A stretch of 64,000 nt of DNA from Corallium rubrum (lineage: Eukaryota; Cnidaria; Anthozoa; Scleralcyonacea; Coralliidae). Below the pieces are notes generated by a model. The model did not search any database and was not told the DNA's origin. It worked only from the letters and a program-made list of their open reading frames with translations. Shown piece by piece: positions 1-64,000 of the stretch. Position numbers and translations under genes: made by a program. Position 1 is the stretch's first letter; every line of letters begins with the position of its first letter. The stretch spans positions 62,001 through 126,000 of the forward strand of contig CAXIUP010000273.1 of assembly GCA_964035015.1 (NCBI GenBank). Direction: 5' to 3'.

Positions 1-11
1 AACCCACCCAC

Positions 12-116
12 CCACTCACTCACTCACTCACTCACTCACTCACTCACTCACTCACTCACTCACTCACTCACTCACTCACTCACTCACTCACTCACTCACT
101 CACTCACTCACTCACT
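12..116. repeat. (ACTC)n microsatellite
   Basis: Uninterrupted 4-bp repeat of about 26 units at the left edge. The related motif ctcaccc/cccacc recurs at 361-371, next to the exon copy at 385. Confidence 0.97.
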
Positions 117-384
117 TTAAAAGATAATCAACTGATTCAAATACAATTGGGAGACTTATCAAATGTTAACGAAAATGTCGAGAATAACTTAGACATTAGT
201 TTCTGGCTAGAGAATGCTCGGTTTATTTCACACTGTGTGCAGAACTCGGTCTTTGACCCATTCGGTTAAAATATTGACGTTAACTTAATTTATTTGTAAT
301 TGCATTTAGTAATAATTTTGTAAATTTCTCTTCAGAATTGGAGGCAATAAATATAATTTACTCACCCACCCATTATTTCAACAG

Positions 385-531
385 GGTGGTACAGCAGTTG
401 AAGCTGTAGAGAAAGCTGTTTGTTATTTGGAGGATAATCCTAATTTCAACGCAGGCCATGGGGCGGTACTGAACGAGCATGGAAAAGTTGAATGTGATGC
501 AATGATTATGGTGGAACCAGTATGAATACAG
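385..531 (+). pseudogene. ASRGL1: Asparaginase-like exon 2 copy, frameshifted
   Basis: Preceded by a good acceptor (tttcaacag) and followed by a donor (gtaattac). It encodes GGTAVEAVEKAV, then a segment with NPNFNAGHG and VECDAMIM, nearly the same as exon 2 of the complete minus-strand gene (27878-28025). It is 147 nt instead of 148. One base is missing near 512-515, after the MIM codons, so the reading frame runs into TGA before the donor. No further exon of this copy was seen to the right; an exon 1 would lie outside the window. Most likely a decayed fragment of a tandem or inverted duplicate. An alternative, less likely, is an assembly error in a live paralogue. Confidence 0.8.
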
Positions 532-1937
532 GTAATTACTCGGGTTAGGGTAGGCCGAGTCTAGGTTTTGGCTCGGATTTTTTCCCCTCGCGATTCTGCA
601 TTTTTGCACATTTTACTTCTATTCATACTTCCAGTGAGTTGTTCGCGTGTGACGGAGTAAGGCTGTGAGGCATGTTGTACGCTCTTTGCTCCTTTCGCTT
701 TTTTGAAGTTGAACAGTTTTTGCCTTTTGATCAAGGTGTTCTTGCACGTTGTTGGTAGATGTTGAAAGTAACTGGCTGACTTTGTAGTTTATTTAGCAGT
801 GATATGGCTGACAACTCCTTGATCGTAAATATGTTTACCTGCGTGGAGTATGCACCAATGTTTTGGACATTTTAAAAAATTACACACAATACAGAAACTT
901 AAAATATACATCAAATGAAAGCTTAGGAAATGCCTAACAACATACGTACACGATGTGTTTCTACCATATATAGTTTGGACGTTATTAGCCATCTTCTTCC
1001 ATAAACAAATATGGCGGGATTACTACGATAATCAAAATTGTGAAACTTTTGTCTGGGAGCCTCGTTTTCATGCAACGTGACGTAATTATCGAAAAGGTGT
1101 ATTCAGGTCCCGCGCACTTGCGGCAAGTGTACATAGCCTGAACGTAAGGTGAATATGGTGCATACTTCACACGAGTAGCCCGAGTGAACTCCTGATCCAG
1201 GCGTCTTGTTTTGTTTAGACTTGTTAACTCTTTCTTTTTTATGCACAGATTAAACTACTCATTAATAATTCATGAAGAACACTAAAAAAATGAATGTTTA
1301 AACAGTTGTTGTAATCGGATACATCATTGATTAATAAAACATCAATGCTGTATCAGATATACAACATACTAATCAGAACCCATTGGCTCAAATTGGGCTT
1401 TTTCCTTGTTTAAATAATTTGTTTTTGCCTTTTCTACGACTGGGCTCAGTCCCTACTGTCAAGACTTCGTTCTGATATTTTCGCATAATGACCGCACTCT
1501 CGGTTACTGCAGAATATGGGTGCCGTTGGTGACCAGCCTAGTCAGCAATCTAGCCTTGTTAGCAAGCAAAGTAACTGTAAGCAATTGGGCCATGAGCAAA
1601 TAGCCAGCAAACTAAGCAATAGCAATTAGGGTAATCAGAGAAGCAATAGGTTTGCCATGACAACTCTGCCAAGGCAGACCACCGGCACCAGTCACACTGA
1701 CAAGTCAGTGGAATAACATATACGATCTATAGGATTCTATACTTCGTATCTAACACGGGTGGGGAAAGGGCGAAGGGGGAGCACAAGCTGAGCAAGATGC
1801 TACTTGCAAATAAGCAACAGACGCTCAATGAATCTCGAATGCGCGGGAAACCCCTTAACGTAAGTGACGTAAGGGACTCCCCTAATAAGGGGAACCGCAG
1901 GCCAACTACACCAGCAGTTAAAGGCTTCTTGGAAAGC
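532..1937. other. Gene-free stretch
   Basis: No domain-bearing reading frame was recognised on either strand. Between about 1500 and 1660 there is a weak, degenerate repetition of agcaa-type words. Otherwise unremarkable AT-rich sequence. Confidence 0.5.
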
Positions 1938-2030
1938 ATACGGGTCGTTAGTTTCGTGAAATGTTGTGTTATAGCCGTACAAGTCGTTACGGATCGCATA
2001 TGTTGTTTTTACGACTCGTACTACCCGTAT
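1938..2030 (+). repeat. Diverged outlier of the 110-bp repeat
   Basis: Contains the words cgggtcgtta, gtacaagtcgttacgg and acgactcgtactacccgt, which are the core of the 110-bp repeat that begins about 100 bp further on. Marks the outer left limit of the satellite domain. Confidence 0.6.
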
Positions 2031-2050
2031 ATATGGGGGGAGTGGAGGAA

Positions 2051-2082
<32 letters not shown>

Positions 2083-2133
2083 TGAGGGGGTGCATGGGGG
2101 AGGGGTTTGGGGGGGGGGGTTGGATTGGGGGGG
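2030..2133. repeat. G-rich low-complexity tract
   Basis: Several runs of 7 to 18 consecutive G on the plus strand, with a (tg)n stretch between them. It satisfies a simple G-quadruplex pattern many times over. It sits directly before the 110-bp tandem repeats. Confidence 0.9.
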
Positions 2134-2142
2134 ATGTCTCTT

Positions 2143-2826
2143 AGAATATATATTCAGTGTGGCTAAGGTAGGCCACAAAAATGTTGTCGATCCGTACGAG
2201 TCGTTATGGGTCGTATGCTACTTTGACGAGTCGTTACGACCCGTAAAAAGGGTCATTATATATTCAGTGTGTCTAAGGTAGGCCACGAAAATGTTGTCGA
2301 TCCGTACAAGTCGTTACGGGTCGTATGCTACTTTTACGGGTCGTTACGACCCGTAAAAAGGGTCATTATATATTCAGTGTGGCTAAGGTAGGCCACGAAA
2401 ATGTTGTCGATCCGTACGAGTCGTTACGGGTCGTATGCTACTCTTATGGATCGTTACGACCCGTAAAAAGGGTCATTATATATTCAGTGTGGCTAAGGTA
2501 GGCCACGAAAATGTTGTCGATCCGTACGAGTCGTTACGGGTCGTATGCTACTCTTATGGGTCGTTACGACCCGTAAAAAGGGTCATTATATATTCAGTGT
2601 GGCTAAGGTAGGCCACGAAAATGTTGTCGATCCGTACGAGTCGTTACGGGTCGTGTGCTACTTTTACGGGTCGTCACGACCCGTAAAAAGGGTCATTATA
2701 TATTCAGTGTGGCTAAGGTAGGCCACGAAAATGTTGTCGATCCGTACAAGTCGTTACGGGTCGTTACGACCCGTAAAAAGGGTCGTTATATATTCAGTGT
2801 GGCTAAGGTAGGCCACGAAAATGTTG
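2143..2826 (+). repeat. 110-bp tandem repeat array with internal palindrome
   Basis: About six copies; the phrase ggtcattatatattcagtgt recurs at 2251, 2361, 2471, 2581 and 2691, a period of exactly 110 bp. One unit (2691-2780) is shortened to 90 bp. Each unit contains a hairpin of the form acgggtcg-tta-cgacccgt plus a second, imperfect cg-rich half (gtacgagtcgttacgggtcg). The last copy breaks off inside ccacgaaaatgttg and continues directly into the 123-bp satellite. Confidence 0.95.
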
Positions 2827-5800
2827 AGGGGTTGGAGGTTTTAAATCAACGAGGCGATGATAGCATGATGATTTGAGAGAGATATTTTGGGTTTTGAGGA
2901 GGCAATGATATATGATAATTGCCATTTGAGATATATATTTAGGTATTCGAGGTTTTAAAAGAACGAGGCAATCATAGTGATATTCTGGATTGCGTTTTCG
3001 AGAGATATTTTGGGTTTTGAGTATGATAATTGGCATTTGAGATATACATTTAGGGGGTTCGAGGTTTTAAAAGAACGAGGCAATGATACATGATGTTGTA
3101 GATTGTGTTTGAGAGAGATATTTTGGGTTTTGAAGGAGGCAATGATATATGATAATTGGCATTTGAGATATATATGTAGGTATTCGAGGTTTTAAAAGAA
3201 CGAAGCAATCATATATGATATTCTAGGGCGCGTTTGGGAGAGATATTTTGGGTTTGAAGGAGGCAGTGATAATATGATAATTGCCATTTGAAATATATAT
3301 TTAGGTATTCGAGGTTTTAAAAGAACGAGGCAATCATATGATATTCTAGAGCGCGTTTGAGAGAGATATTTTGGGTTTGAAGGAGGCAATGATATATGAT
3401 AATTGCCATTTGAGATATATATTTAGGTATTCGAGGTTTTAAAAGAACGAGGCAATCATATATGATATTCTAGCGGGCGTTTGGGAGAGATATTTTGGGT
3501 TTGAAGGAGGCAATGATATATGATAATTGCCATTTGAGATATATATTTATGTATTCAGTCGAGGTTTTAAAAGACGAGGCAATCATATATGATATTCTAG
3601 CGCTCGTTTGGGAGAGATATTTGGGGTTTTGAATGAGGCAGTGATATATGATAATTGCCATTTGAGATATATATTTAGGTATTCGAGGTTTTAAAAGAAC
3701 GAGGCAATCATAGTGATATTCTAGATTGCGTTTGAGAGAGATATTTTGGGTTTTGAATGAGGCAGTGATATATGATAATTGCCATTTGAGATATATATTT
3801 AGGTATTCGAGGTTTTAAAAGAACGAGGCAATCATATATGATATTCTAGAGCGCGTTTGGGAGAGATATTTTGGGTTTGAAGGAGGCAGTGATATATGAT
3901 AATTGCCATTTGAGATATATATTCAAGGGTTGGAGGTTTTAAATCAACGAGGCAATGATAGCATGATGTTTTAGATTGCGTTTGAGAGAGATATTTTGGG
4001 TTTTGAGGAGGCAATATGATATATGATAATTGCCATTTGAGATATATATTTAGGTATTCGAGGTTTTAAAAGAACGAGGCAATCATATATGATATGATAT
4101 TGTAGATCGCGTTTGAGAGAGATACTTTGGGTTTTGAAGGAGGCAATGATATATGATAATTGCCATTTGAAATATATATTTAGGTATTCGAAGTTTTAAA
4201 AGAACGAGGCAATCATAGTGATATTCTAGATTGCGTTTTCGAGAGATATTTTGGGTTTTGAGTATGATAATTGGCATTTGAGATATACATTTAGGGGGTT
4301 CGAGGTTTTAAAAGAGCGAGGCAATGATACATGATGTTTTAGATTGCGTTTGAGAGAGATATTTTGGGTTTTGAAGGAGCCAATGATATATGATAATTGG
4401 CATTTGAGATATATATTTAGGTATTCGAGGTTTTAAAAGAACGAGGCAATCATATGATATTCTAGAGCGCGTTTGGGAGAGATATTTTGGGTTTGAAGGA
4501 GGCAGTGATAATATGATAATTGCCATTTGAAATATATATTTAGGTATTCGAGGTTTTAAAAGAACGAAGCAATCATATATGATATTCTAGGGCGCGTTTG
4601 GGAGAGATATTTTGGGTTTGAAGGAGGCAGTGATAATATGATAATTGCTATTTGAAATATATATTTAGGTATTCGCGGTTTTAAAAGAACGAGGCAATCA
4701 TATGATATTCTAGAGCGCGTTTGAGAGAGATATTTTGGGTTTGAAGGAGGCAATGATATATGATAATTGCCATTTGAGATATATATTTAGGTATTCGAGG
4801 TTTTAAAAGAACGAGGCAATCATATATGATATTCTAGCGGGCGTTTGGGAGAGATATTTTGGGTTTGAAGGAGGCAATGATACATGATAATTGCCATTTG
4901 TTTTAAAAGACGAGGCAATCATATATGATATTCTAGCGCTCGTTTGGGAGAGATATTTTGGGTTTTGAATGAGGCAGTGATATATGATAATTGCCATTTG
5001 AGATATATATTTAGGTATTCGAGGTTTTAAAAGAACGAGGCAATCATATCTGATATTCTAGAGCGCGTTTGGGAGAGATATTTTGGGTTTGAAGGAGGCA
5101 GTGATATATGATAATTGCCATTTGAGATATATATTCAGGGGTTGGAGGTTTTAAATCAACGATAGCATGGCAATGATAGCATGATGTTTTAGATTGCGTT
5201 TGAGAGAGATATTTTGGGTTTTGAGGAGGCAATGATATATGATAATTGCCATAGTTGAGATATATATTTAGGTATTCGAGGTTTTAAAAGAACGAGGCAA
5301 TCATATATGATATGATATTGTAGATCGCGTTTGAGAGAGATACTTTGGGTTTTGAAGGAGGCAATGATATATGATAATTGCCATTTGAAATATATATTTA
5401 GGTATTCGAAGTTTTAAAAGAACGAGGCAATCATAGTGATATTCTAGATTGCGTTTTCGAGAGATATTTTGGGTTTTGAGTATGATAATTGGCATTTGAG
5501 ATATACATTTAGGGGAGGGGGTTCGAGGTTTTAAAAGAACGAGGCAATGATACATGATGTTGTAGATTGCGTTTGAGAGAGATATTTTGGGTTTTGAAGG
5601 AGCCAATGATATATGATAATTGGCATTTGAGATATATATTTAGGTATTCGAGGTTTTAAAAGAACGAGGCAATCATATGATATTCTAGAGCACGTTTGGG
5701 AGAGATATTTTGGGTTTGAAGGAGGCAGTGATAATATGATAATTGCCATTTGAAATATATATTTAGGTATTCGAGGTTTTAAAAGAACGAAGCAATCATA

Positions 5801-8800
5801 TATGATATTCTAGGGCGCGTTTGGGAGAGGGAGAGATATTTTGGGTTTGAAGGAGGCAGTGATAATATGATAATTGCTATTTGAAATATATATTTAGGTA
5901 TTCGCGGTTTTAAAAGAACGAGGCAATCATATGATATTCTAGAGCGCGTTTGAGAGAGATATTTTGGGTTTGAAGGAGGCAATGATATATGATAATTGCC
6001 ATTTGAGATATATATTTAGGTATTCGAGGTTTTAAAAGAACGAGGCAATCATATATGATATTCTAGCGGGCGTTTGGGAGAGATATTTTGGGTTTGAAGG
6101 AGGCAGTGATATATGATAATTGCCATTTGAGATATATATTTAGGTATTCGAGGTTTTAAAAGAACGAGGCAATCATATATGATATGATATTGTAGATCGC
6201 GTTTGAGAGAGATACTTTGGGTTTTGAAGGAGGCAATGATATATGATAATTGCCATTTGAAATATATATTTAGGTATTCGAAGTTTTAAAAGAACGAGGC
6301 AATCATAGTGATATTCTAGATTGCGTTTCCGAGAGATATTTTGGGTTTTGAGTATGATAATTGGCATTTGAGATATACATTTAGGGGGTTCGAGGTTTTA
6401 AAAGAACGAGGCAATGATACATGATGTTTTAGATTGCGTTTGAGAGAGATATTTTGGGTTTTGAAGGAGCCAATGATATATGATAATTGGCATTTGAGAT
6501 ATATATTTAGGTATTCGAGGTTTTAAAAGAACGAGGCAATCATATGATATTCTAGAGCGCGTTTGGGAGAGATATTTTGGGTTTGAAGGAGGCAGTGACA
6601 ATATGATAATTGCTATTTGAAATATATATTTAGGTATTCGCGGTTTTAAAAGAACGAGGCAAGCATATGATATTCTAGAGCGCGTTTGAGAGAGATATTT
6701 TGGGTTTGAAGGAGGCAACGATATATGATAATTGCCATTTGAGATATATATTTAGGTATTCGAGGTTTTAAAAGAACGAGGCAATCATATATGATATTCT
6801 AGCGGGCGTTTGGGAGAGATATTTTGGGTTTGAAGGAGGCAATGATACATGATAATTGCCATTTGTTTTAAAAGACGAGGCAATCATATATGATATTCTA
6901 GCGCTCGTTTGGGAGAGATATTTTGGGTTTTGAATGAGGCAGTGATATATGATAATTGCCATTTGAGATATATATTTAGGTATTCGAGGTTTTAAAAGAA
7001 CGAGGCAATCATATCTGATATTCTAGAGCGCGTTTGGGAGAGATATTTTGGGTTTGAAGGAGGCAGTGATATATGATAATTGCCATTTGAGATATATATT
7101 CAGGGGTTGGAGGTTTTAAATCAACGATAGCATGGCAATGATAGCATGATGTTTTAGATTGCGTTTGAGAGAGATATTTTGGGTTTTGAGGAGGCAATGA
7201 TATATGATAATTGCCATAGTTGAGATATATATTTAGGTATTCGAGGTTTTAAAAGAACGAGGCAATCATATATGATATGATATTGTAGATCGCGTTTGAG
7301 AGAGATACTTTGGGTTTTGAAGGAGGCAATGATATATGATAATTGCCATTTGAAATATATATTTAGGTATTCGAAGTTTTAAAAGAACGAGGCAATCATA
7401 GTGATATTCTAGATTGCGTTTTCGAGAGATATTTTGGGTTTTGAGTATGATAATTGGCATTTGAGATATACATTTAGGGGAGGGGTTCGAGGTTTTAAAA
7501 GAACGAGGCAATGATACATGATGTTGTAGATTGCGTTTGAGAGAGATATTTTGGGTTTTGAAGGAGCCAATGATATATGATAATTGGCATTTGAGATATA
7601 TATTTAGGTATTCGAGGTTTTAAAAGAACGAGGCAATCATTTGATATTCTAGAGCGCGTTTGGGAGAGATATTTTGGGTTTGAAGGAGGCAGTGATAATA
7701 TGATAATTGCCATTTGAAATATATATTTAGGTATTCGAGGTTTTAAAAGAACGAAGCAATCATATATGATATTCTAGGGCGCGTTTGGGAGAGATATTTT
7801 GGGTTTGAAGGAGGCAGTGATAATATGATAATTGCTATTTGAAATATATATTTAGGTATTCGCGGTTTTAAAAGAACGAGGCAATCATATGATATTCTAG
7901 AGCGCGTTTGAGAGAGATATTTTGGGTTTGAAGGAGGCAATGATATATGATAATTGCCATTTGAGATATATATTTAGGTATTCGAGGTTTTAAAAGAACG
8001 AGGCAATCATATATGATATTCTAGCGGGCGTTTGGGAGAGATATTTTGGGTTTGAAGGAGGCAGTGATATATGATAATTGCCATTTGAGATATATATTTA
8101 GGTATTCGAGGTTTTAAAAGAACGAGGCAATCATATATGATATGATATTGTAGATCGCGTTTGAGAGAGATACTTTGGGTTTTGAAGGAGGCAATGATAT
8201 ATGATAATTGCCATTTGAAATATATATTTAGGTATTCGAAGTTTTAAAAGAACGAGGCAATCATAGTGATATTCTAGATTGCGTTTTCGAGAGATATTTT
8301 GGGTTTTGAGTATGATAATTGGCATTTGAGATATACATTTAGGGGGTTCGAGGTTTTAAAAGAACGAGGCAATGATACATGATGTTTTAGATTGCGTTTG
8401 AGAGAGATATTTTGGGTTTTGAAGGAGCCAATGATATATGATAATTGGCATTTGAGATATATATTTAGGTATTCGAGGTTTTAAAAGAACGAGGCAATCA
8501 TATGATATTCTAGAGCGCGTTTGGGAGAGATATTTTGGGTTTGAAGGAGGCAGTGACAATATGATAATTGCTATTTGAAATATATATTTAGGTATTCGCG
8601 GTTTTAAAAGAACGAGGCAAGCATATGATATTCTAGAGCGCGTTTGAGAGAGATATTTTGGGTTTGAAGGAGGCAACGATATATGATAATTGCCATTTGA
8701 GATATATATTTAGGTATTCGAGGTTTTAAAAGAACGAGGCAATCATATATGATATTCTAGCGGGCGTTTGGGAGAGATATTTTGGGTTTGAAGGAGGCAA

Positions 8801-10736
8801 TGATACATGATAATTGCCATTTGTTTTAAAAGACGAGGCAATCATATATGATATTCTAGCGCTCGTTTGGGAGAGATATTTTGGGTTTTGAATGAGGCAG
8901 TGATATATGATAATTGCCATTTGAGATATATATTTAGGTATTCGAGGTTTTAAAAGAACGAGGCAATCATATCTGATATTCTAGAGCGCGTTTGGGAGAG
9001 ATATTTTGGGTTTGAAGGAGGCAGTGATATATGATAATTGCCATTTGAGATATATATTCAGGGGTTGGAGGTTTTAAATCAACGATAGCATGGCAATGAT
9101 AGCATGATGTTTTAGATTGCGTTTGAGAGAGATATTTTGGGTTTTGAGGAGGCAATGATATATGATAATTGCCATAGTTGAGATATATATTTAGGTATTC
9201 GAGGTTTTAAAAGAACGAGGCAATCATATATGATATGATATTGTAGATCGCGTTTGAGAGAGATATTTTGGGTTTGAAGGAGGCAATGATATATGATAAT
9301 TGCCATTTGAGATATATATTTAGGTATTCGAGGTTTTAAAAGAACGAGGCAATCATATATGATATTCTAGCGGGCGTTTGGGAGAGATATTTTGGGTTTG
9401 AAGGAGGCTATGATATATGATAATTGCCATTTGTTTTAAAAGACGAGGCAATCATATATGATATTCTAGCGCTCGTTTGGGAGAGATATTTTGGGTTTTG
9501 AATGAGGCAGTGATATATGATAATTGCCATTTGAGATATATATTTAGGTATTCGAGGTTTTAAAAGAACGAGGCAATCATATCTGATATTCTAGAGCGCG
9601 TTTGGGAGAGATATTTTGGGTTTGAAGGAGGCAGTGATATATGATAATTGCCATTTGAGATATATATTCAGGGGTTGGAGGTTTTAAATCAACGAGGCAA
9701 TGATAGCATGATGTTTTAGATTGCGTTTGAGAGAGATATTTTGGGTTTTGAGGAGGCAATGATATATGATAATTGCCATAGTTGAGATATATATTTAGGT
9801 ATTCGAGGTTTTAAAAGAACGATGCAATCATATATGATATGATATTGTAGATCGCGTTTGAGAGAGATACTTTGATTTTTGAAGGAGGCAATGATATATG
9901 ATAATTGCCATTTGAAATATATATTTAGGTATTCGAGGTTTTAAAAGAACGAAGCAATCATATATGATATTCTAGGGCGCGTTTGGGAGAGATATTTTGG
10001 GTTTGAAGGAGGCAGTGATAATATGATAATTGCTATTTGAAATATATATTTAGGTATTCGAAGTTTTAAAAGAACGAAGCAATCATAGTGATATTCTAGA
10101 TTGCGTTTTCGAGAGATATTTTGGGTTTTGAGTATGATAATTGGCATTTGAGATATACATTTAGGGGGTTCGAGGTTTTAAAAGAACGAGGCAATCATAT
10201 ATGATATGATGTTGTAGATTGCGTTTGAGAGAGATATTTTGGGTTTTGAAGGAGCCAATGATATATGATAATTGGCATTTGAGATATATATTTAGGTATT
10301 CGAGGTTTTAAAAGAACGAGGCAATCATATGATATTTTAGAGAGCGTTTGGGAGAGATATTTTGGGTTTGAAGGAGGCAGTGATAATATGATAATTGCCA
10401 TTTGAAATATATATTTAGGTATTCGAGGTTTTAAAAGAACGAGGCAATCATATATGATATTCTAGCGGGCGTTTGGGAGAGATATTTTGGGTTTGAAGGA
10501 GGCAATGATATATGATAATTGCCATTTGTTTTAAAAGACGAGGCAATCATATATGATATTCTAGCGCTCGTTTGGGAGAGATATTTTGGGTTTTGAATGA
10601 GGCAGTGATATATGATAATTGCCATTTGAGATATATATTTAGGTATTCGAGGTTTTAAAAGAACGAGGCAATCATATCTGATATTCTAGAGCGCGTTTGG
10701 GAGAGATATTTTGGGTTTGAAGGAGGCAGTGATATA

Positions 10737-10822
10737 TTCAAGTTAAAAACAAGATAAGACAAAATGAGAGGTAATATTTCGACTCTATTTCAAAGTCATT
10801 ATCAAACCATCATTACCATTAT
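10737..10822. mobile_element. Short foreign insert in the satellite
   Basis: About 85 bp interrupts a monomer after gcagtgatatat and before tatatgataattgcc. It holds aatatttcgactctatttc and aagtcattatcaaacc, words resembling the tails of Penelope-like elements elsewhere in the window. Too short to classify. Confidence 0.55.
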
Positions 10823-11594
10823 ATATGATAATTGCCATTTGAGATATATATTCAGGGGTTGGAGGTTTTAAATCAACGAGGCAATGATAGCATGATGTTT
10901 TAGATTGCGTTTGAGAGAGATATTTTGGGTTTTGAGGAGGCAATGATATATGATAATTGCCATAGTTGAGATATATATTTAGGTATTCGAGGTTTTAAAA
11001 GAACGAGGCAATCATATATGATATGATATTGTAGATCGCGTTTGAGAGTGATACTTTGGGTTTTGAAGGAGGCAATGATATATGATAATTGCCATTTGAA
11101 ATATATATTTAGGTATTCGAGGTTTTAAAAGAACGAAGCAATCATATATGATATTCTAGGGCGCGTTTGGGAGAGATATTTTGGGTTTGAAGGAGGCAGT
11201 GATAATATGATAATTGCTATTTGAAATATATATTTAGGTATTCGAAGTTTTAAAAGAACGAAGCAATCATAGTGATATTCTAGATTGCGTTTTCGAGAGA
11301 TATTTTGGGTTTTGAGTATGATAATTGGCATTTGAGATATACATTTAGGGGGTTCGAGGTTTTAAAAGAACGAGGCAATCATATATGATATGATGTTGTA
11401 GATTGCGTTTGAGAGAGATATTTTGGGTTTTGAAGGAGCCAATGATATATGATAATTGGCATTTGAGATATATATTTAGGTATTCGAGGTTTTAAAAGAA
11501 CGAGGCAATCATATATGATATTCTAGAGCGCGTTTGGGAGAGATATTTTGGGTTTGAACGAGGCAGTGATATATGATAATTGCCATTTGAGATA

Positions 11595-11603
11595 TATATT
11601 CAG
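11595..11603. repeat. 9-bp target-site duplication, left
   Basis: tatattcag, repeated exactly at 15662-15670 on the other side of the 4-kb TIR element. It matches the uninterrupted satellite monomer at other positions. Confidence 0.85.
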
Positions 11604-11641
11604 TAGCCTGCGTGCAGACGCTTGTATTTCCGGAGCTTGGG

Positions 11642-12504
11642 TAATTGAATTCCTATAAGCGTCTGCGCACTGGAGGCCAAAAGCTTGTTCTGGTCACGTG
11701 GATTTTCCACAGAAAGTTGGAACCGCATGTGATTGGTTCTTTGTTAATTATGCAATTTATCACGAATTCGCTAAAATTAGCTCGAGCATGCACTTATAAA
11801 AACATGGCGTTTGTCGAAGCTTCGAAGTTAAATGGGTGAATGTTTTCATTGTGCTCTGCGACTCGTTTGTCATTTATTTCAAATTGATAGCCTTTTCGAA
11901 GACCAAGTTAAGGCAATCAAAGCATTCTTTAAAGGAACGTATAGAAGCTGACATCAAAACACTCTTGAGCAGCGGGGTTCTTTCCTTGTTTAATTCTTGG
12001 TCGAGTTTTGTCAACGAAAAGTTCACAATGTCTTCTTTGCTCGTTTTGCGCAAAATGCTGGGACTCTTCTAAGAGCACATATTCGAACACTTTCAGCTGA
12101 TCTCCTTCAGATACAAAAGGACAGTTTGTTCTCTGACCTTTTCACAGCGCCAAGCTGCGCGCGCGATTTGTGTGTATGTCCCCCTACACAGCATTTTGCC
12201 AATAGAGCAAAGATTCTTGGAGTGGCTGTTTTGCTTCTCCGTTGTACTTTAACAGACACAATTGTCGTTTGGGCAGTTGAAAAGTTATCTGCTTCGTGTG
12301 TGGCCCTCGTTGGTGTGGAAGCTAGTTGATTGCGGTTGAAAAAAAGATACTAGTCACTAGTGAGACTCCATGAATAATAATAGCTATAATTATTCCTTAC
12401 TGCGCGAATTAATCATTTTAATGCGATTAAAAATCCATGTGTCTACTCGTGACCAGAACAAGCTTTTGGCCTCCAATGCGCAGACGCTTATAGGGATTCA
12501 ATTA
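11642..12504. mobile_element. Nested TIR element in the left arm of the 4-kb element
   Basis: Left end taattgaattcctataagc and on to about 11698, including gcgtctgcgcactggaggcc. Right end 12448-12504 is its reverse complement with few mismatches (cgtgaccagaacaagc ... gcttataggg). The sequence on either side joins to match the intact right arm of the host element at 15605-15640. Reading frames inside (for example 11997-12329) match no family I know, so it is treated as non-autonomous. Confidence 0.8.
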
Positions 12505-12795
12505 GGTCGTGGCTAGATGGGATACTCGCAGTTGAGGTGACCGCGAGGCACTGGGTCCGAGTCATCTTCGGAACAATCATCGGGATTCGGATTTTTGTAC
12601 TCGGATTTTTCAAAATGGCGGCCACAATTTCAATCCAAGGAGTGGTAAAAACTCAACGAATACAATAGACGCCTTAACGAAGAACAAAGTAAGAATTTGT
12701 AAGAGTAATAAGATTTAAGACTCTAAAGGTTTTATTTTATTAAGAATCGTGGTGCAAATTTAGTAAAATGCTTGTAGTAATCTAGACGAATCACG

Positions 12796-14170
12796 AATTT
12801 CCCAATTTCCCATCAATGATCAATTTACTGAGAAATCACGTTTTTCTCTACAAAATCTCTGTTTTCCCAACAAGTTTTCAAAAAAGTGGGGGTGTCACAC
12901 CCAACACACCTCCGGCACGCTACGCCCCTGTATATATGATACGATATAAAATATATGATACATGATATATCATATTTGTGATATATGATATGTGATTATT
13001 GTGATATATGATATAATATATGTACTTTCTGTCATTTTAATAAGTTCAAGTATTTTAAAGAATACATAATTACTCTGGTATGAAATCTATACCTATTGAT
13101 GGGGCCAAGGAAAATTTGAATGACCTCATTTTGAAGTAAATTTTTGTTTTGAATTCCTTACATGAAAATGGGTTTATATCCTGTGTGCCAAAGGCTCTGG
13201 TGCAAACATCTCATTGAGCCAGTTGAAAATTTCACCTCTACATGTACAAGTATTAACCTTATTCGTAAATGGCTTGTTAAATTATTATTATTTTGCATGC
13301 ATATAAATTAGCTCTTACAAAGTATTTATTTTTGATAATGAAATTTAAGTTTCCTTCTACTCAATTGACATCTTATGTTGCATGAAGACAGTTTTTTATG
13401 AATTATGTCTCAACTATTATCCTATAAAGACCCTGTTCACATGAGACCGAGTTATAGTATCTCAGGGGTTGGGATAACTAATTGGGAAACTCTGTTTCAC
13501 ATCTAACATCTGTATGCTACTTAATGCTTTACCCCAAATTATCCCAGCTAACAACTGAGGTATATACAGTTATAAAGATCAGAATATGATGTGTTACTTT
13601 TACAAGTTTATTCTACTCCCCCCCCCCCCCCCCTGAGATGACTCAATAGAAATATTTGAAAGCACAATCTCACCTATTCTATTCTACAACTCGGATATAT
13701 CATTGGGGTGCATTCACAAATAATAACTTTAATAAATGGGACCAATAGAGAAAGTACACCTAAAATTCTGTAAAGAGACGATGAATACCACTTTGCACTA
13801 TCTTGTAAATACTATGAGCAAGATAGATACAATCAAAATGATATCTTACAAAATGATTTTTGTATAAATTTGCATTATTAAGCTTAAAATGAATTGCTAC
13901 AATATAATGTCATCTAATGATACAAAATTAATGAATATAAATATATATATTCAAAATTTATTTTATTGCGTTTTGTGAAGAGATATCATTTCCTTGAAAC
14001 CAGGAATGCTTCAAATGTGTAACTCACACACAGCCACTACCAACAGCAATGCCAAATGGTAACCTGCAGTTGTTGGTTACTGTCTGGTATTATACTGTAG
14101 ATACTCAATTTTTATTGATCTGTATTGATATTATTAATTTATTATACAGTAAATATAATCTGTAATCTAG
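12796..14170. other. Gene-free interior of the 4-kb element
   Basis: AT-rich sequence with repeated gatatatgata words around 12935-13020 and a poly-C run at about 13617-13633. No coding signal recognised on either strand. Confidence 0.5.
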
Positions 14171-14440
14171 TGGTGTAGCCAGGGTCTTGGGTTTGGGGGG
14201 GGGGAGAGAACCTCAAACTCCTAGGGGGTCCAGCATGCCCCCGCAGAAAATTTTGGATTTCTATGCCTGCAATATACAACACATCACTATCTACTCACTT
14301 GGAAAACAACTGTACCCCCCCCCCCCCCCCAAGATTCTCCACGGATTTAAACATTTCACGAGAACAGTCTGAGACCTGGGTGGGGGGGGGGGTGACTGCA
14401 CCCCCTTGCCCCCCCCCCCCCTCCTTGGCTACGCTACTGA
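14171..14440. mobile_element. Small inverted-end element with G/C homopolymers
   Basis: Left end agtggtgtagccaggg, right end ccttggctacgctact, which are imperfect inverted repeats. The interior has runs of G and C (14196-14206, 14316-14330, 14382-14392, 14410-14421). Probably a short non-autonomous DNA element. Confidence 0.5.
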
Positions 14441-14692
14441 TGTAATCTATGTATTCTATGTATTGTAATGTAATGTTTGTATTATGTTACCATTATAATA
14501 GTTGTACCATGTAATAACTAGGTCATTCTAATAAAGCCATGTTTTACCATTACCAATTGGAGTCATGGAAGTTGAGATAACTGTAGTCCTAGCCCCTAGG
14601 GTTACCCTATTGCTCAAAGTGCAAATGAACTAATATATCTCAGGAGGCAGGGCTATATGGGGGCAGGGGCACATGTCCACCCCACTTTGTTT

Positions 14693-14695
<3 letters not shown>

Positions 14696-14739
<44 letters not shown>
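14696..14739. repeat. (TA)n tract
   Basis: Pure dinucleotide run inside the 4-kb element. Confidence 0.95.
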
Positions 14740-14740
<1 letters not shown>

Positions 14741-14837
14741 TGTATATATATTGACAAATATAAGTAACAGATGAGTTACAAATATGATGTTGGATATGAG
14801 AGCGCTCAATACCATTGCAGGTAGAGTGAAAGATAAT

Positions 14838-14942
14838 TAGTTTGAATACAGGAGTCACAACTCTGAGTTTCACGCTATATGCGATCTTCAGGCAAGAAGG
14901 TCTCATATAGCGTGAAACTCAGAGTTGTGACTATATTCAAAC

Positions 14943-14946
<4 letters not shown>
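14838..14946. repeat. Inverted repeat ending at a (TA)n tract
   Basis: ataattagtttgaatacagg ... with gagtcacaactctgagtttc returns as the reverse complement gaaactcagagttgtgac and tattcaaactaattat. A hairpin with a short loop, directly followed by (TA)n at 14947-14981. Confidence 0.85.
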
Positions 14947-14985
<39 letters not shown>

Positions 14986-15034
14986 GAAATTCATTACTAA
15001 TTCATGAGTTTTGCAGCCAATCCAATTTCAGAAA

Positions 15035-15076
15035 TACGTCACATGTATACGTCACATGTATACGTCACATGTATAC
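15035..15076 (+). repeat. 14-bp triple repeat
   Basis: Three tandem copies of acgtcacatgtat plus one base. Each contains a tgacg/cgtca word; no evidence that it is regulatory. Confidence 0.85.
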
Positions 15077-15100
15077 CCCTGTAAACCCCATACAAACTAA

Positions 15101-15184
15101 AACCAATGATGCTAATTAGTTACAACCACTAGTGGATGTATACTCTTCTGATACAACCACTAGTGCTTGTAACTAATTAGCATC
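15101..15184. repeat. Small inverted repeat
   Basis: gatgctaattagttacaacc and actagtg are mirrored by cactagtgcttgtaactaat and tagcatc. A related palindrome lies at 57381-57452, pointing to a dispersed fold-back family. Confidence 0.75.
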
Positions 15185-15288
15185 TCAATATCCCAAAGGG
15201 ATTTTTACTATTCATTCATTTCACAAGTTGTTTATTTCGGCTCGTGATTGTATATTCAATACAACACGGCCGCTCGTGTTGTAAACAT

Positions 15289-15290
<2 letters not shown>

Positions 15291-15345
<55 letters not shown>
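15291..15345. repeat. (TA)n tract
   Basis: Pure dinucleotide run, next to the right terminal inverted repeat of the 4-kb element. Confidence 0.95.
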
Positions 15346-15349
<4 letters not shown>

Positions 15350-15661
15350 CGTCTAGACTGCTACAAGCATTTTACTAAATTTGCACCACGATTCTTAACA
15401 AAATAAAAGCTTTAGTCTTAAATCTTATTACTCTTACAAATTCTTACTTCAAATGTTCTTCGTAGAGTTTTTACCACGCCTTGGATTGAAATTGTTGCTG
15501 CCATTTTGAAAAATCCGAGTACAAAAATCCGAATCCCGATGATTGTTCCGAAGATGACTCGGACCCAGTACCTCGCGGTCACCTCAACTGCGAGTATCCC
15601 ATCTAGCCACGACCATTCAATTACCCAAGCTATGGAAATACAAGCGTCTGCACGCAGGCTA

Positions 15662-16125
15662 TATATTCAGGGGTTGGAGGTTTTAAATCAACGAGGCAAT
15701 GATAGCATGATGTTTTAGATTGCGTTTGAGAGAGATATTTTGGGTTTTGAGGAGGTGATGATATATGATAATTGCCATTTGAGAAATATATTTAGGTATT
15801 CGAGGTTTTAAAAGAACGAGGCAATCATATATGATATTGTAGATCGCGTTTGAGAGAGATACTTTGGGTTTTGAAGGAGGCAATGATATATGATAATTGC
15901 CATTTGAGATATATATTTAGGGGTTCGAGGTTTTAAAAGAAGGAGGCATGCAATCATATATGACGTTGTAGATTGCGTTTGAGAGAGATATTTTGTGTTT
16001 TGAGGAGGCAATGATATATGATAATTGCAGAGATATTTAGGGATTTTGAAGGAGGCAATGCCATTTGAGATATATTTAGGGGTTTGAGGTTTTGAAAGAA
16101 CGAGGCAATCAAACATGATAATTGT
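15662..16125. repeat. Right remainder of the ~123-bp satellite
   Basis: Resumes with the duplicated target tatattcag followed by gggttggaggttttaaatc, exactly the monomer interrupted at 11603. About four more diverged monomers follow, increasingly irregular towards 16125. Confidence 0.93.
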
Positions 16126-16142
16126 GATGGCATACGTAATAT

Positions 16143-16310
16143 ATAAGGTGGGTTTTTACGGGTGGTGACGAGCTGTAAAAGTAACATACGACCCATCACG
16201 ACTCGTACGGGTCGACAACATTTTCGTGGGCTACCTTAGCCACACTGAATATATAATGAGGCTTTTTACGGGTCGTAACGACCCGTAAAAGTACCATACT
16301 ACGGTTTTTG
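16143..16310 (-). repeat. 110-bp hairpin repeat, inverted copies
   Basis: On the minus strand this reads as one and a half units of the 110-bp repeat found at 2143-2826, including gtggctaaggtagcccacga, gtcgatccgta-like words in diverged form, and the cgggtcgtaacgacccg hairpin at about 16269. A further diverged trace lies at 16393-16446. The satellite is therefore bracketed by this repeat in opposite orientations. Confidence 0.88.
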
Positions 16311-16446
16311 GGTGAGGGTGTGACTTGCATTGCGAGGTGGAGTTAATTTGTAATGGACAGCATGAGACGTTTTGACGAACTGAAAATTCAGCTTACGGGT
16401 CGTCAATGAACCTTTACCACCCGTATGAGTTCGACAGTATTGGACA

Positions 16447-16917
16447 TGTATGGATGACTTATGAAATACTTGGTGTTATGAAATACTTGTAGAGTAGTTC
16501 TTTTGGCTTCGGTGGTTTGTTTTATTTGTTTGTTACACTTTCACGTATATAATATATACAAGTATGGATCGTTTTCTTTCACGTGATCTGTGGCCCCGTT
16601 AGGGGTGGTGAAACAATACGAAATATTTGAATAAGAATAGAGTTAATGGCCCATAGGATAAAGATTGTGCACCAATATGGTCGCCGTGACGTCAGATGAA
16701 AACCAAGTATATAGGTGCTGGACAGTACAACGGAGCTAGGCTCCAATTTAAGTACACCTGGCTTATTACAACCAAAAAACACAAATATAATACACAAAAT
16801 GATGAAGGTCAGTAGCTGCCAGGTTCAGAAAAGAGTATGATTTGGGAGGAAGAGCATTTTAAACAGATAGATTTCCAGGTCCAAAAGTTATCCGATCAAT
16901 CAATGACAGAATCTTTC
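16447..16917. other. Gene-free stretch
   Basis: No coding feature or element end recognised. Confidence 0.4.
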
Positions 16918-17006
16918 TTAAGGCTCGTTTACACGATCCGATTTGTCGGATCCGATTTCTCTCCGATTCTCTCCGATTTCAAAATCGGATCGTGTGAACC
17001 TTTAAA
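16918..17006. mobile_element. Short TTAA MITE
   Basis: ttaaggctcgtttacacgat and ccgattt mirrored by aaatcggatcgtgtgaacc and tttaa. About 88 bp, with TTAA at both ends. Confidence 0.65.
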
Positions 17007-19598
17007 CATAGATATAGGAGATATTGATTACCAACTCGGTTCTGGAGACGAAATGAACTTTCCGGAATATTTTGCAAAGGGGACAATTTGTTTGAAACCC
17101 CACGAATGGGCCCGCTCTGGGGGATCCAAAATGGCGGCTCAACCGGGCAAAACTAATTAGCTGTGCCCATTCCCCCCCTCCCCCCGGGCCACCCCTGGGC
17201 ATTCACCATTTTTGCTAATCCCGGAGGTAGGGCTATCGCCAGAAGCACATAACCCGGGGGTCGGGATTTGGAACATTCGCACTTCCTATGCGCTGTGGGA
17301 ACGTATATCTAATTCGCACCACAGGCCGCCCAAGCTCAACTTGTGGCGGGCGCCGTGCGGGCATTTTAACGGAAATATATTTGATATATAAGGTTTCAAA
17401 CTTCTAAGTAAATCGGACGTTAAATGAGCTAAAATACGACAAATTTTTCAATAAAATAGCGTTACCTTGAGTTCATGATGTGTTGTCTTCTATTTGTGTG
17501 CTTCTTGAGTTGATTTGAAGCGATTTATCTGTTTTTGTTTGGGGTTTAGACTTGAATTTGTTGCCCAGGGGTGGGGGACATGGTCAATTTTTTCTCCAAA
17601 ATGTCTAACGCCCAGGTGTTGGCCCGGGGGAGGGGGGGGGGCATAATTGGAATTGACTGATAACTGTAAAGAATTGTTTCAAGCCTGTCGAGAACCTCCA
17701 CAACATCAGTATGTTTGGAAAAACATATTAGTTTCAATTCGTAATGTCCAAATTTTGGATCGGTTAAATCGATGTAGTTCAGTGATGGAACTTCTTGCTT
17801 TTATTTTTAAATCCCCTTAAGATAACCTGAGTGTATTGTAGAAATACTTTTGTTAACCCTTTGAGGACTGGACCTCTCCCTGTGCTGAATAAAATCGTCT
17901 GGCGTTAGCCAGAATAAAATACTAAAGACTCGTCTTCAGGCTTCAAAGGGTTATGGTACTTTTGTTTATTGTTGACGTAGATTGCTAAATTCAGCAAAAC
18001 ACTTCACCATGGTTGGTCATTAACTCTGATAAATGGCTTTAATTGCCAACCAAAACTATCAAAAACACTTCTGTCTTGATTGTATTCTTCTTTCTGTTAA
18101 TTCAAAGCAGTAATTTTCTCAACAAAAGCCCCCTCTTGTCTTTCGCCAACTTGATCACTTTAGCCGCCATCTTGGTTTTGCCCGCTTGAGTCGCCATTTA
18201 GGTGCTCCACAGTGGGGACATTATCGAAACAGTGATCCTGTTGTGAGTCCGCAATCTATAAGTCCTATATCTATGCCTTTAAAGTGGCCTTTCGACAATC
18301 GGATCTGACAGTCCGAAATATCGAATGGAAATAGAACCTGCTCTATTTTCATCCGACAACATGAAAAGAAGCCGACTATCCCCAGACTTCTCACTCGCCA
18401 TAATTATAGTCCTACCCTAAATTTAGACTTGAAAGCTTACCTCGAAGGTATCTGTATCCATCCTCAAATATCTTCGATAACTTTCTTCATCTCCCAGTCT
18501 ACTGGGTTCTTGGACGAGGCCATTAGAAGCGCCCTTCTCGTTCCTTCTTGCAATCCAAGGTCAGGAAAGTTCAGGTTTTTCTTATTGTTTTTTTTGTTTT
18601 ATTTAGCTATCAAAAACTGTCAGATGACCAAGAGTTAATGAAATTATTAATTTTGTTAAATTGTGGGCTACAGTGTAGCGTATTAAAATATTCAGGTTTC
18701 AGTTGTTGCGGAAACCGAAAAAGTATAAACCCAAGAGTCTCCGGGTTTGCATTTTCGTTGATTATTTCTGCCGAAAGTTAACAAAGTTCAACCGTAATTG
18801 CTTTTTTCAACAATTCCTTCATTTTAAAGCTAGGGTTCGTATGTCGTAAGTCTTCAATGTTCTTCAAAATATTCGGATATAGCCATGGATTATTAATGGT
18901 AGTTAATTATGCAAAATTATTCCGTGCCAAATTTTGCCAAATGTTTTACACGATCTTGTCCATGATGCAACGAGGGCCTACGGAGGAGGCAACAAACAGG
19001 TCACCTCAGAAAAACATCTGACAAGTAAAATTGGATCGTGTGAACAGGAATCCAACATTCGGATCCAATTAATCTTCTGGTCCTGTCTTTCCCTGGTTGC
19101 CTTGGCTTACCATAACTTGCCTATAATTTTGCCTTACCTTAAATACTAAAATATACAAGGTGTAACATGTTCAGTTTATTTATTTATGTGTTATCTTGTA
19201 ATGGATATAAGAAACCGAATAATCAGTCTATTTATTGTAAACCTCTTTTTGTCTTTTTTTGCAGTAAATGGTAACTATATTGTACTAAAGCCTAAATACA
19301 TGTACTTTGACAACAATACAACACATTTTCAAGAAAGAAGGAAGACGAGATAATTGAAAACAAGTAAGTGGGTGTAGTGGATGGCGAGTGATCATAAGGG
19401 GCATGGGTCACTGATCTCTCTATAATTATACAATACCCTGGTTGCTATGCGTGTTTTCATTGGTTGTTGGCCATGATCTCTTAGAAGATAGACACATGGA
19501 CACGTCAGATTACGTCAGCTGACTTGCTTTTTTCCTTTTTCATGCCTCAAACCCGGCAAGAGTTTCGATAAAAACCTATTAAATTATTGTATTGTATA
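17007..19598. other. Gene-free stretch with MITE fragments
   Basis: G- and C-rich patches at 17176-17192 and 17622-17640. The word ggatcgtgtgaac from the MITE at 16918 returns at 19030, and aatcggatctgacag at 18297, so fragments of the same family are scattered here. No domain-bearing reading frame recognised. Confidence 0.45.
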
Positions 19599-19784
19599 AA
19601 ACAAATAGATTCCATTTTTTGTTGTCTGTTCAGGTATAGATGCACCGAAGACGTCACAACGTGTCAACGTGGTAAGAACATCAGTGACTGACTGCGTCTC
19701 GTGGGCCACTTTTTTGTTCTTACCACGTTGTGACGTCATCTGTGCATCTATAACTGAACAGACAACACTAAATAGAATCTGTTT
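19599..19784. repeat. Inverted repeat (hairpin element)
   Basis: tgttgtctgttcaggtatag, atgcaccgaagacgtcacaa and cgtggtaagaac are mirrored by gttcttaccacgttgtgacg, tcatctgtgcatctataact and gaacagacaac. Arms of about 80 bp, loop of about 30 bp. Confidence 0.9.
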
Positions 19785-19789
19785 GTTAA

Positions 19790-20313
19790 TTAAGGTGGCT
19801 CCATACAGTTTCTTGAAAAATGGAAAATACACATTTGAGAGTCCAAAACACTTGATTAAACAATTCGGGAAGAGAATAAAACTAAATGTTATGCATAGTT
19901 AAACATTCTGACAATCAAAAACTGTTACCAAATAAATAGCGTTTCAAAATGGCTGCCAATTACCCTTCAAACTAATTTAATTCGAAAAAAACTTTGGTAA
20001 CCCCCAATTTTTTTTCATTAAAACTTTTCTTGAAGTATGAGTAATCAATAGGCCGATTTTAAAAAAATTCTGTAGAACGAAAAGTTTTTTTCTAATTAAA
20101 TTAGTTTGAAGGGTAATTGGCAGCCATTTTGAAAAGTCATTGTTGCCATTGCAACAACTGTTGCTATTTATTTGGTAACAATTTTTGATTGTCAGATTGT
20201 TTAACTATGCAAAACATTTAGTTTTATTCTTTTCCTGAATTGTTTAATCACGTATTTTGGACTCTCAAACTTGTATTTTCCATTTTTCAAGAAACTGTGT
20301 GGAGCCACTTTAA
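19790..20313. mobile_element. TTAA-flanked fold-back element (~520 bp)
   Basis: TTAA-ggtggctccatacagtttc at the left and gaaactgtgtggagccact-TTAA at the right, with arms of about 200 bp that include aaaatggctgccaattaccc and its reverse complement. TTAA duplication suggests mobilisation by a piggyBac- or Kolobok-type transposase; no transposase is encoded. Confidence 0.88.
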
Positions 20314-20499
20314 GTGGATTGTTCATCCCTTATTTATAGTCAGCAGTAAACATTTTGAAGCCACTGGCGGCCATATTGGTACTCCAGGTCCAGTGTACAT
20401 TGCGGGCGTAAGAGTTTAGAGTCTACCGAGGAGTCGGAAAAGCCGTAAAACAATTGTCAAATAGTGCAAATTTACTGTTACTTTATACCACTGGAAAAC

Positions 20500-20990
20500 A
20501 GAAGGAAATAATATTCCTTACTAGATTTGTTCAAGGGTGTCGCATATTTAAAACTTGTGCTGGAAAGGTGGGTGCTTTTTTGAAGTGAGCTCTTATTAGA
20601 GCATGCATGGGTGCTTATTTGAGGAAATATGGTTAAATATATTTCTAAAACATAAAGGGTTTGTTAAGTTGGGTGGCTGTTAATTTGATACATGTAATGC
20701 GTAGTCATACGTTTTCTTCGCTAAGGCGGATGGTGTGGCATTCATCTAGCTCCATACCATATTTTAGTTCGTCGTCTTTTATTGAAGCCCAAACCATCAC
20801 TTTAGTGTTGAAAGCCTTTCCGAAATTTCCATGTCGATCAATGACAGTCACACCACCATATCCAAGTTTGACACTTGTTTCCATCCTTTTCAAGGCTTCC
20901 TCTGCAGACTTCTAGCAAAGTGCAAAAATAGGTACGCTTTCAAAGGGGCTCGTGTACCAACAGTATGCTGTGTATGTAGTGTCTTACGGA
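20500..20990. repeat. Segment duplicated at 42672-43130
   Basis: aatattccttactagatttg, then cttgtgctggaaaggtgggt, then the last asparaginase exon, repeated with few changes about 22 kb away in the same orientation. Confidence 0.85.
20705..20911 (-). CDS. ASRGL1: ASRGL1-like exon 5 (terminal)
   Basis: Acceptor cactttgctag. Encodes [20 protein letters not shown] to LSEENV and stop. Matches the C-terminal region of human ASRGL1 around GLGGLIVVSKTG. Confidence 0.9.
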   Translation of the reverse strand, partial: KSAEEALKRMETSVKLGYGGVTVIDRHGNFGKAFNTKVMVWASIKDDELKYGMELDECHTIRLSEENV

Positions 20991-23029
20991 ATATATTCTT
21001 ATTTATTTGTTTATTTATTTTAAACAACTTTATTGGATACTTTACAATATATATGAAGATATCCAAACGGAAGAGCGCGAATGGGACTCGAGGACCCATG
21101 CGAGGCGCTCCCCCGTAGGAATTAAAATACATAAATATAAAAAACTAAGGTTTTGTAGTTTCCAAAGTTGAGACACGTACATCAGTTCCAGTTTACGCTC
21201 CACGAAACACGTATACAATCAAAGGTCAAAGATTGAAGTAACACACGAGGATTTACTCAGTCCAAGATTTTACTCAGTCCAACACCAGAAAATTTACTCG
21301 TCAAAGGGAGAACCCTTAAACATTCGTCTGCCCTTGACCAGTAAATTTGTCTAGCATTAGGACCTGTTCATATTAGACTGGGTTACCTCTAAATCTAGCT
21401 CTCTGACTGGACAATTTACAGTTGAGGTATAATATTATAATACATAGTACACAATACACAATACATAATACGCAATACGCAATACGCAATGCGCAATGCG
21501 CAATGCGCTATGCCCTATGCCCTATGCCCTATGCCCTATGCCCTATGCACTATGCACTATGCACTATGCACTATGCACTGTACACTATACACAATACACT
21601 CGGTGGCTAGCCTGTTTCACATGATAAAACGCAACTACCGAGTTATCCCTTGCTGGCCCTCGAGATAACTCTAGCTTGATGTGAACGCTTTACCCCGAGT
21701 TATCTCAGATAACTATTGATCTTTTTCTTAGGTACCAACAAGCTACTTTCCAACATTTTTTTTCACCCGAAATAAATTATATTGTCACCAATGTTACCTC
21801 CTCCGTAACAATTTTTCAGCCTATATAATAGATGGCTTTTTATGGCCATTTTTGGTAACCGAAAAAATGAAAACCTTTTAGTGACTCTTTTGAAAATAAC
21901 AAATTGTGCATAAGATGTCCGTTGTATATTTGCATGTCATCAGTAGAGAGAATTTCTACCCAGCAAAGTTACCCAATTACCAAACCGGGGGGCATGTATA
22001 CTAGTCTGTTTGTAACCATACTAGTACTACAATTACATTATATTTGTCAAATAAAAAGATTATGAGAGTTATCGCTCGGAAATTCAACTCAACTGTACTT
22101 AAAAAAAGACCAGATTCCTGAGCGTTACAGCATTAAATTCGACTTATCAACATTGCAAACATTAGCAGCGTTCCGTTCCGTAAAATAATGCGACGTCACG
22201 TTCCGTTCCGTAGAATAATGTGAGCCTTGCCTATCTGCTCATCGAAAACTCGGGCTCGTTGTCTAATTGTTAATTATATTAAACATTTTTAGGATCTAAA
22301 AACATTATACCCACAGTGCAACAAAAAAGGAGCCATTTTTGTCCATATTTTGCAAAATATCTATCGCAAAATAGAAGTTTAGATCTATCTAACATGGCAG
22401 CATAAGACAAAATAATGTGCTAAACCGATGACACTTTGGCAAATACTATCACACATATTCATTTTCTACGCATAAAGACATTTTCAAAAATGTATGTCAC
22501 CTTTTTTTCTCCTAGAGTGGTACCAACAAACCGTCTGGCTCATACGCTAATAAGCCAAAAACGTGTTGTTGACTGGAATCTTACCTGAGCACTATCTCCT
22601 TGTTCTAGACGATAAATAACTTCTCTCGCCAAAGTCATTTTCATTATCGCTTCTCCATGTCCCGTTGTAGTTGCCCCTCCGTATTTATTTGCGTAACCTC
22701 CGCAGCCCACTAACGGTGCGTCTCCAACGCGGCCTCTCATCTTTCCTGGTATACCACCTTGGATGAGAAGTTAAAAAAAATTCTGACCACAAGATTCCCC
22801 GTGTAGAAGAAATGCTTGATTGCGCTCATTATCCTTATTTTATGCAAATGTTTTGTTCTAATAAACTGCTGGCGGAGGTATATGCAGTCTCTGAGTGCCT
22901 TCTTGTATGGTGTATGGTGTATGGTGTATGGTGTATGGTGTATGGTGTATGGTGTATGGTGTATGGTGTATGGTGTATGGTGGTGTATGGTGTATGGTGT
23001 ATGGTGTATGGTGTATGGTGTATGTTGTA

Positions 23030-23084
<55 letters not shown>

Positions 23085-24053
23085 CCAAATAGTGAAGTAA
23101 AAGTAACGTGCTGCGTAGGCAGTGTTAATCTCCTGCGCAGACGTTATCTTATGCCATAAGCTCTGCGAAGGAGACTAAGGTAGTTGAAACAACAATCGAA
23201 ATATAGTTTAGGTTAGATATACTGCCGAAACAGCGAACGTCTTCTCCGACGAGAGAAGATCTTCAATTGATATTCATGATCAGCGTGTCCGCACTGCACT
23301 ATACACAGCTTTAGTTATGGGAGTACTTTGCATACTGTTCCCAAGTTTGATCGCCGCAGTCTGTGTCGTTAATTCTCAACGTTGAAAGAGTCCAACGTCG
23401 TGCAACAAAGTTTATTCTGTCATTGCCATTTAGATCCGACGTCACATATCAGGATAGACTCGTAAAAACAGGACTTCTGCCTCTGTCCTACTGGCAAGAG
23501 TACCTTGACTTAGTATATCTCTTTAAACGTTTATGTATTGCAAGTGACCCTTACATTTTTGTTAAGTCCTCTAACGTGTAACCAAGGCGTTCTAACCAAA
23601 AAAATGAAATTATTTTAAATATTCCTAAAGTAAACACTCTAATTTTTCAGAACAGCTTTTATTGTAGAGCACCGATAATTTTCAATTCTTTGCTATCACA
23701 TTTGCGAAATGTCAACTCTCTATTGGTCAATTTAAATCTAAACTGTTAGAATACTACCACCACACAACCGAACACGTATACAATGTTGAAACTCCACAAA
23801 CTTTTAAAACCGTCTGTGAAATGTCACTCGTGCCGTCCTCTGTCCGGTCTTGTTAAAATGTGCTATTAATTTATGTATTCACGAGTCTTAGGTTAGAAGT
23901 TACTTTTAGTATTTATGTTTTAATGTTTTTCATATTATTTTTTTATTTTGGGGATCCCGTAATGGAGCCACAAACTCTGTGGGACTTCCCTGCCATTTTT
24001 TTTTATCAAATTGTCAAAGCTTGTAAATAAAAAAACGTAGGAGTCACGTTTCG

Positions 24054-24108
<55 letters not shown>

Positions 24109-27100
24109 TCGTCAGTGGTGGTGTAACAGGCTTTTAAAATTACCTGTTGACGTAGCGCATGCGATGTGTCCATTTTCATCCATAGCAACTGCCGTAACGG
24201 TGTCGTGAAGAAGTTGTTCTTGTATGGGTTGTCCCATATAGTGATTGCGAATGAATTTTTCGTAATTCTCATAGTTGATACCAACTCTGTCCCTGGCTTC
24301 ATCCGTTACAAGGTCCTCGGGCTCCACAATTTCTAAACCATGTTCTATAGCAATGTCCAGGGCTCCCTCGTTGGTCATAGCACAGTGTTTGGTCCTTTGC
24401 ATCACGCATTTTGCCACTGACACTGGGTGAGGAAAACGAGACACGGCCATCACTGCGCCTATAAAGACGATGATGATAATAGTGAAGTGCTTGTGCAACA
24501 AAAAATTCAGTTCGAAATGGGCCACTTGTATTTATGGTATTTGTATTTATTGCGATAAACATGCTCACCTTTCCCTCATTAATACTGCATTAGGGACGTT
24601 TAGTATTAAACGTCCATGAGGGACAATTAGACTAAATGTCCTTCATTTCTATTAATGAGGAAATCGTCCGTCACAATAATCATCCAGGCGATGCTAGCAG
24701 ATTGGCACACTGCTGAAGAAAGGGTGATGTGAACATTGTTAACAGAAGTGTCTCTCCTATTGACTGTGGTCTGAGTAACTCTGTCAAGATTGTTGCAAAG
24801 CTGAATAGGCGAATTTCAAGGTATTGGTGCGAGGCTCTTGGCGGGCTCCCCACAAAGTAAGCAATAGCAAACAGACTTGCTAGCGAGCCAACTACAGCAG
24901 AATAACAGTGTTAATCCAGAAACTGTATTCTATACTTTGTTGATTGTAAACAGTATTTTTACTTTGAGTGGAGCTTCGTACAAGAATAGCTTTCTCACTC
25001 TTGTTCTCACCTTTTCAGCTGGCTGTTTTCATCCTAGCCAGGAAAAGGACGTCTGTTTCCTCAGCCTATTTTCATCCCTAGCTTAACTTACTGTATAGTT
25101 TTGGTCTGCTATACAGTAAATAAAACAACAACAGCACTGCACATAACAATGGGAAACCATTAAATGCACGTTGAATCTGACAAAATAATTTGATAAATAA
25201 TTTTTCAAACCTTTTTTCGCTCAAGACGGGCGGCCGTGTAAAAACATTTTGTGGGAGACTGAAACCTACCTGCAAACCGCGTAGGGGCCTGGAACTTTTT
25301 GCCTTACCTTTTGGCACAGAATAAAGAGTATACAGAAGGGCCACTTAGCGGTACAACGTGTCCTCGTATTTTTATGCAAAAATATGCAGTTTACTGGCTA
25401 GGACCGCCAGCTCAGCGTGCTTATTGGCCAGAACATGCAGTTTACTGGCTGAGCAACATGCGTAATGCGACATGCGCGGAGACAAAAACTTCAAAGGTTC
25501 CGACCCGAGTGGCCCTTCTGTATAGTGTTTATTCTGTGCTTTTGGTTTACGCGTTAGCGTTCCAGTTATGAGATTTTAACTTACATCGAGTTCACTGGGT
25601 TACCTACGGCCATCCCTCGGTTTAGGGACCATTTAGTACCCCCAATGCCATGATTTTACTTAAAATAAGTGGTTTGAATCCAAGTGACTGTTCATTCGGT
25701 AAATATTGTTCTTCCGGATGACTTAGATTGAAATCTGACGTTACGGCGGCCTGTCCGGCTGTCATTTTCAGAGTGACAGTTATTGATCTAGCGTGCTGTT
25801 GTAAACGTCTTCCCAGAATAGATATTTAATCACACATTGTAGATGTAATCGGACCATACCCGCCTAGGGAAATTCCCAACGTTTGATTCAGTTTAGTCAA
25901 ACCAATCCAAAAATATGAGTGATTCTCCGTTTTCTCCCACATACAACGTGTGAAGTCATTGCTCAAATTGCATAGCCAATAACTCAAGAATGGGAGAAGA
26001 TTTGAAGTTATATGTAAAGGCCGACAATGAGAACTAGACCGGGTTTTCAAGTACGAGGAATTCGTTCCAGTCCGAGGCAAAGCCGAGGACTGCAACGAAT
26101 TCCGAGTACTTGAAAACCCGGTCTAGTCCGAATTGGAGGCCTTTACATGACTTCTCAAAATCACTTAGTGTATTCCCAAAATGAATTAGTGCATTAGTAA
26201 TTAGTGTATGGATGAATAACCGATTGTGTGAAGTAATATTTCAAGTCCTCTGCCCAGTACTTCCCTGGTATTTCAAGTCCCTTCACGTGGTGTAATTCAG
26301 CGCTTCTGATTGATTGATTATCTCATGAATTATTAATGAGTTTGAGAAAGTCATGTAAAAGCCATTTTTAATCATCGTATGTAATCTTTGGTGTTCTTCC
26401 AAATACATAAATTGAAGTGAAAATTCGTTTTATACGCGCACTTCGTTTTTGATGTATTTTGTTACATGTTTTGACGTACACGTAAATAATGAGTTTTGAA
26501 TTTGAATTTATTGAATTTGCCACTTAACGTGTGGCAGGAGAGAGGAACAGAACTTTCGTCCCAATTGACACCAAACTCCTGTGTGTAGACAACTAAGACC
26601 TAGGTGTTGATTTTAGGGAGGGAGGAAAACTGGAGAACCCGGCGAAAAACCCTCGGAGCACAGGAGAGACCAACTAAACTCTACTCACATAAGTCCCAAA
26701 GCTGGCGGAGTACGGGGTTATTCCCAAACGGTCACCCATCCAAGTACTAACCCCGTCCGACCGGGCTTAACTATTGGTGAGAGGCAGCGCCCTAACAGCA
26801 CACGCCAACCGTGCTCCCTTCTCCTTTATCGGAGAAGGTTATATATCTTGGCTACTATCAAACATAATCACTTGAAAATCTATATGTTTGGCGTTGTTGA
26901 AGAAACACACCCACATAATTCCTTCGAATAAATTTGGTTTGATAATAGCAAAGATATAAAAACTTCTCCGATAAGTCATTGAGGTTACAGGATACCCTAA
27001 GAAGCCATTTCAAGAAATTTGTTCCCGCTCGCTCAATTTGTCTCAAATTTGTCTCAAATTTGCACCAAATGTAGTTAAGTATGTGACGGTAAATAAGAAA

Positions 27101-28933
27101 TAAAATATTGTTGCAGATATACCCATCAGTTTAAAATCACAGTACCTTCGCCCCGCAGTTTAAGGCAGTCTTTGGTTTTACCAAAAAGATCTCAATTTAT
27201 CGTACAGTATTTGCACTTCTCAATGTTTCTTCTAAAAAAGTGTGTTCGCATATTTTTATTAATGTAGTGATTTAGCAGCTAGGATACTTTATTTCTCGAC
27301 CTATGTTGTGGCACAAGCAATTGAGAAATAAAAGCATGTAACTCAGGTAATTTTTTCATAAATAAAACGCGCGAACACACTTTTTAGAGCAAACGTTGAG
27401 AAGTGTAAATATGATAAATTGAGAGCTTTTTGGTAAAACCAAAGACCGCCTTAAACCGCGGCGCGAAAGTACTGTGATTTTAAACTGAGGAGTATATCTG
27501 CAACAATATTTTATTTCTTATTTACTGTATAATACGATAGTGTCCGTTACATACTTAACTACATTTGGTGCAAATTTGAGACAAATCGGGGAAAAATTGA
27601 GCGAGCGGTAACAAATTTCTAGAAATGGCTTCTTAGGATATCCTGTAACCTTAAGCACATGCGACGTCAAGATGTTTAATTTGCATATCAAACAAACTGA
27701 AATATCTCAAGAACGAAGCAATGAAAGGAAACACTGCAAAAGATGTTACTTTGTCATTTTAAGTGTTCTTTCAAATAAGACAAACTTAATTTTCATGTCA
27801 TATGTACTTCCTATCAGAAAATGCTAAATATTATAAATATATTAAAATAGCCCCAAACATGAGACTGGCACTTCCACCTGTTTCCATGCTGGTTCCATTC
27901 ATAATCATCGCATCGCATTCAACTTTGCGTTTATCATTCAATAATGAGCCACGACCTGCATTGAAATTTGGATTATCCTCCAAAATACGAATGGCCTTTT
28001 CTACCGCATCAACTGCTGTGCCACCCTACACGTAAAAAACCCCAGAAGGTTGACATTTATAATTATAATAAATTATAATATATATGTATATAGCTATTAC
28101 TGGTATATGAGTTATCTTGCAATCTGATTGGCTGCATTACTAACTGTATATCAGCTCATATACAGCGAGTAGTGAAAAACAAAATGACGGCGTAGTTTTC
28201 TTAAACTATTGCAGATGAAACTGGCTGTTTTTTTCAACCTATAGCTCAGAAAAACGTGAGCTAAGAAGGGGAAACTAACATTTAACACAAAATGCACAAC
28301 CCACATGCACAATTTACAAAGTTAAGATGGTAAATCCACTTTAAAAACCGTCTTAAGAGTTTACAAAACCCGATTTGAATTGTCAGGTTGACAAGAATGT
28401 TTTGTCAGACAAATTAAAAACCACAAGAATTGAGCTAACAACACATATTTATGAGTACAACCATTATTATTACTCAGCAAAGTGGGTTTTTGAAGTAATA
28501 AATCATTATGGATGAAAACTGTGTTATTCATTCAGGTTAGAAATATTGGAAAACAACGCGTAATTTTCGCTATTAGTTATATTTTTAGCTTCTTTATCCA
28601 TTTAGAAAGCCAAAGATTCACAACCACAACAGATTAAGAAATAAATCACCCACCTTTTGACTTTTCAAAGCTGTTTTTATTCTTCATTCAATCTTTTCAA
28701 TGTGTATTTTTTTGGCTCTGAGAGGAAATTCTGAAGCTGTTTTCAACTCAGCAATTGCGAGAAACTTGAAAACGTAAACTACAATACGCATGTGGCGGAT
28801 ATTCAATTAATATAATTTATTGCAATAAATCAACAATTTTGCATTAATTATCATAACATATTTTGCTATATTATAAAAGCGCCTCGTTGGCTATGACATG
28901 CTCATATACGACTCGAGCTCATGGTATAATTGT

Positions 28934-29002
<69 letters not shown>

Positions 29003-29803
29003 AGGTAAGCCCACAATACTATATTCGCTCTACCTTATGGTACGTGTGATTTTGTTCACGGAATGTCGGAAAGTGCTCAATACCATAAAGGTAGAGCGAA
29101 TATAGTATAGTTTAAGTGGACTTACCTCAAAATGTTGAGTGTCGCAACTGCCAGTTTCACGCACGCGGGGCGATCTTCATGTAACAGAGTAGTTTCGATT
29201 CGTGGGCCGCTTAAATGGATTTGGTCAAAAGGTGGGCGTGTGGGCGGTGAAACAATGAATGCATTCCTCAAATGGTTTTGGTCGAAAGGTGGGCGTGTGG
29301 GCGGTGGATTCCTCAAATTCCTTTGCTTGTTTTCATTGTTGTTTAGATTGTAGATATTAAATTTATTTTTATGCCTGCATGTCGAAATGATTTCTCATCT
29401 TTTATTGAGTAAAAAGTGTTTGTCTGCTTTCATGATACAAAGCTTCTCTTCCAAACATAAATTGCATCTGCAAATACTTTATTTACTTCGTACCCACAGT
29501 ATGTTAACGTATTTTACCACCCCAATGTAGTGATCCCTCAAAAGTAGCTGCCCCCCGACTGTAAAGGCCCTAACAGCGGATACAACCAAAAGTAAGCTAA
29601 TGGGGGATTCTACGGTATGTATCAAAGGCGCCCCAGGCAGTCGCCATACGACAAATTGTACTTACTGTTCTCAAAACATGATAGCCTGCTTTAACTGACT
29701 GTCGTACTGCTTCTTTATACTGTTCAGTAAGGTCACCAAGCATTGAACTGTATGCACCTCCTTGAACAATGATACAAGGCGTTTTTCTTCCTCCTTCTGC
29801 CAT
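20705..29803 (-). CDS. ASRGL1: Isoaspartyl peptidase/L-asparaginase, five exons
   Basis: Ntn-hydrolase of the ASRGL1 type, which in this family hydrolyses L-asparagine and beta-aspartyl dipeptides. Exons join at 29803-29666, 28025-27878, 24458-24144, 22757-22585 and 20911-20705. All five have consensus acceptors and donors and compatible phases, giving 981 nt and 326 residues (human ASRGL1 is 308). The start is the ATG before [10 protein letters not shown]. The predicted nucleophile is Thr182 in HDTVTAV (codon 24201-24199); human ASRGL1 has Gly before this Thr, whereas Asp is as in glycosylasparaginase. The downstream motifs GRVGD and TTTGHGE fit the substrate pocket. No frameshift or stop was seen, so it appears functional. 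Introns carry LINE, SINE, heptamer and (TA)n repeats. Partial copies lie at 385, 30306 and 42870. Confidence 0.9.
20990..21420. other. Intron sequence
   Basis: Part of intron 4 of the asparaginase-like gene. No further coding signal. The phrase tcaaagggagaacc recurs at 43205, 44035 and 44170. Confidence 0.5.
21430..21600 (+). repeat. Graded heptamer array
   Basis: 7-bp repeats that change in steps along the array: acacaat, then acgcaat, then gcgcaat, then ccctatg, then cactatg, then acactat. About 24 units. Located in intron 4 of the asparaginase-like gene. Confidence 0.92.
22160..22232 (+). repeat. Short tandem duplication
   Basis: gttccgttccgtaaaataat and gcgacgtca followed by gttccgttccgtagaataat. 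Two copies of about 33 bp in intron 4. Confidence 0.7.
22585..22757 (-). CDS. ASRGL1: ASRGL1-like exon 4
   Basis: Acceptor cttctcatccaag, donor gtaagatt. Encodes [20 protein letters not shown] ... [13 protein letters not shown] ... LEQGDSAQ, ending in phase 0. Confidence 0.9.
22776..22900 (-). mobile_element. Fragment of the (CAAA)-tailed element
   Basis: Reverse complement of 45725-45835: gcttgattgcgctcatta, ttattttatgcaaatg, accacaagattccccgtgta. It ends with the same ctggcggaggt word as the copy at 46550, with the interior missing. Confidence 0.7.
22905..23030 (+). repeat. (GGTGTAT)n heptamer array
   Basis: About 17 units of ggtgtat with one interruption at 22980 (a 3-bp ggt insertion). 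Immediately followed by (TA)n. Lies in intron 3 of the asparaginase-like gene. Confidence 0.95.
23036..23081. repeat. (TA)n tract
   Basis: Pure dinucleotide run. Confidence 0.95.
23345..23990 (+). mobile_element. LINE relic, 3' end of reverse transcriptase ORF
   Basis: Encodes [18 protein letters not shown], then [34 protein letters not shown] and, after a stop and frame change, a region ending in [13 protein letters not shown] words. ERVQRRATK...L..YxxRL is the typical C-terminal part of LINE polymerases of the CR1/RTE/Jockey kind. Truncated at the 5' end and degenerate. Inserted in intron 3 of the asparaginase-like gene. Confidence 0.75.
24058..24102. repeat. (TA)n tract
   Basis: Pure dinucleotide run just downstream of exon 3. 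Confidence 0.95.
24144..24458 (-). CDS. ASRGL1: ASRGL1-like exon 3 with catalytic Thr
   Basis: Acceptor cgtctttatag, donor gtaatttt. Encodes [20 protein letters not shown] ... [12 protein letters not shown] ... CATST. The autoproteolytic junction is D-T at 24204-24199. Confidence 0.9.
25308..25546. repeat. Hairpin element
   Basis: ttttggcacagaataaagag and tatacagaagggccact are mirrored by agtggcccttctgtatagtg and tttattctgtgctttt. The loop contains a duplicated atgcagtttactggct. In intron 2. Confidence 0.85.
26003..26155. repeat. Near-perfect hairpin
   Basis: tatgtaaaggcc, ctagaccgggttttcaagta and cgaggaattcgttc return as gaacgaattccgagtactt-like, gaaaacccggtctagt and ggcctttacat. Arms of about 65 bp. 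In intron 2. Confidence 0.9.
26545..26818 (-). mobile_element. 5S rRNA-derived SINE
   Basis: Read on the minus strand, after ggagcacggttggcgtgtgc comes gttaagcccggtcggacggg, then gttagtacttggatgggtga and ccgtttgggaataacc, which closely match the internal promoter half of animal 5S rRNA (AAGC..GGGTCGGG...GTTAGTACTTGGATGGGAGACCG). The body ends with gttctccagttttcctccct and an aattc-rich tail. A second copy is at 56128. SINE3-class head; family name not assigned. Confidence 0.85.
26826..26976. repeat. Inverted repeat
   Basis: tatcggagaaggttatatat, cttggctactatcaaac mirrored by gtttgataatagcaaagata and aaaacttctccgata. Directly abuts the larger fold-back at 26981. Confidence 0.8.
26981..27652. 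mobile_element. Large fold-back element (~670 bp)
   Basis: gaggttacaggataccctaa at the left and ttaggatatcctgtaacctt at the right. The arms of about 260 bp also share tcaatttgtctcaaatttg, cataataaga-type words and gcagatatacccatcagttt. Central loop of about 120 bp. In intron 2. Confidence 0.88.
27878..28025 (-). CDS. ASRGL1: ASRGL1-like exon 2
   Basis: Acceptor ttacgtgtag, donor gtggaagtg (non-canonical at position +3). Encodes [12 protein letters not shown] ... [13 protein letters not shown] ... [15 protein letters not shown] and the first base of a Gly codon. Confidence 0.9.
28936..29000. repeat. (TA)n tract
   Basis: Pure dinucleotide run. Confidence 0.95.
29001..29129. repeat. Inverted repeat next to (TA)n
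   Basis: tgaggtaagcccacaatact, atattcgctctaccttatgg mirrored by ccataaaggtagagcgaata and tagtatag ... cttacctca. Same arrangement as at 14838, but different sequence. Confidence 0.88.
29199..29315 (+). repeat. ~63-bp tandem duplication
   Basis: Two copies containing aaaggtgggcgtgtgggcgg preceded by tggatttggtc or tggttttggtc. In intron 1. Confidence 0.8.
29666..29803 (-). CDS. ASRGL1: ASRGL1-like exon 1
   Basis: 46 codons, [10 protein letters not shown] to GYHVLRT, followed by donor gtaagtac. Contains the N-terminal IIVQGGA strand that corresponds to VVHGGGA of human ASRGL1. Confidence 0.88.
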
Positions 29804-29828
29804 GACTTTTAAAACTGAAAATACATAC

Positions 29829-29835
<7 letters not shown>

Positions 29836-29914
<79 letters not shown>
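29836..29914. repeat. (TA)n tract upstream of ASRGL1 exon 1
   Basis: Dinucleotide run starting about 30 bp upstream of the proposed start codon. Confidence 0.95.
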
Positions 29915-29918
<4 letters not shown>

Positions 29919-30305
29919 TCTTACATTTCAGCAACAGCCAGCTTGCTGAATCACGGTCATTACGTCAATCGTTGTGTAGGAACAAACTGCGTAGTTATTC
30001 ACCAATACCTTCTTTGCCAAATACGGTATACAAACATTATCTACGTCAATGTACTAACTTACAAGAATGCGGATACAAACCCACGCTAGAGATTAAACAT
30101 TTTAACGCCTTAGTAGAGTTAAGTTGTAACAACCGCTACATTTGTGCCATTTATAATCTGATTTCTCAATCATAAATTCTGTTTGCGCGACCGTTACCGG
30201 GTTTCAAAACTCATACACATGACCGAATATTTTTCTTTGATTGGCCAATTAGCCGATGAATTATAAATGAGTTTGAGAAATTTGCATCTACAAATATGTA
30301 CTTTC

Positions 30306-30612
30306 TGTTCTTAAAACATCATAGCCTGCTTAAAGGCGGTTTTCCCCTAGCAAATCTAATTTTCATTCCGCCGTGCCATAGGCGATATTTGTCGACCGAC
30401 TCGACACTTTTCTTTTGTCTTGGCTAATCAGTTCCACTCGAGAGCTTGCGACACAAAAGAAAATGTCGCTTCGCGCGACATTTTTCGCCTAGTGGAAAAC
30501 CGCCTTTAAGTGACTGTCATACTGTTTCTTTACACTTTTCAGTGAGGTCACCAAGCATTGGACTGTATCCTTGAACAATGATACAAGCCGTTTGTCTTCC
30601 TCCTTCTGTCAT
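30306..30612 (-). pseudogene. ASRGL1: Second ASRGL1-like exon 1, split by a MITE
   Basis: Encodes MTEGGRQTACIIVQG, then YSPMLGDLTEK, C-terminal half GYDVLRT, clearly related to exon 1 at 29803. It lacks residues after VQG, is interrupted at 30330-30509 by a TTAA MITE, and its donor reads gaaagtac instead of gtaagtac. It lies about 0.8 kb upstream of the intact exon in the same orientation. Its 5' side runs straight into the BEL/Pao relic. Three independent lesions make it a clear pseudo-exon. Confidence 0.85.
30330..30509. mobile_element. TTAA MITE inside a pseudo-exon
   Basis: TTAA-aggcggttttcccctag at the left and ctagtggaaaaccgcct-TTAA at the right, about 180 bp. The intact exon has the empty site (gcctgctttaactgac at 29684-29699), which defines the TTAA target. 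Confidence 0.92.
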
Positions 30613-30639
30613 GGCTTTTAAAACCTTAATTTCTTTTGA

Positions 30640-33600
30640 GTTTTGCTTATGAATGATGAATATTGGACCTCTTGATCCGAGGTCCGCTGGATTCTCCATC
30701 CCTGGGCAATGATCCCATTGTTCTCTGGAAGTCAGCCTCAGGATCTCATTCACTCTATTCTGTACGAATTGGCTCCATTCTTTGTTTCCCTTGATCCAAA
30801 ACAGGGCTGTTATGCTGTCCGACCAAAGATGAGCATGTTCGATCTGTATTCTCGAACTATAAGGGCATTCTTCACGGTGTTCAACAACTGAGTTGTAATA
30901 CGACTTGCCATCAGTTCAAGGCGTGCCATCACTTGTTTAGCCAAGGGTGCTACCCGGGTCTTCGTTGCCAACAAGCGGACATAACGGTGGTTGTTAGTCT
31001 GGCATACCAGATAAACTATTGCACAGTAAGTTTTGCCGCTCGCATCTCCGAATCCATGTAGCTCATACTTCTCGACCTTCTCATCCATCCCCGTGAAGAT
31101 GCAACGCTGGAAGGCTATCGTGTTGACTTTCTTCAAATCATTCAACCATTTCTCCCACTGTGCCTGAAACGTTTCTGGTAAAGTTTCGTCCCAGTCAAGG
31201 TTGGCTATGTAGGCATCTTGGAACAGGATCTTCATTGCAACCGTCACTGGACTAAGCATTCCAAGTGGGTCGAAGAACTTGGCGGTTATCCTCAACAGAT
31301 TTCGTTTGGTTGGCTTCAAACTTTCAGCAAACTCCACTAACGCATCAAACGTGAAGTTGATTGTGTCTTCCTTCCGATTCCATGTCTGTCCAAGCTCTTC
31401 CAAAAGCTTCTCCACAAACTCTGGATCTTCAGACTTGTACTTTTCGAGGTGATGTCGCAGGGTTGCATTCGGCAAGAATGGAGACGAGTTGACTCCAAAC
31501 ACCACTCTTCAGATTCGGTAGGCAACGATCAGTGGATCTTTCTTTTCTACATCATCCACCCATAAAAATCGTAGACATTCTCTATCTTAAAGCATCAACT
31601 CCGACATTTAAGAAAGCTTACTCTATGCCTGCGATCATGGCAATTGGGTTGTACCGAAACCGAAGAAGTATATCAAACAGCTATGGTGTGAGCGATGGCC
31701 CTATGTGTAAGCAATTTTTTAACGATGGTCCCTTTCCTTCTGCTTTTGAGTACGCATCATACACTACGCGTATAGCTTGGTTGTTTTGGCATCTTTCCTC
31801 AAAACAGCATGGTGTGGTAGGTAATGAGTGTTGCCCTCCTCAGTGGTTTCCAACGCACTTACAGCTTCTATCACTCCAGTCCCTTCGACAATTGATCTTT
31901 GCTGACTGCATCATACTCTTTCAGGAGGTTTGGGGTCTTCTTCAACCTTCTAATCAGGCTGTTTGATCTCTGCACAGTATTGTCGTAATTCATTGGCAGT
32001 GTTTCATAATGGTGTTCCTTCCACGGCAATCCTACTGTTTATCTCCCACATTCTAACTTGATCTTCAGGAAATCTTCATGTACACTATCTCTTTCTCTGA
32101 TCCCAATCTAATCAAAATCCCATAATCGTTGCAAGTCACACCAGACAATGGCTCTTGCTCAACTCTATCCAATTCTTGGCTCTGGACTTTCAACACATGG
32201 GTAACTAGATGTGCTTCTGTCTCGTTTCTCCTTTGGGGATTGACAATGCCCAACCCAAGGTCGTCATGACAGCAACTGGCTCATCTTTCTCTACTCGCTC
32301 CACTTGGCCTTTTATGCACGAACTCCCACAAGTAGTCAGCACCTATAAGGACATCCATGCACTTTCAAACTATCTTCTCTTGGCAAAACATCTGAAAAAC
32401 ATTGTTTGTTCAAGTAAGGGTGCACCTTTTTCGCTTGCTCAACGTGCTGGTTTTGTATGGCTTTGCATATGACAGGAACTTTGATGGCTTCAATCTCAAT
32501 GTCTCCGTCCTCATACACACATACACATACAGATGGTCTACATTTAACTTTACCACTTCTCGTTCTGCTATATTTTTGTTTCAGATTCTCCAAAGGTACA
32601 AGTTTCCATGATTTCTTTGCCCAAGCTCTTTAATTGCAATAGGTCGGCTACTTTCTCTGTAATATACGATCTCTGGCTCCCAGCATAAAACATAACTCGA
32701 ACTCGTAGTCCATCTGCCTTGGGGTTATCGGTTTGCTTATCCTTTTGCTTGTAGAGGGGTTAGGTGAACAGGAAGATAGCCGTCTGCAGTATAACATTTG
32801 ACCTTGAATGTATGTACAATGTTACTTTTGGACTGGATTTCTGTGATGAACTGGCTCCTTCAACTATCTCTCCTTCTTTCTCCTGGCTTTTCTTTGGCAT
32901 TTTATTTTCTCTTTCATCGCACAAGGCTGGGTGATGGTGTCTCCCACAAAGACAAACAATTGATGCATCACACGTACATGCTTTATGTCCCTTCTTTAAA
33001 CCTATATAAAACACCGTCCATACCTTTTAACAAGCCTTTTTCTTTCTATAGGGTCTTTGATTCTCCTGCAATCCACATGTTTATGATGTCCCATACAAAA
33101 TGCACAATTTTCATCTCCGTCTGGTGTTAGGAAGGAATTTGTCGTGTTTCGTTGGTTTCTGTTGTCCTTTGGAGGATTAACAACCGGGCCAGTATCGCAT
33201 CTCTCGGGCTTTTATTTCTTCAATTAAAGCTTTCAACAATTAAGTCATCGAGTTTCCACTTACCAGTTTCAACTCCACGAGATATTTCGAGCTTCAAATC
33301 TTCTGGCAATTTTGAGAGGAGCACTGGCACCAAAAGTGTTCCATATGTATCAACTTTTACTCCGATGCTTTCTAGACCTCTAATGTGTGTCTCAATGGCA
33401 TCGTACAACTTGCGTAGTTTAGAAATCTCCTTTCCGCTGCTTACAGGGGTTAGTTTCAATAAACGTTCCATGTGAGAGTTTATAATGGCTTGTTCGTCAC
33501 TGGTCACCATAATATCTATCTTTCAACAGTTCAATTGCAGCAGTATAATTTCCTTCAGTCAACGACAAATCCATAATTGTTGAACTCGCCGACCTTGCAA

Positions 33601-34430
33601 TAACTTTTCAGATATACGTGAACTTATCAATCGTCGACAACTGGGAATTTTTGTGCACTGCGTATTTGTACGGATCCCAAAAGCATTTGCCATTGTTGCA
33701 CTGAGCCTGAGAATTTCTTTAATTCAAGTTTAGGCAGTCTAGCTCTTACTTGTGGGCTTTCTGCTTGACTTGTGTTGGTAGTACTTTCATTGTTCCCGCC
33801 CCTTAGAAGATTATCGATATCGTCGATTCCTCTTCGCATACTCCTTCGCATATTGTTGCCTTCGGCTATTTCGTCCTCCATGTTGATTTCATCATAGTTA
33901 ATGAAGGTAAATGGTTTGGAAGCTCGGCAAAAGTCATTGTTCTATGGTTTTGTTCAATTTATCTAATTTCACGGTCACTGAACGTATTGTATTTTCCGAA
34001 TAATGAAGCAGTCATCCAATAGCAACGTTCGGGTTTAATTAGTGCAGTCCTTGGTCGTCACGTGTTGTAAGTCCTTTGTTCGTTGTGTAGTCCTTCGTCG
34101 TCACGTGTCCATAGAATTTCTTTTCTTCAACAATTGCCTTCCTCCAACATGAACACAATAACATGACCATTGCATAATCTTGAAAGACAGTGGGCTTCCA
34201 AACCATCCCCATCCACTAACTATGATTTCATCGCCAATCAACTCTAAGATCTCGTCGTTTAGTTTCTCTACCTTCTTTTCGGTTTCAATCAAATTTGCTC
34301 GTATGTCTCGCAGCTTCTGTTCTCTTTCCCCTATATCACCTTCAATCACGGCTGTAATGGCTTGTACTTCTTTTATAGCGTATCCGTGGTATCCCGGATG
34401 AATTCTACGCTTCCTTTGAAGTGACATGTT
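30640..34430 (-). mobile_element. Decayed BEL/Pao retrotransposon
   Basis: Minus-strand order: gag-like coiled region at 34427-34101, gag core with LPKLELKKFSGS at about 33730, further gag at 33510-33220, a CCHC zinc knuckle (LKKGHKACTCDASIVCLCG) at about 33000, a protease region, RT fragments from about 31700 including FGVNSSPFL, then the Pao A17/RNase H region (FFDPLGMLSPV, HGFGDASGKTY) to 30810. It stops in the segment DHCPGMENPADLGSRG near 30680. Integrase and the 3' end are missing. Several frame changes and stops. Same orientation as the intact copy at 59537 but clearly diverged. Confidence 0.88.
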
Positions 34431-36240
34431 TCAGTTCTCACACGGTTCAGTTCTTTCGCAACAAATTCATTTCAATTCTTCCTGTCAAAAACAAGCGCTT
34501 CAGAGGATTGTATTTTCTAATAAACTTTAATAACTTTAGCTCAAGGATGTAGTGTTCGTAATCACAAACACGCTTTCTCTTCGCCTTGACAATTCGTCCA
34601 ACAACAACCTCGTTCTCTTTCCCAGGTCCTCACACTCTCTCTCTCTCTCTCTTACTCTCACTATATGTCACAGCTAAATTTAGTACAGACAGTGACTATA
34701 CGTATGTTGACTTATTGCGGTCGTTAAAATCTAACGCTAACATTTCAAGTGAAGCCATATAGACTCGTCATAAAGCTTTAGGTCTAGTTGGTGTAGGATA
34801 TCGTCATTCGATCGCGAGTTGTTATTGTATAGCCGTATTAAAGGTAATATTATCAATATGTAGAAGACTGCCAGAAATTTGGGACAAGATGGTGGCGCGT
34901 GTGCCCATTAACGACCATAATAATGGAGATTCTCAACAGTAAATAATGAGAGCAGACAATAGTCAAATTTTGCTTAAACGGTGATATATTTCTTCTTTGG
35001 CCAGATCCATCTTACTTCCGCATGGACTAAGCAACAGTTGTAACGGCTAAAAAAAAACATTTTCTTAGCTCGACGACAAAGTACTTCCCTAGCTTGTCTT
35101 ATCTTTGCACTAAAAGCGCCACTATCCATAGTGTTAGCCATAGTAATCTTTGTAAACAGGTGCTAGAAATTGGCCAAATTGACCAACAGCGTTACGGGCG
35201 ATAGGGTCTACGAAGCCTCCAGATCGCGATGCATTGGGCATGAGTCAGCCTACTTCCTGAGCACGTAAAGATCCTGATTTGTCCCTAGCATAGTGCTTCC
35301 AAAAGCGTTTGAACTTGCTTGATTTCACAGTTCTTATAGCCGTTTACAGGTTGTTTATATATACATATACATGCACGATTTAGTCAAATTCTAAAGAACT
35401 CAATGACCTGAATAATGAAAATACAATAGAATACAGTAGAATCAAACGCATTAGAATACATAATTATATTATTAGGCGACAGAGAGCAGCGGCACAAATG
35501 ACCAAAATTTCTGGTGATGAAATAGCCTACTGGCCAGTTTGGTGTGCTAGACTTGCCACAAGTCGATCTCTACGAGCGACGAAGCGCCGCGCCTCCGTAT
35601 AAATAGAAGTGTAAACATGTACAGGTAAAGTGTTTAGTTATGAGACACGAGTTCATCATCGGGCATAGTTTAGTGTCGGATCGACACAAATTACAAATAG
35701 CCGAAACAGATAAGAATTCATGGCAGTGCTACTGCATGACTGGTCGACAAATAACTGCGCAGAGAAGCTACGCAACTAAATGTGAGTTTCTACATTATGA
35801 TTAAAATTGGGTGCTTTGACCGCTCCTACAAGTATTTACTATTTTTTATTTGTGCAGTTGTAAGCATTGTGAGCATATAGTCACTGTCAGCCACATTATT
35901 GATGAACCGCCGTTCAAAATCTACCATCAACGTCCAAGAACACCTTCACTAAAACAAAGCTGTCCAAAACTGGCAAAAGCGTAACTGCGTAAAGACCTGA
36001 AGACGCCATTGAGCAAGCAACGTGGCTCGCGAAAAGCATGAATACTACTGGAAGTAAGATACACGAAAATGCATCTGCGCGACCTAAAAAACCCCAACAA
36101 AAAACAAGAAAAAACAGACACGCAGTCGGCCTACCACAGGTAGGCGGAGTAAAAATTACTACGCCAATGAACATACTAATTAATTGATCGTTTTTAGAAT
36201 TAATTTACAGAGGTATACCCCGATTCAGAACGGCTATTCA
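34431..36240. other. Gene-free stretch
   Basis: Contains a (TC)n run at 34633-34652 and possibly the 5' remains of the BEL/Pao element up to about 34640. The minus-strand frame at 35914-36174 is hydrophobic but matches nothing I know. Nothing else recognised. Confidence 0.45.
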
Positions 36241-36249
36241 CTCTGTAAA

Positions 36250-36254
36250 TAGTA

Positions 36255-36341
<87 letters not shown>
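36250..36341. repeat. (TA)n tract
   Basis: Longest TA run of the window, followed by (tacataca)-type repeats to 36377. Confidence 0.95.
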
Positions 36342-36342
<1 letters not shown>

Positions 36343-36839
36343 GTATATACCTACATACATACATACATATACATACAGGTAAGATAATCTTGCGGGCTAT
36401 CAAAAGATTGCGCGTTCGATTCTCGTCTGGGGGACGGGTTGTCATTAAACTTTTCCGAGTAAAATTATCAACCGACAATTCCAGAAAAAACAAATAAAAT
36501 TACCATTTGTAAATTTTTAATGTTTATTTTCTAATCTCAGATCACCTGCTAGACTGAATTGAAATTTTGATTCACGCCTAACTCTCTAGACTGGCTTTCC
36601 GTGCAAACAGAAACTAAGTCTGACTGGTACCGCGAAATGTAATAGGCATACTTTCACTTCTCAAACTCAATAGGTCGGCCAGCCAGGTACTTGTAACTCA
36701 CGTTGGCGAGAACTTGGCATCGACAGCCGGTATCTGGGCAAGGCAGGATAAACACTTCTCCATGTATATAAACACTTTTTCCCGCGAGTAACTCGGCATA
36801 TACCGGGGGATGTATTCTCTATATTCGTAGTAGATTACG

Positions 36840-37580
36840 ACTTGCCAGCTAACTCGCTCTTATATAAAGAGAATGTAAATTTTATCCCAGCAAACTGGGT
36901 AGATCAGGGTAATTCGCGGCTCCATATAAACATAAGCTACGATAAGCAAGCAAACTTTCATGTTGTCTGTGAATACCACGACAACAATAGACAGCTACGC
37001 TGCGTATACTACTATGTATGTAAGTAGTTGAGCCTTAAAGTACTGAAACAAAACGAGTGTTTGGTTAAGTTTATAACACAAGAATATCTTAATATTAGAC
37101 GTCGCCATACGGGGATGAATTTGCTATATTCCTTGCTTTATGTCACTTTTGTTGACGATAATCATCTCAAATATTACAACTTGCCAGCTAACTCGCTCTT
37201 ATATACAGAACGTGGGTATATCAGGGTAATTCGCAGCTCCATATAAACATAAGCTACGAAAAGTGTAAAGCAAACTTTCATGTTGTCTATAAATACCATG
37301 ACAACAATAGACAACTAGGCTGCGTATATTACTATGTAAGTAAGTAGTTGAGCCTTAAAATACTGAAACAAAACGGATACTTGGTTAAGTTTATAACACA
37401 AGAATATCTTAATATTATAGAAGTCACATTATAACACTAAAATACATACATAAGCTACGATAAGCGTAAAGCAAACTTTCATGTTGTCTGTGAATACCAT
37501 GACAACAATAGACAACTACGTTGAAACAAAACGGATGTTTGGTTAAGCACAAGAATATCTTAATATTATAAGTCAAATAC
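36840..37580 (+). repeat. Diverged tandem repeat of about 340 bp
   Basis: cttgccagctaactcgctct occurs at about 36841 and 37180. aagctacgataagc-like words occur at 36931, 37250 and 37450, each followed by caaactttcatgttgtctg and acaacaatagacaacta. Two full copies and one shortened copy. Confidence 0.8.
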
Positions 37581-37702
37581 ATACATACATATACAGAAGC
37601 CTTCTATTTTTGTTTCGTGGACAATCTATAATGTAATTTGCAAGTTTGACGATGCAATGCGGTAGAGGATGGACGACTCCAAAGTCGCGGGATTACTAAG
37701 GG

Positions 37703-37876
37703 CTGTTCAAACGTCGCTCTTCTCATGCGCCGAACTACGGGCCGAATTCGACGTTGGAGCTGCTCTGGAGCGGCGTTGATTCAAACTTCGAACTTAATTC
37801 GTCGAACTATGAAAAACCTCAGAAACCGCAAAAAATCGGCCCGTGGTTCGGCGCATGAGAAGAGCGACGTTTGAAA
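37703..37876. mobile_element. MITE-like inverted repeat
   Basis: ctgttcaaacgtcgctcttc, tcatgcgccgaactacggg mirrored by cccgtggttcggcgcatgag and aagagcgacgtttgaaac. Confidence 0.85.
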
Positions 37877-38215
37877 CGTAACGATTGTTATAAAAGGCCG
37901 TTGCAGAATGTGGACTGACATGCATGATACAGATGGTTGAGTCTTAATAAATACACGGATTATCAGGACAGAATGTTGACTCGTTACTTGGGCTACATGC
38001 ATGGTAGGCAGGGGTGGAAAAAGTTAATTTGTTTCGGGGACCGCAGACAGAAAACAAAAAATTGTCTGCCATGCAGTTAACGTTTCTCAGACTCCATGCA
38101 GGCATGCCATTGGAATTTGCTTGATTGTTGTCATATGAATATTTTTTACCTCTATTATTTAGCTCTATTACAGCTAATTGGGTACACGGTCAAAAAAACA
38201 TTAGGATAGCCATTG

Positions 38216-38701
38216 TTAAAGTGTATATGAAACGAAAATTAAGTTTGTCTTATTTGAAAGAACTCTTAAAATAATGGGGAATATCAACTTACAGCTTTTT
38301 CATATTTTACTTAGTTCTTGAGATATTTAAACTTATGTGATATTCAAATGAGATAACTTATGGTTCGTTTTTTCACTAATTAACATATTCGAAAATCGCG
38401 AATATTTTTAAGATTATTGAACAAAATCACTTGAAACTTTGCATAGTTCTACAGTTCATGCAACTAAACATGGAAGACAAGTTACAAGTGATTTTGATCA
38501 ATAATCTTAAAAATATTCACGATTTTCGAATATGTTAATTAGAAAAAAACGAACCATAAGTTATCTCATTTGAATATCACATAAGTCTAAATATCTCAAG
38601 AACTAAGTAAAATATGAAAAAGCTGTAAATTGATATTCCCCATTATTTTAAGAGTTCTTTCAAATAAGACAAACTTAATTTTCGTTTCATGTACACTTTA
38701 A
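38216..38701. mobile_element. TTAA-flanked fold-back element (~490 bp)
   Basis: TTAA-agtgtatatgaaacgaaa at the left and tttcgtttcatgtacact-TTAA at the right, arms of about 210 bp sharing ataatggggaatatcaactt and tcgaaaatcgcgaatatttt. A fragment with the same end (caaataagacaaacttaatt) is at 27772. Confidence 0.9.
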
Positions 38702-38931
38702 GAAAGAGTTTCTTAAGTTTAGCTAGTTCGGAATGAAACAAATGGTATGAAGAGCAAATTTTGAAATAACGATCAAGAAGAGTAAACAAACAAAACAAAA
38801 GTTTAAAAGACAAGGGAATGAAGCTGTCAAAATTAGTAAATAAACCACGAAATAAAGTGGGTTTACGATAAACTGACGTAGAAATGTTGTCAGAGCGACC
38901 AATTAGGGAGCTTAAGCTTGCTTAAAGCCTG

Positions 38932-39101
38932 GTTCTCATATTACGCCGATGGTCGCCGATTTGTGATTTAGATGCATGTTAAAATGGGAAGTGCAGCAGC
39001 ATGTTAAGTAATAAAGAACAATGCAGAAAAGCAGTGCTTTTATTCTTTTACTTAACATGCATCTAAATCATGGGTCGGCGACATACGAGAACCAGGCTTA
39101 A
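38932..39101. mobile_element. TTAA MITE (~170 bp)
   Basis: TTAA-agcctggttctcat at the left and gagaaccaggc-TTAA at the right; inner palindrome gatgcatgttaa / ttaacatgcatc. Confidence 0.88.
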
Positions 39102-39559
39102 CAACGCGAACGTCAAGGACAATGTCCTTAATACAATAGAGTTTTCCTCACACAACAAAGAAAATGAATAATTTTTGGTGCTTAGTAAGAGTAATCTTAA
39201 CGCTGTTGGTTGGGTTTGACTTCAGACTCTGCGACAAAATCCTTTTAGAACTCTATAAGCTTTTGGATGTCGAAGTACATACTTTAAGTATTCAGTACTA
39301 CGTAAACAATTCGTAGTTTCTGCTAGATACTGAACTAGTCAAGAAGATAATTGCCCAGCAAATAATTTTCAAAAAAGCCATAACGATAAGGTTTGGAAAA
39401 ACACAATTCAATTTACTTCGTCACTATTCAAGTAACATCTTCAGAGTGATAAATATTTACACGATTTCGACTAATATACTTAACTGATACAAAAAGAGAT
39501 GTGATGAAATAAGAGAAGGAAAAGGGAGTGGTAGAGAGGTGAAGAATCAGTGATAGAGA

Positions 39560-39619
39560 TTAAAATAGTGTTAAAGGAAAGGAACGGATATTGTTATTGA
39601 GAGTAGGGTTGACTTGAGA
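39560..39619 (-). mobile_element. Penelope-like element, C-terminal end
   Basis: Minus strand encodes VNPTLNNNIRSFPLTLF and stop at 39560, the usual end of Penelope-like polymerase ORFs. It is the continuation of 41903-42207, separated by the TIR element at 39625. Downstream (39360-39480) sequence looks like the element's 3' region. Confidence 0.78.
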
Positions 39620-40065
39620 GATGACAGGGGCGGATTTAGGATTTTGGAAATGTCAGTCAGATGTGGTCCACATATGTAGGGGGGTCCGGGGGCATGCCCC
39701 CCCCGGAAAATTTTTGAAATTTGGGTCTCTAAAATGGCATTTCCCGTGATCTGACAGCATATTTGAGCCAACTTTGTTAAGTTTTAAAGCATATTTTTAA
39801 TGGCACATTTTATCATTTTTACAAAAGATTTTCATTTAAACTGAGAAAATTACAGCATTATATATTTACAAAGCTAATTAAAATATTAGTTAGCTGAAGG
39901 AGACAGGTGCGAACACCCATGCTTTAAAAAAATTAACTATTCAATGTATCAAAGACCTTGTCATAGCCTGTTATTTAGTGTGTAATTTTCTCCATAAATT
40001 AGGGGAGAAAATCGGATAAACAGTAGATATATATATATTTATATATAATTATTGGTCTCATAACC

Positions 40066-41466
40066 TCATTGTATTGTAGTATAAAAAATTGGCTGTTTCG
40101 CCAGGGAAAAAGCTGGAAATTTTTTGTTTGACATTCTTAGAATTTTTAACCAGTCTGGAATGAGGTTTTCTTTAAGGACTTTGCTTGAGGTTGGATGTTC
40201 AGACTGTTTTCTTTTTTGACCAGTTGGACAAAAAAGTAAAGGAACAAAATGGTTAGGTTTTAATTTATCACCAGACTTTACCAAACCATCAACACAGAAT
40301 AGAATATGAATGTCATCTACTACTGGTACTGCTTTCAGAGGAGAACGGGGTTTAACTTTACGATTAAACAATAACTTACACCTATGGTCTCCACAATCTG
40401 GGTAGTGGGAAACTATATTTCTGTTAAGAACAGAAGAAAGACCAAGAATACAAAGAAGAGATGACCATTTATTATTACCACAATTAACAATAGCCTCCTT
40501 CTTCACTAGCTCATCCCCGACAACCCTGAATCTAAGCATTCAAAGGAAACTGATAAAGGTAAAAGATTATTTAAACTTCTACCAAAATCTTCCTGATGCT
40601 CAGCAACAGCAGCGAAGAAACATGGATGGTTTGAATAAAAATTAGCATGGAGGAAAAGCTCAATGCATGTCAACACTCTCAAATCATCAACAAGGGTATT
40701 GTTACCTACCAATACCAAAGAAACTGAGCTGTAAAGACAATTGCCAGTAGCTTCAGATCTAAACAAATATTTAAAACCAATATTAAACGCCTGAGTAATT
40801 GATTTGTGATATGTTCGATCTGTTAATAAATTATATGTTATCTTATTTCACGACCACGCGGTTAAAATATATCTTCATCAGAGCAAGATTATAAACAAAT
40901 AAGTTGAAAAGTAAACAGTATTCATTTCAAAATCATGAAAAGAAAGGTCCGATAAAATTTAAAGTCGGACTAAACCTTGCCTTAAGAATCAATTCATTGA
41001 TCCTTCATTCCAAATTCACATACAAGAGCTGCTGGTTGGCAAGCGTGAAATATGCTAATGCCGCCATGCTGAATAATATGTCTGAACTCTGAACTCAGAC
41101 TTCACTAGGACCCAAAATGATATTATAGTACGATATTGAAACTGGACAAAAACACATGTATTTCGACACTAGACTGTTTGTCGATTTGAAACAAAACAAG
41201 ACGACCTTAACTTACCTTACAGCAGTGCATGACCAGTTTCCTTTCTTCGTTGGTTTGGCATGCTTGGGAATAAATGACTCCGCGCCAAAATTCCTGCTCA
41301 AGAAGCTCGAAATGCTTCCAATCGCGTTTAAATTTTCCTCGCTTGAAAGAAATCGGCGATCGTGTAAACTTGATGACAAATCATCGTAGATTGTTCGAAG
41401 TATGTCTTCATCGTTGCTGTTAAAAGCAGCTAAAACCCGTTCGAAAACGCTTACCACAGAACTCAT
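40066..41466 (-). pseudogene. OTU-type cysteine protease-like gene in the TIR element
   Basis: Two exons: 41466-41216 (MSSVVSVFERVLAAF to CTAV, donor gtaagtta) and 40758-40066 (acceptor atatttgtttag), joined in phase. Exon 2 begins SEATGNCLYSSVSLVLVG, which fits the OTU catalytic-Cys motif (GNCLY), and later has LKPNHFVPLLF, a candidate catalytic His. Near 40530 the frame slips by one base, so the copy as read is broken after the motif SGLSG. The product would be about 315 residues. Such OTU-like proteins occur as accessory ORFs of invertebrate DNA transposons; its role is unknown. Call of the fold rests on two motifs only. Confidence 0.6.
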
Positions 41467-41517
41467 GACTGAAACACAGAAGCTTCGATCAGTTCGATGT
41501 ACTCAGCTGACTCAGCA

Positions 41518-41702
41518 ATGGTGCAGATCCAGCAAAACGCTTGATATCAACGCGAGAGCCAATCAGGTTTGAGGCAAATCCAGCAAAATAGTGGTTGCCA
41601 TGGTGCAGATCCAGCAAAACCCTTGAAATCAACGCGAGAGCCAATCAGGTTTGAGGCAAATCCAGCAAAAAAGTGGTTGCCATGGTGCAGATCCAGCAAA
41701 AC
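41518..41702 (+). repeat. ~91-bp tandem repeat
   Basis: Two full units and a partial unit containing tggtgcagatccagcaaaac and gcgagagccaatcaggtttg. Lies upstream of the start codon of the OTU-like gene, so it could be promoter-associated; no direct sign of that. Confidence 0.88.
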
Positions 41703-41902
41703 TTTCAAAGCGAACGCTGACCACCGGTCATCTCTGCTCGGTGTTTGCTTGACTCGCAAACTAAGATAAAAGCGAATTTGAAACCCAATCTCTCCGAAGA
41801 ACTCTTGAGATTAAAATATTGTCTGATTGCGCAATTATTCTTGTGATTTTTTACGTCAGTCGCGTGACTGGTCTGATGTATGCTAAATCCGCCCCTGGAT
41901 GA

Positions 41903-42207
41903 ATAAACTTTCTTTGACGAGAACATCAAGTTGGGAATTTCCCGAAGCTAAAATACTAAAATCTGAAAAAGATATGGGATGGTCATTATTCCTAGAATGA
42001 GATAAAACGGCTGAAAGTTGAGAAATGGAGAGTGTTCTCCCCGACGAAAGAAAATTTATTATTTTTAAATTCAAGCGGGCAATTAGCTAACCAATGACGT
42101 TCATGGTAAGATAAGAAGGTGTTGGCAAATGGAGGACCAACGCATGGCGCGATCATAGCTACACCATCCACTTGTTCATAAAGACGATTATTAACAGGAC
42201 ATGACAA
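41903..42207 (-). mobile_element. Penelope-like element, RT and C-terminal region, deleted
   Basis: Minus strand encodes YEQVDGVAMIAPCVGPPFAN, TFLSYHERHWLANCP, then jumps to NNKFSFVGENTLHFS-like text and SFSDFSILASGNSQ, DVLVKESLFI. DGVAMG-PLGP..AN.FL..HE..WL is typical of Penelope-like RT. The catalytic YVDD segment is missing, so an internal deletion removed it. Relic. Confidence 0.8.
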
Positions 42208-42671
42208 TTATTAACTGAAAAATGCTGGGCAAATACTTTCCCGTACAGACCTCGCACTCGGTTAATAAGGAATTTATTATATGGCTATTGGTTCATTCTA
42301 TTTTTAAGTTTCGAGCGTTGTTTTCGTCTTCGGAGTATGCTGTTTACCTTACCTGTTGAATTTTTCGTGTCGCTACTTGGCCTTCTTTGTTTACACCAGT
42401 TCGCCTTTTATTTGTCGTGTTTTTAGATAAACAGCTTTAAAGAAAACCAGCAGTGATGTTCCAACACATTTTATTGTTCAGAATATTTGAATAAAGATAC
42501 CTATTTCTCTTTTATTTGTATTCAAATCGACTCAGAAATGTTCTCGCCAAAACTTACAGCGCCGAGAAAAAAGCGTAGTGACCGGTCGGTCAATATCGTA
42601 AAATCCCGACCTCTCAGGAACCAATCAGCGTGCGTCGTTTTGCGTACGGGCCCGAAATCAAACCCAGCCAT

Positions 42672-43130
42672 ATAATAATATTCCTTACTAGACTTGTTCA
42701 AGGATGTTGCATATTTAAAACTTGTGCGGGATGGGTGGGTGCTTTTTTGAAGACAGCGCTTATTAGAGCATGCATGGGTGCTTATTTGAGGAAATATGGT
42801 TAAATATATTTCTAAAACAAAGGCCGGTTTGTTAAGTTGCGTGGCTGATTTGATACATGTAATGCGTAGTCATACGTTTTCTTGGCTAAGACGGATGGTG
42901 TCGCTTTCATTTTGCTTCATACCATATTTTAGTTCGTTGTCTTTTATTGAAGCCCAAACCATCACTTTAGTGTTGATAGCCTTTCCGAAATTTCCATGTC
43001 GATCAATGACAATCGCACCACCATATCCAAGTTCGACACTTTCTTCCATCTTTTTCAAGGCTTCCTCTGCAGACCTCTAGCAAAGTGAAAAAAATAGGTA
43101 CGCTTGAGGGCTCGTGTACCTACAGTACTC
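42672..43130. repeat. Duplicate of segment 20500-20990
   Basis: aatattccttactagacttg, then the orphan exon, then cgtgtacctacagta. Marked similarity ends near 43130. Confidence 0.85.
42870..43076 (-). pseudogene. ASRGL1: Orphan copy of ASRGL1-like exon 5
   Basis: Acceptor cactttgctag and an open 207-nt exon, RSAEEALKKMEESVELGYGG to LSQENV and stop. It has no frameshift and substitutions are largely conservative, but no exons 1-4 were seen to its right up to the window end. Either a duplicated fragment or the last exon of a paralogue with a different, unrecognised 5' part. Confidence 0.75.
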
Positions 43131-45700
43131 TGTATGGTGCTTGAGCTGGCTAAAAACTACCCTTTTTTTGTTTTACTCTGTCTTTAACATCAGACAATTT
43201 TACTCACCAAAGGGAGAACCAATCTCGTACCCAGAGCCTTCGCCGACACGCAAGCGAAGGCTCTGGGATGGTCCATATCGGGAGGTGTTTTGATTGGCTA
43301 ACTAACGACTGACTTAAATCAACTCTAAATACTGTTTATTGTCATAAAACAATCGCAATTCGTGTAAATCATAACTAATAAAACTCCGACAATAAACGTA
43401 TACTAAGCAAAACTATATGAGAACTATATTAGTATATAATATTTTGTGAATAGATAAGAATGATACAAGTCTGATGTCACGCGTGTTGGCAAGCCAAGTA
43501 AAGTTACTTGATTGACAGCTCCACCATAGTGCAGGTTAACCTGTTGCTGTATAGGATGTCTGAGGGTTCTCTCTTTGACAAGAATGGTAAACAGTGAAAT
43601 AAAAGTAGTGGGCTGCGTAGGCAGCAGTTTAGGTACTGCCGAAGATATTGAACATAGTTTCTAACGCTTCGAGCAAAGGCCCTTCGTCCGAGAGAAACAT
43701 CACTCAAACTTTACTATATTCCGATTTGTAAAACAATAAACAGCCGTTTTGGCTGGCTCAGGCAGAAAAGGTTTAAGTTAACCCATTGCTGCCTAGAATA
43801 TTCGAGGTTCTAACCCACAGCATTCGCCGGCATGCAAACGAAGGCTCTGGGATAACTCAACGCCGGAAACTCTATTGAAAAGAGCATGCGCCTCCAGAAA
43901 TTCCTGTCAGCGAGATCTTCGCGAATGGAAGGAACCGATGTTTTTTGGGTTGCGCTGGATAAGTCATTACAGAAACTAGGTCTACAAGATAAACTAAATT
44001 TTTTCACTGTCGAACACCAGACAATTTTACTCGTCAAAGGGAGAACCTTGGACATCCTAGATAGCAATAGGATTAACAAGTGATTAAACCTTTTCTGCCT
44101 GAACTGGTCAAAATTGGCTGCAGTTTATTGTTTTACTCTATCTAACACGAGGCAATTTTACCAAACTTGTCAAAGGGAAAATCCTCAGCCATCCTAGGCA
44201 GCAATAGGTTAACAAGTGATTAACGCATTCCTGTCTGATCTGACTAAAAACTACCTTTTTACTTTGTCTAAAGTCGTGTTTACACGAACAAAAATTAAGC
44301 AGGCTTAAGTTAAGCGTGCTTAAAATGCGCCACCTTGGTGCGTTTACACGGTCATTTAACAATCCCTTACTAAAACACGTACACCATTATTCAACATGGC
44401 GGACCAGCTATATTTTTGGTTTTGGAAGCTTCGTATGGGTAGCGTGCGTCAAAGAACAACGGAAGACATCGGTACAAAGAGTAATAGCTAAAAGAAAGAA
44501 AGAAACAAAGGAACAAAGAATAGCGAGATGGAAGCTTCTACAGCAGGGCAAAAAAATGCATTTTATCGTATTAATAACACCATATTAATAGCAGGCCTTT
44601 TTCAATCCCGTTGCATTTACACGGCCGAAGTTCACTTCCAATCTTGTCAGTCCTGCTTCCTTGCAGCCACAATTCTACATTGTGGCATCGAAAAGTACAC
44701 GAAACAGTCAATATATATACCGAAGTTAATCTTAACAGCCTTGCTTACTGGTTGCACAAAGTTCAACATCCGCAGATTCTACCAAGAATGGCTGTTTCTA
44801 TCGAGCAATATAGACAGAGAATAGGATGTTTTGCAAGAGTGGCGACAATATTATCAAGTTTCAAAGTCAGGGAGTGCAAACGAAATACTTTTCCAAAACA
44901 TTCAAAGGATTTTGGTTCTTCTCTACGAGTTATTATAAGGTGAGTAGATCATACGATTAAATCATAAGTTACTACAAATAAGTCGGTTAACTTGTACTAG
45001 CTTGTATTCCTCTCAAGTAGATCTACCAGTAATAGTGCCACTCCAGATTAGACAGTCACAAGAAATACTGCCGGGTTTCTCGCCCTTTTCCCACACCCCT
45101 TATGAAAGCGTTACGATTTGTCCATTATTACTTATTGGCTCCATATTTCCATTGTTAGCTAGACAATTTTTACATATATTGTAAGCAGAGAGTATCTGTT
45201 TCGTATCTGTGCCGGTTTTATTTTATCTGGGTTAGGTATTTACTCTTGTTTTTGATAAAATGTAATGAAATTAACTTAATGATTTGAAGAATTTTGGGTA
45301 AAAACCGTGTATTGGTAGTAAAAATTTCAAGAAAATAAATGGCAGCTGTGTCATTTGCATATAAAAGTTTCACAACGCAGGAGGGGGGAATTTCAGACAT
45401 CAGATTATTGAATGTAATTGAAACGTACAGCTCAATACCCAAATGTGAATAATACCATGTCTCTAGATTACTACTGCATGATGAAGAAAAATGACAGCTG
45501 GTCGTTCAGTTGTCACGTTCAGTACTCTAAGCCTGAGACGAAGTAGCGTTAATTAGCTTTGCCTCGTGTGTCATGTTGTTATGCTAAGCTGTGTATTATC
45601 AATAAAGCAAAAGTTAAGATAGTGAAGTGCGGACATAGTATAAACAGACTAGAGATGTTCTAAAAGAAAACGAGTCATTCCGCTAACCAGTCTAGCTCAC
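43131..45700. other. Gene-free stretch with dispersed repeats
   Basis: Small hairpin cccagagccttcg/cgaaggctctggg at 43230-43272 and a related trace at 43815-43855. Three repeats of tcaaagggagaacc-type words (43205, 44035, 44168). 43600-43720 is related to 23100-23235 and 56670-56790 (ctgcgtaggcag, tactgccgaa). Plus-strand frames at 44316-44943 overlap in several frames and match nothing I recognise. Confidence 0.45.
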
Positions 45701-45719
45701 GAGACCAACACATGCATTT

Positions 45720-46565
45720 ATGAATAAAATGCTTGATTGCACTCGTACTAAAATTATGCAAAAATATTTGCATAAAATAAGAATAATGAGCGCAATCGAG
45801 CATTTCTTCTACACGGAGAATCTTGCGGTCAGGTTTTTATTAATTTCTCATCCAAATTTTGACCAAATTCAACCAAAATTTAATGGATTCATGGTCGTTG
45901 GTTTATGGCCAACACTTTTGCAAACTTTCATGAAAATCGGTGTAATAGTTTTTGAGCTATCCTGGTGACAGACAGACAAACAAACAAACAAACAAACAAA
46001 CAAACAAACAAACAAACAAACAAACAAACAAACAAACAAACAAACAAACAAACAAACAAACAAACAAACAAACAAACAAACAAACAAACAAACAAACAAA
46101 CAAACAAACAAACAAACAAACAAACAAACAAACAAACAAACAAACAAACAAACAAACAAACAAACAAACAAACAAACAAACAAACAAACAAACAAACAAA
46201 CAAACAAACAAACAAACAAACAAACAAACAAACAAACAAACAAACAAACAAACAAACAAACAAACAAACAAACAAACAAACAAACAAACAAACAAACAAA
46301 CAAACAAACAAACAAACAAACAAACAAACAAACAAACAAACAAACAAACAAACAAACAAACAAACAAACAAACAAACAAACAAACAAACAAACAAACAAA
46401 CAAACAAACAAACAAACAAACAAACAAACAAACAAACAAACAAACAAACAAACAAACAAACAAACAAACAAACAAACAAACAAACAAACAAACAAACAAA
46501 CAAACAAACAAACAAACAAACAGACAGAACGGGGTAAAAACATAACCTCCTGGCGGAGGTAATGG
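45720..46565 (+). mobile_element. Repeat element with 3' (CAAA)n expansion
   Basis: 5' part aaaatgcttgattgcactcg, middle tttcatgaaaatcggtgtaa and tagtttttgagctatcctgg, then the (CAAA)n tract, then cataacctcctggcggaggt. This order is common at the 3' ends of marine invertebrate non-LTR elements or their SINEs. A deleted minus-strand copy lies at 22776. Confidence 0.7.
45972..46521. repeat. (CAAA)n microsatellite, ~550 bp
   Basis: About 137 uninterrupted tetramers, flanked on both sides by cagaca units. Because 4 and 3 share no factor it stays open in all frames on both strands (NKQT on plus, CLFV on minus), which produces false reading frames of up to 250 residues. Confidence 0.98.
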
Positions 46566-48117
46566 GACCTTAAGATGCTAGGACGACGACGGCGGTTAAA
46601 AAGCAATTCAAATTTTAGCATTAAAAAGTAGTTACGGTTAACTGACTACTGTGTTCAATATTTGAAGCTTGTTTTATAATTTTCAAAGTGGTAAAACGGT
46701 TGCAGTGTCTGTGTTAAAGCAATCTCAAACAACAGTTCTCATCACACCAAGAGTCAATGTCGTCCTGAAGACGTGAAAATGATCTGAGTGGCGTTGTATA
46801 CAGAGCGAGGACGGTGTTCAGATTACTCTTGGGACTAGAAATTATTCATTATATTTGTTTTGCAAGAAGAATGTTTTTGTTTGAAGGGCGTCGTCCTCGA
46901 AGTTCCCGTCGTAGATCTTAAGGTCCCTAATAACTGATTTGGAACCTTTCATCAGAGTGAAACGTTATATCCGAAGCTTTCTTCTGGGAGCGCTTCACTC
47001 TGATGAGGGGTTCCAAATGTCAATTATCTGTTTATACTTGTAGCTTTAAACGACAATTGTATATTAGTTTATACTAGTTCAGTAGCTTACTACCACATGC
47101 CCAATGATCTGCTCTATATACAGAATACCGTTCGCCTACGTCAAACTGCCAGACTTTGTCTCCTTTGCAGCCAGCCGTTCTTGTGTTGGTGTTATTCTTC
47201 TGTTTTATTTTCCCTCCCCACTAACGGCTTATTGCATGCTTATTGCGTGCAGTAATATGCATTCCATTCTAATTGAAGAGCCATGCAATCACGGCTCTAG
47301 TAGACCAAAATTGAGAACTATGCATGAAGCCGTTTATTATCTGATTTGAAAAAAGCGAGAAGTGTGTTGAAATCAAACAGTATACCCGTTTTTTTAAATT
47401 TTAAAAAAATTCGAGGTGTTTTCATATCAAACGGCTTTTGAGTGTATGTTATATGTAGCTTCCCAAACGAATCAGTAGTTTTAGAGAAATTTGGGGTAAA
47501 AGTTGTGGGGATTTTATGTTGACTAAGATCAATTACCAACTTCTCGATAATTGATTTCCTTTGTATTGCTGCATGCATGGGTGTTGATCCCGATTGGCTT
47601 ATGCCCCAGTTACACTATACCGGATTGCCTTAACTCAATCGGATGCCAAAACATTAGTAGTTGCACTGCTCCGCTCCTCAAGCATTCATCAGTTATACAC
47701 GAAAATTTTCATCATGTAGTTGAACGCTGCCATGTTGCAACTATGTTGCTACCATTTTGCTCCGGATAACTGCGTGGTAGTGTAAACAAAACCCCTATCC
47801 GCGATACGCAAAGTAGTCCGATACGCAAGTAATGAATGGAATATATTGCTGCATTATAGACAGACATTTCGAGTTCCACCAAACTTCCATCAAAACCCGA
47901 CTTGGTACAAGAGCATGAAAAACCAGACTTGATACAACAGCGTGCCAACAACACTGTTTAAGCTGGCCAGCTCAACCATGTTCTAGCCTATCATTGCAGG
48001 CAAAAACAAGCTGTGCGGTTTTACGTGTGCATGTATATAGTGGATAATCGGTTTTGGAATCAAAAAACTCGTATTTCATGCTTACTAATTCTGATTTTGT
48101 TCATTTAATCTGTGCAG
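46566..48117. other. Gene-free stretch upstream of the 2A exon
   Basis: Hairpin-like pair ggaacctttcatcagagtga / cactctgatgaggggttcc at 46941-47018. MITE-like pair agttacactataccgg (47609) / gtagtgtaaac (47776). The first exon and start codon of the 2A/NLR gene may lie here; no compelling candidate was found. Confidence 0.45.
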
Positions 48118-48224
48118 GTTGAGCTGTCTTGTTGTTCTCGTAGCAACAGTTATTTCTAGTTCTTCATTGGTCTTGGATCTTACTCAGTTTGGGGATGTTG
48201 AAAAAAATCCTGGCCCAAATTCAG
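48118..48224 (+). CDS. Exon encoding hydrophobic leader and 2A peptide
   Basis: Acceptor ttaatctgtgcag, donor gtttgtta. Encodes LSCLVVLVATVISSSSLVLD followed by LTQFGDVEKNPGPNS. The D-V-E-x-N-P-G-P motif is the 2A consensus, at which ribosomes skip the Gly-Pro bond. The hydrophobic stretch before it resembles a signal peptide. Family knowledge: sea urchin NLR-type proteins begin with such signal-like 2A leaders. The exon has no in-frame ATG and an upstream stop at 48092, so an unseen first exon must supply the start. It ends in phase 1, matching the REase-like exon at 50696. Confidence 0.85.
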
Positions 48225-48539
48225 GTTTGTTATTTTTATCGTAGATTTTGTAAAATTTTCAAGTAAAGATTATCATGTTGTAATAAAATCAACCATGTTT
48301 ATCGTATATACATGTAGTAAGATCAACCTCGAATTAGACACATTAATAAAATTATAATATCTATCTCGTACAGTGTTGAAAAAGTTATTTGTTATATTTT
48401 ATATATTATATTTTTATTTATTACATATTTATTACTCATTGTTTACTTACATTAATTGAATACAGATGCCAGTAAATAATCAAAGACAAACGCATTTGAA
48501 AATCTTTTATAAGTATTGATTAGGTATATAAGCAAGAAA

Positions 48540-48867
48540 TTAAAGGTGCTGTCCACTCCGTTCTGCGCATGTTCCGCATCTTTGTTTATCGGGACCCTCA
48601 AACAAGACATTCGTAGATAATTACATGAAGTACTCAGCTCAATGTAAACCGTTAGAAACGACATGGCAGAAAACCAAGCGATTCGGTGAGGATATCTCTT
48701 CGGATTTCTTCTAATTCTTCTGAAAATGTTTTGTTTTGGGTACAAGTAATGAAGAGGAAGCAAGAAAAGCTTGCAATCTTCAATAAGGTATCAGTAAATA
48801 TTTTTATAAAGAAAGAAGTAAACATTAGTTTCGTACATGTGCAGAACGGAGTGGACAGCACCTTTAA
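48540..48867. mobile_element. TTAA MITE (~330 bp) in the intron after the 2A exon
   Basis: TTAA-aggtgctgtccactccgtt at the left and aacggagtggacagcacct-TTAA at the right. Confidence 0.9.
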
Positions 48868-49510
48868 TATAGTTACTATTTCGTTTTCTCCTTGTCAAAA
48901 ATGATGGAATGTGTACGTGGATATGACATACCTACAATAATTCATTACTTTATAAAATTATAATTTATAAGATCAGTTAAAAATCTAACAAAATATCTTC
49001 CCGTGAATGGAGATCATGCGGATTTTTTCGCAGTACTTACAACTGGACAGGGGTACGACCTTCGGGTTGATATATCGCTTAAACACCGAGGTCTAAGATA
49101 TATAACGAACTTATATCATAAATGGTATAGATGATATCCGTTGATTATTTAACGAAAGAAATAGGATTTTAGATGTAGTTTTTGAGCGATAAAAGTAGGT
49201 CATTTAATATGCAAGGACATTAACCTATATATCAACCGCGGTACATCAAAGAAAATCCACACATGAATGATACGAATTATAAAATGACCTTTTTTGAGCG
49301 GTCTGGAATGTGAAATCCAGCAATTTGATTGGTTCATGAGCGGTCTGGAACTTGCCGTTCGGGACTGCTGGCAGCGGGAATTTTATTAAAAAAAAGAAAA
49401 TTTAGTTAGTTTCAGAAATTGCAGCTTGATGTTAGAATTGAATTCGTTCCTAGAGGACTGGGCACAGTCTAAGGTATGAGTACCTTAATTAACCTTGCTC
49501 CGCTATCTGA

Positions 49511-49582
49511 GTTCTGGTGGCTCAATGGTTAGAGCGTCTGGCTAGCATTCAGAAGGTTGTGGGTTCGATTCCCGCTCAGAGC
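49511..49582 (+). tRNA. tRNA-Ala(AGC)-like sequence, likely SINE head
   Basis: Folds into a complete 72-nt cloverleaf: acceptor gttctgg/tcagagc with two wobble pairs, D stem gctc/gagc, anticodon stem tctgg/tcaga with loop ctagcat (anticodon AGC), T stem gtggg/cccgc. A and B boxes are good (tggctcaatgg, gttcgattc). It lacks the G3-U70 pair usual in tRNA-Ala, and similar tRNA-like heads are scattered nearby (55898, 56896), so a SINE origin is more likely than a working tRNA gene. Confidence 0.45.
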
Positions 49583-49967
49583 TCAGAGTTTTTCTGAGTA
49601 TTACTAACTAACACAGCTTGTACAGCAAACAACTAACATTTAAAAAGAAAATTTGCCAGTTATGGAACAAGATGGCTAATTACTACAGAACATGCGCATT
49701 GGTGAAACACACCGTGTATGTATGTTGTTTTGATGCATAATTCCCGTTTCTGCCTTATGTAATAAGTTTTAAAATGTCCAAAACATTCGCACAATTGTTT
49801 GTAATAAAAAGTAATTTAAAATGAGGGGAAAACGTCTAGCTGCCATTTTGGTTTGTGTACAAAATTATATAAGTTCGCAAAAACGATGGTGGTGAACACC
49901 TTGTTGAGTTTTCATCGAACATTCACAAGAGTTTTGGTCATATAATAAAAAACTAACTGACGTTGCT

Positions 49968-50425
49968 TGTTCGGTCAGTACTAGTGAAATATCGTACATT
50001 CGTTTTTCTGTATGTTATCGTACTCTCGTTTTTCTCGGCTCACCTGCATCATAGTCAATCGAGATATGGTCTGGAAACTCAGCCAAAGTCTTTGGTCTAT
50101 CTTTTTGTTCGCCTTTATGCATTTTTGTGCACGGTGCACGGTCACGGAACACATTGTATTTTAGTATAATGAACGAATTGTCCAATAGCAACGTTTCAGT
50201 TCAATCACTCAACCGTGCTATTTAAATATTAATAAACCTAAAACAAAGGATGTGCACGGTGTAAGGTGCGGTTCAACATAAAATCACAGCTCATTATAGG
50301 TGCTTTGAAGTTTGCCGAGTTTCCAGACCATATCTCGATTGACTATGCCTGCATGCTCGCTGGGTCCGTATTAAAAACGTCGGTACGATATTTCACTAGT
50401 ACAGACCTCACGCTCGGTCAATAAG
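49968..50425. mobile_element. Inverted-repeat element
   Basis: tactagtgaaatatcgtac, catagtcaatcgagatatgg and tctggaaactc at the left are mirrored by gagtttccagaccatatctc, gattgactatg and gtacgatatttcactagta at the right. Arms of about 120 bp, spacer of about 210 bp. In the intron before the REase-like exon. Confidence 0.88.
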
Positions 50426-50695
50426 TCTATTATTACAGCGCCTTGTTGAACGTTTAGGGTACAGTTGTTTTGTTTTTAATATTTATTTCTTTAATTGCTG
50501 TAAGTGCTGAAGTAAATTAATTAAACAGTGAACAAATCCCATACAGTTTTGATCATGCATGCGAAAATTAAGATAAAAATGCATCAAAGTAAATGCAATT
50601 AGTTTGGATACTTCATCTTATTACTCCAATTAGGCATCCTGCATAAATGTCTTCTATTTGTTATGCATCAATTATCATATTTAACTATTTTTTAG

Positions 50696-52025
50696 CTCAA
50701 AATTTCAAGTTCCATCTCATTGGCCCTGATAAATTTGAGGAACTTGCGGCCATTGTACTAATGGGAACATATAAAGTTCCATTTTCAATATTTAAAAAAG
50801 GGAGAGATGGGGGTCAAGATGCAGTGGCGACGAGAGTGAATATTGACCTTGGAGGTGGAAATGTTCTTGCGAATCAAGATGTGATTGTGCAGGTGAAACA
50901 CACAACAGATGAATCAGCAAAACTTACTGATGGTACAAGAAAAAGCGTCTTTGAGAAAGAAGAGGTCAAAGTTAGAAAACTTGTCACTGAAAATAAGTTG
51001 GATATTTATATCATTGTCACCAATTATAAACTTCCTGCTGGTCAGTCTGATAGGCTTAAGAAATGTTTTAAAGATGCCGGAGCAAAAGAAGTTATTGTTG
51101 TTGGGTATGAGACACTATCTTTATGGCTGAATAGGTCACCAGAGTTGCAAAAGGAATTACTTCGTCTGTATCCGCTTGCTGACATTACTGACCTATTGAA
51201 CTGCCCAAGAGCTATACAGTCTGTACAACTGTTAGAGCGATATAAAGAAGACTTGAAAGTAGTAGTTGATGTCGAAGGATTCACAGAAGCGAAAGCCATT
51301 GTGGAGTCTGAAAAAGGTCTTGTGTTTATTACTGGTTCACCAGGAAGTGGTAAAACGACTATTGCAAAGCAATTGGTTGTTCACCTCTTTCATGAATACG
51401 ATTTTTTTGACATTACCTTCGCAAATGATTTTATTGAATGTTGGATTCCCGATCAGAAACAAGTATTTTTCATGGATAATATTGATTGTGATGAGATGAG
51501 AAAGTGGTGTAAATTAGAAGACAAGCTTAAAATCGCAATAGAAAAAGGATCGAAGTTTGTGTTTGCTGGCAAAACAGTAGTACTGGAAGAAGCCCGTCGC
51601 GCGTTGAACGAACCAGGTCACCATGTTTTTTTATGACCGTTTATGCAACGCAACAATTGACCTTTCAGATCAACAATTTAACCTAAGTAAAGACAAGAAA
51701 CAAGAAATGCTAAAGAAACATGTCGAGATGGGTGACAATGACAATTCGACGAAAGAAGCTCTTCTCAAAGATGACATGTGACATGCAGCGGGAATCAAAT
51801 GTCTAAGTTTTCCTTTGTTTGCAAGGTCTCTTGGATCACATGGTTGCTTGGAAAAATTTAAGGAGGCATATAAACTGAAGTTCTTGGATCACTTTGTTGA
51901 GTGGGTACAGTCGACTAGTGTAGGCTCAGAATCCGGCGCTGACTTTGGTGCATCGCCGGCACCAAAACGCCCACGCCTGGAATCCGAGCATGCGTCTACT
52001 GCTGATAATGGACACTATACGACAG
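50696..52025 (+). CDS. REase-like plus STAND NTPase exon of the NLR locus
   Basis: Acceptor ttaactattttttag, donor gtttgtaa. Starts AQNFKFHLIGPDKFEELAAI. First domain: GRDGGQDAV (50800) and DVIVQVKH (50881) fit the D...QxK signature of Mrr-type PD-(D/E)xK nucleases. Second: ITGSPGSGKTTIAKQL (Walker A, 51334) and VFFMDNID (Walker B, 51463), a STAND-type P-loop NTPase. The frame ends at 51636 after a run of seven T; one base less would continue it through YDRLCNATIDLSD. A TGA at 51779 follows, then HAAGIKCLSFPLFARSLG, and the exon ends in a linker with APKRPRLESE. Open from 51815 to the donor. Damaged copy or sequence errors. Confidence 0.8.
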
Positions 52026-52289
52026 GTTTGTAAGCAAAAATAAGCTAATTGTTTGAAAACTGCAATTTTTAAAATCTTTTCAGTTTACAGAATCCGACTG
52101 AATTGAAACCTACTACATAGCCTACTGTATGATATTTATGTTAGTATTTTATATTTAGTACTCTTTACCACAAGCATACTATGCAAGGGTGAAAAATAGT
52201 AGTAATAAACAAACATTATTTTATTCAGGTAAACAAATTTCGCCACCTACCATCAATAAATAATGTAACGACAATCGTATTTATTGTAG

Positions 52290-52388
52290 GCTGGAGTGAA
52301 GACCAGCAATTAGTTTCGCCGGCTTCCAAACGCCCATGGCAGGAATCTGAGATTCAGTGCAGCAAAGATAACGGATACAATATAACAG
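52290..52388 (+). CDS. Duplicated linker exon of the NLR locus
   Basis: 99 nt, phase 1 at both ends (acceptor tttattgtag, donor gtttgtac). Encodes WSEDQQLVSPASKRPWQESE and then a segment ending DNGYNIT. It repeats the end of the previous exon (ASPAPKRPRLESE ... DNGHYTT), so it looks like an exon or exon-end duplication. The KRP-x-x-E-S-E core is basic-acidic and probably disordered; function unknown. Confidence 0.7.
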
Positions 52389-52591
52389 GTTTGTACACGT
52401 AATTAAATAGTTTGCACTATATCACAGGGGTGGTATCATTGAAACCTTTCGACCACCTTCAGTTATTCAAAATTAATAAACAAACTATCGGGGACATTGT
52501 ATTGTACCCTGTAGTAAAGTATAATTCCATCGTATACTGAATTATTGAGCGATGGCAGAACTGTTCATAATAGTCACTAATTTCCTTATAG

Positions 52592-55065
52592 CACTTACAA
52601 AATTTCTGGCTGATGAGTACAAGGACAGAGCATCTCGTCTTCACCCGTTACCCTGGTTTGATACAACGCAGTTCGAGCTAGACAAGGTTTACACAAGGCT
52701 GGGCATTATACAAAGAGAGAATATCCGGTCGCAACTGACAAACAAAACAGTCGAGCTGTCTGAGATATTCGATAAACATCAGTACAAGATGAGTGAGAAA
52801 CCAAGAACTATCTTGATTGAAGGAAGTCCTGGAATGGGGAAAACAACGCTGAGCCTCAAACTTGCGTACGACTGGGCCAGGGGTCGAATGCCCAGCACAT
52901 TTCCTCCCGTTCAGTTGGTTCTCCTGATCAAGTGCCGAGATATGAAAGGTGACATTTTAGAAACAATCAACGACCAGCTTCTGCCTTCGGACAGAAGCAA
53001 TTTGAAGACGAGCCTTAGTAAATTTATCGAAAAACAGCCGAGTGAAATTATTTTGGTCGTTGATGGATTTGACGAGACCCCAGAAGCTGCTGCAGAACAT
53101 GTAATGAACTTGTTAACGCGGAAATGTCTACGAGAATGTTACGTAGTTGTGACTTCTCGGCAAGAGAAAGGACTGAAAGTACGGAAATATTTCGATACAC
53201 TGTTGGAGATTAAAGGCTATTCTATAAATGATGTAAGAGAATATGTAACAAAATACTTTCAAGATAACGACCCATCCCTTACTAAACGGCTAATTCAAGA
53301 CTTAGCAACAAACAAGCGGCTTGAAACACTGTCTACAAACCCACTGAATACAGTGCTACTGTGTGTAGTTTTTGAGGATTATGGCGGGGAGTTACCTTCT
53401 ACTGTAACTGAACTGTACGACAATATTGTTTTTTGCATAACGGAGCGATACTGTAAAAAAAGCGGTTTGGCGGTGGAAGATAAGCTTTTACAAACATCTA
53501 AGGAAACATTGGGAAAATTAGCATACGAAGGCCTGCTTGAAGACACTTTGTCTTTCCGCGAAAGTAACTTAAACGTTGACAAGATTCAGTGTACTAAAAT
53601 GGGGTTTCTGTACCAAGAAGTAAGTGAACGAAAGATCAAGCCAGACCATACTTACTGGTTCCTCCATAAAACCTTTCAAGAGTACTTAGCAGCGTTTTAT
53701 TTCACAAACAAAGTAGAAAGGAAGGAGCTGACAGTTGACTATATGATAGAACAATTGCAAGATACTACAAAGTTTATGCAAGTATTGATGTTCGTATCGG
53801 GTATGCTGCGTGAAAAAGATGCTCTGCTAAGCAAGGATTTTGTAAGAAGTCTGGGAAAGGTTCTTTTGCAGAGCCAGAACATGGATAGGAATCAAGTAGT
53901 AAACATTTTATGTGCAGTTCTTTCCGAAGGACTTGTTGATAAAGATGTGGCCGACATTATACATCAATTCCTTCCAGAAAACCTAATATGCACTACACAG
54001 TACAGTACAGAGAGTATGTTTCCAGGACCGTGCCTCGTATACTGGATCTACTTTGTAGAAAAGATGGAGTCAATGCAGAGGTTTATTTTGACAAATTCTC
54101 TTTCGCCAGTATTGAAATAAGTACTTCAGATTTAGGATTAATTTGTAAAGCATTGAAGGAAAAGTTGAAAGTGCGGACATTTTTGTTAGATGCCTGCTTC
54201 TTAAGTGATGAAACTGCAAATAATCTGGCCGATATGCTGTCCCACAACTCTATACCGTATAGAAAAGCTCGATCTTGAAGGTAACTGCTTTACCGCAGAA
54301 GCCGCCAAAATCATAGCACCACATCTCTGCCAAAACACTACTCTGAAGCAACTTTCGTTCGCTTATAATAACTTGGGAGACGTTGGAGTGAAAGCTATTA
54401 CAACCGCCCTTACATCCGACACTTCATTAACGGGCATGGCTGCCCGTAATAACAACCGCAATCCTAGTTTCCGAGAAGATGGTAAGAAAGGTTCGGCATT
54501 GCATATTCTGTCTCTGGAGGGTACCGAGTGTGGTCAGGAAGGTGCTTCTGCTGTGGCTGCCATGCTGTGTACTAACAACACATTAACGACATTGGACATT
54601 TCATACAATCCACTTGATTCCAAAGGAGTGACTTACGTTGCGGAGGCATTAAAACCAAACAGAACGTTAAATAGCCTTGACCTTAGGGAAGCTGACTGCA
54701 GTAATGAGGGAGCAGCAGCTATTGCGGATATGTTACGTAGTAATCAAACACTGACGAAACTCCTTATATCAAATTATCATATGGAGAGCAAACAGCACGC
54801 TAACAAAGTTGATAAAGACGGCGCAGTCGCCCTTGCTGATGCACTACGAGTCGATAATTCCGCTTTAAAAGAACTTCATCTTAGCAACAATGATATCACT
54901 GATGAAGGGCTGAAATATTTCGCAGAAGCTTTGCTTGTTAACACGGTACTGGATAAGTTATGTATCAAGTATCCTGGTGATGGCTTGATAGCCCTTGCCC
55001 ATGCCACGAGGGCAAGAGTAGGAAGCAGGATAACTTGGGACTGCTCTTGCACAAAACATGCATAG
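52592..55065 (+). CDS. NACHT-LRR exon of the NLR locus
   Basis: Acceptor taatttccttatag, phase 1. First ALTKFLADEYKDR, then the NACHT NTPase: Walker A IEGSPGMGKTTLSLKLAYDW (52819), Walker B ILVVDGFDETPE (53050), and the winged-helix motif FLHKTFQEYLAAFYF (53661). Then leucine-rich repeats of the 28-residue ribonuclease-inhibitor type (LDLEGNCFTAEAAKIIAPHL, LTTLDISYNPLDSKGVTYVA, LKELHLSNNDITDEGLKYFA) up to the stop at 55065. The frame changes twice: near 53997, where acagt is doubled, and near 54245. The NACHT part is fully open (to 54120 in one frame). NLR proteins act as cytosolic sensors in immunity; the ligand here is unknown. Confidence 0.85.
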
Positions 55066-55349
55066 ATAAATTACTGCATGCAACAAACTTGCACAAGAAA
55101 AACTTTTAAGAGGAGAATTTTTTCTATGTCGCGTAATATGCATGCATGTGCTCAAAACTATGCTGATCATGTCTACATTCATAATTATAGAATTTTTGAT
55201 CTCTTGATATGTTTCTCAACCCACACATGTCCTTAAAACGTTTGTTGACTGTATGAGCTACACAATAATGCTAAAATGAAGAGGTTTTGAGTGGTACGCC
55301 AAAAAGAAAATGTTGTTTGAACACGAGCAAATTTTGCAGTGATTACTGT
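55066..55349. other. Downstream flank of the NLR locus
   Basis: No polyadenylation signal stands out; nothing else recognised. Confidence 0.4.
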
Positions 55350-55790
55350 CAATTTGGCGAATTTAACATTTTTGTATCATACCAACCTTCACAATTATGA
55401 AATAATTGATTTCTAATGCAGAATGGCAGTAATCGAGTAATGATTTCTTAAAGGCTGTTACAGATCTAAATTTGATTATAATGCGTTTTGGTAGTACATT
55501 CCAGATCCTTGTCGTTCTAATATGTAAGATTTTTGATAAGTCAGAGTGTTGCATTTCTTGGTTTGGAAATGTAAGCAGTTTGGATCCACTGGTCTTGTAT
55601 TTTCCCCCTTTTGTTGTTTTGGAAGCACTGTATCAGATAGATTGATGATACCAATATTGTTTTGAAGTAATTGCACAATAATTTGGTATGTAGGCCTATT
55701 GCATATATTCGGCAAATACGTCATATTGGTTTTAATATTAATTTTTAAAGCTAAATTCAAATCATATCTTTTCAAGCAAAGTGATGAATG
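55350..55790 (-). mobile_element. LINE relic, C-terminal RT region
   Basis: Minus strand encodes LNLALKINIKTNMTYLPNIC, a region with NTRPVDPNCLHFQTKKCN and, one frame away, RTTRIWNVLPKRI with FRSVTAFKKSLLDY. The RT..xxWNxLP...S...FK..L.D pattern is the common C-terminus of CR1/L2-like elements. Frameshifted. Confidence 0.65.
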
Positions 55791-55897
55791 GTGAATAACT
55801 ATTTCGTTTCAAGGCAATTTCCATATTTATCTGCTTTTCAATCAATTGGGTTTTTTCATAGTTTAGTTGCAAAAGCTAGTTTGGTAAATTAAGGGTA

Positions 55898-55985
55898 ATT
55901 TCCCCGGGCGGGAATCAAACCCGCAACTGTCTGATCTCCAGTGGGACCGCTTTAACTATTGAGCCACCAAGACTCAGACGGTAGA
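55898..55985 (-). mobile_element. tRNA-derived SINE head
   Basis: Minus strand: gagtcttggtggctcaatag, ttaaagcggtcccactggag, then gcgggtttgattcccgcc. A and B boxes of a tRNA promoter; the acceptor stem does not close. Confidence 0.6.
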
Positions 55986-56127
55986 GAGAAGGCTACTGGT
56001 TCGTACGTACGACATACGTAATTGTACAGCTAGCCATCTCTCTTCCTTTTCATTCTCTTGTAGCTCAATGGTTAGGATACTCCGCTCACTACTTATATAA
56101 TAGTGATTTTCAGGAGGTCCTGTTTGG

Positions 56128-56455
56128 GGAGCACGGATGGCGCATGCCGTCAGCTCACCACTAAGCCACGAAGTTAAGTCCGGTCGGGCGGGATTAGAAC
56201 TGGATGGGTCCCGTACTGTTTCTCGAGCTTGGATCGGAACTCATGGGAGGGTAGAGTTATAGTTGGTCTCTCCCGTGCTTCGAGGGTATTTCTTCGGTTC
56301 TCCAGTTTTCCTCCCTCCGTAAAATCAACACTTAGCCTAATCAATCACAGGTATAGTCGTCGAACGCTTTAAACATGAGCCCATGGCTCGGAAGATTGGG
56401 AAACCACTTCCTGGGGTGTCGACGTTAAATAGATTAAGTTTAAGTTTAAGTACTT
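56128..56455 (+). mobile_element. 5S rRNA-derived SINE, plus-strand copy
   Basis: gggagcacggatggcgcatg, then aagttaagtccggtcgggcg, ggattagaactggatgggtc, and the body ggttctccagttttcctccc shared with the copy at 26545-26818. More diverged in the 5S part. Tail of ttaag repeats. Confidence 0.82.
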
Positions 56456-56667
56456 TTTAAGTTTAAATATAAAGTAATGTTACAATACATGTTTTAAGCA
56501 GAGTTTATGAAAGGATCATCAGTAAAAGTAAATGTAATCAAAAGGGTTGAAGAGGTTACAATAGTTGCTGTATGGCTAATTTGAAACATTTTAGGTCAGT
56601 CGAATGTCTTATATGTCAGGTGACAATATATTCCAGTTTGAAGCTAAAAAAGTATTTGAAATATAGT

Positions 56668-56735
56668 AATGTTAGATATACTGCCGAAACAGTATAGACT
56701 CCTACGTTCTCTGTTTCGGCAGTATATCTAACCTT
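56668..56735. repeat. Short hairpin
   Basis: gttagatatactgccgaaac and gtttcggcagtatatctaac with a 26-bp loop. The same half-motif occurs at 23213. Confidence 0.9.
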
Positions 56736-56895
56736 ACTATATTTCGATTGTTGTTTCTACACTGCCTACGCAGCACGCTACTTTTATTACACTATTGTGA
56801 TAAAGTATTTGTTGTTTGCCCCCAGTTACTCCGTCTACTGCAGCAACGCACTAACTAGGGTGTAACTGTACTACAGCATAGCATTCTCTCTGCCT

Positions 56896-57010
56896 TCTCT
56901 CTTGTAGCTCAATGGTTAGAGCGTCTCACCATAGATTAGAAGCAGTTGTGGGTTCGAATTTATCATGGCTAGATGGGATACTTGCAGTTAAAGTGCACCT
57001 AATCTATATC
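56896..57010 (+). mobile_element. tRNA-derived SINE head
   Basis: tcttgtagctcaatggttag, agcgtctcacc and gtgggttcgaatt. A and B boxes only; the remainder is unrelated. Confidence 0.55.
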
Positions 57011-57021
57011 TAACAGTATAT

Positions 57022-57028
57022 CTAACCT

Positions 57029-57069
<41 letters not shown>

Positions 57070-57145
57070 GTATAAATTTACAAGTTTATAATGCAAATCC
57101 TCGAATTTCATTGGCTATTGCAGGAGTTTATAATTGGTGATATAA
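57022..57145 (+). repeat. Direct repeat flanking an insertion, left copy
   Basis: aattagtataaatttacaag, tttataatgcaaatcctcga, attggtgatataaacctctg; recurs at 57970-58080. Confidence 0.9.
57036..57064. repeat. (TA)n tract
   Basis: Pure dinucleotide run. Confidence 0.9.
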
Positions 57146-57194
57146 ACCTCTGGGATAAACCAATGAAAGACATTGATGAAAGACATTTACAACA

Positions 57195-57290
57195 TGAGCG
57201 GCCGTGTTGTATCGAATATACAATCACGAGCCGAAGGCGAGTGATTATATATTCGATACAACACGGACGCGAATGTTGTAAACAGCTTAA
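57195..57290. repeat. Inverted repeat
   Basis: cgtgttgtatcgaatataca with atcacgagcc, mirrored around gccgaaggcgagtgat by ttcgatacaacacg. Related words at 15238-15285. Confidence 0.75.
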
Positions 57291-57508
57291 AACACGCCGA
57301 GTCTTTGATGTTAATATGAGTAATATTTGTTCAGGTTAATTCAGAAAAAGCTCAATTTCAATGTTTTAGAGCGGAGATAGTGACCTGATATACAACCACT
57401 AGTGGTTGTATATGTGATACAACCACGTGTGGTTTGTATCAGATATACAACCTCCTTCACGGTCATGATTTCTTTTGTGTTTTCTTCATGAATTATTAAT
57501 GAGTGTTT

Positions 57509-57511
<3 letters not shown>

Positions 57512-57554
<43 letters not shown>
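57512..57554. repeat. (TA)n tract
   Basis: Pure dinucleotide run. Confidence 0.95.
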
Positions 57555-57557
<3 letters not shown>

Positions 57558-57927
57558 CAATCTACAGACACGTGTTTCGCTGTACTACAGCTCATCAGTG
57601 TAGCTTGGAACAATCTGAATGAATTTCATCAATTACTTATACGCATGCGATTGTCGGTGACAACCGCATGTGCGACAGCATCGGTGAAGTACATTCAGGT
57701 GGTGTGAAGTGCGCATGGGCCCAGAGTGCTCAAACTTCCGCAAGGGTAGTGAGCGTTGCATTATCGCTAATAGGTACCCATGGCAACTTCACAGAGTGCT
57801 CAACAACACCGAAGTGAAGGAGCGTACATAGTTCAATCTACAGACACGTGTTTCGCTGTACTACAGCTCATCAGTGTAGCTTGGAATAATCTGAATGAAT
57901 TTCATCAATTACTTATACGCATGCGAT

Positions 57928-57928
<1 letters not shown>
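57555..57928 (+). mobile_element. Segment bounded by ~97-bp direct repeats
   Basis: gttcaatctacagacacgtg ... catcaattacttatacgcat occurs at 57555-57651 and again at 57831-57927. The text tttcgctgtactacagctca resembles terminal regions of Penelope-like elements, which often carry repeated ends. Classification uncertain. Confidence 0.6.

Positions 57929-57930
<2 letters not shown>

Positions 57931-57971
<41 letters not shown>
57931..57971. repeat. (TA)n tract
   Basis: Pure dinucleotide run. Confidence 0.9.
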
Positions 57972-57975
<4 letters not shown>

Positions 57976-58080
57976 GTATAAATTTACAAGTTTATAATGC
58001 AAATCCTCGAATTTCATTGGCTATTGCAGGAGTTTATAATTGGTGATATAAACCTCTGGGATAACCCAATGAAAGACATT
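57970..58080 (+). repeat. Direct repeat flanking an insertion, right copy
   Basis: Near-identical to 57022-57145, both preceded by a (TA)n run. Confidence 0.9.
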
Positions 58081-58129
58081 CTTTTAAAAAAATTGACCAA
58101 TCACAAAATGCGTAGTATAACACGAACAA

Positions 58130-58597
58130 TGATCTTATTATAAATATAAGTGCCCAGCACAAAACACGAATAAAAGCCATGAACACAAGGACATAAAAAA
58201 CATAATATTTAATAATCTAACGTTTCGTTGTTTATGCTACAACATCTTCAGAGATAATGATTACAAGATATTAATTTACAGGATATACAATAAACAGAAT
58301 CCCAATTACATATAGACCAATCAAAATATAAAACTAAAAATACATATTACATTAGTTCTATATTTTTATTTTTTTATTTTTAGTTCTATATTTTGATTGG
58401 TCTATATGTATGTATGTAATTAGAATTCTGTTTATTGTGTATCCTGTAAATTAATATCTTGTAATCATTATCTCTAAAGATGTTGTAGCATAAACAACGA
58501 AACGTTAGATTATTAAATATTATGTTTTTTATGTCCTTTTGTTCATGGCTTTTATTCGTGTTTTGTGCTGGGCACTTATATTTATAATAAGATTACG
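58130..58597. mobile_element. Fold-back element (~470 bp)
   Basis: cttattataaatataagtgc, ccagcacaaaacacgaataa, aaagccatgaacacaaggac mirrored by gtccttttgttcatggcttt, attcgtgttttgtgctgggc and acttatatttataataag. Arms of about 210 bp, including aacgtttcgttgtttatgct. Confidence 0.92.
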
Positions 58598-58984
58598 TAT
58601 CTCTTGCCGACGAACAATGATCATTAGAGCCAGCGGTTGTTCTGTTAAGCAACAATGGCGCCGATATTATAACGGAGTGGGCAAATAAGAGAAGAAATTG
58701 AACATTTAGGCGAAGCAATACGTTCTACAGAAAACAAAAAGGGCTACAAAATGGTTAGAATGGACATTATTAATGGTAAGATCGTTAAATTATTTATCAG
58801 TGTTCGTTTAAAACGAAATAACTGCAAACAAAACACATTTCAAAATTACGCTTGCTGTTGACAAGATTTCGTGATGTAAACTATACGCTAAATTGAATGT
58901 TTCTTCCAATTTCTTGTCATTTTTACAAATCAAATGAGTGGATATATATTGTTTCAATATTGTACATGAAATCCATGCTAAATT

Positions 58985-59269
58985 ATGCAAGAAAAGTTTA
59001 CTTTTCCATCAGTTACTGAACGGGCCACGGAGATGTCCGAAATGACTGTTGAACGTTTGTTGTTGGCAGTTAAAAAATGTATTAAACGAGCCTCAAAGAA
59101 TATGTTATGGTCGAGAATTTATTTAACTTTTGTTGGTAAATTTATACTAAAACAATTAGACAACTCGCCCTCGTTTTCTAGGAGAAAATTGTTAAATATA
59201 TATTTAAGAAATAAAAAACGTGTCGCGTGCGATTATCGAGTTATAATGCACGGGGGGAGATGCGTGTAA
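58985..59269 (+). CDS. Hypothetical reading frame, possible transposon fragment
   Basis: Open for 94 codons. Contains SVTERATEMSEMTVERLLLA, which weakly resembles the helix-turn-helix pattern seen in some transposase N-termini, then basic text (KKCIKRASKNMLWSR, NIYLRNKKR). A possible preceding exon at about 58687-58773 (EEIEHLGEAIRSTENKKGYK, donor gtaagatc) is speculative. No family recognised. Confidence 0.25.
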   Translation: MQEKFTFPSVTERATEMSEMTVERLLLAVKKCIKRASKNMLWSRIYLTFVGKFILKQLDNSPSFSRRKLLNIYLRNKKRVACDYRVIMHGGRCV

Positions 59270-59285
59270 AGCACGAGGCGATAGT

Positions 59286-59483
59286 TGTAGTTAACTTCGT
59301 ACTTTACATCAAGAAAACAACACACACATTTATTCACACATTCACCAAAAATACATAACAGAACACAATAATAAAACAACCGGAAAATGTGCTCTCGAGG
59401 AGCTTGTCACGTGCCTAATTGGCCAATCAAAATACATGTAAACAGGTAGCCCGAGAAGCTACAAAAAACTCAACGTTCCTACA
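59286..59483 (-). repeat. Candidate 3' LTR of the BEL/Pao element
   Basis: On the minus strand it begins tgtaggaacgttgag, directly after the purine-rich gtgggga(g), and ends gaagttaactaca: 198 bp with tg...ca ends and tgtag/ctaca symmetry. It contains aataaa (gtgtgaataaatgtg) as polyadenylation signal. Short for an LTR of this class; the 5' partner lies outside the window, so this is provisional. Confidence 0.6.
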
Positions 59484-59536
59484 CTCCCCACGTTGACACC
59501 AATGGTGATCAACTAAAATGTATTGCATGCATGTGT

Positions 59537-62500
59537 TCAGTTTCCTTTTCTTGAGGTCACTTCTGTGGGGATCAATAGTTGAATGGGTCTTCGTAACATT
59601 GTAGGTTTCTTTGTCTCCTTGGTTACAACTCTAATCTTTGCTGATCTGACTTTGCCGTCCCTGCCAGGCAGTAACTCTTCTATTCTCGCCATTCTCCAAA
59701 GACATCTTGCAGTCCCTTGTTCCTTCATGAACACAATGTCTCCCACGGCTAGCGTCTCTTCTTTGGTTCTGTCCTTGATGGCTTTGGCTTTCTCTAAAAG
59801 GCTGGTGAGGTACTCTTGCGACCAACGGGTGGTGAACTGAGTTAATAATCTTCGGTGGTGCCGCATTCGCCTCGTAAGACTATCATTGGTGCTTTTGATG
59901 TCACTGTACTCTTCATTTGGCGTGGAAGCAATTCTCCTTCCGTAAATAAGATGTGATGGAGACAAGGGATAGGAAATCCCTTCTACATCGTCATATATGT
60001 ATGTCAATGGACGAGCGTTCAACACTCCTTCAATCTCAACCAGCAACGTATGCATCTCATCGAAGGTCAACAGGGCTTTTCCAATTGATCTTTTGAGACA
60101 ATCTTTGGTAAGACGAATAATTCTCTCCCAGAACCCTCCCCACCAGGGAGCCTTCTCGACAATGAAATTCCAGCTCACTCCACGGTTGGCCAGGTGAGCT
60201 TTTACTTGGGGCGAACGACGAATGTTCTCAATTTCCTTGCGACACGATTTGAAGTTCTTTGCGTTGTCGGACATCAGTACTCTGGGGAGTCCCCTTCTGC
60301 TCGTAAAGCGGCGAAACGCTCTTAGGAACTGTTCTGCAGTACATCCGCCAACCAATTCCAAATGAACCGCCCTTGTTGCTGCACATGTCAATAGGCAAAC
60401 ATATACCTTTTCAGTCGCATTGACGTTGGACGGATCCTTCTTTCGCACGTACAAAGGCCCTGCGTAGTCCACACCTGTGTTACTCCATGGAGGTCCTTCA
60501 TCTACTCTCTCCCGTGGCAGTTGAGGAGGCGGCATAACAGCAAATGGTTTTCCTGAATGTCTTGCGCATACGACACATTGTTTGATGAAACGTTTCACAG
60601 ACTCTCTTCCTTTGGGTATCCAGTAATTCTCTCGCAAGCAAGTAAGGGTGCTCTGAACGCCGCTGTGCATCGTCCTGTGATGTGCATCTTTGATCATCAG
60701 TGACGAAAGGTGATGCTTGGCAGGCAAAAGCACGGGATTCTTCGCTGCATAAGCCAGAGAGGAATTTTCTAGTCTTCCCTTGCAACGTAAAACTCGGTTA
60801 TCATCCAAAAAGAGCCCAAACTGTTTAACATAAGCAGGAGGGTTTGAATCGTTGTGAATAACAGCGTTGAGTTCTTTGTCGTAGAACTCTTCTTGAACTG
60901 ACAAAATCCATTGTATTCTTGCATAGTTTATCTCACCAGCGGTTAACTGCTCATCCGCAGCGGTTTCACGTGGATTTCGTTCTGTGCTTTCCAGGTGGAG
61001 CTTCAGCTTGTTCACAAATCTAATCACTGTGGCGGTTACGCGGAGTAGCTTTGTTAAACTGCTGAATGTGTCGACCTTGATTACTCGGCTTACACGTAGT
61101 CTTGGGCTGGTGTCTTGCGTGGCGGCGAAGACATGGGTTACGATAGGCGGTTGCTTGACAACTTCACTTAAAGCAGACTGTTCGGATTCCTTTTCACTGA
61201 TCATAGGAGGCCACTGGGACTCGTCGTGCTTGAGAAACTCGGGACCACTCCACCATAATTCACTTTCAATGAGTTGTTGGACAGTTGTTCCTCTGGAGGG
61301 CAGATCTGCAGGATTTTGACTACCCGGGCAATGTCTCCAAACCTTGGTTGGTGTTAGCTTGTGGATTTCATCGACTCTGTGTGCAACATACTGCTTCCAG
61401 CTCTTCTCGTTTCGGATCCAATACAGGGTTGCGGTTGAATCGGTCCAACAATAAATGACATCGGTTGTCATGACCTTGGTTAGGGCATTCAGCACCGTGT
61501 TCATCAAACGAGCTAGAATAAGAGCACCTAAGAGTTCCAAACGGGGTATTGTTTGAAGCTTTAACGGGGCCACTCTGGACTTGCTGCACATCAACGTAGT
61601 TTCAACATGATCGTTGACGACCCTTCTGATGTAGACGGCTGCTGCGTAAGCTTTCTTGCTGGCGTCGCTGAACCCATGTAGCTCTATCCTTCTCTTCACT
61701 GATGGGAACGAAAAGTAACATCTTGGAATACGAACGTTTTGAAGAACTAGCAACTCGTTGATAAGAGCACTCCACCTCTGTTTCATTTCGCAAGGTAGTT
61801 CATCATCCCAATTTGATTTTTCAGCGCATAATTCTTGGAAGAGGACCTTCACTTTGACAATGAATGGCGACACAAATCCTAACGGATCAAAGACTCTGGC
61901 AGAAAGCTTCAAGATTGAACGCTTCGTTTCAGGTAATGTAGAAACATATTTCTTTAGTTCCTCGAAGTCGTATAGCAACATGTCCGATTGAGTATCCCAA
62001 CTCACACCCAGTATCTTAGCCAGATCTTCTGTGTTGGTTGCAAATGAGCCCACGGAACTCTTTGTATAGGACTGGTCATCTTCGGTTATACCTTGGGTCG
62101 CATCTCGGTCCACAGCAGTTGCTGTTATCTGTGTTCCAAGCTCATTTACCTCAATTAGCTTGCACAGTTCAGCTGAGTTTGAGGTCCACTTGCGAAGGTT
62201 GAATCCTCCACTGGCCATGATGGACTTGCTTGACTGGTACAACTCAAAGGCCTCTGTGACTGTGTCCCCACCTGTTGTCAAATCGTCGACATACAAACTG
62301 TCCTTCAGGGTGTTGACAGCGTCTTGTTGCTCTTGTTGCGAAAGATGATGGAGAATGGTTGCTCCAAGAATTGCTGGGCTTGGTTTTAAACCGAAAACGA
62401 GTCGGCAGAATCGGTACTCGATAAGCTTTGGGTTTTCTTCTGTCATAACATCTTGGAACCACAGGAACCTCAGACAGTCCCTATCGATAGGACTAATTCC

Positions 62501-64000
62501 GATCATGAGGAATGCTTTCTCAATATCAGCAACTAATCCCACTTGATGAATTCTGAATCGCAGAAGGATATCGAAGAGGGATGGTATCAGGTTTGGCCCC
62601 TGCCTTAGACAGCTGTTGATCGAGGTGTGGTCATCCTTTTCATGTGCAGAACCATCGTACACAATCCGAAGCTTGGTTGTAGATTTGTTCTCTCTTATGA
62701 CACCATGATGAGGCATGTAATGGGTCTTTCCACCACTGATTTGTTTAGGGTCAACAATTTCAATCACACCAGCTTCCAACTGCTCCTGGATTATACAATC
62801 ATATTTTACCAGTAATTCCTTGTTTTTCTTCAGGTGTCGTAGCAAGTAATTTGCTCGGTTTACACTGAGTTGATAGTGGTCTGGTAAATTGTCCGCTTTG
62901 GACTTCCAAGGTAACTTCACGTTGTACCGTTCACCGTCATAATGCACATCATCCAAAACACTTTCATACTCGGGTTTTGTTTCTTCATCCCTGTCACGAA
63001 TACCAATGGATTCTGTCTGCCAGAATTTCTCTAACATGCACACCAGGTCGTCGTTGCTGGGTTCTGGTAGTCCGATGTCTGCCTTGTGCAGAATGAGGTG
63101 TGTTGAGGAGCTCTCTCTGCTGTGACTCGATTCACCTGTGTCAATGACACCCGACAATATCCATCCGAGCTTGCTTTCCACTGCCACAGGACCAGAGATT
63201 CCCTTGACGACATTGCCAGTAATGAATTCCCAATAATAATCTGATCCTACCAATAGATCAATGTTGCTGTTAGTTGGGTCATCAAAGTCATCAGCAAGTT
63301 CCAGTCCCTGTAGATGAGGATAACTCCTGACTTCGGTTGTCGATAAAAGGTTGGAACAAATAGTAGGAAACGTCAAGGCCTTGATCATGGTTTCGTCACC
63401 ATTCTTGCTGACACAGAGTTCCACTATGTCACACTTTTGCTTTGAATAATTCTTGCCACCAAAGGTATTTACATGTAATGTTTCAGTTCCATTTCGCTTA
63501 ACACCTAGTTTCGCTTGTAATTCCTGTGTGACATACGAGCGCTGACTTCCCCCATCAAACAGAATTCTTGCTTCTACGACCTTCGATTCATTTCTTCCAC
63601 GCACAAGTGCTCTTGCAGTCTGTAGTACAACATTTGTTTTTGTGCGGGCAACGTTACATGTAGTTGTAGTTGGCGAAACATCTTGTTTAGGCTCAGTTTC
63701 CTGGCTGGTCTTGTTGATAGGTGTTGTTTCCTGGCCTTTGTTGGTAGGTGTTGTTTCCTGGCCTTTGTTGGTAGGTGTTGTTTCCTGGCCTTTGTTGGTA
63801 GGTGTTGTTTCCTGGCCTTTGTTGGTAGGTGTTGTTTCCTGGCCTTTGTTGGTAGGTGTTGTTTCCTGGCCTTTGTTCTTTTGATCCACTCCACATATCG
63901 CTTGATGATGCCTTTTCCCACAGTTCCTACAGCTTCGTGTTTTTGGGCAGTTGTTGGCACGGTGTCCCTTTTTTAGACACACAAAGCAGCGACCTTCTTC
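59537..64000 (-). CDS. BEL/Pao retrotransposon pol polyprotein, 5' partial
   Basis: Open from the window edge to a stop at 59537, about 1487 codons, no frameshift. In order (counting from the Met at 63982): gag-end zinc knuckles (CLKKGHRANNC, CRNCGKRHHQAIC; 2-30), six tandem KGQETTPTN units (37-90), aspartic protease with LFDGGSQRSYV (141-151), reverse transcriptase about 410-610 with SLYVDDL (562-568), Pao A17/RNase H region (VFDPLGFVSPF, HGFSDASKKAY, CWTDSTATLYW), integrase zinc domain HHRTMHSG...CVVC (about 1085), integrase core with GVDYAGP, MSDNAKNFK and WWGGFWERI (D, D and E, about 1150-1255), and a C-terminal domain with VGDIVFMKEQ. The long intact frame suggests a young, possibly active copy. 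Confidence 0.95.
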   Translation of the reverse strand, partial: EEGRCFVCLKKGHRANNCPKTRSCRNCGKRHHQAICGVDQKNKGQETTPTNKGQETTPTNKGQETTPTNKGQETTPTNKGQETTPTNKGQETTPINKTSQETEPKQDVSPTTTTCNVARTKTNVVLQTARALVRGRNESKVVEARILFDGGSQRSYVTQELQAKLGVKRNGTETLHVNTFGGKNYSKQKCDIVELCVSKNGDETMIKALTFPTICSNLLSTTEVRSYPHLQGLELADDFDDPTNSNIDLLVGSDYYWEFITGNVVKGISGPVAVESKLGWILSGVIDTGESSHSRESSSTHLILHKADIGLPEPSNDDLVCMLEKFWQTESIGIRDRDEETKPEYESVLDDVHYDGERYNVKLPWKSKADNLPDHYQLSVNRANYLLRHLKKNKELLVKYDCIIQEQLEAGVIEIVDPKQISGGKTHYMPHHGVIRENKSTTKLRIVYDGSAHEKDDHTSINSCLRQGPNLIPSLFDILLRFRIHQVGLVADIEKAFLMIGISPIDRDCLRFLWFQDVMTEENPKLIEYRFCRLVFGLKPSPAILGATILHHLSQQEQQDAVNTLKDSLYVDDLTTGGDTVTEAFELYQSSKSIMASGGFNLRKWTSNSAELCKLIEVNELGTQITATAVDRDATQGITEDDQSYTKSSVGSFATNTEDLAKILGVSWDTQSDMLLYDFEELKKYVSTLPETKRSILKLSARVFDPLGFVSPFIVKVKVLFQELCAEKSNWDDELPCEMKQRWSALINELLVLQNVRIPRCYFSFPSVKRRIELHGFSDASKKAYAAAVYIRRVVNDHVETTLMCSKSRVAPLKLQTIPRLELLGALILARLMNTVLNALTKVMTTDVIYCWTDSTATLYWIRNEKSWKQYVAHRVDEIHKLTPTKVWRHCPGSQNPADLPSRGTTVQQLIESELWWSGPEFLKHDESQWPPMISEKESEQSALSEVVKQPPIVTHVFAATQDTSPRLRVSRVIKVDTFSSLTKLLRVTATVIRFVNKLKLHLESTERNPRETAADEQLTAGEINYARIQWILSVQEEFYDKELNAVIHNDSNPPAYVKQFGLFLDDNRVLRCKGRLENSSLAYAAKNPVLLPAKHHLSSLMIKDAHHRTMHSGVQSTLTCLRENYWIPKGRESVKRFIKQCVVCARHSGKPFAVMPPPQLPRERVDEGPPWSNTGVDYAGPLYVRKKDPSNVNATEKVYVCLLTCAATRAVHLELVGGCTAEQFLRAFRRFTSRRGLPRVLMSDNAKNFKSCRKEIENIRRSPQVKAHLANRGVSWNFIVEKAPWWGGFWERIIRLTKDCLKRSIGKALLTFDEMHTLLVEIEGVLNARPLTYIYDDVEGISYPLSPSHLIYGRRIASTPNEEYSDIKSTNDSLTRRMRHHRRLLTQFTTRWSQEYLTSLLEKAKAIKDRTKEETLAVGDIVFMKEQGTARCLWRMARIEELLPGRDGKVRSAKIRVVTKETKKPTMLRRPIQLLIPTEVTSRKGN
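63715..63876 (-). repeat. 27-bp coding minisatellite in pol
   Basis: Six tandem units of ggtgttgtttcctggccttt plus gttggta on the plus strand, encoding KGQETTPTN on the minus strand, between the zinc knuckles and the protease. In phase, so the reading frame is kept. Confidence 0.95.

Follow-up and report, generated by a model that had tools for sequence, protein, structure and literature searches.

A predicted StopGo/2A leader exon at a nuclease-type NLR locus of Corallium rubrum

The locus and its leader exon

The window analysed here is a stretch of 64,000 nucleotides, positions 62001-126000 of contig C282 (156,839 bases), from an assembly of Corallium rubrum with 474 Mb in 312 contigs. It contains a short predicted exon with a StopGo/2A element and, downstream of it, predicted exons with an Mrr-like segment and nSTAND3, NACHT and LRR matches (Table 1).

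Table 1. Features at the locus, given as positions in the window.
Feature	Position	Strand	Remarks
Leader exon	48118..48224	+	107 nt; AG before, GT after; open frame; phase-1 end
Hydrophobic signal-like stretch LSCLVVLVATVISSSS	48119..48166	+	maximum 10-residue Kyte-Doolittle mean 3.25
StopGo/2A element DLTQFG-DVEKNPGP	48176..48217	+	sole core match in the window
Inferred intron	48225..50695	+	between leader exon and exon B
MITE-like inverted-repeat pair	48539-48572/48835-48868		within inferred intron
tRNA-like element	49511-49584		within inferred intron
Exon B	50696..52025	+	Mrr-like PD-(D/E)xK segment and nSTAND3
nSTAND3 NTPase match	51265..51606	+	residues 190-303 of translated 50698-51633
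Exon B frame break	51621..51633, near 51627	+	frame shifts at run of T
In-frame TGA in exon B	51779..51781	+	direct reading
Exon C	52290..52388	+	99 nt linker, phase 1-1
Exon D, NACHT part	52592..53995	+	NACHT match 52804-53265; PF05729 90 bits
C-terminal LRR part	53996..55065	+	LRR_6 78.7 bits on 54205-55062
LRR-part frame breaks	about 53996-54010 and 54250-54262	+	two breaks in C-terminal part

The leader exon is flanked by CTGTGCAG on its 5′ side and by GTTTGTTA on its 3′ side, and its frame, read from 48119, gives LSCLVVLVATVISSSSLVLDLTQFGDVEKNPGPNS and one leftover base. The first-pass annotation had described a hydrophobic leader ending in a full 2A consensus, on an exon with plausible splice sites and a phase-1 end, all of which was confirmed by direct reading. 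The signal-like character was judged from hydrophobicity: among 4335 open stretches of 30 codons following an AG (both strands, any frame), 25 (0.6%) were at least as hydrophobic as the leader start. The hydrophobic start is unusual, not unique, in the window. Reading of the whole exon revealed no ATG; therefore, the start codon must come from an upstream exon. If such an exon ended in AT, an AT|G would be created at the junction with the leader exon, and the predicted leader would then comprise 33 residues through the Gly. Between 46530 and 48090, a single donor candidate scored above 1.5; it lacks an in-frame ATG, and no convincing first exon was found in this interval.

The 2A core DVEKNPGP (48194-48217) fits the pattern (D/G/C/N)(V/I)ExNPGP, and a search of all six frames of the 64-kb window with [DGCN][VI]ExNPGP returned this single match in the leader exon. 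An order-2 model predicts 1.7e-4 matches per 64 kb for this pattern and 3.3e-5 for D[VI]ExNPGP; simple scaling of the per-window figure to 474 Mb leads to about 0.25 strict cores by chance. As far as the cited part of PMC12846837 goes, a DLTxDG class (motif 4, RNA viruses) carries D at p12, a tested example of it was nearly 100% active in vitro, and activity was lost in almost all cases when the characteristic upstream residues were altered. Compared with this class, the leader likewise shows DLTxxG followed by D[VI]ExNPGP, with D at p12. However, the class has an acidic residue where DLTQFG of the leader has F, the other motif positions being in agreement; a further difference is K at p15, listed in the same source among favoured residues. 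The class also sits in viral polyproteins, as described there, whereas the leader 2A sits in a cellular gene. When the leader was compared with public proteins, none of 67 candidates reached E ≤ 10.

Exons downstream of the leader

Exon B is preceded directly by the acceptor TTTAACTATTTTTTAG, and the phase match between the leader end and the exon at 50696, which had been claimed at first pass, could be verified by direct reading: the leader ends in phase 1, exon B starts in phase 1, and exon D (52592) starts in phase 1 as well. In addition, the donor 9-mer CAG|GTTTGT (CAGGTTTGT) is identical at the leader, exon B and exon C. These three donors are its only occurrences on the + strand of the window, with none on the − strand, and four more lie in the remaining 92.8 kb of the contig, both strands counted. 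Of all sequence evidence, we regard this common donor as the strongest for assigning the leader to the NLR gene. Bacterial (Bacteroidota) Mrr-nSTAND3 proteins begin where exon B begins, and this coincidence of the exon start with the N-terminus of bacterial relatives would be expected if a module had been put after a leader. Phases, splice dinucleotides and the common donor are compatible with the proposed joining of leader and NLR, but no ATG-bearing exon was found for it in the interval searched upstream.

The first-pass annotation had let the second exon end at 50760, which was not borne out, as exon B extends much further (Table 1). It passes the nSTAND3 profile PF20720 with 67.6 bits (cut-off 27.2). 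PF04471 (Mrr_cat) reaches 16.6 bits and stays below its cut-off of 21, and the segment is called Mrr-like only. The PADLOC candidate PDC-S73 matches exon B with 1.6e-27 over profile positions 3-247 of 752. E14, D37, D50, Q65 and K67, the conserved E, D and QxK positions, are invariant in all five aligned sequences. A bacterial Mrr-nSTAND3 protein from Empedobacter (P0001) is 27% identical to exon B from the N-terminus through the NTPase; in contrast to such bacterial proteins, exon B is followed by NACHT-LRR and has a leader in front. An AlphaFold2 model of exon B based on five sequences had a mean pLDDT of 44.7, too poor for a fold search, and a sequence search of the PDB gave only P-loop-type matches with weak E-values and a match to an FtsH fragment.

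Exon C resembles the terminal part of exon B (56% over 25 aa), and exon D starts, as judged by eye, where the region common with public relatives starts. NACHT is followed by LRR, as in an NLR, lying in two frames as assembled and continuous in the public protein P0002. With the NACHT of exon D, 490 public proteins match at E ≤ 1e-10. The relative P0003 shows 87% identity in NACHT.

Genome context and a possible source of the 2A

In searches of the genome in which the best candidates were scored, the leader DNA and exon B each matched their own locus only, and the NACHT exon gave four matches, one being its own locus and the others lying at 28-35%. Neither the leader nor exon B nor this NACHT clade turned up a second time in these searches. 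A profile search with PF05729 yielded 24 NACHT places including the present locus. The species' NLR set, in which a search for the same leader had been proposed, was sampled by reading the upstream DNA of nine of the other 23 NACHT loci (10 kb for three loci, 3.6 kb for six); no 2A motif was present in the sense frames of any of the nine. A tandem NLR cluster was rejected: when the gene was used as a tblastn query, the rest of C282 (92.8 kb, 5 kb of them N) gave neither a match nor a 2A core. The NACHT exon matching only itself, with the next best at 28%, had raised the idea of a contaminant contig, which the composition of C282 could neither favour nor disfavour. It was refuted by a 1.5-kb piece of an LTR element in the window, a piece with full-length matches on C1, C8 and C12 (99%), C292 (100%), C112 (98%) and C18 (94%); therefore, C282 belongs to the genome.

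When the leader peptide was searched against the genome at E ≤ 10, the sole other match was LDVTLFGDVERNPGPES (E 0.2, residues 18-36). This sequence (L015) precedes an endonuclease-like frame, which visual inspection assigned to a non-LTR element. Compared with LDLTQFGDVEKNPGPNS of the leader, 37 of 45 nt are equal over the 15-codon core part, and the same codon is used at 9 of the 12 common residues (4.8 expected, P 0.012). A common origin of both 2A sequences is suggested by these agreements, whereas the hydrophobic half is found in the leader only, the L015 element having no signal-like stretch by eye. Another 2A-bearing repeat, GAYGTNGARRANAAYCCNGGNCC, is abundant, with 141 places in the genome against 0 for a reversed control; among the matches listed, on contigs before C282, all places read DVEENPGP by eye. 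The eight loci inspected out of 141 share one protein context, for which Pfam reported Herpes_teg_N at the locus examined (L002). Derivation of the leader from this repeat was ruled out, its upstream sequence being unlike the leader.

Competing explanations, sea-urchin precedent and meaning

We consider it somewhat probable that the StopGo/2A leader exon belongs to the nuclease-type NLR gene and would give rise to cytosolic and secretory forms. As to the 2A leader on an NLR, a complete core, an upstream context of known type and a signal-like start were found, but the gene is disrupted as assembled, and the nine other NACHT loci read have no 2A upstream; both results weigh against this reading. 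Leader and NLR exons could also form one gene at a locus which is a decaying pseudogene, this copy yielding nothing functional. In favour of decay, the reading frame is broken once in exon B, which has a stop as well, and twice in the LRR part; moreover, an LTR retroelement in the same window has an intact open frame of 1487 codons, so that base quality is not bad throughout and generally bad bases do not explain the breaks. On the other hand, the leader, the NACHT frame and the splice sites are intact. The public NACHT-LRR protein P0002 is 99% identical over residues 1-390 and 473-740 (390 and 268 residues) and 94% over the 89 residues of the middle stretch, and neither LRR break interrupts its frame; thus, the NACHT-LRR gene is not dead everywhere. 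No such counterpart was found for exon B, nor a second copy with which its breaks could be compared, and an assembly or allelic error is possible at these sites. Whether this NLR copy works is seriously in doubt, and it may be dead, yet we regard a nonfunctional locus as an unlikely account overall.

The leader exon could also be the 2A remnant of a retroelement which lies near the NLR by chance, outside its transcript. The similarity to LDVTLFGDVERNPGPES and the shared codons speak for it. However, seven open frames of at least 80 aa surround the leader (47007-48901) and none of them matches Pfam, and thus neither an endonuclease nor an RT was seen beside it; the leader ends with the donor 9-mer of the NLR exons in the right phase, and its hydrophobic half is absent from the L015 element. 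A retroelement source is also compatible with a leader belonging to the NLR. We hold a stray remnant to be distinctly improbable. Still less credence is given to a start of the NLR at the ATG at 50647 or in another first exon, by which the leader would be dispensable, unused or an alternative exon. This ATG is in frame with exon B and could serve as its own start, and the search upstream of the leader gave no exon with an ATG; against this, 50647-50695 ends in a pyrimidine-rich, acceptor-like AG, and homology to bacterial proteins begins only at 50696. Finally, the whole pattern of leader, 2A and NLR might be accidental, given the number of strict cores expected in a genome of such size and the tendency of pyrimidine-rich acceptor flanks to produce hydrophobic residues. 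We find this hardly credible, because core, DLTxxG context, hydrophobic start, phase, common donor and adjacent NLR all coincide.

The best reading is that the leader and the Mrr-like/nSTAND3-NACHT-LRR exons would constitute a variant of the sea-urchin NLR-2A kind; this interpretation is plausible and now has more support than the first sequence reading alone could give. The precedent invoked at first pass is real: as far as the cited part of Roulston et al. (2016; PMC4981915) reports, NLRs of Strongylocentrotus purpuratus (SpNLR2A) carry N-terminal 2A leaders, skipping at SpNLR2A6 is about 80%, a signal sequence was predicted for 12 of 14 such leaders, and a leader works as a signal sequence once skipping is blocked. 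NLRs are also named among cellular 2A carriers in PMC11512398. As proposed for the coral leader, SpNLR2A is a NACHT-LRR protein whose signal-like N-terminal peptide terminates in a 2A core, with cytosolic and secretory forms expected. Unlike the SpNLR2A leaders of 26 aa described there, the C. rubrum leader would have about 33 aa, its hydrophobic start is set apart from a DLTxxG-type 2A, and a separate exon encodes it, with 2.5 kb between this exon and the next, ahead of an Mrr-like/nSTAND3 module. Again unlike SpNLR2A as described there, the 2A occurs at one of ten NACHT loci seen, out of 24 in the genome.

If the leader is part of the NLR gene, its exon would come first among the coding exons, or second should the ATG lie on a short exon further upstream, and would encode a short signal-like peptide terminating in the StopGo/2A element. 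Translating the spliced mRNA, most ribosomes would leave out the Gly-Pro bond and free the leader. With about 33 residues, a leader has not yet emerged from the ribosomal tunnel at the moment that decides on skipping. After skipping, a cytosolic receptor starting with Pro-Asn-Ser-Ala-Gln-Asn-Phe would result, with the Mrr-like nuclease segment, nSTAND3, NACHT and LRR in this order; after failed skipping, the leader would be retained and the receptor could enter the secretory route. Should skipping reach the efficiency of the related motif class, only the smaller share of the receptor would be secreted. By analogy, we expect a mostly cytosolic product with N-terminal Pro and a smaller secretory part. 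We infer the start of translation, the joining of the exons, skipping, targeting, the nuclease function and the existence of a working exon B allele.

A literature search found nothing on nSTAND3 together with NACHT/NLR; judged by title, nothing related appeared for a 2A peptide with Helitron or a 2A-like NLR in sponge, and among the matches listed no title concerned a NACHT fusion with LRRC8/pannexin or one of such type in sponge. A more far-reaching proposal, which we put forward as speculative, is that a StopGo sequence of retroelement or virus type was captured as leader exon of an Mrr-nSTAND3 NLR, independently of the sea urchin, and that translation splits the receptor into cytosolic Pro-start and secretory forms. 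Ribosome skipping is rare in cellular genes, and the cellular protein genes named in the cited parts of the literature are the sea-urchin NLRs. The retroelement 2A in the same genome is a concrete possible source of such leaders. If the leader does belong to the gene, the coral would add another 2A-bearing NLR, whose StopGo class differs and whose leader has a separate exon ahead of a bacterial-type nuclease/STAND module, and immune receptors would seem to recruit 2A leaders repeatedly.

The 2A-bearing repeat

A pattern search located 141 places of a 2A-bearing repeat in the same-genome assembly. This high-copy repeat encodes the 2A core DVEENPGP a short distance before a Herpes_teg_N-like (tegument deubiquitinase-like) domain, the domain being assigned by Pfam on one locus (L002), and the same protein context, i.e., the 2A core followed by the domain, was present in all eight loci opened (L001-L008, contig C1).

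Repeats and mobile elements in the window

The BEL/Pao-like appearance of the LTR retroelement at the window end was judged by eye. Its long open frame and the near-identical copies detected on several chromosomes indicate recent activity of the element.

Repeats and mobile elements, window coordinates
Feature	Position	Strand	Remark
110-bp repeat	2147-2764
~124-bp tandem repeat	3022-11600 and 15661-16028		long arrays
MITE-like inverted repeats	48539-48868 and 49973-50407		inside the inferred intron that separates exon B from the leader
tRNA-like element	49511-49584		inside the same inferred intron
LTR retroelement	59540-64000	-	1487-codon open frame

NACHT genes elsewhere in the genome and in public assemblies

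Contig C22 carries a cluster of NACHT genes (L031, L036 and L038; G000:C22:40869-1051326). By eye, their open frames look as if they start with a multi-pass membrane segment that has paired cysteines, LRRC8/pannexin-like, followed by NACHT; in L031, Pfam recognised NACHT and weak NTPase matches and nothing else.

Many relatives of the NACHT of the window's NLR gene were found in public assemblies (P0003-P0121; 48-88% identical among the matches listed), whereas a single copy of its clade was found in the Corallium rubrum genome. Thus, the clade seems to have expanded in other genomes.
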